DNA from: a virus
Virus record (IMG/VR): IMGVR_UViG_3300028027_000151
Location: 1-32,213 of that record
Reading direction: 5' to 3' (one strand)
DNA: 32,213 nucleotides
Part shown: positions 1 through 32,213 of the stretch, piece by piece
How positions within the stretch are numbered: position 1 is the first letter of the stretch
Layout: every line of letters starts with the position of its first letter
Notes under the pieces: generated by a model
Seen by the model: only the letters and a program-made list of their open reading frames with translations
Told to the model about the DNA's origin: nothing
Database searches by the model: none
Made by a program: the position numbers and the translations under genes

Positions 1-288
1 AAGAAAGGCCAGAATCATCGAAAGAATGGTCAGCCCATCCAAATCAGATTGGTCGATCAAGTGAACAATCCGAGACTATGGCCCACACCAGTGGCACGAA
101 TGTACAAAGACGGGGGAAGCCCTGCGGAATACGCCAGGAACGAGATACCCCTAGCGGCACAGGTTGGTGGGCCATTGAACCCAGAGTGGGTCGAGTGGCT
201 GATGGGGTGGCCGCAAGAGTGGACAGACTTAAAGCCATTGGCAACGGACAAGTTCCACAAGTGGTCGCAGCAGTCTGGAGGAAATTAA
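1..288 (+). CDS. Overlapping frame resembling an alternative methyltransferase C-terminus (partial)
   Basis: Frame 1 is also open from the window edge, to a TAA at 286-288. It reads LWPTPVARMYKDGGSP, then LNPEWVEWLMGWPQEWTDLK, then LATDKFHKW. The WPTP and LNPxWVEWLMGxP signatures are typical of the C-terminal part of other phage DNA cytosine methyltransferases. Both frames therefore look like genuine family sequence on the same DNA. Frame 1 has no motif X and does not couple to the next gene, so it is either a remnant or alternative C-terminus, or a product reached by frameshifting. A TTG at 49 is a possible internal start, but I see no convincing ribosome binding site. Confidence 0.35.
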   Translation, partial: KKGQNHRKNGQPIQIRLVDQVNNPRLWPTPVARMYKDGGSPAEYARNEIPLAAQVGGPLNPEWVEWLMGWPQEWTDLKPLATDKFHKWSQQSGGN

Positions 289-302
289 GTGAATCACTAT
301 GA
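1..302 (+). CDS. C5-cytosine DNA methyltransferase, C-terminal part (partial, frame 3)
   Basis: This is the C-terminal end of a phage cytosine-5 DNA methyltransferase that would modify phage DNA. The frame beginning at base 3 is open from the window edge to the TGA at 300-302. It contains WWAIEPRVGRVADGVAARV and then DRLKAIGNGQVPQV, which match motifs IX and X of the C5 family (the RLKAIGNGQVP signature). Its stop overlaps the ATG of the next gene as ATGA, as for most neighbouring genes, which favours this frame as the real one. The N-terminal part with the catalytic Cys motif is at the far right end of the window (31720-32213). The target-recognition part is short or lies across the join. 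A second open frame covers the same bases (see the next entry). Confidence 0.75.
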   Translation, partial: ERPESSKEWSAHPNQIGRSSEQSETMAHTSGTNVQRRGKPCGIRQERDTPSGTGWWAIEPRVGRVADGVAARVDRLKAIGNGQVPQVVAAVWRKLSESL

Positions 303-568
303 AGCAAACAGAATTCTTGATCGGGTCAGAGAAGGACAACAATTTAGCGAGTTTGTCATTACAAGAGCGCTTGAACTTACGGGAGACTATGAGGAACACA
401 GAAGCCCAAGAATGGATCAGGCGTTATCGGAAGAAAGCCTTGGAGGAGGGCAGGGGAGAAGCCCAATACTGGTGGCAACAGACATTGTTGGACATAGCGA
501 GAAGGCGTGGGGAATCAGCCGCTGATGACTTACGCAGACGCATGAACGAACAGAAAGACAAAAAATGA
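299..568 (+). CDS. Small conserved phage protein of unknown function
   Basis: This encodes 89 residues, rich in Arg, Glu and Gln and predicted to be mostly helical. The distinctive segment is QEWIRRYRKKALEEGRGEA followed by DIARRRGESAADDLRRRM. Proteins of this kind commonly sit between a methyltransferase and rusA in betaproteobacterial phages, but I cannot assign a function. It starts with ATGA overlapping the methyltransferase stop, and its own TGA overlaps the rusA start, so it belongs to the translationally coupled nin-like operon. The charged, helical character would suit a small nucleic-acid or protein adaptor, but that is a guess. Confidence 0.7.
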   Translation: MKQTEFLIGSEKDNNLASLSLQERLNLRETMRNTEAQEWIRRYRKKALEEGRGEAQYWWQQTLLDIARRRGESAADDLRRRMNEQKDKK

Positions 569-984
569 TTCAGATTATGTTCACGATCTATGGTGAGCCT
601 GTACCCAAGGGCAGACCAAGGTTTTCCACAAGGGGAAAGTTCCCTGTTGCCTACACACCTGAAAAGACTAAAAACTATGAATCTGAGGTCGCAATGATGG
701 CAAAGTCGGCAATGGGTGCATCAGAACCGCTAGAAGGGGCTTTGGAGGCATTTATTTACGTCACCTTTCCTGTTCCCGCCTCTTACTCAAAAAAACGCAC
801 TGAGGCTTGTTTGAGCGATTCTGAGAAACACACCAAAAAGCCCGACTTGGATAATGTTGTTAAAGCGGTGCTTGATGGAATGTCAGACATCGTGTTTTTA
901 TCGGATTCACAAATCACATCCATCCATGCCACCAAGGTTTATGGCGAAGTGGCAAAAGTTGAAGTAATAGTGAGGCAAGCATGA
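565..984 (+). CDS. rusA: RusA-family Holliday junction resolvase
   Basis: The 139-residue product matches RusA endonucleases, which are Mg-dependent dimers that cut Holliday junctions symmetrically during phage recombination and replication. The N-terminus has the GEPVPKGRPRF strand of the family. The catalytic signature KPDLDNVVKAVLDGMSD is at residues 92-108, followed by FLSDSQI. D94, D96 and D114 correspond by position and spacing to E. coli RusA D70, D72 and D91. Length is slightly above the usual 120 residues. The gene overlaps both neighbours by ATGA and is followed by ninB, the usual nin-region partner. Its role is probably to resolve branched DNA from the ERF/YqaJ recombination module on the other strand before packaging. 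Confidence 0.93.
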   Translation: MIQIMFTIYGEPVPKGRPRFSTRGKFPVAYTPEKTKNYESEVAMMAKSAMGASEPLEGALEAFIYVTFPVPASYSKKRTEACLSDSEKHTKKPDLDNVVKAVLDGMSDIVFLSDSQITSIHATKVYGEVAKVEVIVRQA

Positions 985-1382
985 TTGTCACCCTACACAA
1001 CAGCCAGCAGGCTCACACAGTCCTGAAAGACTTATGGCCCAAGATCAAAGAAACCTTACAGGCTGGTAAACAACTGCGATTGGAGGTCAAAAAAGCCACC
1101 CGCAGCACAGATCAGAACGATATGTTCCATGCCTTGATTGACATGGTTGCCAAGCAAATGAAGGGCGCTGGCAGTGCCTGGTCATCAGACGATTGGAAAA
1201 GGCTTTTAATCGACCAATGGGCGCATGAAACAGGGCGCAAGGTGGGCAAGGTTGCCCCAAGCCTAGACGGGGAACGAGTTGTTCAATTGGGACTGCAAAG
1301 CCACAAATTCACCAAAGAAGAAGGCTCAGAATTTATTGAATGGCTTTTGGCATGGATGGCAGACAAAGGAATAGAAACATGA
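981..1382 (+). CDS. ninB: NinB-like (lambda Orf) recombination mediator
   Basis: The 133-residue product matches NinB/Orf, which in lambda binds single-stranded DNA and SSB and substitutes for RecFOR in loading recombinase. The characteristic block is RSTDQNDMFHALIDMVAKQ, then SSDDWKRLLIDQW and GERVVQLGLQSHKFTKEEGS, covering most of the protein. Lambda Orf is 146 residues, so this is full length. ATGA overlaps couple it to rusA upstream and to the zinc-ribbon gene downstream. It probably cooperates with the small SSB-like protein and ERF annealase encoded at 27892-29498. Confidence 0.9.
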   Translation: MIVTLHNSQQAHTVLKDLWPKIKETLQAGKQLRLEVKKATRSTDQNDMFHALIDMVAKQMKGAGSAWSSDDWKRLLIDQWAHETGRKVGKVAPSLDGERVVQLGLQSHKFTKEEGSEFIEWLLAWMADKGIET

Positions 1383-1606
1383 TGTGTCCCCGTTGTGGCT
1401 CTGAAACCCTTAAAGTTTTAGACACCCGATCAAACCCCGAATTTGTAAGCCGCAAGCGCCAATGCGAAAACAACCACAAGTTTTACACCAAAGAATATGC
1501 AATACCCGAAACACAAGTATGTGAGAAGCCAGAAACTGCTAAAATTAGTGGCGGCTCTATCCTGTCAGCTTTGTGGAACAGAACATGGAATTCAAGCAGC
1601 ACATAG
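1379..1606 (+). CDS. Small zinc-ribbon protein (NrdR-like N-terminus)
   Basis: The 75-residue product begins MMCPRCGSETLKVLDTRSNP and continues with RKRQCENNHKFYTKE. This resembles the zinc ribbon of NrdR and of phage regulators that carry only the ribbon: CxxC, a DTR turn, then C and H in place of the second CxxC. It is probably a nucleic-acid-binding regulator. The start at 1379 is chosen because its ATG overlaps the ninB stop. The last ~37 codons overlap the next gene in another frame over 110 nt. That is far longer than the 4-nt overlaps elsewhere, so the tail may be poorly constrained or the two genes may once have been separate. Confidence 0.65.
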   Translation: MMCPRCGSETLKVLDTRSNPEFVSRKRQCENNHKFYTKEYAIPETQVCEKPETAKISGGSILSALWNRTWNSSST

Positions 1607-1823
1607 CAATTGGGGTGGCGGTAAAGGCCGTGGCATCAAAGCCGATGACAATCTAGTGGCGGCTTTATGCCAAACTTGTCATTACGACATTGACCAAGGT
1701 GCAAAGTGGTCAAAGGCTGAAAGACAGCAAGCATGGAACATAGCCCACTTTAAAACAGTTCAATTGTTAGTGGACACAAACCAATGGCCTGTTGACATTC
1801 CTGTACCGGACATTGCAAAATGA
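1497..1823 (+). CDS. HNH-like / YbcO-DUF1364-type putative nuclease
   Basis: The 108-residue product has CQLCG, then AAHSNWGGGKGRGIKADD and ALCQTCHYDIDQGAKWSK. That gives two CxxC pairs flanking a central His, the layout of HNH or treble-clef zinc nucleases found in phage nin regions (DUF1364/YbcO-like). It may cleave or bind branched DNA; this is inferred from the fold pattern. The start is the first in-frame ATG before KHKYVRSQKLLKL, a segment I recall as the usual N-terminus of the family. It overlaps the zinc-ribbon gene by 110 nt and ends just before a probable terminator. Confidence 0.7.
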   Translation: MQYPKHKYVRSQKLLKLVAALSCQLCGTEHGIQAAHSNWGGGKGRGIKADDNLVAALCQTCHYDIDQGAKWSKAERQQAWNIAHFKTVQLLVDTNQWPVDIPVPDIAK

Positions 1824-1854
1824 GTACGCTGACAAAATGCAGTTGCCAGCTTTT

Positions 1855-1878
1855 GGGGGCTGATGCTCCCATTTTTTT
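1855..1878 (+). terminator. Probable intrinsic terminator after the nin-like block
   Basis: GGGGGC (1855-1860) pairs with GCTCCC (1865-1870) across a TGAT loop. This gives a six-pair stem with one G-U, followed by A and seven T (1872-1878). It has the stem plus U-tract form of an intrinsic terminator and lies in the 64-nt gap before the next gene. Late genes continue on the same strand, so it may be an antitermination-controlled checkpoint rather than a full stop. Confidence 0.55.
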
Positions 1879-1887
1879 GAGGACACC

Positions 1888-3105
1888 ATGCTAAAAATTG
1901 TGCAAAAGCCTGTAGATAAATTGATACCTTATGTCAACAACAGCCGCACCCACTCTGATGAGCAAATAGCCCAGATTGCCTCAAGCATCAAAGAATTCGG
2001 CTGGACTAACCCGATATTGGTAGATGGGGAGAACGGCATCATTGCAGGACATGGCAGGCTGATGGCAGCAAGAAAGCTGGGCTACAAAGAAGTTCCCACC
2101 ATCGAGTTAAAAGACCTGACAGAGACCCAGCGCAAGGCTTACATCATTGCCGACAACCGCCTGGCACTCAATGCAGGATGGGACAATGAAATGCTGACCA
2201 TAGAATTGAATGATCTATTGGCAGACGGGTTTGCGCTAGAAATCTTGGGCTTTGACACTAAGGAACTAAACGCCCTGCTAGAGCCAGAGGTAGTGGAAGG
2301 GCTGACAGACGAGGATGCCGTTCCTGACATTCCTGATGAGCCTAAGACCAAGTTAGGCGACATTTACCAACTAGGCAATCACCGCCTAATGTGTGGGGAC
2401 TCCACTAGCATTGACGCTGTTGACAAGTTGATGGATGGGCAGAAGGCCGATATGGTGTTTACCGACCCGCCTTATGGCGTGGCTTATGAAGGTGGACATA
2501 ATCAAAAGAAACGTAAAGGCATAATTGCTGATACTTTAGAAGGTGATGATCTAACAGGTTTGTTTTATGGTGCTTTAATGGCTGCTGTACCAAATACCAA
2601 GGATGGTGCGGCTTTTTATATTTGGTATGCCTCTGGCAAATCAATAGAAACTTATGCTGCATTATCAAAATTGCCACTAAAACTTAGGGCGGTAATTCAA
2701 TGGTACAAAGTAAAGTCTGGTCTTGGGGCTTTTATGTCTCAATATATTCCAAACTCCGAGCCATGTATGTATTTGCATAAAGACAAATGCTCTCCTGCAT
2801 GGTATGGCCCGACAAATGAAAAAACTGTTTGGGAATTAAAGAAAGAATCAAAAAATATTTATCATCCAACTCAGAAGCCTGTTGAATTGCCAGAAAGAGC
2901 AATAAATAATTCAAGTAAGGGTGGTGATTTAATCCTTGATCTTTTTGGTGGCTCTGGAAGCACATTAATTGCCTGTGAAAAAATTAATCGTCATGCAAGA
3001 TTGATGGAACTAGACCCCAAGTATTGCGATGTAATCGTTAAGCGTTGGGAAGACTTCACAGGCAAGAAAGCCGTTCTTTTGACAGAAACAGTAGAATCTG
3101 CTTAA
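1888..3105 (+). CDS. ParB-like nuclease domain fused to DNA methyltransferase (N6-adenine/N4-cytosine type)
   Basis: The 405-residue fusion protein has two parts. Residues ~10-75 form a ParB/sulfiredoxin-like domain, with LIPYVNNSRTHSDEQIAQIA and the IIAGHGRLMAARKLG motif. Residues ~155-395 form an amino-methyltransferase. Motif IV DPPY is at 193-196, and the AdoMet motif I FGGSGST at 353-359 follows HPTQKP at 326-331. This IV-before-I order is that of beta-class enzymes. Such fusions are common orphan methylases in phages and probably protect phage DNA from host restriction. GAGG at 1879-1882 is the ribosome binding site. The stretch 2490-2990, covering the region between motifs IV and I, is visibly more AT-rich than both flanks, suggesting exchange of the specificity region. 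No restriction endonuclease partner is present. Confidence 0.93.
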   Translation: MLKIVQKPVDKLIPYVNNSRTHSDEQIAQIASSIKEFGWTNPILVDGENGIIAGHGRLMAARKLGYKEVPTIELKDLTETQRKAYIIADNRLALNAGWDNEMLTIELNDLLADGFALEILGFDTKELNALLEPEVVEGLTDEDAVPDIPDEPKTKLGDIYQLGNHRLMCGDSTSIDAVDKLMDGQKADMVFTDPPYGVAYEGGHNQKKRKGIIADTLEGDDLTGLFYGALMAAVPNTKDGAAFYIWYASGKSIETYAALSKLPLKLRAVIQWYKVKSGLGAFMSQYIPNSEPCMYLHKDKCSPAWYGPTNEKTVWELKKESKNIYHPTQKPVELPERAINNSSKGGDLILDLFGGSGSTLIACEKINRHARLMELDPKYCDVIVKRWEDFTGKKAVLLTETVESA

Positions 3106-3129
3106 CATTACGCAAATTCCCCTCTATAA

Positions 3130-3483
3130 ATGAACCACGAACACGAGCCAACGGCAGAATCCCGCAAACTGGTTGAATCCAGTAGCGGATTAGGCTTGCC
3201 TCACGAGTCCATTGCCTGCTTGGTTGGCATCGATGACAAGACCCTCCGCAAGTATTACAGGCACGAGCTGGACATGGGCAAAGCCAAAGCCAATGGGCAG
3301 ATTGCCAAGACGCTGTACAGCAAAGCCGTGGGTGGAGACACCACAAGCCTGATCTGGTGGACAAAGACACAAATGCGCTGGGCTGAGACTGTTAAGCAAG
3401 AACACACTGGTGCAGATGGTGCGCCCCTGCTGTTTGAGCGCATTGAACGTGTGGTGGTGGATGCAAAAAATACTGAAGATTGA
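3130..3483 (+). CDS. terS: Terminase small subunit
   Basis: The 117-residue product has an N-terminal helix-turn-helix, residues ~13-42, with SGLGLPHESIACLVGIDDKT followed by LRKYYRHELDMG. A helical region (KANGQIAKTLYSKAVGGDTT), then IWWTKTQMRWAET, matches small terminase subunits of headful-packaging phages. It would bind the pac site and present DNA to TerL. The position immediately before terL supports this. I see no good Shine-Dalgarno before the ATG; the preceding bases read CCCCTCTATAA. The end overlaps the terL start by 23 nt, implying coupled translation. The pac site is often inside this gene in P22-like phages but cannot be picked out here. Confidence 0.8.
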   Translation: MNHEHEPTAESRKLVESSSGLGLPHESIACLVGIDDKTLRKYYRHELDMGKAKANGQIAKTLYSKAVGGDTTSLIWWTKTQMRWAETVKQEHTGADGAPLLFERIERVVVDAKNTED

Positions 3484-4687
3484 TACGCCTCGCTGGGCAT
3501 TGCCATTGACAAAACCAAGCCGATACAAGGGCGCATGGGGTGGTCGGGGCAGCGGAAAGTCTCATGCCTTTGCCGAGTTGATGATTGAGGAGCACATCAT
3601 TGACCCCAAGCGCAGAAGCGTTTGTGTTCGTGAAATACAGAAATCCTTGAATCAATCTGTTAAGCGATTGCTGGAAACCAAGATCGAGGCCATGAACGCA
3701 GGGGCTTACTTTGAAGTCCAAGATTCGGTCATCAAGTCCAAAAAGGGCGATGGTGCGATTATTTTCCAAGGTATGCAAAACCACACAGCCGACAGCATTA
3801 AGTCGCTAGAAGGCTATGACTGCGCTTGGGTTGAGGAAGCCCAAAGTCTGAGTCAGACCAGCCTGGACTTGCTGAGACCAACAATCCGCAAGCCAAACAG
3901 CGAGTTATGGTTCACATGGAATCCAAGGCAGCAATCAGACCCTGTGGATTTTCTATTGCGTGGGCCAGAGCCGCCAGCCAATGCCTCGGTAATCAAGGTC
4001 AACTTTGGCGATAACCCGTGGTTTCCACAAGTCTTAAAAGACGAAATGGAGTACGACAAGCGCAGAGACCCTGACAAATATCAGCACGTTTGGATGGGTC
4101 AATACCTGCAAAACAGCAACAGCAAGGTATTCAAGAACTGGAAAATTGACGACTTTGATGCACCGCCAGATGCTATCCACCGCCTTGGTGCTGATTGGGG
4201 TTTCTCAGTTGACCCGACAGTTTTGGTGCGTTGCCACATAATTGGGCGCACCCTTTACATTGATTACGAAGCCTACATGGTGGGCTGTGAGATTATCAAC
4301 ACCCCTGAGTTATTCATGCAAATACCAGAGGCTGAGAAGTGGCCTATCGTGGCAGACTCAGCCAGGCCGGAAACCATCAGCCACATGAAGCGCAACGGCT
4401 TTCCAAAGATAATGACTGCAATCAAAGGGCCAAAGTCAGTAGAGGAAGGCATCGAGTTTTTGAAGAACTACGACATTGTGGTTCACCCTCGTTGCATTCA
4501 CACAATTGACGAGTTGAGCCTGTACAGTTATAAATCAGACCCATTGACAGGCAGAATTCTGCCCATGCTTGAGGACAAAAAGAATCACGTTATTGATGCT
4601 TTGCGTTATGCGTGTGAGGGCATCAGGCGGTCAGCGGTAACAAAATCGGCTACATTTACACCATTGCCCAATGTCAAACGCTGGTAG
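3461..4687 (+). CDS. terL: Terminase large subunit (ATPase/nuclease packaging motor)
   Basis: The 408-residue product is a PBSX/P22-like large terminase that pumps DNA into the prohead and cuts it. The Walker A is GGRGSGKS at residues 27-34, and the Walker B with catalytic Glu is CAWVEEA at 121-127. The RNase H-like nuclease carboxylates appear to be D245 (ADWGF), D299 (VADSA) and D379 (HVIDALRY). I chose the ATG at 3461 because family members start about 25 residues before Walker A. An in-frame ATG at 3410 would add 17 residues overlapping terS without similarity. The portal gene follows 23 nt downstream. Confidence 0.95.
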   Translation: MQKILKIDTPRWALPLTKPSRYKGAWGGRGSGKSHAFAELMIEEHIIDPKRRSVCVREIQKSLNQSVKRLLETKIEAMNAGAYFEVQDSVIKSKKGDGAIIFQGMQNHTADSIKSLEGYDCAWVEEAQSLSQTSLDLLRPTIRKPNSELWFTWNPRQQSDPVDFLLRGPEPPANASVIKVNFGDNPWFPQVLKDEMEYDKRRDPDKYQHVWMGQYLQNSNSKVFKNWKIDDFDAPPDAIHRLGADWGFSVDPTVLVRCHIIGRTLYIDYEAYMVGCEIINTPELFMQIPEAEKWPIVADSARPETISHMKRNGFPKIMTAIKGPKSVEEGIEFLKNYDIVVHPRCIHTIDELSLYSYKSDPLTGRILPMLEDKKNHVIDALRYACEGIRRSAVTKSATFTPLPNVKRW

Positions 4688-4710
4688 ATAATCGCCCCAA
4701 AAGGACAAAT

Positions 4711-6774
4711 ATGGCACGAATACCCAACGACCAACGCCTTGCAAACTTACACGCTGAAGCACTGCGGCAGTTCAATGATATACAAACTGCGCTGCGGGAT
4801 GAGCGTCTGCAATGCTTACAAGACAGGCGTTTTTACTCGTTGTGCGGCTCTCAGTGGGAAGGCCCATTGTGGGATCAATACGAAAACAAACCCAAGTTTG
4901 AGGTCAACAAAATCATGTTGGCGGTCATTCGCATCGTTAACGAATACCGCAATAATCGCATCACCGTTGACTATGTAAGCAAAGACGGTACTGAGAACGA
5001 CAAACTGGCAGAAGTCTGCGATGGCCTTTATCGTGCTGACGAACAAGCATCGGTCGCTGATGAGGCTTACGACAATGCTTTTGAGGAAGCTGTTGGCGGT
5101 GGCATTGGTGCATGGCGACTGCGTACTGTTTACGAAGACGAAGAAGACCCAGAGAATGAACGCCAGCGCATCAGGTTTGAGCCAATCTTTGATGCCGACT
5201 CTAGCGTATTCTTTGACCTGAACGCCAAGCGGCAAGATAAGTCAGATGCCAAATATGCTTTTGTGGTCAACAGTATGACCCGTGAAAGCTACAAAGAAAT
5301 CTACAACGATGACCCAACTGATTGGCCTAAAATCATTCACCAATACGAATTTGATTGGGCAACGCCTGATGTTGTGTTTGTGGCTGAGTACTATAAGGTT
5401 GAGGAAAAAACCGAGGTAATCCGTATATTTGAAGCCATTGATGGCACTGAGGAACGCTATACAGCCCAAGACTTTGCAGACGATGAAATGCTAGAAGAAA
5501 CCCTGATGGCGGTCGGCACAAGGGAAGTTCGCCAAAAGCGCATCAAGCGTATGCGGGTTCGCAAATACATCATGTCTGGCGGCAAGGTGCTGGAAGATGC
5601 AGGCTACATTGCAGGCAAAAACATCCCCATTGTGGTGGTCTACGGCAAGCGATGGTTTGTGGATAACATCGAGCGTTGCATGGGTGCTGTGCGCTTGGCT
5701 AAAGATGCCCAACGCCTGAAGAATATGCAACTGTCCAAGCTGGGCGAGATTTCAGCCTTGTCCAGTATTGAGAAGCCCATCATGACCCCAGAGCAAGTGG
5801 CTGGGCATCAGGTAATGTGGGCAGAAGATAATCTGAGGGATTACCCTTATCTGCTGATTAACCCTGTCACTGGTGCTGATGGCGGCACACAAATCAGTGG
5901 CCCTGTGGCTTATACAAAGTCGGCACAAATCCCACCAGCTATGGCGGCTTTACTTGCCATCACTGAACAGGATATGCAGGACATTTTGGGCAACCCACAA
6001 GGGGCTGACAAGATGATTTCAGGCGTATCAGGCAAAGCGGTTGAGATGATTCAAACCCGTGTGGATATGCAGACGTTCATTTACATGAGCAACTTTGCCA
6101 AGGGCATGAAGCGATGTGGTGAGATTTGGCTCGGCATGGCAAAGGAAATCTACACCGAAGACAAGCGCAAGATGAAAACTATTGCCGCTACTGGTGAGGC
6201 TGGAATGGTCGAGTTGATGCAGCCCACAATTGACACCGAAACTGGTGCTGTGGTGATGGCAAATGACCTATCTAGTGCCACATTTGATGTGGTTGCTGAA
6301 GTTGGCCCATCCTCTAGCAGTAAACGTGCGGCAACTGTCAGGGCTTTGACAGGAATGCTTCAGATCACCCAAGACCCAGAGACAGCCCAAGTGCTGACTG
6401 CAATGGCAATGATGAACATGGAAGGCGAGGGCGTTGGGGATGCAAATGCTTATTTCCGCAAGAAGTTACTGCGGATGGGCGTTGTTCAACCAACAGACCA
6501 AGAGGCAGAAGAACTTATGGCAGAAATGCAGGGCAAGCCTCAAGACCCGAACGCAATGTATTTGCAGGCCGCAGCCGAGAATGAAATGGCAAAAGCCGCA
6601 AGAGCAAGAGCTGATACTGTTGAAACTGTAGCAAGCGCAGAACTTAAACGGGCGCAAACGCTAGAGACTTTGGGCAAGGTTGAAGAGACAGCACAGAGCA
6701 TGGCGATGACCAACGCCCAGGCAGTGCAAGAAATTTTGCAAGGTCAGATTGTGCAACCTGTTGCGAATCAGTAA
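4711..6774 (+). CDS. Portal protein, P22 gp1 type
   Basis: The 687-residue product forms the dodecameric ring at the unique capsid vertex through which DNA passes. P22 gp1 is about 725 residues, so the length fits. The N-terminus reads FNDIQTALRDERLQCLQDRR, then GSQWEGPLW and FEVNKIMLAVIRIVNEYRNN, characteristic of P22-like portals. The C-terminal ~110 residues are Ala/Glu-rich helix (EMAKAARARADTVETVASAE), consistent with the long helical barrel of P22-type portals. The ribosome binding site AAGGAC is at proper spacing. It lies directly between terL and the scaffold gene, as in P22. Confidence 0.92.
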   Translation: MARIPNDQRLANLHAEALRQFNDIQTALRDERLQCLQDRRFYSLCGSQWEGPLWDQYENKPKFEVNKIMLAVIRIVNEYRNNRITVDYVSKDGTENDKLAEVCDGLYRADEQASVADEAYDNAFEEAVGGGIGAWRLRTVYEDEEDPENERQRIRFEPIFDADSSVFFDLNAKRQDKSDAKYAFVVNSMTRESYKEIYNDDPTDWPKIIHQYEFDWATPDVVFVAEYYKVEEKTEVIRIFEAIDGTEERYTAQDFADDEMLEETLMAVGTREVRQKRIKRMRVRKYIMSGGKVLEDAGYIAGKNIPIVVVYGKRWFVDNIERCMGAVRLAKDAQRLKNMQLSKLGEISALSSIEKPIMTPEQVAGHQVMWAEDNLRDYPYLLINPVTGADGGTQISGPVAYTKSAQIPPAMAALLAITEQDMQDILGNPQGADKMISGVSGKAVEMIQTRVDMQTFIYMSNFAKGMKRCGEIWLGMAKEIYTEDKRKMKTIAATGEAGMVELMQPTIDTETGAVVMANDLSSATFDVVAEVGPSSSSKRAATVRALTGMLQITQDPETAQVLTAMAMMNMEGEGVGDANAYFRKKLLRMGVVQPTDQEAEELMAEMQGKPQDPNAMYLQAAAENEMAKAARARADTVETVASAELKRAQTLETLGKVEETAQSMAMTNAQAVQEILQGQIVQPVANQ

Positions 6775-6804
6775 AAAACAAGCGACAATTAAAACAACGG
6801 TTAC

Positions 6805-6827
6805 CACCCAGCCGTTTAAAGTGGGTG
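6805..6827 (+). promoter_or_regulatory. Hairpin that may mask the scaffold ribosome binding site
   Basis: CACCCA (6805-6810) can pair with TGGGTG (6822-6827). The latter overlaps the GGGTGAG that would serve as the ribosome binding site for the ATG at 6834. Six pairs with an 11-nt loop is a modest hairpin, so a translational control role for the scaffold protein is only suggested. Confidence 0.25.
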
Positions 6828-6833
6828 AGTTGA

Positions 6834-7679
6834 ATGGGGTCAAAGATGAATCAAAAGGCAGTAATTGAGGACAATGAAGTCGAGGTAGTAGAAGAGGAAA
6901 TCGAAGTCAACGAATCCGTTGATGAGGTTGAGCCAGAAGATACCGAAGAAGTTGTTGTCAGCATTGGTGAGGAAGCGCCACCTCCCGAAGAACATACTCC
7001 TGCGCCTGAATGGGTAAAAGAGTTGCGTAAGACGAACCGAGAACTGCAACGGCAGAATCGTGAACTGCAAGCAAGGGTACAAGCCGCACCACCTGAGACC
7101 AAACCAGTGGTGATTGGAAATAAGCCCAAGCTAGAAGATCACGACTATGACGCTGATGCATACGAGGAAGCATTGACAAGTTGGTTTGAGCGCAAGCGAC
7201 AGGCCGATGAAATCAACGCCAAGCAAGAAGCTGAAGTTATGAATCAGCAAAAGGCATGGCAAGCCAAGTTGGATGGTTATGGCAAGGCGAAAGCCGAGCT
7301 AAGAGTGAAGGACTTTGAGGATGCTGAAGAAGTTGCTCAACAAGTTTTTTCTATCACCCAGCAAGGCGTTTTGCTGCAAGGTGCAGATAATCCTGCACTC
7401 GTTGTTTACGCACTCGGTAAGAACCCTGCAAAGGCTAAAGAGTTGGCTGAAATCAAAGACCCCGTAAAGTTTGCCTTTGCGGTAGCAAAACTGGAGAAAG
7501 ACTTGAAAGTTACAAATCGCAGGCAAGCACCCGCCCCAGAGCGTATCGTTACAGGAACTGGAAGATCATCTGGTGCGGTTGACTCAACACTTGAACGGCT
7601 GAGAGAAGAAGCGGCTCGTACTGGCAATATGACCAAGGTCATACAGTATAGGGCGCAGAAACGATCAGCATCCAAATAA
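6834..7679 (+). CDS. Scaffolding protein, P22 gp8-like
   Basis: The 281-residue highly charged product lies between portal and coat, the position of the P22 scaffold. The N-terminal ~60 residues are strikingly acidic (runs such as EVEVVEEEIEVNESVDEVEP). Next comes a coiled-coil stretch, LRKTNRELQRQNRELQARVQ, at about residues 64-83. The C-terminal end is basic (TKVIQYRAQKRSASK), resembling the basic C-terminus with which P22 gp8 binds coat protein. It is inferred to guide procapsid assembly and leave before or during packaging. The alternative start ATG 6846 would remove four residues. Confidence 0.82.
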   Translation: MGSKMNQKAVIEDNEVEVVEEEIEVNESVDEVEPEDTEEVVVSIGEEAPPPEEHTPAPEWVKELRKTNRELQRQNRELQARVQAAPPETKPVVIGNKPKLEDHDYDADAYEEALTSWFERKRQADEINAKQEAEVMNQQKAWQAKLDGYGKAKAELRVKDFEDAEEVAQQVFSITQQGVLLQGADNPALVVYALGKNPAKAKELAEIKDPVKFAFAVAKLEKDLKVTNRRQAPAPERIVTGTGRSSGAVDSTLERLREEAARTGNMTKVIQYRAQKRSASK

Positions 7680-7696
7680 TTTAATAGGAGCTTATT

Positions 7697-8983
7697 ATGA
7701 GCAATAGTTTTTCAAAAGAAGAGCGTGTAGCGTTTGAGGACATCCTCGAAGGCTTTAACGATGCTTTGGTTTTATCCCGCAACGTGTCCATCTACAACAC
7801 AGATGGCTCGATGATGGAACGCACCAATAACGTGATCTATCGTCCACAGCCTTACATCGCACAATCGTACGATGGCATGGATCAGACTAACAACTTCACA
7901 GCTTACACACAGCTTTCAGTACCAGCGACACTCGGCTTTCAAAAGTCTGTGCCGTTCATTCTCGATGCTTTGGAATTGCGTGACGCTTTGCAAGAAGGTC
8001 GTTTAGGCGAAGCCGCCAAGCAGAAATTGGCATCTGACATCAACATCGCCATCATGAACGTGGCTGCGGCTCAAGGCTCTTTGGTCGTGACCGTGAGCAC
8101 TGCCGCTGGTGACTATGACGATGTGGCCTTGTGCGACAGCATCATGAACGAGCAGGGTGTTCAAGCCTTTGATCGTTACTTGGCTTTGTCAAGCCGTGAC
8201 TACAACGGCATCGCTGGCAACATTGCTGGTGGTACTGGTGGCGCATCTGTGTCACGTAGTTTCGCAGGTACTAAGTCAAACAGTGCTTTCGAGCGTTCTT
8301 ACGTTGGTATGGTTGCAGGTTTTGATACCTACAAACTTGACTACGCCAACCGCCTCGCAGGTGCAACTGGTGCTGACCCAACAATGAGCACTTTGGCTGC
8401 CGCCAATAACTACTACGTGCCTGTGGCAACCGCCACCGCAGCAACTGGTGAAACTCAGAACGTGGACAATCGTTTCCAAACGATTACCGTGTCTAGCACC
8501 ACCAACTTGCCTGCTGGTTCAGCCATTGAGATCAGCGGAGTTGAGGCTGTCCATCACATCACCAAGCAAGGTACTGGATTCTCCAAGACTTTCCGTGTGG
8601 TGCAAGTGGTCAATTCCACAACTTGCGTTATTACACCTCCAATCATTTCTGCTCAAGGTGGAACTGATGCTGAGTTGCAATACCAAAACTGTATCGTTAC
8701 ACCTAACGCATCCGCAACCATCAACCGCTTGAATACCACAACTGCACCTGTTAACTGCTTCTGGCAGAAAGATGCGTTGGAGATTCTGCCTGGTCGTTAC
8801 GCTGTTCCCTCTGATGCTGGCGTTGCAGTAATGCGTGCCTCTACAGATCAAGGCATCGAATTGGTCATGCAAAAGCAATACGATGTGAATACCATGAAGA
8901 CCAAGTACCGTTTGGATACTTTGTTTGGCGTGGTCAATAAGCAGCCAGAAATGTCTGGTATTTTGCTGTTTAATCAAGCCTAA
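7697..8983 (+). CDS. Major capsid (coat) protein, P22 gp5-like
   Basis: The 428-residue product is nearly the same length as P22 coat protein (430). It has the HK97-fold family layout: an N-terminal region ending MMERTNNVIYRPQPYIAQSY, the FQKSVPFILDALELRD segment, and the C-terminal GVAVMRASTDQGIELVMQKQ with TKYRLDTLFGVV. The middle is rich in Thr, Ala and Val, compatible with an inserted beta domain (I-domain) as in P22. A strong AGGAG sits before the ATG. Immediately upstream is the scaffold and downstream a likely accessory head protein. Confidence 0.93.
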   Translation: MSNSFSKEERVAFEDILEGFNDALVLSRNVSIYNTDGSMMERTNNVIYRPQPYIAQSYDGMDQTNNFTAYTQLSVPATLGFQKSVPFILDALELRDALQEGRLGEAAKQKLASDINIAIMNVAAAQGSLVVTVSTAAGDYDDVALCDSIMNEQGVQAFDRYLALSSRDYNGIAGNIAGGTGGASVSRSFAGTKSNSAFERSYVGMVAGFDTYKLDYANRLAGATGADPTMSTLAAANNYYVPVATATAATGETQNVDNRFQTITVSSTTNLPAGSAIEISGVEAVHHITKQGTGFSKTFRVVQVVNSTTCVITPPIISAQGGTDAELQYQNCIVTPNASATINRLNTTTAPVNCFWQKDALEILPGRYAVPSDAGVAVMRASTDQGIELVMQKQYDVNTMKTKYRLDTLFGVVNKQPEMSGILLFNQA

Positions 8984-8992
8984 GGAGTAATC

Positions 8993-9607
8993 ATGAGCTA
9001 TCAAGTAATTTTTGCACAAGGTACAGCCACTGTTGCAGTACCCGCAGGCGAGAAAATCGCTGTTCAAGCCTTTTCACCAGCACAAGTGTTTCAAGAAGTT
9101 GGTTTCCCCAACTTTCCTGAAGCCAATGATCTGCTGACTACGGTTGACAACACCACCTATGTTTCAGGCGCATTTACCAATGCCACCAACGTGATTATTC
9201 AAGCTGGTGCATCGGGTGCGTACTACTCAGTTGGCGTTGCTCCTGATATCAGCAACAATGGCAACTGGCAACCTCAAGGTGCGCCAGCCAACATTGCTGA
9301 TGGCGGCTCGATGGCGGCAACTGCTGCTAACGTGTTGACAGGCATCATTACTGCTACTCCCACAGCAAGCCGTGACATTCAATTGCCAACAGGTGCAAAC
9401 CTTGATTTGGCAACTGAGTGGGCTATCGGTGATTCGTTTGACTTCAGCGTCATCACTTTGGCTGCATATGCTTTGACATTGACTGTCAACACAAATGTGA
9501 CCATCGTTGGTTCTGCTGCAACTGCGGCTACGGCTGGTGCTTCTGCACGTTTCCGTTGCCGTAAGACTGCGGCTGACACCTTTGTTGTCTATCGTATCGG
9601 TGGTTAA
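8993..9607 (+). CDS. Head-associated protein, possible capsid decoration protein
   Basis: The 204-residue product is predicted to be all beta, rich in Ala, Thr, Gly and Val, with very few charges. Typical segments are SGAFTNATNVIIQAGASGAY and TASRDIQLPTGANLDLATEW, ending TFVVYRIGG. It follows the coat gene by 9 nt with AAGGAG as ribosome binding site, and a hairpin terminator follows it. Position and composition suggest a protein decorating the capsid surface or forming part of the vertex; no enzymatic motif is present. The N-terminus (SYQVIFAQGTATVAVPAGEK) resembles small conserved phage head proteins that I cannot name. Confidence 0.6.
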   Translation: MSYQVIFAQGTATVAVPAGEKIAVQAFSPAQVFQEVGFPNFPEANDLLTTVDNTTYVSGAFTNATNVIIQAGASGAYYSVGVAPDISNNGNWQPQGAPANIADGGSMAATAANVLTGIITATPTASRDIQLPTGANLDLATEWAIGDSFDFSVITLAAYALTLTVNTNVTIVGSAATAATAGASARFRCRKTAADTFVVYRIGG

Positions 9608-9610
9608 ACC

Positions 9611-9644
9611 AAGACAGGCCAGCAGAGATGTTGGCCTGTTTTAC
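9611..9644 (+). terminator. Hairpin with short U-tract after the capsid genes
   Basis: ACAGGCCA (9614-9621) pairs perfectly with TGGCCTGT (9632-9639). The stem can be extended outward through a G-U and A-U pairs, and TTT and ACTT follow. This looks like a partial intrinsic terminator or an mRNA 3'-end stabiliser, limiting expression of downstream genes relative to coat protein. Its flanks are nearly identical to those of another hairpin module at 24142-24192. Confidence 0.6.
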
Positions 9645-9657
9645 TTAGGAGAGCAAA

Positions 9658-9822
9658 ATGCCAATGAAAAAAGGTTACTCAGACAAGACCATTTCCAAGA
9701 ATATCAAAATGGAAATGAAATCAGGCAAGCCCCAAAAGCAAGCCGTTGCAATGGCACTTGGTATGGCTACTAAGTCGGCAAAAGCCGCTGGCAAGCCTAG
9801 CAAAGCACCAATGAAAAAATGA
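9658..9822 (+). CDS. Small very basic protein (54 aa)
   Basis: This short gene encodes 54 residues with about a quarter lysine. It starts MPMKKGYSDKTISKNIKMEM and continues with KSGKPQKQAVAMALGMATKS. This resembles small conserved phage proteins (DUF6496-like) with a KQAVAIAL motif. AGGAGAG precedes the ATG at good spacing, and its TGA overlaps the next ATG as ATGA. The strong positive charge and location among head genes suggest a nucleic-acid-binding or capsid-interior protein; no direct evidence for that exists. Confidence 0.75.
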   Translation: MPMKKGYSDKTISKNIKMEMKSGKPQKQAVAMALGMATKSAKAAGKPSKAPMKK

Positions 9823-10157
9823 TTAAGTCAGCCGCAATCGTTAAGACCAAAACTCTTGCCCCGTGGAAAGAGTTGCGGTTGCAAAAGCGTAAGCTGAAAA
9901 AAGCCAATGCCGCACAGCGCAAAGCAATAAAGCAGATTCGCCCATCGCCCATCGGTTCACAAGTTATTGATGTGCCTGATGAGCCTATTGAAATGCTTGA
10001 AGTTGTTGAGACTGTTGATGACAGCCCACCAACTCGTGAGGAAATGCTACAACAGGCTGAAGCCATTGGCATGAAGGTTGACAAACGCTGGTCAGATGCG
10101 ACACTTCTGAAACACATTGAGGAATCAGCATGGGCTACAGAAAACGACAATTCATAA
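9819..10157 (+). CDS. Head-region protein of unknown function with C-terminal helical domain
   Basis: The 112-residue product has a very basic N-terminal half (KELRLQKRKLKKANAAQRKA), an acidic hinge (VPDEPIEMLEVVETVDD), and a C-terminal ~35-residue domain, PTREEMLQQAEAIGMKVDKR then WSDATLLKHIEE. The latter resembles small HeH/LEM- or SAP-like helical folds used for DNA or protein contacts, but I do not recognise a named family. It overlaps the gp4-like gene by 28 nt and the preceding small basic gene by ATGA. Basic N-terminus plus location suggest a packaged or head-completion factor. Confidence 0.6.
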   Translation: MIKSAAIVKTKTLAPWKELRLQKRKLKKANAAQRKAIKQIRPSPIGSQVIDVPDEPIEMLEVVETVDDSPPTREEMLQQAEAIGMKVDKRWSDATLLKHIEESAWATENDNS

Positions 10158-10612
10158 GCGCAGCCTTTGAGGAAATCGGGCTTGCGTCTTACGTGTTTGA
10201 TTTACAACCTGAACAGCTTGAATCTGCCTTGCGTAGATTAGATGCAATGATGGCAGACTGGAACGCCAAGGGCATCCGCTTGGGTTACCCTTTGCCATCC
10301 AGCCCACAAGATAGCAGCCTAGATGAAGAAACTCTCGTGCCTGATTCGGCTTACGAGGCCATTATTTGCAGTCTAGGCATTAGGCTTGCGCCAAGTTTTG
10401 GCAAGCAAGTAATGATTGAGACAAAGACCACTGCCAAGCAGGGTTACGATATTCTGTTGCAAAGAGCCACATTCCCGCTTGAACAACAACTTCCGGCAAC
10501 AATGCCTGCTGGTGCTGGCAATAAGCCTTGGAGGGTCTACGATAATCCGTTTATCAGACCACCAGCCAATCCTGTTACTGCTGGCCCTGATGGGCCTCTC
10601 GAATACTATTAA
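10130..10612 (+). CDS. Head completion / tail accessory factor, P22 gp4-like
   Basis: The 160-residue product is close to P22 gp4 (166), which binds the portal after packaging and forms the platform for gp10 and the tailspikes. Shared features are an N-terminal helix with AFEEIGLASYVFDLQPEQLE, then LDAMMADWNAKGIRLGYPL, a central YEAIICSLGIRLAPSFGKQ, and the PATMPAGAGNKPW turn matching the gp4 C-terminal MPTGSGN segment. Some gp4 proteins also have peptidoglycan-hydrolysing activity, which cannot be judged here. The order before the gp10-like gene agrees with P22. Confidence 0.85.
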   Translation: MGYRKRQFISAAFEEIGLASYVFDLQPEQLESALRRLDAMMADWNAKGIRLGYPLPSSPQDSSLDEETLVPDSAYEAIICSLGIRLAPSFGKQVMIETKTTAKQGYDILLQRATFPLEQQLPATMPAGAGNKPWRVYDNPFIRPPANPVTAGPDGPLEYY

Positions 10613-10620
10613 GGACAGTC

Positions 10621-11661
10621 ATGCCACAAATCAATCAGTTACCCGTACTCAGCACTGTTTCAAGCGGAGACCAATTACCCGTTTACTCACCCAACAATGG
10701 TGATGCTCGCAGAACCTCGATTGGTTCTTTGCTGACTTTCTTTCAACAAAGTTTTGCATCGCCAACTTTGTCGGTGAATCTGTATGTGCCTGGCTCTGGC
10801 TTCAACATCACTGTGCCAACTCCTGTTAGCCAAGATCAGTGGATGCTGTTGCAACCTGCTGGAACGCTGGCAACTGGCACAATTACCCTGCCTTTGAATA
10901 CTGGTGTGCCTGATGGCACTACGGTGCTGATTACGACCACCCAAGAAATCACATCCCTGACGATTGCGCTGAATGGTGCAACCGCACTTTATGGTGGTGT
11001 AACATTCTTAGGCGCAGGAACTGCAACAGCCATTCGTTTTTATCAGCCCACAAACTCTTGGTATCAAATTAATGCTGATGCAGTTTATGGCACAAATGTG
11101 CAGGCTTTCTTGGCTGTGCCATCAAGTGCCAATCTACGGGCGGCAATGACAGATGAAACTGGTACAGGTTCATTGGTCTTTGCAACAAGCCCAACGCTAA
11201 CAACTCCAACGATCACAAACCCAACAGTCAGCACTGGAACATTCACAAGCCCAACTTTGGTTACACCAGCAATCGGTGTGGCTACTGGCACAAGTTTGAC
11301 AGCTACTGGTGTGATTGCATCAACTGGAACGGCTGGTGTAGGTTATGCCACAGGCGCAGGCGGCACAGTAACTCAAGGCTCAAGCCGCATCACAGGTGTG
11401 ACATTGAATAAGACAACTGGTGCAATCACACTATTTAGCGCTGCTGGTTCAGCCACTGCTGCAACATTTACTGTGACCAATAGCACTGTTGCGGCAACTG
11501 ATGTCATTGTCCTGAATCAAAAATCAGGCACTGACCTATATGACTTGATGGTCACTGCTGTGGCGGCTGGTAGTTTCAACATTACTTTCCGTACCACTGG
11601 CGGCACAACAACTGAACAGCCAGTATTTAACTTTGCAGTCATCAAAGGCGTAGCTGCATAA
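10621..11661 (+). CDS. Beta-rich structural protein with fibre-like C-terminal domain
   Basis: The 346-residue protein is almost devoid of charged residues and rich in Thr, Ser and Gly. The N-terminal ~20 residues (PQINQLPVLSTVSSGDQLPV) resemble the virion-binding start of many phage fibres or decorations. A middle repeat SPTLTTPTITNPTVSTGTF then SPTLVTPAIG follows. A C-terminal ~110-residue domain begins YATGAGGTVTQGSSRITGVT and ends FNFAVIKGVAA, a module I recall from many phage fibre or capsid-attached proteins. Lying between gp4- and gp10-like genes, it may be a neck or head fibre; this is an inference. Confidence 0.65.
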   Translation: MPQINQLPVLSTVSSGDQLPVYSPNNGDARRTSIGSLLTFFQQSFASPTLSVNLYVPGSGFNITVPTPVSQDQWMLLQPAGTLATGTITLPLNTGVPDGTTVLITTTQEITSLTIALNGATALYGGVTFLGAGTATAIRFYQPTNSWYQINADAVYGTNVQAFLAVPSSANLRAAMTDETGTGSLVFATSPTLTTPTITNPTVSTGTFTSPTLVTPAIGVATGTSLTATGVIASTGTAGVGYATGAGGTVTQGSSRITGVTLNKTTGAITLFSAAGSATAATFTVTNSTVAATDVIVLNQKSGTDLYDLMVTAVAAGSFNITFRTTGGTTTEQPVFNFAVIKGVAA

Positions 11662-11846
11662 TGGCAACGAAGCCTAAATCATCGGTCAATGAGGCTGGCA
11701 ACTACACGAAGCCAACCATGCGTAAGCGTCTCTTTGAGGAAATCAAGGGTTCTGCTGTGCAAGGCACTGCGGCTGGTGAATGGTCGGCTCGCAAAGCCCA
11801 ATTATTGGCAAAGAAGTACAAAGAAAAAGGTGGCGGTTATAAATGA
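11661..11846 (+). CDS. Small basic conserved phage protein (61 aa)
   Basis: The 61-residue protein is lysine- and arginine-rich. It contains AGNYTKPTMRKRLFEEIKGS and ends GEWSARKAQLLAKKYKEKGG. I recall similar small proteins, with WSARKAQLLAKxYK, in many environmental phages, but no function is known to me. Its ATG overlaps the previous stop as TAATG and its own stop overlaps the next ATG. It is the second of four lysine-rich small proteins in the head block (with 9658, 11843 and 12073). Confidence 0.75.
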   Translation: MATKPKSSVNEAGNYTKPTMRKRLFEEIKGSAVQGTAAGEWSARKAQLLAKKYKEKGGGYK

Positions 11847-12076
11847 AAGCCACACAAAAAAGCCTCAAAGATTGGTCAAGTCAAAACTGGCGCACCAAGT
11901 CGGGAAAGCCATCGTCTGAAACAGGCGAGAGATATCTGCCTGAGAAGGCGATTAAGGCATTGACAGCGGCTGAATATGCGGCAACCACAAGGGCAAAGCG
12001 TGAGGCTACAAAGGCTGGGAAGCAGTTTGCCAAGCAGCCCAAAAAGATTGCTGAAAAGATCAAGGGGTTCAGATGA
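11843..12076 (+). CDS. Small basic conserved phage protein (77 aa), DUF5872-like
   Basis: The 77-residue protein has SLKDWSSQNWRTKSGKPSSE, then RYLPEKAIKALTAAEYAATT, and a very basic end (KQPKKIAEKIKGFR). The W-x-W-x-KSGK and GERYLPEKA pattern is reminiscent of DUF5872, a small family found in phages and large DNA viruses; I rely on memory for that. The function is unknown. It lies in an ATGA-coupled string of basic proteins and is probably co-produced with head-completion factors. Confidence 0.75.
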   Translation: MKATQKSLKDWSSQNWRTKSGKPSSETGERYLPEKAIKALTAAEYAATTRAKREATKAGKQFAKQPKKIAEKIKGFR

Positions 12077-12351
12077 AAGACCCAAGACTAACTCGTGCTG
12101 GTGTTGAAGGTTTTAACAAACCCAAGCGTACCCCAAGTCACCCAACAAAAAGCCATGTCGTTGTGGCAAAGGCTGGTGATGAAGTGAAGCTGATTCGTTT
12201 TGGTCAACAGGGCGTGTCTGGTTCACCTAAGCGTGAGGGCGAATCCAAAGCCGACAAAGCAAGACGTGAATCATTTAAGTCTCGCCATTCTGAAAATATT
12301 GCCAAAGGCAAAATGAGTGCAGCATATTGGGCTGATAAGGTGAAGTGGTAA
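12073..12351 (+). CDS. Small basic conserved phage protein (92 aa)
   Basis: The 92-residue protein is basic. It shows DPRLTRAGVEGFNKPKRTPS, then HPTKSHVVVAKAGDEVKLIR, then FGQQGVSGSPKREGESKADK, ending MSAAYWADKVKW. The RFGQQGVxGSP and SAAYWADKVKW motifs are strongly conserved in my memory of environmental phages and some algal viruses, but no function is established. Its start overlaps the previous gene by ATGA and its stop forms TAATG with the gp10-like gene. The repeated occurrence of such proteins beside packaging genes suggests DNA condensation or capsid association. Confidence 0.78.
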   Translation: MKDPRLTRAGVEGFNKPKRTPSHPTKSHVVVAKAGDEVKLIRFGQQGVSGSPKREGESKADKARRESFKSRHSENIAKGKMSAAYWADKVKW

Positions 12352-13757
12352 TGCAAATCCCTATCTTGAATGGTATCTACACCGACAGCACCCCTGAACT
12401 GCGTACCAGTTACCCAGTGAACCTTGTGCCTGTGCCAAAGCAATCAGGCATCAGCAATGGGTTTCTGCGACCAGGCGATGGCATTGTGGCAAACGGCACA
12501 GGGCCAGGAGTCGACCGAGGCGGCATCAATTGGCAAGACAACCTATATCGAGTGATGGGTACAAAGTTGGTGGAAATCGACAGCGCAGGCACAGTTACAG
12601 TACTTGGCGATGTGGGTGGGCCAACCAATCAATTGGTGACATTTGATTACAGCTTTGATTTACTTGCTATTGCATCTGGTGGTCGCTTGTATTACTGGAA
12701 TGGTTCAACACTGACGCAAGTGACTGACGGTGACTTGGGCGTAGTTCTTGACTTCTGCTGGGTTGATGGTTACTTCATGACCACAGATGGGGAGTTTTTA
12801 ATCGTCACCGAATTGTCTGACCCATTGGTTGTGAATCCATTGAAGTACGGTAGTTCAGAAGTTGACCCTGACCCTGTGGTTGCTTTACTGAAATTGCGTA
12901 ATGAGGTTTATGCGCTGAACAGGAACACCGTAGAAGTATTCGATAATGTGGGCGGTGAACTTTTCCCATTCGCTAGAATTGATGGCGCACAAATACAAAA
13001 GGGTGTTATTGGAACACAGGCTTGTTGCGTTTTTATCGAACGCATTGCATTTTTAGGCAGTGGAAGAAATGAAGCTCCAAGCATTTACATAGGTGCGGCA
13101 GCAACAACGCAAAAAGTAAGCACTCAGGAAATAGACAATCTTTTGCTTGAATACACCGAGGCTCAATTATCCTTGGTTAAGTTGGAGGCTAGAAATGACA
13201 AGAGTCACCAACACCTTTATGTGCATTTGCCTGACCGCACCATAGTTTATGACGCATCCGCATCTGAGGCTTTACAAACTCCTGTCTGGTTCACGCTGAC
13301 AACAACAATAGTTGGATTTGAACAATACCGAGCCAGAAACTTAGTTTGGGTGTACGACAGATGGATGGTTGGCGACCCACAGTCCACCAATATCGGTTAC
13401 TTGGTTCAAGATACAGGACACCATTGGGGTCAACGAGTGCGCTGGGAATTTGGCACATTGATTGTCTATAACGAGAGCAATGGTGCAATATTTAACAAGA
13501 TGGAATTGGTCAGTCTGACAGGAAGCATTGTGCTTGGTAAAAATCCGCAAATCAGCACAAGTTACTCTTTGGATGGGCAGACTTATTCACAAGAAAAGTT
13601 TATTCCTGTCGGCACGATTGGCAACCGCAATAAGCGTTTGGCTTGGTTTCAGCAGGGTCACATGAGGAACTGGCGTATCCAGCGTTTCCGTGGCGATAGT
13701 GATGCCCATGTGTCTTATGTGCGCTTAGAGGCACAGATTGAAGCATTGGCATACTGA
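12351..13757 (+). CDS. Packaged DNA stabilization / tail hub protein, P22 gp10-like
   Basis: The 468-residue product is the size of P22 gp10 (472), which forms a hexameric ring beneath gp4 and plugs the head. The sequence suggests a beta-propeller-like repeat, with blades such as YRVMGTKLVEIDSAGTVTVL, LYYWNGSTLTQVTDG and AIASGGRLYYW. The N-terminus ILNGIYTDSTPELRTSYPVN ('PVNL') and the region ALNRNTVEVFDNVGG also match the family. ATG 12351 is preferred over GTG 12345 because TAATG overlaps the previous stop. The C-terminal half includes WGQRVRWEFGTLIVYNESNG. Confidence 0.85.
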   Translation: MQIPILNGIYTDSTPELRTSYPVNLVPVPKQSGISNGFLRPGDGIVANGTGPGVDRGGINWQDNLYRVMGTKLVEIDSAGTVTVLGDVGGPTNQLVTFDYSFDLLAIASGGRLYYWNGSTLTQVTDGDLGVVLDFCWVDGYFMTTDGEFLIVTELSDPLVVNPLKYGSSEVDPDPVVALLKLRNEVYALNRNTVEVFDNVGGELFPFARIDGAQIQKGVIGTQACCVFIERIAFLGSGRNEAPSIYIGAAATTQKVSTQEIDNLLLEYTEAQLSLVKLEARNDKSHQHLYVHLPDRTIVYDASASEALQTPVWFTLTTTIVGFEQYRARNLVWVYDRWMVGDPQSTNIGYLVQDTGHHWGQRVRWEFGTLIVYNESNGAIFNKMELVSLTGSIVLGKNPQISTSYSLDGQTYSQEKFIPVGTIGNRNKRLAWFQQGHMRNWRIQRFRGDSDAHVSYVRLEAQIEALAY

Positions 13758-14626
13758 TGGCAACCGCACCGATCTCTCGCAGACTTAACTTAACCCGTGA
13801 CCAGCTTGCGGAGTTTTTGACCGATCAACAACAGATCAGGCAGTTTGAGTTGCTGTTTTCTACTGTTGATGTACTTCAAGTTCTTGTTGGGACTGACTTT
13901 GAATATCAGGCTGGCAATGCTGCGGCAACCGCAAATGATGCGCTGGCGCAGATTCAAGCACTTTCGCAAAATACTGCGGTAGAAGATGCGGCATTAAGCG
14001 CAAAGGCACAGGATGCACTTGATAGGATTGCACTGTTGGCGCAAGAAACTGCGGTGACTGTGGCATTGGCTGAAAGCAAGGCAAATCAAGCCTTGGCATT
14101 GGTGGACAAACTGAATAAAGCGGTTGAGGGCTTGCAGATGACCCCACCACCAAGGGAGTTCAAAAGGGCAAGATATGGTTCGTTTTACGACACTACCACT
14201 CAGACAGCTACCACAATCAACACAGCCAAGGCCATCACGTTTAACAATACCGATCTGAGCAATGGGGTATTTATTGGAAGTCCAACATCAAGAATCGTGG
14301 TGGATAGCGAGGGCATCTACAACTTTGACACCTCGTTCCAGTTGGATAAAACATCAGGCGGTACGGCAGAGTTCTATTTTTGGTTTCGGCTCAACGGTGT
14401 GGATGTGCCAGACAGCGCAAGCCAAATCAGGGTTCAGGGTAATAATGGTGAGATTTTTTCATCGCTGAATTTCTTTTTTGACCTCAAAGCCAATGATTAT
14501 GTTGAACTGATGTTTTCGGTGAGCGATCTCAGTGTTGAATTACTTTCTGTTGCCGCAACCGCCCCTGTTCCAGCTATTCCATCCATAATTCTCACAGTCA
14601 ACAACAATATCGGAGGTGTCCAATGA
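13757..14626 (+). CDS. Probable tail needle with C1q/TNF-like tip (gp26 position)
   Basis: The 289-residue protein directly follows the gp10-like gene, the place of gp26, the trimeric needle that plugs the portal and pierces the cell. Residues 1-40 carry a motif shared by many phage virion proteins (SRRLNLTRDQLAEFLTDQQQ). Residues ~50-125 are an Ala/Gln-rich helix suited to a trimeric coiled coil (ANDALAQIQALSQNT, AESKANQALALVDKLNKAVE). After a PPP break at 130-132, residues ~135-289 look like a jelly-roll of the C1q/TNF type (RARYGSFYDTTTQTATTINT, then AEFYFWFRLNGVDV). The Sf6 needle also ends in a TNF-like knob. Alternatively it could be a small receptor-binding fibre. Confidence 0.6.
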   Translation: MATAPISRRLNLTRDQLAEFLTDQQQIRQFELLFSTVDVLQVLVGTDFEYQAGNAAATANDALAQIQALSQNTAVEDAALSAKAQDALDRIALLAQETAVTVALAESKANQALALVDKLNKAVEGLQMTPPPREFKRARYGSFYDTTTQTATTINTAKAITFNNTDLSNGVFIGSPTSRIVVDSEGIYNFDTSFQLDKTSGGTAEFYFWFRLNGVDVPDSASQIRVQGNNGEIFSSLNFFFDLKANDYVELMFSVSDLSVELLSVAATAPVPAIPSIILTVNNNIGGVQ

Positions 14627-14958
14627 CAGTCATAGTAAAAGTGCTAATCCCTGCGAAGCAAGCAGAAAATGCGCAGACCACCCAATACACCGCAACAAAT
14701 GTCAAGGCAATTATTGACAAGTTTACGGTGACCAATACCAGTGCCAACAATGTGACTTTTAGTTGCAATTTAGTCACTGTGTCTGGCTCAGCAAGCGCAT
14801 CCAACCTGATTATTGACACACGCACCATCGTGCCAGATGAAACTTACACTTGCCCAGAGTTGGTGGGTCAGGCATTAGACGTTGGTGGGTTTATTTCAAC
14901 AATCGCAGGAACGGCAACGTCCCTGACTATCCGAGCATCAGGCCGAGAAATTTCATAA
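14623..14958 (+). CDS. Small beta-rich virion-region protein
   Basis: The 111-residue protein has a regular beta-sheet-like sequence: VKVLIPAKQAENAQTTQYTA, KFTVTNTSANNVTFSCNLVT, then ETYTCPELVGQALDVGGFIS. It resembles a small immunoglobulin-like or decoration fold with two cysteines. The ATGA overlap with the needle candidate implies co-translation and perhaps a shared complex. I do not recognise a named family. An attachment or tail-associated structural role is inferred only from position. Confidence 0.6.
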   Translation: MTVIVKVLIPAKQAENAQTTQYTATNVKAIIDKFTVTNTSANNVTFSCNLVTVSGSASASNLIIDTRTIVPDETYTCPELVGQALDVGGFISTIAGTATSLTIRASGREIS

Positions 14959-14968
14959 GGAGCTAGAA

Positions 14969-15364
14969 ATGAAAGAATTTATGGTTATTCCACGGGGCTT
15001 TAATGGCTTGCCGATGGAAGAAGAATTTTTGACCAATGCAGAGAATAAAAAGAACTATGCCGTTGCGGTTGCTGATTGGAACTATGGCCCTGAAATGCCC
15101 ACCAATGAGGCTGGCGCAAATAAGGAGTTTTACGCTGGTTTGGCAGAGGCTATGCAATGCGATGAAAAAGACGCAAGACGCAAGCATTGCTCAAACTGCG
15201 AGTATTACGACAACAGCTTCATGACCCAAGTCAGGATTGAGCGCATCCCAATGGCGGCTTATGACAAGGGCGCAGGATTCAGGGGTCATTGCGAAAAGCT
15301 GAACTTTATCTGCAACGATATGCGGGTTTGTCAGGCTTGGGAAGATGAAGAAGAAGAGGATTGA
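14969..15364 (+). CDS. Cysteine-rich protein, possible metal binding
   Basis: The 131-residue protein contains six cysteines. One follows AEAMQ, and five form a pattern in the C-terminal half: HCSNCEYYDN, GHCEKLNFICND and MRVCQAWE. The CxNCxYYD ... GxC ... FxC ... RVCxxW layout recurs in proteins near virion genes of environmental phages and could bind zinc or an iron-sulfur cluster. The last seven residues are acidic. AAGGAG precedes the ATG. The function is unknown, and location suggests either a minor virion protein or an assembly factor. Confidence 0.6.
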   Translation: MKEFMVIPRGFNGLPMEEEFLTNAENKKNYAVAVADWNYGPEMPTNEAGANKEFYAGLAEAMQCDEKDARRKHCSNCEYYDNSFMTQVRIERIPMAAYDKGAGFRGHCEKLNFICNDMRVCQAWEDEEEED

Positions 15365-15391
15365 CCTTTTGTCAATTTGTGCGAAAATCAA

Positions 15392-15417
15392 GCCGCTGAG
15401 TTCTGGCATCCAGCGGC
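15392..15417 (+). other. Strong RNA hairpin before the ejection-protein genes
   Basis: GCCGCTG (15392-15398) pairs perfectly with CAGCGGC (15411-15417) around a 12-nt loop. No U-tract follows, so it is not a standard terminator. It lies in a 75-nt gap between the stop at 15364 and the ATG at 15440, just upstream of AGGAG, the same arrangement as other intergenic hairpins here. It may be an mRNA processing or stability element. Confidence 0.5.
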
Positions 15418-15420
15418 CTG

Positions 15421-15433
15421 CCCTAATTAGGAG
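15421..15433 (+). repeat. CCCTAATTAGGAG repeat, copy 1 (contains the ribosome binding site)
   Basis: Thirteen bases CCCTAATTAGGAG include the perfect 10-bp palindrome CCTAATTAGG and the AGGAG ribosome binding site for the ATG at 15440. The identical 13-mer occurs at 20238-20250 before the tailspike adaptor gene. It could be a shared operator or mRNA element, or chance similarity around a ribosome binding site. Confidence 0.45.
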
Positions 15434-15439
15434 TTTTGG

Positions 15440-15883
15440 ATGACCAATGGACTGCGAGAAAACTTGACAAAAGTTTTTATGCTACCTGCGCCAGCCGTAG
15501 AGTGGCTACTCATGGTCTTTGACGCAATCCAAGTCTTTGATGATGTTGCCGATGGCGACCAAGTGGCACGAGAAGACCTCAATGCGACCATTTGGAACAC
15601 ATTGGTGGGTATGCACCAGAACTCTTTTTTTATTGCCAACAGCGCCCATTTAACGCCTTTGCTGGCGACAATGATTCTCAAGTGGCAAGCCTCGGACACG
15701 GCAGAGCGAAATAAACAAGCAGATGCCAAGTCGTTCATTTGGCGAGCCGGATATTACGACTTGATTTTAATGACCGTTTCGCTAGTACATGGGGCTGGAT
15801 ATGCCACAAAATATGGTCATCATGTGATGGCTTTGTATGGCGAAACTTTTGAAGATTATATGAAGGAGTTTGGCGATGCCTGA
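15440..15883 (+). CDS. Conserved protein at the gp14 position, function unknown
   Basis: The 147-residue, mostly helical protein contains FDAIQVFDDVADGDQVARED, then MHQNSFFIANSAHLTPLLAT, and ends LYGETFEDYMKEFGDA. I recall the DDVxDGD and HLTPLL pattern from proteins of environmental podoviruses but know no function. In P22 the gene between the needle and gp7 is gp14, an accessory to ejection-protein assembly, so a similar role is possible although no sequence similarity to gp14 is evident. AGGAG precedes the ATG. The end overlaps the next gene by 8 nt. Confidence 0.6.
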   Translation: MTNGLRENLTKVFMLPAPAVEWLLMVFDAIQVFDDVADGDQVAREDLNATIWNTLVGMHQNSFFIANSAHLTPLLATMILKWQASDTAERNKQADAKSFIWRAGYYDLILMTVSLVHGAGYATKYGHHVMALYGETFEDYMKEFGDA

Positions 15884-16595
15884 TCCAATAACCGCCCTAG
15901 TAGTTGGTGGAAGCCAACTTATCGGAAGTTCAATGCAAGCCAAAGCCGCAGGTTCAGCGGCAGATATTCAATCTGGCGCAGCTCAAGCAGGCATTGAAGA
16001 ACAACGCAGACAGTTTGATGCTTTGCAAGCGATATTGAAACCCTATGTAGAGGTTGGTGCGCCAGCGATTACTGGTTATCAAGAATATGCTGAAGCAGGG
16101 CCAAAAGCCTTTGAACAACAGCAAGCATTAGCTGGTGTTCTTGGCCCTGAGAGACAGAGAGCAGCGATTGCCGAAATTGAGCAGGGCGCTGGATTTCAAG
16201 CCAGAGTGCGATCTGGTGAAGAAGCGTTATTGCAACGTGCATCTGCCACAGGTGGATTGCGTGGTGGGAATATCCAAGCGGCATTGGCTCAATTTAGACC
16301 ACAAATGTTGGAAAAAGAAATTGAGACTCAATACGGAAGGCTTGGTGGCTTCTCAGATATTGGGCGTGAAACACAGGCTAATTTGCTGAAAATTGGTCAA
16401 GCATCTGCCGCAGGAGTAGGCGCACAAGGCATAACTACTGGAACGAATATTTCAAACTTGTTGGCTCAACAGGGTGCAGCACGAGCTGGTGGTGAGATCG
16501 GTGAAGCAAAGGCTTATGGTTCATTATTCAACTTGCCTGGTCAATTGCTTGGTTTCCAATATGGCGCAGGAAAAACTCCAGGACTTGGGTTTTAA
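15876..16595 (+). CDS. DNA ejection protein, P22 gp7-like position and size
   Basis: The 239-residue protein (P22 gp7 is 229) is Ala/Gly/Gln-rich and helical: MQAKAAGSAADIQSGAAQAG, EEQRRQFDALQAILKPYVEV, ASATGGLRGGNIQAALAQFR. These are hallmarks of a widespread family of phage injection proteins that leave the virion with the DNA and help form a channel across the envelope. I chose ATG 15876, with AAGGAG at 15863-15868, rather than the upstream TTG. It is the first of three consecutive genes matching the size order of P22 gp7, gp20 and gp16. Confidence 0.75.
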   Translation: MPDPITALVVGGSQLIGSSMQAKAAGSAADIQSGAAQAGIEEQRRQFDALQAILKPYVEVGAPAITGYQEYAEAGPKAFEQQQALAGVLGPERQRAAIAEIEQGAGFQARVRSGEEALLQRASATGGLRGGNIQAALAQFRPQMLEKEIETQYGRLGGFSDIGRETQANLLKIGQASAAGVGAQGITTGTNISNLLAQQGAARAGGEIGEAKAYGSLFNLPGQLLGFQYGAGKTPGLGF

Positions 16596-16605
16596 GGATT
16601 AGAAC

Positions 16606-18039
16606 ATGGCAACGATTAACCCTTTAATGCCCCCAATTAATTACACAGTGGATGTGCAAAGTCCATTTGAGTCTGCTTTAGGCGGGTTCAAACTTGGTGC
16701 TGGAGTTGCTGAAATACAAGCGTCACAGCAAAGGCGTGAACTTGAACGCAAAGCATTAGAGCAAGCACAGCAACGACAAACTGAACTTGCTGATTTGTAT
16801 AAAAACCCCAATGCAACAGCGGCAGATTATGAACGTGTAGCGGCATTTTTGCCTAAAGATCAAGCAGGAATCGTAATGCAGGGTTTTGAAAGAAAAACCA
16901 AAGAGCAACAACAGGCTGATTTGCGTATTGGCGGTGAAGTTTACTCAGCCATCAAATCGGGAAATATTGATATTGCAAAACGTAGACTTACAGAAAAAGC
17001 AATTGCATTACGCAACAGTGGTCGTGAAAGTGAAGCAAAGGCCGCAGAAGATTCTTTGGAATTAATAAATTTAAATCCAACAGGAGCGCAAGCAACAATT
17101 GGTTTATACATGGCAAGACTGCCTGGTGGCAAAGAGTTTCTTGAGAGTGCTGACAAAGCACTTAGCACAATAAGAACAGAAGAACTCCAGCCAGCCGCAT
17201 TGAAAAAAGCCGTGGCAGATTCCGAAAAAGCTGTTTCTGATGCAATAGTAGCAAAAGAAACAGCAACAAATGCACCAGCAATGGCAAAAGCTGATGCAGA
17301 TTTAAAAGCTGCTCAAGCACAAAAAGCACAAGTTGAAGCTAAGTATGCAGAACAAGTTACTAAGTTAGGCATCCGAAAAACTGAAGAAGATATCATCATC
17401 AATAAAGAGAATGCTCGTATTTCTGCATTAAATGCAGCGATAGCAAGAGAGACAAATGTAATCAGACAGGGAGAATTACGGCAAAAAATTGATGATGCAA
17501 AAGAAAAGCGTGATGCGGCTGATAGAGAACAACAAGCAACACTTGCCAATCAATCGGCAGACATTGACAACTTTATCAACACTGCCACAAGAATCAAGCA
17601 GACACCAAGAAATATTATCAATTCTGCTACTGGCCCAATAGCATCAAGATTACCAACTACCAATCAGGATGTTGCTGATTTTGAGGCATTGGTTGAAACA
17701 CTTGGTTCACAGGCGTTTCTTGCCCAGATTCCAAAGATTAAGGGAACTGGTAACTTGACTGAAAAAGAGGGTGACAAACTTCAAGCATCTTTGCAGAACT
17801 TGTCACTAAAACAATCACCAGATCGATTATTGGCAAATGTGGATGAAGCAGTGCGATTGTTGGAAAAAGCAAGAGTTACTATTACAGCCCGTTCAGGATT
17901 GCCAACTGTGCCAAGTGATGTGCCAGCAAGAGAATTGAACGTTACAGTTGGTGGGATTACATACAATTTCCCAACAAAAGCTGCTGCTGATGCGTTTAAA
18001 AATTCGGATGCTTACCGAAGAGCCGCAGGGACTAGATAA
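16606..18039 (+). CDS. DNA ejection protein, P22 gp20-like position and size
   Basis: The 477-residue protein (P22 gp20 is 471) is predicted to be mostly helical with long coiled coils. These include EIQASQQRRELERKALEQAQ at about residues 36-55, and an Ala/Lys/Glu-rich block around 200-310 with KADADLKAAQAQKAQVEAKY. The C-terminal ~30 residues contain VGGITYNFPTKAAADAFKNS. The N-terminal segment PPINYTVDVQSPFESALGGF is the kind that anchors internal virion proteins. Codons look more AT-rich than in the head genes. The stop overlaps the next start (TAATG). Confidence 0.68.
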   Translation: MATINPLMPPINYTVDVQSPFESALGGFKLGAGVAEIQASQQRRELERKALEQAQQRQTELADLYKNPNATAADYERVAAFLPKDQAGIVMQGFERKTKEQQQADLRIGGEVYSAIKSGNIDIAKRRLTEKAIALRNSGRESEAKAAEDSLELINLNPTGAQATIGLYMARLPGGKEFLESADKALSTIRTEELQPAALKKAVADSEKAVSDAIVAKETATNAPAMAKADADLKAAQAQKAQVEAKYAEQVTKLGIRKTEEDIIINKENARISALNAAIARETNVIRQGELRQKIDDAKEKRDAADREQQATLANQSADIDNFINTATRIKQTPRNIINSATGPIASRLPTTNQDVADFEALVETLGSQAFLAQIPKIKGTGNLTEKEGDKLQASLQNLSLKQSPDRLLANVDEAVRLLEKARVTITARSGLPTVPSDVPARELNVTVGGITYNFPTKAAADAFKNSDAYRRAAGTR

Positions 18040-20243
18040 TGTCAAAAGAACTTGAAGCACTAGCAAAGCAATTGGGCGGTACGGTTCAGTCATCTGCCGA
18101 GCCTTTTCGTGTAGAAATCTCTGGTGGTGTACCCATCTTTGCTGAAAGTCCAAAAGCAAGCACTATTACACCTCCATCAGGTTTTCAATTATTGTCAGTA
18201 AAACAAGCTGATGTAAAACCATCAGGTTCTTACTATGACGAGACATTGAACGCATGGTTTGCACCTACAGGCCAAGCAATAGCAGAACCCGCTAAAACAG
18301 AAGACCTTGCGGCACTTGCAACTCAATTGGGTGGAACTGTTGCAGTACCCGCAACAACAGCAACTGGACTTGCTGGTGCGGCAACCAGAGGATTGGCTTT
18401 GCCTGCGGCTGGTGCGGCTTTAGGTGCTGCTATGGGTGCTCCATTTGCTGGTGTTGGTGCGATACCAGGCGCTATTGCAGGAGCTGGTGCTGCGACACTT
18501 GCAGGACTTCTTGGCGACCCAATTATTAGCGGTGTAAATACTATTTTCGGCACAAAATACACTTTGCCAACAGATGCAATGGAAGACTTGCTGACTCGTG
18601 TTGGCGTGGCTGAACCTCGCACAGCAGCCGAACGTATTTTGCAAACTACAGCCGCTGGCGCAAGTGGTGGCCTTGGTGGTGTTGCTGTGGGCAAAGCTGT
18701 AGAAGCTGCGGCAACAAGTCCAGTTACCCGTGAAGTTGGCAGATTATTGGCAACGACACCAGCACTTCAAACAATTAGTGGTGGTACTGCTGCTGGTGCT
18801 GGCGGCCTTGCAAAAGAGGCGGGTGCTGGCACTGCTGGGCAGATTGCGGCAACCGTTGGCGGTGCTTTTGTTCCATCTATACCAGCGGCAACTAGGGCGG
18901 TGACTCAGCAAGTTGCAAGGCAGATTGCACCAACGGGTGCTGGTATTCGTGAAAGACTCGAACCAACAACGATTCAGCAATTACGTGCCGGAAAAGAAGC
19001 TCCAACCGAACCAACCACTAGAGAATCTTTGCAAAGCATCAAAGCGACTGTAAGTGAAAAAATCTCACCACAAGAGCAACAAAATATTGCAAAACAGATT
19101 CAGCAAAGTCCAGACTCTACTGAAGTCGTTAATTTCCGTCTTTCAGGCACACAGGCTGTTCCTGATAATCAAGCAGTAGATGCCATCAAGCAAGGCTGGA
19201 AAGATGGCACGATTGCAAGCATCAAGGCGGCATCTGACAAAGATCGTCAAGCCATGACCAAGATGCTTAATATGTTCAAGATAGGTGAAAAGAATGAGAA
19301 GTTTCGTGCTTTAAACCGACCTGCTGATGTTCTTGGTGATACTGTTGATTCAAGAATTCAGTTCTTGTCAAGTGCCAATAAACAGGCTGGTGCTGATATA
19401 AATAAAATTGCTAATGCTCAATTGCGTGGTCAGAGAGTTGATTTTGACCCTGCCGTAAATACTTTTCTTGATGACCTTGGTGCTTTGGGCGTTAAGGTTG
19501 AACTTGACGCAAACGGGGTCGCCAAGGCCAATTTGCAAGGTTCTGACATACAGGGAGACAGACAGGCTCAACGTGTCTTAAACATGGTTTTAGAGCGTTT
19601 GAGCACCGTTAAAGCCCCTGATGCTTATGGCGTTCATACGGCCAAGAGATTTATTGATACTCAGGTTGATTTTGGCAAAAGAAGTCTTGCCAATCCGTTG
19701 ACTGCACAAGCTGAACGCACATTGAAGAATTTGCGTAGAAATTTGAACACGACGCTTGGTGATAGTTTCCCTGAGTACAGAGCCGCCAATGAGAAGTATT
19801 CAGACACCATCACTGCGCTTGATGACTTGCAAAAAGCCGCTGGCACAAACATCGATTTTGATTCAGCAAATGCAAACAAGCAACTTGGCACAGCGATGCG
19901 TAAGTTGACTAGCAACTATGGCACACGAGCAAATTTGATTGACGCACTTGACCAAGCCAATAGCACATCAACAAAATATGGTCTGAAGTTAGATGATGAC
20001 ATTGTGAATCAGCTTATCTTTGTCAATGAACTAGACAGGATGTTTGGAGCAGCCGCCCAGACCTCATTAAAGGGTCAAGTTGCTGAAGCGATGCAGACAG
20101 GTGTTGACATAGCCCGAGGTGGTGCGGCAAGACGAGCATTAGAATTGCTTGCTGAAAAGGCTGAAGAATTGCGTGGCATTAACAAAGAAAATGCTGTCAA
20201 AGCAATGGAAGAATTGCTCAAGCGTAAAGCTGGTCAACCCTAA
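18039..20243 (+). CDS. Large DNA ejection protein, P22 gp16-like position
   Basis: The 734-residue protein is the largest encoded here. Residues 5-16 (LEALAKQLGGTV) recur as LAALATQLGGTV at 90-101, a small internal duplication. Residues ~108-175 are a very Ala/Gly-rich hydrophobic region (GAALGAAMGAPFAGVGAIPG) with glycine-zipper spacing, apt for membrane insertion. The rest is helical and charged. P22 gp16 (609) enters the cell and aids DNA passage through the membrane; the order and hydrophobic Gly/Ala segments fit that role. No lytic transglycosylase motif was recognised. Confidence 0.65.
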   Translation: MSKELEALAKQLGGTVQSSAEPFRVEISGGVPIFAESPKASTITPPSGFQLLSVKQADVKPSGSYYDETLNAWFAPTGQAIAEPAKTEDLAALATQLGGTVAVPATTATGLAGAATRGLALPAAGAALGAAMGAPFAGVGAIPGAIAGAGAATLAGLLGDPIISGVNTIFGTKYTLPTDAMEDLLTRVGVAEPRTAAERILQTTAAGASGGLGGVAVGKAVEAAATSPVTREVGRLLATTPALQTISGGTAAGAGGLAKEAGAGTAGQIAATVGGAFVPSIPAATRAVTQQVARQIAPTGAGIRERLEPTTIQQLRAGKEAPTEPTTRESLQSIKATVSEKISPQEQQNIAKQIQQSPDSTEVVNFRLSGTQAVPDNQAVDAIKQGWKDGTIASIKAASDKDRQAMTKMLNMFKIGEKNEKFRALNRPADVLGDTVDSRIQFLSSANKQAGADINKIANAQLRGQRVDFDPAVNTFLDDLGALGVKVELDANGVAKANLQGSDIQGDRQAQRVLNMVLERLSTVKAPDAYGVHTAKRFIDTQVDFGKRSLANPLTAQAERTLKNLRRNLNTTLGDSFPEYRAANEKYSDTITALDDLQKAAGTNIDFDSANANKQLGTAMRKLTSNYGTRANLIDALDQANSTSTKYGLKLDDDIVNQLIFVNELDRMFGAAAQTSLKGQVAEAMQTGVDIARGGAARRALELLAEKAEELRGINKENAVKAMEELLKRKAGQP

Positions 20244-20250
20244 TTAGGAG
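20238..20250 (+). repeat. CCCTAATTAGGAG repeat, copy 2
   Basis: This is identical to the 13-mer at 15421-15433. Here it contains the stop codon of the ejection gene (TAA) and the ribosome binding site of the tailspike adaptor gene. The core CCTAATTAGG is a perfect palindrome. Confidence 0.45.
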
Positions 20251-20259
20251 AATAAATAA

Positions 20260-20745
20260 ATGTCCGCACTATTAGTAGAACCGCCATATCCAGCATTTGC
20301 GGATGCTGATGGACAGCCGCTTGATGATGGTTACATCTGGGTTGGCACTGCAAATTTAAACCCAATTACAAACCCGATTGCGGTCTATTGGGATTCATCA
20401 CATACGATTTCTGCTGTGCAGCCTATTCGCACAAGCGGAGGTTACCCTGTCTATCAAGGCACACCAAGCCGTATTTACACAGCAAGCGATTACTCCATTC
20501 AAGTCCAGAATAAAAACGGCACGGTGGTTTATACCTCGCTGAATGACAATGCTGCTGGTGGCGGTAGTGTGGCAAGTAATGCAACAGGCAATGGAACGCA
20601 GACTATTTTCTCTGTTGCTTCTGCGCCAAGTGCGATCTACATTAATGGTGTGTATCAAAATCAAAACACTTACTCATTTGCAAATGGTAATGTTACGTTC
20701 ACAGAAGCTCCACCATTCACCTCTATCATTGAATTCGTGTTCTAA
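20260..20745 (+). CDS. Tailspike adaptor: P22 gp9-like head-binding domain as a separate protein
   Basis: The 161-residue protein has two parts. Residues ~1-95 resemble the N-terminal head-binding domain of P22 tailspike: FADADGQPLDDGYIWVGTA (like NGKIYIGKID), NPIAVYWDSSHTISAVQPI, GGYPVYQGTPSRIYTASDYS and IQVQNKNGTVVY. Residues ~105-161 form a small beta domain, QTIFSVASAPSAIYINGVYQ then YSFANGNVTFTEAPPF, a module found in fibre adaptors. It lacks any receptor-binding beta-helix, so it probably docks the separate fibre and spike encoded next onto the portal/gp4 platform. AGGAG lies upstream. Confidence 0.78.
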   Translation: MSALLVEPPYPAFADADGQPLDDGYIWVGTANLNPITNPIAVYWDSSHTISAVQPIRTSGGYPVYQGTPSRIYTASDYSIQVQNKNGTVVYTSLNDNAAGGGSVASNATGNGTQTIFSVASAPSAIYINGVYQNQNTYSFANGNVTFTEAPPFTSIIEFVF

Positions 20746-20756
20746 GGAGAACCAGA

Positions 20757-21674
20757 ATGTTAAAAACAGTCTCGTCCATCACCAACGCCATTGGTGCATT
20801 GAATTACAAAGGCACATGGGATGCCAATGCCAATAGCCCTCTGCTGACTTCCAGCGTTGGCACAAAGGGCGACTACTATGTGGTCAGCACAGCAGGCACA
20901 ACCAATCTGAATGGCATCAGCAATTGGGGCGTTGGCGATCTAGCAACTTTCAACGGCTCGGTTTGGCAAAGGGTTGAGGGTGGTGCAGACTTGAATGGCG
21001 TGAATTTATCAGTTTCAGGCACAAGCACACTGTCAGGCTTGACCGCATCTACTGCGCTGGCACTGAACGCAAGCAAAGAGATAGTCAGCGTAACTAATAC
21101 TGGAACTGGCAACAACGTACTTGCCACAGCCCCGACTTTGGTTGGTGATGTATCTTTGTCCACTGGCAACTTAATTATTGGAACATCTGGAAAAGGCATT
21201 GACTTTTCTATCACATCTCACCCAGCAGGCATGACAAGCGAATTATTGGCTGACTATGAAGAAGGTACTTGGACTCCTGCTTACACCACCAGTGCTGGCG
21301 CATACGTAAGCGTAACCCACTCCATCCAGCTTGGACAATATCGCAAAGTTGGCAGCTTGGTTTACATCACGCTGTCATTGAGAACTTCTGCGGCAGATAT
21401 TACTGGCGCAACAGGCCAAATGCTTATCTCAGGTTTGCCATATACAGCGGCTACACAATCCCAAGGAATTGCAAGCATGAGCGTAAGTTACGCAACCATT
21501 TTTGCAAGTATCCGACCAATGGGCGCTTATGTTCCTAGTGGTGGAACTACCATGTATTTGACATACATCACAAGTCCAGTTGGCTCAAACTGGGGTGAAC
21601 TTGCGGCAACACAATTGTCCACAGGAAACCCAGCTAACATTCTTTTGTTGTCTGGCTGCTACATCGCCGCTTAA
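20757..21674 (+). CDS. Short tail fibre
   Basis: The 305-residue protein has an N-terminal module, NYKGTWDANANSPLLTSSVG then KGDYYVVSTAGTTNLNGISN, that is common in phage tail fibres. A collagen-like or triple-beta stretch (VSGTSTLSGLTASTALALNA) follows, and then a C-terminal domain beginning LLADYEEGTWTPAYTTSAGA. That YEEGTWTP module occurs at the tip of many fibres and probably contacts the cell surface. A weaker version ends the following tailspike. The adaptor gene is 11 nt upstream. Confidence 0.8.
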   Translation: MLKTVSSITNAIGALNYKGTWDANANSPLLTSSVGTKGDYYVVSTAGTTNLNGISNWGVGDLATFNGSVWQRVEGGADLNGVNLSVSGTSTLSGLTASTALALNASKEIVSVTNTGTGNNVLATAPTLVGDVSLSTGNLIIGTSGKGIDFSITSHPAGMTSELLADYEEGTWTPAYTTSAGAYVSVTHSIQLGQYRKVGSLVYITLSLRTSAADITGATGQMLISGLPYTAATQSQGIASMSVSYATIFASIRPMGAYVPSGGTTMYLTYITSPVGSNWGELAATQLSTGNPANILLLSGCYIAA

Positions 21675-21683
21675 GGAATAATT

Positions 21684-23882
21684 ATGGCACTGACCAAAGT
21701 TAGTTTTTCGATGATTACTGGTGCGTACACCAACGTCAAAGATTTTGGCGCGACAGGTGATGGCGTCACAAATGACACTGTTGCAATTCAAACGGCGTTG
21801 GATTCTCTTACCGGTGGCGGGGTTCTTTATTTCCCACCTGGCGAGTACAGAATTGCTAGAAACATTGGAACCAATGATCGTTGGGGCATTAAGGTAACAA
21901 ACAGCAACATCACGATCAAAGGCGATCAGGCATATTTTCGTAGATTTAACACGGATATTTCAACTTATGCGTTATCGTATCCGCTTTTGTTTGTTGGCAC
22001 ACCTGACAGCAATGTTGCCGCGCAAACGCAAAATGTGGTTATTGATGGCGTTTCGTTCATTGGTGAAAACGTGCGGCACAATGTGCCTGGTGCTGGAATT
22101 TTTGATTTTAGAACTGCCATCGTGTTTAAAAACACAGAAAACACTTCAGTGTTGAATTGCAGTTTTACAAAAGTGGATTCATCGGCGATTTGCTATGAGC
22201 AAATTGCAACATACGATTACGTGAACAACGTCTACTACAACACAACCAAAAATTACAAATCAAAAATTAGCGGTTGCACGTTTATTGCTGAACCCCATGC
22301 AGTTGCGGGTCGTGCGCTATTACATTGCGTCAATGCGGATGGTATTGATGGTTTGGTGATTGACGGTAATTCTTTTGAATGGACTGACGTTTGCTTGTCG
22401 GGTGAATCTACTTACGACACAGCCGATCAATTAGAAACCGCAACATTTACTTATGCATCACCACCATCACGCAATGCACTTGGTGCTGTAAAACGTCAAA
22501 CACGCGACATTGTTTTTTCAAACAACAACTGCTACAACTGCTCAGAGCACCCAGCTTATCCAGCAATGGTTAGCGTAATTATTTCAGGCAACACGTTCAC
22601 AACCGACACCCCCTTGATTTGCGACACAAGCCCAATTCAGTTGCGTTGCCGTGGCGTATCGGTTACGGGTAACACTGTCATTGGATATTCAAATTTCATT
22701 GCGATTACCACCCCATCATCCCAAGTCACAGTATCTGGAAACGTTTTTTATGCGAACGATGTTGCAGATAAAGAAGGCGGTGCAATTCAGATTCAATCGG
22801 CTGGATTGGCTTCATACATTACCAACCGAAGCCCATATCTAACAATGATTCCAATGGGCGACATTGCAATTACAGGAAACAATGTTGTTGGCCCTGAAGC
22901 CTTAGTGCCAACTGGGCAGCTTTATCAAAATGCTGTTCGTGTCTACACTGACGCATACGATGCAACAAATTTTCCAGATGGACAGATTTTAAGCATTGCA
23001 GTTAGCGGTAACACTTTTAGCAATTGGCAAAACGGCTTTTACTTTATTGATGACCAATACCGCAACATGGTCATCAGTAACAATGTGTTGAGAGCCAAAG
23101 CGTTTACCGAGGCTGGTTTTAACGCCTCAACAACCATGCTGACTCGATCAGTCATATTGACTTATGGTCAAGTTGAGGCTGAAGGCCGATACGCTAGTTT
23201 TGTCAATAATACAGTTTATGGCGCAAAGTATTTTCACGATACATTCCGCTTAGATGCCCCTGCAAACTCTTTGTATTCACCAGAGCCAATCCAAGGCAAC
23301 AGACTTGATTACATTCAAAATATCAAAACACCAGTGGTGCGTGACTTTAATGCTCTAAATCATTTTGTCAATAATGTCGGAATTCTTTTTCTTGACAGAG
23401 CATGGTCAACTAACATGATGATGAATTCATTGTCTGATGGCACTGGAACAACAGAATTAAAATGGAACTTTGCCTATGGTGGTGGCCCACCAGCCGCCCT
23501 GCTGTTTTATCCAGCAGATTCTGGGCCACCTATTCGGTTGGCTCAAAAAAGCACGTGGACACCATCTCAAGGTTCTGGTCTAACTGTTGTTGGTGCATTT
23601 TCATCTGCTGGCGAGTATGTTCGTAATGGCAGCATGGTGACAATCAATGGATATGTTCAAGGTGCTACTAGCGTAGCTTGTGCTGCTGGTGGAATCTTAA
23701 CCTCTAGTTTGCCGTTTACACCTGATGGAAGTACAGTTACGTTTTACACTGGTACAGCCGCTAATTCAGCAATAACATCAGGAAGTCAAATTGTGGTTAC
23801 TTCCGATATCAATACAATTGACGCTATTACAGCAGCAAGCCGAATTTATTTTACGGCAACGTACTTTTTCGTTCCATTCTGA
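21684..23882 (+). CDS. Tailspike with pectate-lyase-like beta-helix
   Basis: The 732-residue protein has a short N-terminal anchor (LTKVSFSMITGAY), then the classic entry to a right-handed beta-helix at residues 18-36, VKDFGATGDGVTNDTVAIQ, followed by GGGVLYFPPGEYRI. Repeated turns such as ISGNTFTTDTPLI, VTGNTVIGYSNFIAI and VSGNVFYANDV mark helix rungs through about residue 500. The C-terminal ~110 residues (STWTPSQGSGLTVVG ... YFFVPF) form a separate beta domain. Such spikes bind and often cut O-antigen or capsule. Substrate and catalytic residues cannot be named. The lack of a large head-binding domain agrees with the separate adaptor gene. Confidence 0.85.
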   Translation: MALTKVSFSMITGAYTNVKDFGATGDGVTNDTVAIQTALDSLTGGGVLYFPPGEYRIARNIGTNDRWGIKVTNSNITIKGDQAYFRRFNTDISTYALSYPLLFVGTPDSNVAAQTQNVVIDGVSFIGENVRHNVPGAGIFDFRTAIVFKNTENTSVLNCSFTKVDSSAICYEQIATYDYVNNVYYNTTKNYKSKISGCTFIAEPHAVAGRALLHCVNADGIDGLVIDGNSFEWTDVCLSGESTYDTADQLETATFTYASPPSRNALGAVKRQTRDIVFSNNNCYNCSEHPAYPAMVSVIISGNTFTTDTPLICDTSPIQLRCRGVSVTGNTVIGYSNFIAITTPSSQVTVSGNVFYANDVADKEGGAIQIQSAGLASYITNRSPYLTMIPMGDIAITGNNVVGPEALVPTGQLYQNAVRVYTDAYDATNFPDGQILSIAVSGNTFSNWQNGFYFIDDQYRNMVISNNVLRAKAFTEAGFNASTTMLTRSVILTYGQVEAEGRYASFVNNTVYGAKYFHDTFRLDAPANSLYSPEPIQGNRLDYIQNIKTPVVRDFNALNHFVNNVGILFLDRAWSTNMMMNSLSDGTGTTELKWNFAYGGGPPAALLFYPADSGPPIRLAQKSTWTPSQGSGLTVVGAFSSAGEYVRNGSMVTINGYVQGATSVACAAGGILTSSLPFTPDGSTVTFYTGTAANSAITSGSQIVVTSDINTIDAITAASRIYFTATYFFVPF

Positions 23883-23897
23883 TCACAGGAGAAAATC

Positions 23898-24146
23898 ATG
23901 GCTTTAAAAAAGAACTTTGAACATAACGGAATGAAAATTGTTGATGGCTATTTGAAAGTAATCAACGTGAATGGCGATAAAAATCGTATGGCTGTTGTGT
24001 TGTCCTATGCAGTAGATCAATCACACAATCTGATCAAAACAGAGCAATTTAGCTTTGTGCCAAACATGGATGCTGGCAACTTTATCCAGCAAGGCTACAA
24101 ATACATCAAGTCATTAAATGGCTTTGAAGACGCAACCGATTGTTAA
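23898..24146 (+). CDS. Small conserved phage protein (82 aa)
   Basis: The 82-residue protein reads LKKNFEHNGMKIVDGYLKVI, then RMAVVLSYAVDQSHNLIKTE, then AGNFIQQGYKYIKSLNGFED. It looks like a single small alpha-beta domain. It lies just after the tailspike with AGGAG before its ATG. I recall similar proteins near tail genes of environmental phages, sometimes encoded beside fibres, but have no function to assign. A role as fibre chaperone or minor virion component is possible. Confidence 0.65.
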   Translation: MALKKNFEHNGMKIVDGYLKVINVNGDKNRMAVVLSYAVDQSHNLIKTEQFSFVPNMDAGNFIQQGYKYIKSLNGFEDATDC

Positions 24147-24152
24147 ACCAAA

Positions 24153-24172
24153 GCCCAAGTGGATTCTTGGGT
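24153..24172 (+). other. Intergenic RNA hairpin with flanks shared with the 9611 hairpin
   Basis: CCCAAG (24154-24159) pairs with CTTGGG (24166-24171) over a 6-nt loop, with one more G-U pair outside. No U-tract follows. The flanks GTTAAACCAA (24142-24151) and TAGGAGAGCA (24178-24187) are the same as those around the hairpin at 9611-9642, though the stems differ. It sits between a stop codon and a strong ribosome binding site. Confidence 0.5.
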
Positions 24173-24189
24173 CATACTAGGAGAGCATC

Positions 24190-24438
24190 ATGCTTGAGAA
24201 AATTGAAATTGTTGACAAAATTGAAGTAATTGAAAATGGATGCGTACAAGTACGCACTAAGACAGCCATCATGGAAGATGGCAAACAGATCAGTGGCACA
24301 TTTAGCCGCCATGTTGTTGCTCCAGGCGATGATTACAGTGGTGAAGATAATCGTGTCAAGGCCATTTGTGCCGCCACTCACACGGCTGAAGTAATTGCTG
24401 CATATAAAGCCGCCCAAGAAGCGGCAAAAGGAGTCTGA
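24190..24438 (+). CDS. Small conserved phage protein (82 aa)
   Basis: The 82-residue protein begins EKIEIVDKIEVIENGCVQVR, contains GTFSRHVVAPGDDYSGED, and ends AICAATHTAEVIAAYKAAQE. This pattern is familiar from small proteins downstream of fibre genes in environmental phages, with no known function. The predicted fold is a short beta sheet followed by a C-terminal helix. It has a strong AGGAGAG ribosome binding site. Confidence 0.65.
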   Translation: MLEKIEIVDKIEVIENGCVQVRTKTAIMEDGKQISGTFSRHVVAPGDDYSGEDNRVKAICAATHTAEVIAAYKAAQEAAKGV

Positions 24439-24439
24439 C

Positions 24440-24793
24440 ATGGCACAAAATAGTCAAATTGCATTTGCCCCTCTTGGCGATACCGTTGTTATTCCTGCGG
24501 CTGCTTCTGCTTCTACTGGTGTTCAGGCGCTAGTTAACTCACGTTTTGATGGTCAAGGCACAGGCCAGTACCGCATTATTAACTCTAGTGCAAACACGGT
24601 GTTTTTGGGTGTTGGAAGCACGGCTGCAATCGCTACGGCTAATGCTGTTGCTCCAGTTGCTGGCACACCATCGGCTGCCATCGTGCTAGTGCCTGGTGCT
24701 GTAGAAGTCTTGCGCTTTCAGCGTGAGTCATTCTTTAGTGGTTTGGCTTCCTCCGCTTCTACGGTCTATATCGTTCAGGGCGAGGGTATGTAA
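24440..24793 (+). CDS. Small beta-rich structural protein
   Basis: The 117-residue protein, starting at ATG 24440, follows GGAGTCTGAC and begins MAQNSQIAFAPLGDTVVIPA. It is rich in Ala, Ser, Thr and Val, with a pattern typical of capsid or tail decoration folds: GTGQYRIINSSANTVFLGVG and AAIVLVPGAVEVLRFQRESF, ending STVYIVQGEGM. It is an apparent virion-associated protein, exact role unknown. The stop overlaps the next ATG as TAATG. Confidence 0.6.
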   Translation: MAQNSQIAFAPLGDTVVIPAAASASTGVQALVNSRFDGQGTGQYRIINSSANTVFLGVGSTAAIATANAVAPVAGTPSAAIVLVPGAVEVLRFQRESFFSGLASSASTVYIVQGEGM

Positions 24794-24990
24794 TGCTTGA
24801 GGATACCGACACACGGCTGGCGGTTCATGAGGCGGTCTGTGCCGAGAGGTACACCGCCATTGAAAAGTCATTTGAGTCAGGTTCACAGCGCATGACCCGC
24901 ATTGAGTATTTGCTTTATGTGGTGATTGCGGCTGTGTTGCTCGGGCCAGGCTTTGCTGGCGAGTTGGTCAAAAAAATCATAGGCTTGTGA
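24793..24990 (+). CDS. XhlA-like small membrane protein of the lysis region
   Basis: The 65-residue protein has an amphipathic N-terminal helix (RLAVHEAVCAERYTAIEKSF) and a single C-terminal transmembrane helix at about residues 38-55 (IEYLLYVVIAAVLLGPGF). This is the layout of hemolysin XhlA-like holin-associated proteins. It opens the lysis cassette with a TAATG overlap to the previous gene. It may assist the holin in permeabilising the inner membrane. Confidence 0.6.
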   Translation: MLEDTDTRLAVHEAVCAERYTAIEKSFESGSQRMTRIEYLLYVVIAAVLLGPGFAGELVKKIIGL

Positions 24991-24997
24991 GCAATGG

Positions 24998-25141
24998 ATG
25001 CTTTGGCTTTTTTTGCCATTGTTTCTGTTAGCAGGAACGTCAGAAAAAGTCGAGTACCGTTGTGTGAGGTGGGCGTGGACAGGTGATGTTTACAACCGAA
25101 AGGTTGTTTGCCTTGAATGGGTAAAGGTTGTAAGGAAATGA
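24998..25141 (+). CDS. Small exported protein (47 aa)
   Basis: This very short gene encodes MLWLFLPLFLLAGTSEKVEY, then RCVRWAWTGDVYNRKVVCLE and a basic tail. The N-terminal 14 residues look like a signal sequence or membrane anchor, with no lipobox cysteine. The remaining part has two cysteines that could form a disulfide in the periplasm. It is supported by the ATGA overlap with the next gene and its place in the lysis cassette. I recall similar proteins with YRCVxWxWxGDVYNR in betaproteobacterial phages; the function is unknown. Confidence 0.7.
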   Translation: MLWLFLPLFLLAGTSEKVEYRCVRWAWTGDVYNRKVVCLEWVKVVRK

Positions 25142-25632
25142 TTGACCCCATAACAGCGCTTGCAGGATTACAAAGTGCAATCAGCGTAGTCAAAAAAGCC
25201 AGCAAGGTCGCAAATGATCTGGCTGGTTTAGCCCCGTCTATCGCCAAGATGTTTGACGCTAAAAGCGTTGCAACTAAGGCGATGGTAGAAGCCAAGCGTT
25301 CTGGCAACAAATCAAATTTAGGCGCTGCGCTTCAGATTGAGATGGCCTTGGATGAGGCCAAAAGATTTGAGGCTGAATTGATGTTACTGTTTCAGGCTAC
25401 AGGCCGAGCAGATGTGTGGCAAAAAATCAAAGAGCGCCAGCAACAAATGGATATTGAGGATGCTCATTTAGCTAGACAAGCCAAGGCAGAAGATAAAAAA
25501 AGAAAAGAAGAAGAAGAAGAATACATGGCGTGGGCAATTGGCATTGTTGTGATCGTAATGCTACTTGGCGCAGTTGGTTGGGGCATTGCTGAAATACAAG
25601 ACCTGTGCGCCAGATCAAGGTGTGGTCGGTGA
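25138..25632 (+). CDS. Lysis-region protein with C-terminal membrane anchor
   Basis: The start at 25138 (MIDPITALAGLQSAISVVKK) overlaps the preceding stop by ATGA and gives a 164-residue protein. A helical N-terminal region is followed by LLFQATGRADVWQKIKERQQ and a highly charged linker (KAEDKKRKEEEEEY). One transmembrane helix lies near the C-terminus (WAIGIVVIVMLLGAVGWGIA). C-terminal anchoring with a cytoplasmic helical body is unlike a classic spanin. It may be a holin partner or structural protein. It recurs in phages of this general type in my memory. Confidence 0.65.
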   Translation: MIDPITALAGLQSAISVVKKASKVANDLAGLAPSIAKMFDAKSVATKAMVEAKRSGNKSNLGAALQIEMALDEAKRFEAELMLLFQATGRADVWQKIKERQQQMDIEDAHLARQAKAEDKKRKEEEEEYMAWAIGIVVIVMLLGAVGWGIAEIQDLCARSRCGR

Positions 25633-25778
25633 ATGAGTACCAAAAGCAATTTGACCTATTCCTCAAAGTATTTGTCAGGCTTTGCATTGCTTGGTGGGTG
25701 CTTGGATTTCTCAAGTTTTTGCCTGACGATCTGTCAGACAAGATCGTGAATAAATTACTTGGAATGATTGGTCTATGA
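25629..25778 (+). CDS. Small membrane protein (49 aa), GTG start
   Basis: This short gene starts GTG within a GTGA overlap with the preceding stop and ends in an ATGA overlap with the next gene. The double coupling strongly supports it. The product starts MNEYQKQFDLFLKVFVRLCI (GTG read as Met) and has one hydrophobic segment of about 22 residues (LFLKVFVRLCIAWWVLGFL), then LPDDLSDKIVNKLLGMIGL. A longer version could start at GTG 25620. The function is unknown; as a single-pass membrane peptide it may modulate lysis. Confidence 0.6.
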   Translation: MNEYQKQFDLFLKVFVRLCIAWWVLGFLKFLPDDLSDKIVNKLLGMIGL

Positions 25779-26386
25779 ATGACGAGAAGCCATCAGATGT
25801 ATTGAGCAAGGTGCTGTCCTATGTTGATAGCCCATTCAAGCTGTTTGCGCTGATACTGATGGCGGTATTTTCTTTTGCTGGGTACTTTATTTGGCAGAAT
25901 CAATCGTTTCTATTTGATGCATATAAAGAGAACAAGAAACTCCCAACGATTGCAGAAGAAAGGGCAGAAGATGTTGCAGCGCATTTGTTTAAAAACACTG
26001 AAGCAACAGTCATTGCCATTTTTAAAGTAAATCCTTTATTTGGGACAAGGGTTCTGTTTCGTGCCTATACCCGTGAGGGCAGAGACAAAACGCATGATGG
26101 CTTGGATGTTGGGTTATTTACGCAGAGTTCAGCCAATAATCGTGATGTGATTGCATTGATGGCGAATGAGATTCCTTGCAGTGAATACACTGTGGCTCAA
26201 AGTGAAATTGGGCTTTGGTACATTGAAAAGGGCGTTACCTTTGGATGCCGTGTGAGTGTGCCACCAGAGCAAGGTCGGTTTGTTGGGCAGATTACTGTTG
26301 GGTGGGACAAAGAACCCAAGGACTTAAACAAGGCAATTAGTATGTTGCAGATTGCAAGTAATATATTGAGTAAAAGCAAACAGTAA
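25775..26386 (+). CDS. Membrane-anchored lysis-region protein
   Basis: The 203-residue protein has a short cytoplasmic N-terminus, one transmembrane helix at about residues 20-42 (PFKLFALILMAVFSFAGYFI), and a C-terminal ~150-residue domain. That domain shows ERAEDVAAHLFKNTEATVIA, then CRVSVPPEQGRFVGQITVGW. It resembles a small sensor-like alpha/beta domain (GAF-like in pattern), presumably periplasmic. I recall it as conserved beside holins of betaproteobacterial phages. Its role could be control of lysis timing or superinfection exclusion; neither is demonstrated. Confidence 0.6.
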   Translation: MNDEKPSDVLSKVLSYVDSPFKLFALILMAVFSFAGYFIWQNQSFLFDAYKENKKLPTIAEERAEDVAAHLFKNTEATVIAIFKVNPLFGTRVLFRAYTREGRDKTHDGLDVGLFTQSSANNRDVIALMANEIPCSEYTVAQSEIGLWYIEKGVTFGCRVSVPPEQGRFVGQITVGWDKEPKDLNKAISMLQIASNILSKSKQ

Positions 26387-26395
26387 AGGATCACT

Positions 26396-26911
26396 ATGCT
26401 GACACTACTTTCAACCCTAATCTCATTTCTAATGGGCGGCTTGCCTAAGATTTTGGAGTTCTTTCAAGATCGACAAGACAAGAAGCATGAACTAAACCTT
26501 GCCCAGATGCAGATCACCCGTGAGTTAGAACTGCGTAAAGCAGGTTTTGAAGCACAGGAAAGAATTGAACACATCAAGTCTGAGCAACTGGCTACAGAGA
26601 GTGCAGCCAATACCACTCAGGTTCTGATTGGCGCACAGCAAGCTGAAATGCAAGCTGTCTATGCCCATGACACAAGTTTGAATGAGGGAACATCCACATG
26701 GATGAAAAACCTTAGAGCAAGTGTGCGCCCTGTCATTACTTACGGCTTCTTTTTCCTGTTGTTGTTTATTGACATTGGCCTATTTGCCTATGGCTGGAAT
26801 CGTGGTGTGCCGTTCACCGAGTTGGCTGAAATGTTGTGGGATTCTGACACCCAAGCCCTGTTTGCATCAATCATTGCTTTCCACTTTGGTGGTCGGGCTT
26901 TTGGCAAATGA
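26396..26911 (+). CDS. Holin, 3TM / gene-transfer-agent type
   Basis: The 171-residue protein has an N-terminal hydrophobic helix (MLTLLSTLISFLMGGLPKIL), a long charged coiled region, and then WMKNLRASVRPVITYGFFFL with a second membrane helix and a third near the C-terminus (LFASIIAFHFGGRAFGK). The RxSVRPxxTY motif and the FGGRA ending are typical of the GTA-type 3TM holin family. It would open the inner membrane so the endolysin encoded immediately downstream (ATGA overlap) can reach peptidoglycan. Confidence 0.8.
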   Translation: MLTLLSTLISFLMGGLPKILEFFQDRQDKKHELNLAQMQITRELELRKAGFEAQERIEHIKSEQLATESAANTTQVLIGAQQAEMQAVYAHDTSLNEGTSTWMKNLRASVRPVITYGFFFLLLFIDIGLFAYGWNRGVPFTELAEMLWDSDTQALFASIIAFHFGGRAFGK

Positions 26912-27384
26912 ACATCTCAGCCAAGTGTTTGCACATGATTCGCCACCATGAGGGCGTGAGGCAGAATCCCTATAAATGTCCGGCAAAGCTGTGGACTGTG
27001 GGAGTTGGTCATGTGATGTTTCCAGAGCAGGGCAAACTCAAGATAGACCAACGGGATGCCTTTGTGCCACCGCCAGAGGCCATGCGTAAACACTCAATGG
27101 AGGAAGTCGATGCAATACTTAGGGCAGACCTTGCTAGGTTTGAGAAAGGCGTGGCTACTTATTGTCCTGTGCCTCTTACTCAAGGACAGTTTGACGCACT
27201 GGTATCATTTTCTTTCAATGTAGGGCTTGGCACACTCCAGAGGTCAACCCTGCGCCAAAAGGTACTTAGGGGTGACATGGAGGATGCTGCCGAGGAACTT
27301 CTAAAGTACTGCATGGCTGGAGGCAAAGTTCTCAAAGGCTTACAAAAGCGCAGAATTGACGAACGAGCCTTATTTCTGAGTTGA
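26908..27384 (+). CDS. Endolysin, GH24 lysozyme-type muramidase
   Basis: The 158-residue protein is of the T4/P22 lysozyme family. The catalytic N-terminus is MIRHHEGVRQNPYKCPAKLW then TVGVGHV. E15 and T30 align with T4 lysozyme E11 and T26 at identical spacing, but the third position (T4 D20) is C24. The substrate-cleft region has PLTQGQFDALVSFSFNVG, the family's conserved block, then LRGDMEDAAEELLKY and LKGLQKRRIDERALFLS. It has no signal or SAR segment, so it depends on the holin. The end overlaps the convergent minus-strand gene by 15 nt. Confidence 0.9.
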   Translation: MNISAKCLHMIRHHEGVRQNPYKCPAKLWTVGVGHVMFPEQGKLKIDQRDAFVPPPEAMRKHSMEEVDAILRADLARFEKGVATYCPVPLTQGQFDALVSFSFNVGLGTLQRSTLRQKVLRGDMEDAAEELLKYCMAGGKVLKGLQKRRIDERALFLS

Positions 27385-27549
27385 GTTCTGGCGCAAATGT
27401 TTTCCTGTCAAACGCATGATCCAGCAAGATTGGCAAATCCACTTATGCCCCATATCAACCCCTCCCTCTGGTGGTTTGGTTTCATCACATTTATTACAAG
27501 TTCGTAATCTATGAACAGGCTGATTGCCGCCTAATTCGATTGGGTACAT
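27370..27549 (-). CDS. Small zinc-finger protein
   Basis: The 59-residue product carries RTCNKCDETKPPEGGVDMGH then KWICQSCWIMRL: two CxxC pairs 18 residues apart, a treble-clef or zinc-ribbon pattern. The start at 27549 (MYPIEL) is preferred; a GTG at 27555 would add two residues. It overlaps the end of the winged-helix gene upstream by 19 nt and closes the leftward early operon. Its tail overlaps the 3' end of the endolysin gene on the other strand. It probably binds nucleic acid. Confidence 0.62.
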   Translation of the reverse strand: MYPIELGGNQPVHRLRTCNKCDETKPPEGGVDMGHKWICQSCWIMRLTGKHLRQNSTQK

Positions 27550-27857
27550 TGCCACTCTCTTTCACTTCTGCCTGAGTTGGATTTGACTGTGTTGCCTGTA
27601 AGTTCAATCAAGCCCATTATTTTCATTTCATTGAGCCGCCTAGCAACCTGATTGCTGTCCAAGTTAGTGTGGGCCGAGATTCCATCTTTGCCCAAAGCCC
27701 CATGTATTTGCAGACATTCAAAGATTGTTTGGTGGTGCTGGGTGGCAGATTCTTTGATTGAATCGGCTGCCTGAAACGATGTTAGGGGATCATTTGCCCT
27801 TACTCTTGGGAATTCGGGCATGGCGAAAATTTTCTTAAATGCGTCTTTATAGTCCAT
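27531..27857 (-). CDS. Winged-helix DNA-binding protein
   Basis: The 108-residue protein has an N-terminal RANDPLTSFQAADSIKESAT segment and then a winged-helix core: HQTIFECLQIHGALGKDGIS, NLDSNQVARRLNEMKIMGLI, ELTGNTVKSNSGRSEREW. This matches small phage MarR-like proteins with the DPxTSxxAA motif. It may regulate the phage or bind DNA ends in recombination; the target is unknown. A strong AAGGAGA ribosome binding site follows a perfect hairpin at 27872-27886. Confidence 0.72.
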   Translation of the reverse strand: MDYKDAFKKIFAMPEFPRVRANDPLTSFQAADSIKESATQHHQTIFECLQIHGALGKDGISAHTNLDSNQVARRLNEMKIMGLIELTGNTVKSNSGRSEREWQCTQSN

Positions 27858-27871
27858 GATTTCTCCTTGTT

Positions 27872-27886
27872 AGGGGCAATGCCCCT
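27872..27886 (-). other. Perfect intergenic hairpin in the leftward operon
   Basis: AGGGGC and GCCCCT form a perfect 6-bp stem with a 3-nt loop, between the stop of the SSB-like gene (27892) and the AAGGAG of the winged-helix gene. No U-tract follows on the transcribed strand. The stop, hairpin, ribosome binding site order mirrors the plus-strand intergenic hairpins at 9611, 15392 and 24153. It may stabilise the upstream mRNA. Confidence 0.5.
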
Positions 27887-27891
27887 GTTAC

Positions 27892-28131
27892 TTAGAATGG
27901 GATGTCTTCCTCGTCTTTTGGCAAGCCCTTGTAATCGTCTTTGGGCTTTGGTTCATTCATGTATGCCCAACCATTCCATCCACCATCTATAAGCGGAATC
28001 ATGTCAAGTTTGAGCATCGGGCCGTTCTTGGTCTCAATGACCGAGCCGATGTTTTGGTAGCGGGATTTTTCCACACCATCTTTGTTTTTGTATTTACCAG
28101 AAACAATGGTGATTTCGTAAAGTTTAGACAT
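27892..28131 (-). CDS. Very small SSB-like protein
   Basis: The 79-residue protein starts MSKLYEITIVSGKYKNKDGV, with EKSRYQNIGSVIETKNGPML in the middle, resembling the strands of a compact OB fold. It ends GLPKDEEDIPF. The acidic tail closing in DIPF is the classic C-terminal tip of single-stranded DNA-binding proteins that recruits partner enzymes. It is about half the usual SSB length. Lying directly after the exonuclease and ERF genes, it probably coats single-stranded DNA made by the exonuclease. It overlaps the exonuclease stop by 8 nt. Confidence 0.72.
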   Translation of the reverse strand: MSKLYEITIVSGKYKNKDGVEKSRYQNIGSVIETKNGPMLKLDMIPLIDGGWNGWAYMNEPKPKDDYKGLPKDEEDIPF

Positions 28132-28750
28132 TTTTTAAATCCATAAGTTGAGCAATTTTGATATCAAGTTCGTTTAAGAATTTGACCACTTCATCTTCCA
28201 TTTGCTTGATGAATTCGTTATCCCGTAGGACTCGTTTCACAAACAATTGAAGTTCCTCTGGCAACCGATTGTCAAAGCTGACAAAATCGCACCACTGCCG
28301 CCCTGTGCAAGCCATCTGAAACTGCATCTGGGTGTTGTACTTGCCTGGCACTGATTGACTAAGCAAAGTCTCAATGTGCGTGGCTGTGTTGGGGCATTTG
28401 ATCTCTAGGAGGCCATCCTCACTTACCAAGCCATCAGGAGAAGCGCCAGCCATGATGATTGAGGGATGGGGTACAAACCCCACTTCATCAACCAAAACGT
28501 CTTTGAGAGCCTCATAAGCGGCTCTAGCAAGGGGTTCTGTGTCTGTGCCGTGTTGCATGGCAGCGTTCGTGAAACTCTCACCCTTTTGACCCGTTAGGCG
28601 TTCACACACCAACTGAGCCATGTAGTTGTCACGGCTGGCGCTGTAACCCGTCTTTGTCTTGGCAATAACGTCAGCCACACGGGATGCGGTGACTTTGCCA
28701 ATGCGAATGGTGAACCATTCCTCTGTGCCTTGATCCATCATTTCAATCAT
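28124..28750 (-). CDS. YqaJ/lambda-exonuclease-type recombination nuclease
   Basis: The 208-residue protein has the PD-(D/E)XK motifs of the YqaJ viral recombinase family. EEWFTIRIGKVTASRVADVI is at the N-terminus, then AMQHGTDTEPLARAAYE. The catalytic GASPDGLV (D106) and LLEIKCP (E116, K118) follow, then YNTQMQFQMACTGRQWCDFV. It would degrade one strand of duplex ends to expose single-stranded DNA for ERF. Start ATG 28750 overlaps the upstream stop (ATGA). It probably acts together with the ERF annealase encoded two genes upstream. Confidence 0.92.
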   Translation of the reverse strand: MIEMMDQGTEEWFTIRIGKVTASRVADVIAKTKTGYSASRDNYMAQLVCERLTGQKGESFTNAAMQHGTDTEPLARAAYEALKDVLVDEVGFVPHPSIIMAGASPDGLVSEDGLLEIKCPNTATHIETLLSQSVPGKYNTQMQFQMACTGRQWCDFVSFDNRLPEELQLFVKRVLRDNEFIKQMEDEVVKFLNELDIKIAQLMDLKNV

Positions 28751-28956
28751 GTTTTCATTCCTTTTATGTAAACGCTAAAACTGTCCAATGTGTCCTGACC
28801 AAAGGCGGTCATTTTCTGAATTTCTTTTGCCACTTCATCTAGCACTTGATTGCGCTGTGATGGCGACACATAAACATCCCAATGGTATGGCTGACCACTT
28901 TTCATTTCCGCTTCATGAGCGATGCGGTCAAATTCATCATCTTCATCTGTTTTCAT
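28747..28956 (-). CDS. Small acidic protein in the recombination operon
   Basis: The 69-residue protein lies between erf and the exonuclease with ATGA overlaps on both sides. It begins MKTDEDDEFDRIAHEAEMKS, then QPYHWDVYVSPSQRNQVLDE. It is acidic at the N-terminus, with a probable helix in the middle. No family is recognised. The tight coupling suggests a helper of the recombination pair. Confidence 0.6.
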   Translation of the reverse strand: MKTDEDDEFDRIAHEAEMKSGQPYHWDVYVSPSQRNQVLDEVAKEIQKMTAFGQDTLDSFSVYIKGMKT

Positions 28957-29498
28957 AATTTAGCCTTTGCTTTGTCTTTGGCTGCAATCACTTTCTTTTG
29001 CCATTCAGAATCACCATTGCAAGCCGTGTATGCGGCTTTGTAGGCGGCTTTTAATTGATCTTGGTCGGTAGATGCCTCGATTGCCGCCAAGTGGTCTACA
29101 AGGGCGCTTTCATTGACTTGAGGTTTACGGCTGGCTGTGTTGCCATCGTCATCTTCTGGTGCTATGCCGCAAGCCGCCATCAGGGAATATCTGCGAGCGT
29201 AAGTCAATGCTGATCCAAAACCTTGGGCATCGTGCTTGTTAGCCGGAACAAATAATTGTCCACAGTTTAGGGATTCACCAGATTCATGGAGAAAGATGGT
29301 TTCAATAATTACCCCATCAGGCGATGGTTGGTTTTGCTGAATCAGGGCAATGCCGTTGTTGTTCAAGGAGTCAATGACCGCCTCAACGCAAGCTGACAAG
29401 TCTGCATAGCGTGATTTGAAGTGAGGGTTTGTTGAGGACTTGAGCGCAGGGCCGAAAGCCTTTTGTGCTTTGACCAATGCAGTTGCGATGTTTTTCAT
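28953..29498 (-). CDS. erf: ERF-family single-strand annealing protein
   Basis: The 181-residue protein matches P22 Erf-type annealases, which form rings that bind single-stranded DNA and promote annealing, and circularise terminally redundant P22 genomes. Signatures are ALVKAQKAFGPALKSSTNPH, FKSRYADLSACVEAVIDSLN and QGFGSALTYARRYSLMAACG, followed by the acidic APEDDDGN. The C-terminal ~55 residues form a separate helical, Ala/Lys-rich domain. Upstream and downstream overlaps are ATGA. Confidence 0.92.
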   Translation of the reverse strand: MKNIATALVKAQKAFGPALKSSTNPHFKSRYADLSACVEAVIDSLNNNGIALIQQNQPSPDGVIIETIFLHESGESLNCGQLFVPANKHDAQGFGSALTYARRYSLMAACGIAPEDDDGNTASRKPQVNESALVDHLAAIEASTDQDQLKAAYKAAYTACNGDSEWQKKVIAAKDKAKAKL

Positions 29499-29689
29499 GA
29501 TTGTTCCTGTGAAAGTTCGATTTGCAGTTGTTTAAGTTCTTCAGCGGTGATGTTGATTAAGTAGCAAAGGCTTCGAATCTTGCCCTGAAGCATCCCGACC
29601 TGATAAGCCAGGCGATCCCGTGGGTCTTGGCCCTCATAGATGCTGGCGGCATTTTGTGCCACTTCATTGATGATGTAGTCTGCGTTCAT
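29495..29689 (-). CDS. Small helical protein, function unknown
   Basis: The 64-residue protein reads NADYIINEVAQNAASIYEGQ, DPRDRLAYQVGMLQGKIRSL, then CYLINITAEELKQLQIELSQ. It is predicted to be all alpha, possibly a coiled-coil dimer. ATGA overlaps join it to both neighbours in the leftward operon. No family is recognised. Confidence 0.6.
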   Translation of the reverse strand: MNADYIINEVAQNAASIYEGQDPRDRLAYQVGMLQGKIRSLCYLINITAEELKQLQIELSQEQS

Positions 29690-29871
29690 GATTCTTCCTT
29701 TAAATAAGTCGTTAGGCGTTTGATTCGGTCTGAGTGGTAGTCAGCCATGCGCTTTGCATATTCCTGTGCGCTGAGAGCCACTAGCAACTTGCGATGTGCC
29801 ATTTCAAGTTCTTTAACTGCCAGTTCTTTGGCTGATGGCAAGCGGAAATAATCTTTGAATTTGTCAATCAT
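29686..29871 (-). CDS. Small helical protein, function unknown
   Basis: The start at 29871 gives a 61-residue protein (MIDKFKDYFRLPSAKELAVK, then RKLLVALSAQEYAKRMADYH) following a GGAGAGG ribosome binding site. A longer frame to 29934 exists but overlaps the small membrane gene at 29874-29966 and has no similar support. The protein is basic, amphipathic and helical. This kind of ELAxxELExAxxxLL protein with a SAQEYA turn is common in early regions of betaproteobacterial phages; the role is unknown. Confidence 0.6.
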   Translation of the reverse strand: MIDKFKDYFRLPSAKELAVKELEMAHRKLLVALSAQEYAKRMADYHSDRIKRLTTYLKEES

Positions 29872-29873
29872 GG

Positions 29874-29966
29874 TCAGCCTCTCCATGCGAGCATTACGCC
29901 CCAACCACCAAAGATGATGATCGCCAATGTCCATTCGACAATTGTTGTGATGATCTTAGATTTCAT
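29874..29966 (-). CDS. Tiny single-pass membrane protein (30 aa)
   Basis: This short gene encodes MKSKIITTIVEWTLAIIIFG then GWGVMLAWRG: a positively charged start, one transmembrane helix, and a short charged tail. AAGGAAC lies 4 nt before its ATG. The gene starts inside the last codons of the upstream gene and stops 2 nt before the next ATG, which supports real translation. Function is unknown; such early phage peptides may alter the host membrane or exclude other phages. Confidence 0.5.
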   Translation of the reverse strand: MKSKIITTIVEWTLAIIIFGGWGVMLAWRG

Positions 29967-30228
29967 TTTGTTCCTTTAGCATACGAGCGTGGTGAATCTT
30001 GACTTCAGAAACAATGCGTTCAAATTCGGATGAGGACAGATCGCAAGAAATGTCATCACCCTTTTCGCTAAACACAAACACATCGTAGATTTCTGCTGAG
30101 TTGTGGTCATAGGGCAGATTGAATTCTGCTGGGTAGTAGTCATAACCGACCTTGACTTTCTCAAGGGTTGTGCCATCGTCATAAGTGACGAACTCATCAA
30201 AGTGGTAGTGAAGTTTGTAGTCAATCAT
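29956..30228 (-). CDS. First gene of the leftward early operon, unknown
   Basis: The 90-residue acidic protein reads MIDYKLHYHFDEFVTYDDGT, KVGYDYYPAEFNLPYDHNSA, then CDLSSSEFERIVSEVKIHHA. No family is recognised. AGGAAAG precedes its ATG and a sigma-70 promoter lies about 40 nt further up. Acidic, Tyr/Asp-rich small early proteins are sometimes DNA mimics that block host defence; this is only a possibility here. Confidence 0.6.
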   Translation of the reverse strand: MIDYKLHYHFDEFVTYDDGTTLEKVKVGYDYYPAEFNLPYDHNSAEIYDVFVFSEKGDDISCDLSSSEFERIVSEVKIHHARMLKEQNEI

Positions 30229-30271
30229 TTGCTTTCCTAAATAGACCCCGAGAAGTTCAGGGCATGGGGTG

Positions 30272-30301
30272 ACTATAACGCACCTTATATAACCAAGTCA
30301 A
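30272..30301 (-). promoter_or_regulatory. Sigma-70 promoter of the leftward recombination operon
   Basis: Read on the minus strand, TTGACT (bases 30301-30296) and TATAGT (30277-30272) are separated by 18 nt. Each matches five of six consensus bases. Transcription would start near 30265, giving a leader of about 37 nt before the ATG at 30228. The -10 lies inside a GGTG-N9-CACC inverted repeat (30268-30284) that could be a repressor site. Confidence 0.7.
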
Positions 30302-30311
30302 CTGTGGGGTT

Positions 30312-30325
30312 ATTAGCTAGCTAAT
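30312..30325. promoter_or_regulatory. 14-bp perfect palindrome, candidate Cro operator
   Basis: ATTAGCTAGCTAAT is a perfect palindrome lying between the two divergent promoters, just upstream of the TATAAT of the cro-like gene and 10 nt from the -35 of the leftward promoter. It is the expected size and place for a dimeric HTH repressor site controlling both directions. Confidence 0.5.
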
Positions 30326-30326
30326 G

Positions 30327-30332
30327 TATAAT
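30327..30332 (+). promoter_or_regulatory. -10 box of a probable leaderless cro-like transcript
   Basis: A perfect TATAAT at 30327-30332, preceded directly by TG, ends 6 nt before the ATG at 30339. Transcription would therefore start at or near the A of the start codon. No convincing -35 is seen at 16-19 nt. There is no Shine-Dalgarno before the ATG, in agreement with a leaderless message like lambda cI from PRM. Confidence 0.5.
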
Positions 30333-30338
30333 TTGCGT

Positions 30339-30494
30339 ATGGACAAAAATAAGTTTATTGCACTAGCTGGCTCACAGGATGAGCTTGCCAAGTTGTTGGG
30401 CATCAGCCAAGCGGCTGTATCCCAATGGAAAACTGTGCCTCAAGCAAGGGTTTGGCAATTAAAGTTGTTGCGGCCTGATTGGTTTTTGGATTAA
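30339..30494 (+). CDS. Cro-like helix-turn-helix repressor (51 aa)
   Basis: This very short gene encodes 51 residues with the HTH QDELAKLLGISQAAVSQWK at about 13-31. PQARVWQLKLLRPDWF follows, like the end of YdaS/Cro-type regulators (VPxxRVxQL). It lies at the start of the rightward replication genes, opposite the recombination operon, the usual place of cro. It would bind the palindromes in the divergent region and control early genes. No cI-like partner gene is visible in the window. Confidence 0.8.
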   Translation: MDKNKFIALAGSQDELAKLLGISQAAVSQWKTVPQARVWQLKLLRPDWFLD

Positions 30495-30514
30495 GATTGT
30501 TTGAAACACGGCTA

Positions 30515-30536
30515 GGTCTGAAGTCATGAGCAGACC
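30515..30536 (+). other. Inverted repeat in the leader of the replication genes
   Basis: GGTCTG (30515-30520) and CAGACC (30531-30536) form a perfect 6-bp stem with a 10-nt loop, 20 nt after the cro-like stop. No U-tract follows. It could be an RNA element for antitermination, a processing site or a partial terminator; the sequence alone does not decide. Confidence 0.35.
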
Positions 30537-30548
30537 GAAAAGAGTTAC

Positions 30549-30597
30549 CTCCCTCTCCTGCCGCAGTTTCTTTTAAGGGAGTATGAAAAGGCGAGTT
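30549..30597 (+). promoter_or_regulatory. Leader with anti-Shine-Dalgarno pairing before the O-like gene
   Basis: CTCCCT (30549-30554) is the exact complement of AGGGAG (30576-30581), so an RNA stem could form over the ribosome binding region. AGGGAG is only 1 nt from the ATG at 30583, too close for efficient use. AAAAGGCGAG lies at better spacing for ATG 30598, which starts the family-typical MHYYQF. A 16-codon frame (30526-30576) also ends in this leader. Confidence 0.35.
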
Positions 30598-31353
30598 ATG
30601 CATTATTACCAGTTTCACATTGGTGACTACATGAGTCACACCAGGCATCTTTCATTGATGGAAGATTTAGCCTATCGCAGACTTCTGGACTACTACTTTT
30701 TGCACGAACAACCAATTAAGCACAGAGAAGCAGCCAGACAAGTTGGCATGAAAGAGCATGAAGAAGATGTTTTGACAGTCTTAAATGAATTCTTTTTGTC
30801 AACAGAAGATGGCTTTGTAAACCCAAGGGCTGACAAGGAAATCAAGCAATACAAAGAGTTTGCAGAGGCTGGCAAACGTGGGGCGGCTAAGAGGTGGGGA
30901 ACACCCCCCAATGGGGAGGCTAATAGCCCCCCTAATGCTACCCCAATAGCAACCAATAACCATAAACCAATAACCAATAACCATAAACCAAAGAAAGAGA
31001 AAGCAACTATCGTTGCTTGTCCCCCTGATGTTTCTGAGCAAGTTTGGAATGATTGGTTGCAACTCAGGAAAACAAAAAAAGCCTCTGTGACCGAAACAGT
31101 GCTTAAAGGCGCAAGGTCTGAGGCCAACAAGATTGGTTGGTCACTTGAGCAGTTTTTGATTGAATGGTGTACCCGTGGCAGCCAAGGCTTGAAAGCTGAA
31201 TGGCTAAAAGAAAAACTCACCAAATCCGAAGAACGCCAAAACGTGATGGCAGAGTTGACTAGGGGCAAATCAATTCCTAAAACGCCCTTTTGGGCTAAAC
31301 CTGAAACCATAGTACTGGAGGCACAAGATGTGGAACGAAAACGACTTTTGTGA
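30598..31353 (+). CDS. Replication initiator-like protein (DUF1376, lambda O position)
   Basis: The 251-residue protein starts MHYYQFHIGDYMSHTRHLSL then MEDLAYRRLLDYYFLHEQPI, the DUF1376 domain of phage replication proteins (winged-helix-like). A linker at about residues 94-131 is rich in Asn, Pro and Lys and includes NNHKPITNNHKPKKEK. Its DNA carries tandem 7-bp repeats, as lambda O carries the origin. The C-terminal domain (VWNDWLQLRKTKKASVTETV, GWSLEQFLIEWCTRGSQGLK) resembles other phage initiators. It is followed by a P-like gene with 26-nt overlap, supporting an O/P-type replication pair. A start at 30583 would add five residues. Confidence 0.85.
   Translation: MHYYQFHIGDYMSHTRHLSLMEDLAYRRLLDYYFLHEQPIKHREAARQVGMKEHEEDVLTVLNEFFLSTEDGFVNPRADKEIKQYKEFAEAGKRGAAKRWGTPPNGEANSPPNATPIATNNHKPITNNHKPKKEKATIVACPPDVSEQVWNDWLQLRKTKKASVTETVLKGARSEANKIGWSLEQFLIEWCTRGSQGLKAEWLKEKLTKSEERQNVMAELTRGKSIPKTPFWAKPETIVLEAQDVERKRLL
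30913..30932. other. G/C-rich hairpin beside the iteron array
   Basis: GGGG (30913-30916) and GGCT (30918-30921), separated by a bulged A, can pair with AGCC (30925-30928) and CCCC (30929-30932) over a 3-nt loop. It lies 20 bp before the 7-bp iterons within the replication gene and could be part of the origin structure. Confidence 0.35.
30952..30993 (+). repeat. 7-bp iteron array inside the replication gene, candidate origin
   Basis: Six tandem 7-mers run ACCAATA, ACCATAA, ACCAATA, ACCAATA, ACCATAA, ACCAAAG. Equivalently, the 19-mer AACCAATAACCATAAACCA occurs at 30951-30969 and again at 30972-30990, with a period of 21 bp (two helical turns). The array encodes the NNHKP repeats of the linker. 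Iterons within the initiator gene are the arrangement of lambda ori, so this is the best origin candidate in the window. Confidence 0.6.
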
Positions 31354-31723
31354 TCCAGACTCAGGTTTTGATTACATCTTTGGAATGATGAACGCCATTT
31401 ACGGCTCAAGGTTCATCACGCATTGGCAAGATGTTGACCCCAACCTTGTCAGACAGACTTGGAAGCAATATGTTGGCAGATTCCTGACCTACAAGCCAAG
31501 CCTAGATTTTGCGCTTGGCAAGCTGGACAAAGACTTTCCACCGAGCGCCATTGCTTTTCGGGATATGTGCAATCAAGGCCCATCAATCCCTGTTAAGCCG
31601 CCAACTACAGTTCTGATTGAGCGCAAGAAAACAATCCATGAGCAGATTGAAAGCGAAAGAATCAGGGCTGAAGCGTTGGCGAAATTAGCAGAATTAAAAA
31701 AACAATATGGTGGGAGAACATGA
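31328..31723 (+). CDS. Lambda P-like replication protein (helicase loader type), short
   Basis: The 131-residue protein has FDYIFGMMNAIYGSRFITHW, QTWKQYVGRFLTYKPSLDFA and LDKDFPPSAIAFRDMCNQGP, which match the core of lambda replication protein P-like proteins. Those recruit the host DnaB helicase to the origin. It lacks the longer N- and C-terminal parts of lambda P (233 residues). The C-terminal end is helical and charged (EQIESERIRAEALAKLAELK). It overlaps the O-like gene by 26 nt and the methyltransferase by ATGA, so it is co-translated. Confidence 0.8.
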   Translation: MWNENDFCDPDSGFDYIFGMMNAIYGSRFITHWQDVDPNLVRQTWKQYVGRFLTYKPSLDFALGKLDKDFPPSAIAFRDMCNQGPSIPVKPPTTVLIERKKTIHEQIESERIRAEALAKLAELKKQYGGRT

Positions 31724-32213
31724 ATGAGTTGGCTCTTTTCGCAGGCGCTGGTGGAGGAATACTTGGTGGACACCTCCTTGGTTGGAGAACAGTCTGTGCA
31801 GTCGAATGGGAAGCCTACCCAGCAAGCGTACTGTGCGCCCGACAAAATGACGGACTTCTCCCGCCTTTCCCGATTTGGGATGACGTACAAACTTTTGACG
31901 GAAACCCGTGGCGAGGAATTGTTGACGTTGTATCTGGCGGCTTTCCCTGTACGGACATTTCCATCGCAGGCCGAGGCGCAGGGCTTGACGGAGAAAGTTC
32001 CTCAATGTGGTATCACATGGCGAGGGTGGTTAGCGAAGTTCGACCCAGATTCGTATTCGTGGAAAACAGCCCAATGCTCATTCATCGAGGAATCGGGCGA
32101 GTGCTTGGAGACCTTTCCAGCCTCGGGTATGACACGAGGTGGACTGTTATGGGAGCAAACGAGGTCGGAGCGCCCCACCAAAGGGATAGAACGTGGATTG
32201 TGGCGCACTCCAG
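31720..32213 (+). CDS. C5-cytosine DNA methyltransferase, N-terminal part (runs off window)
   Basis: The open frame encodes 164 residues to the window end. AdoMet motif I is LFAGAGGGILGG at residues 6-17. The catalytic loop GGFPCTDIS has C77. Motif VI is FVENSP at 113-118 (ENS rather than ENV), and motif VIII is QRDRTWIVA at 154-162. These are all the N-terminal motifs of the family in the correct order, so the enzyme should be active if joined to its C-terminal part at the left edge of the window. ATGA overlap with the P-like gene fixes the start. The frame at the last base does not match the left edge by simple joining. Confidence 0.9.
   Translation, partial: MNELALFAGAGGGILGGHLLGWRTVCAVEWEAYPASVLCARQNDGLLPPFPIWDDVQTFDGNPWRGIVDVVSGGFPCTDISIAGRGAGLDGESSSMWYHMARVVSEVRPRFVFVENSPMLIHRGIGRVLGDLSSLGYDTRWTVMGANEVGAPHQRDRTWIVAHS

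Follow-up and report, generated by a model that had tools for sequence, protein, structure and literature searches.

Evidence for a two-subunit phage cytosine methyltransferase that is dual-coded and probably phase-variable

Layout and motif content of the two frames

The window, i.e. the whole stretch of 32,213 bases analysed here, is an entire virus record of a phage in whose genome a P22-like portal, RusA and NinB are encoded. A C5-cytosine methyltransferase (C5-MTase) gene occupies both of its ends, with the N-terminal two thirds at 31720-32213 and the C-terminal third at 1-302 (the gene and its features listed here lie on the plus strand). Two reading frames, A and B, are open throughout both parts. 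Frame A starts with the ATG at 31720, carries motifs I-VIII up to 32213 and resumes past a missing junction at base 3, from where its C-terminal part (frame 3, 3-302, DRLKAIGNGQVPQV) runs through a linker and motif X to the stop at 300-302. Frame B has its own ATG at 31724, overlapping that of A in ATGAATG, and its N-terminal part (31724-32213) is continued by frame 1 at 1-288 (WPTPVARMYKDGG and LNPEWVEWLMGWP), which holds a WPTP target-recognition region and motif IX and ends with the stop at 286-288. A possible common ribosome-binding site, GGTGGGAG, judged from sequence, is located upstream of both ATGs at 31709-31716. The first-pass annotation had noted that both frames are open to the window edge over 1-302, and this openness extends over the entire gene. 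Elsewhere in the window, this phage has a second methyltransferase, encoded at 1888-3105, in which a ParB-N domain is joined to an N4/N6 DNA methyltransferase (PF02195 and PF01555).

Joining A to A and B to B across the window ends requires, by simple arithmetic, that the number of missing bases is 2 modulo 3. The left flank of the junction (32200-32213) ends in GTGGCGCACTCCAG, which in relatives is followed by ACAC, 10-17 G's and ACATCTGG, leading into base 1. In the relative L008 the junction is 32 nt long (ACAC-G13-ACATCTGGACTCCTC, including 13 G's), and downstream of it a 99.5% match to the window extends over 1,964 nt in the relative L006. Taken together with the arithmetic, these relatives make it most likely that the window represents a single circularly permuted phage genome, opened inside the C5-MTase gene at the G run. 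Plain circular closure without missing bases was rejected, since A would then fall into a stopped frame and the relatives indicate that about 32 nt are missing.

The N-terminal part of frame A (31720-32213) was recognised by PF00145 (E=3.5e-29) and phrog_363 (E=4.6e-54), and the frame A profile matched the HhaI methylase in the PDB (E=2.6e-19). Its sequence and the HhaI alignment place motif I (LFAGAGGG) at 31735-31758, catalytic motif IV (GGFPC) at 31936-31950, motif VI (ENS) at 32062-32070 and motif VIII (QRDR) at 32179-32190. All of the motifs by which a C5-MTase is identified are present: I, IV (PC), VI (EN), VIII (QxRxR) and X (GN.vP; here RLKAIGNGQVP, 225-257) in frame A, and IX (LNPEWVEWLMGWPQEWTDL, 175-231) in frame B. 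Motif IX aligns with LNAAFAEWMMGLPDGH of the single-chain methyltransferase Lton gp60, motif X begins on its last bases in the other frame, and both are under dual constraint. Upstream of motif IX, the recognition region of B contains a WPTP repeat (79-90) like those of the single-chain actinophage C5-MTases L359 and L361.

A separate homolog search with each frame, as had been proposed in the first-pass annotation, returned protein families for both of them: phrog_32758 (E=4.5e-16) and also phrog_363 for the C-terminal part of A, phrog_1008 (E=2.1e-11) for the N-terminal part of B, and phrog_26627 (E=2.3e-15) and also phrog_1008 for the C-terminal part of B. Pfam recognised neither of the two C-terminal pieces at 1-302. 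Frame B was recognised by no Pfam, NCBIfam or PDB profile, the PDB profile search giving chance matches only, and it begins with a conserved N-terminal extension of roughly 160 residues. AlphaFold modelling of B alone (78 homologs) reached a mean pLDDT of 57.7, too poor for a fold search, and that of a natural chain joining the N half of A to the C half of B (10 near-identical rows) was unusable, with a pLDDT of 32.9. The structure models therefore gave no help, and it is from its sequence that frame B appears to be the carrier of the recognition domain.

The partition of motif X to A and motif IX to B was found in 149 loci, and many bacterial groups have similar A/B pairs in their prophages and genome contigs. 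A C5 methyltransferase requires its recognition region, motif IX and motif X together. As the first two are situated in B and the third in A, the frames would give complementary subunits, which is at odds with the initial proposal that they encode two alternative ends of the same enzyme.

Coding signal and selection in both frames

Loci were gathered by frame A alone, which left frame B unselected. B is stop-free over 160 codons in 70 of the 72 distinct loci found in this way, while synonymous resampling predicts 3-4 stops and frame C averages about 9; stop codons in relatives, which had been named as a reason to discard a frame, are therefore almost absent. B is also open over the N half in all 66 prophage and genome loci (66/66), and an ATG of its own opens B in 246 of 246 loci. 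B sequences are 61% identical in pairwise comparison, against 38% once the synonymous codons of A are redrawn. We further sorted substitutions by their effect in both frames, pooling pairs of related sequences, which are non-independent and carry no formal probabilities. In the N half, changes silent in both frames occurred at 0.210 and those silent in A and missense in B at 0.084, while changes silent in A that introduce a stop in B were seen in 0 of 340,503 opportunities. In the adjoining single-frame control genes RusA and NinB, examined in the same type of shadow frame, missense changes were not depleted and stops occurred at approximately 0.07, and in the other frame of the same MTase gene stops occurred at 0.052. 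The contrast between B and these controls is clear. Purifying selection acts on both frames over the same bases, and the comparison of silent with missense change per frame that had been called for to examine overprinting thus finds both frames constrained. Overprinting itself, one of the readings offered at first, is borne out, both frames being real conserved coding sequence.

Annotation in the records examined gives only one frame of the pair, namely B as a hypothetical protein in PP083311 and A in OQ471969. Among the phage records L164-L170, B is annotated in one phage (PP083311), A in the rest, and both frames in none.

Constraint shifts along the gene, passing from A in the N half to B in the recognition region and to both frames at motifs IX and X. 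In the N half A is tightly and B moderately constrained. At 3-167, changes that are missense in A and silent in B occurred at 0.094 versus 0.005 for those silent in A and missense in B, which makes B about 19-fold more constrained than A; changes giving a stop in A and silent in B were seen in 0 of 3,142 cases, which means that A must remain open there with its residues free, as in a linker. At 168-287, which covers motifs IX and X, both frames are held equally (0.024 and 0.021, versus 0.184 for doubly silent changes). This is the pattern expected if A consists of motifs I-VIII, a linker and motif X, and B of an extension, the recognition region and motif IX.

The openness of B could be attributed to the composition or codon bias of A, i.e. 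B could be a shadow frame that merely happens to be free of stops. A GC content near 47% and the glycine-rich motifs of A do lower the number of stops somewhat, and per locus 1-4% of synonymous resamplings contain no stop. However, missense changes in B are depleted along with stops, the effect is absent in the control genes and in the same gene's other frame, and at 3-167 it is B that is conserved and not A, which makes this explanation hardly credible. Alternatively, B could be a real overprinted protein with an unrelated function, acting for instance in regulation or against restriction. This would be in accordance with its lack of a curated family match, with an N-terminal extension that has no known homolog and with the poor structure prediction. 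Against it, the C half of B aligns with the recognition region and motif IX of single-chain C5-MTases, phrog_1008 bridges to actinophage C-terminal halves that hold both IX and X, frame A has no motif IX, and residues of A are free exactly where B is constrained; we find an unrelated function very unlikely. A dual-coded, two-subunit C5-cytosine methyltransferase is the highly probable reading, in which the two chains would form an active heterodimer.

Poly-G tracts in relatives

A poly-G tract occupies one of three positions in the gene of relatives; the window itself has none. Relatives of the window type have 10-17 G's exactly where the window lacks its junction, after motif VIII and before the recognition region; in others the G runs are situated at about codon 16 or 83 of A instead. 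Pattern scans gave 57, 98 and 22 contigs with a tract at the three sites, and the tract is absent in most loci. Runs of at least 8 G or C number 40 in 132.7 kb of the gene compared with 3 in 438.9 kb of its flanks. Reading phases at the junction site are about equal (20/15/14; these counts exclude the first class II tract pattern, which fixed the phase). Near-identical contig pairs differ by 1-2 G's in the tract, and this tract difference accounts for the only gaps between L424 and L512 (9,820 bp, 1 mismatch), between L468 and L517 (6,668 bp, 10 mismatches) and between L464 and L474 (5,928 bp, 0 mismatches). A hypervariable simple-sequence tract within a reading frame, one feature of a phase-variable contingency gene, is thus found in the relatives and not in the window.

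The close relative L050 is 93% identical to the window over 30235-32201; its recognition region, however, differs, and its tract occupies the second site. When L050 and L052 are compared with the window at 29955-32201 and 176-1382, the flanks are similar and the recognition region does not match, which resembles the swap of a dual-coded recognition module. In L348 (2501-3484), a genome locus in a Gallionella MAG, a 9-G tract lies about 249 nt into the gene with the frames crossed, apparently in an off phase. L300 has a 10-G run about 648 nt after the start of A, a fourth position in the gene. L499 (IMGVR_UViG_2511231094_000004) carries a 9-G tract and its identifier looks like that of an isolate genome, possibly a culturable one.

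Slippage during replication would alter the tract by 1-2 G's and re-register both frames at once. In one phase A would be continued by A and B by B, and the enzyme would be on. The other two phases would join the N half of A to the C half of B or the N half of B to the C half of A, and because such crossed chains have no complete motif set these phases are probably off. As a likely benefit, modification of phage DNA would be turned on and off at random to counter host restriction, and a single slip would change two genes. Phase variation of the two-subunit enzyme seems moderately likely to us, the switching being suggested by the tract lengths and phases. A three-position switch that re-pairs protein halves, with crossed chains that are functional in their own right, for example with an altered target specificity or as an inhibitor, is quite unlikely.

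These tract lengths derive from metagenome assemblies, in which long G runs are error-prone, and the tract could be real with its length differences resulting from sequencing or assembly error. Contigs often stop at the tract, as the window does, L034 turns to garbage beyond it, and runs of 13-15 G's are difficult for short reads. On the other hand, identical lengths recur across different metagenomes (11 in L391, L400 and L416; 15 in both L424 and L445), short tracts vary as well (9 vs 8), and the tracts are found at three separate sites of one gene and rarely elsewhere, so error as the sole source of variation is unlikely. Slippage on the long G runs could take place during transcription or translation as well, and A and B could then be alternative C-termini produced by transcriptional slippage or programmed ribosomal frameshifting, giving two enzymes with two specificities. 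The start of A indeed reads into the recognition region and motif IX of B in about a third of tract-bearing contigs, and uniform phases are expected if tract length is unimportant. However, the ATG of B is conserved in all 246 loci, its N half is conserved and under selection, the tract is missing from most loci and a chain of A's N half with B's C half would be without motif X. We consider alternative C-termini distinctly unlikely, and the frameshifting that had been invoked for two specificities is not needed, given that B has its own start. Frame switching, which had also been put forward, does occur in relatives by way of the poly-G tract; its more likely effect is to disrupt the pair, not to create a second enzyme.

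The proposed enzyme and its relatives

Taken as a whole, the data most probably describe a two-subunit cytosine methyltransferase of phages that is dual-coded and probably also phase-variable. In the proposed enzyme, A would be an alpha-like subunit in which motifs I-VIII, for AdoMet binding and catalysis, are followed by a free linker and by motif X, and B, starting 4 nt after A in the +1 frame, a beta-like subunit with the N-terminal extension, the WPTP recognition region and motif IX. Translation of both chains would begin at ATGAATG, possibly with a single ribosome-binding site serving the two, and the chains would assemble into one active C5-methyltransferase acting on phage DNA. Orphan phage methyltransferases have an anti-restriction role, from which we infer that modification of phage DNA by this enzyme most likely counters host restriction.

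In M.EcoHK31I, too, the gene of the large subunit contains the small subunit in a different frame. The published description of this natural two-subunit C5-methyltransferase (recognising YGGCCR) assigns motifs I-VIII and X to the large and motif IX to the small subunit (PMC3404938), which is the same split as that of the window gene, so the two-subunit principle was already known. The likeness is drawn from the published description, in which the recognition region is predicted in the large subunit, whereas selection places it in B in the window gene. Further differences are that B covers the whole gene from 4 nt after the start of A, that relatives carry poly-G tracts and that, in contrast to M.EcoHK31I, no restriction enzyme was seen adjoining the MTase gene. 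In M.AquI, another two-subunit C5-methyltransferase, the motifs are split over two polypeptides (PMC3404938). It is resembled by gp92/gp91 of actinophage Blue7, with I-VIII in A and the recognition region, IX and X in B, while in the window gene motif X is in A, apart from IX, and the subunits overlap completely. Slipped-strand homopolymer tracts inside methyltransferase genes are known from the phasevarions of bacterial pathogens (PMC3711429); these are bacterial, mainly of type III or type I and confined to one frame, whereas here a phage tract shifts two overlapping genes together. The whole-gene overlap and the poly-G tract at one of three sites both look new; among open-licence papers, no description in phages was found of either of them or of a recognition region placed in B.

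In the single-chain actinophage methyltransferases L358, L359 and L361, one frame holds motifs I-VIII together with EWM-G and GN-V motifs, and two of the three have LPTP repeats. Among such single-chain proteins of actinophages, prophi91-1 gp16, Lton gp60 and Rabbitrun gp78 are homologous to the N half of A and the C half of B, with colinear motifs I-VIII, (L/W)PTP repeats in two of the three, EWM(M/Q)G as motif IX and GN(G/A)V as motif X, but unlike the window gene they consist of one frame and one chain. The A profile matches the N half of Lton gp60 (E = 1.6e-32), and the B profile matches the same protein with LNPEWVEWLMGWP aligned to LNAAFAEWMMGLP (E = 1e-6). The A chain of Blue7 and Vash stops after motif VIII, and B comprises the recognition region, IX and X; phrog_116 spans both the N-terminal part of A (positions 212-392) and Blue7 gp91 (381-491). 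Single-chain, split and fully overlapped forms therefore all exist and are available to illustrate how an enzyme is split into overlapping subunits, the last form being a large and widespread case of one stretch of DNA encoding two halves of one enzyme that would interact. The hidden HNH insertion of actinophage methylases (PMC11855218) was considered as a counterpart of this overlap and rejected as a different thing. The prophage of E. coli PT62 has a tract-free relative of the gene (L362, 4001-4738) and, at L362 1043-2029, a second, distant C5-methyltransferase, which likewise has a long overlapping +1 frame that contains WPTP repeats and NPAHSRWLMGLP, and the overlap may therefore occur in more than one methyltransferase lineage.
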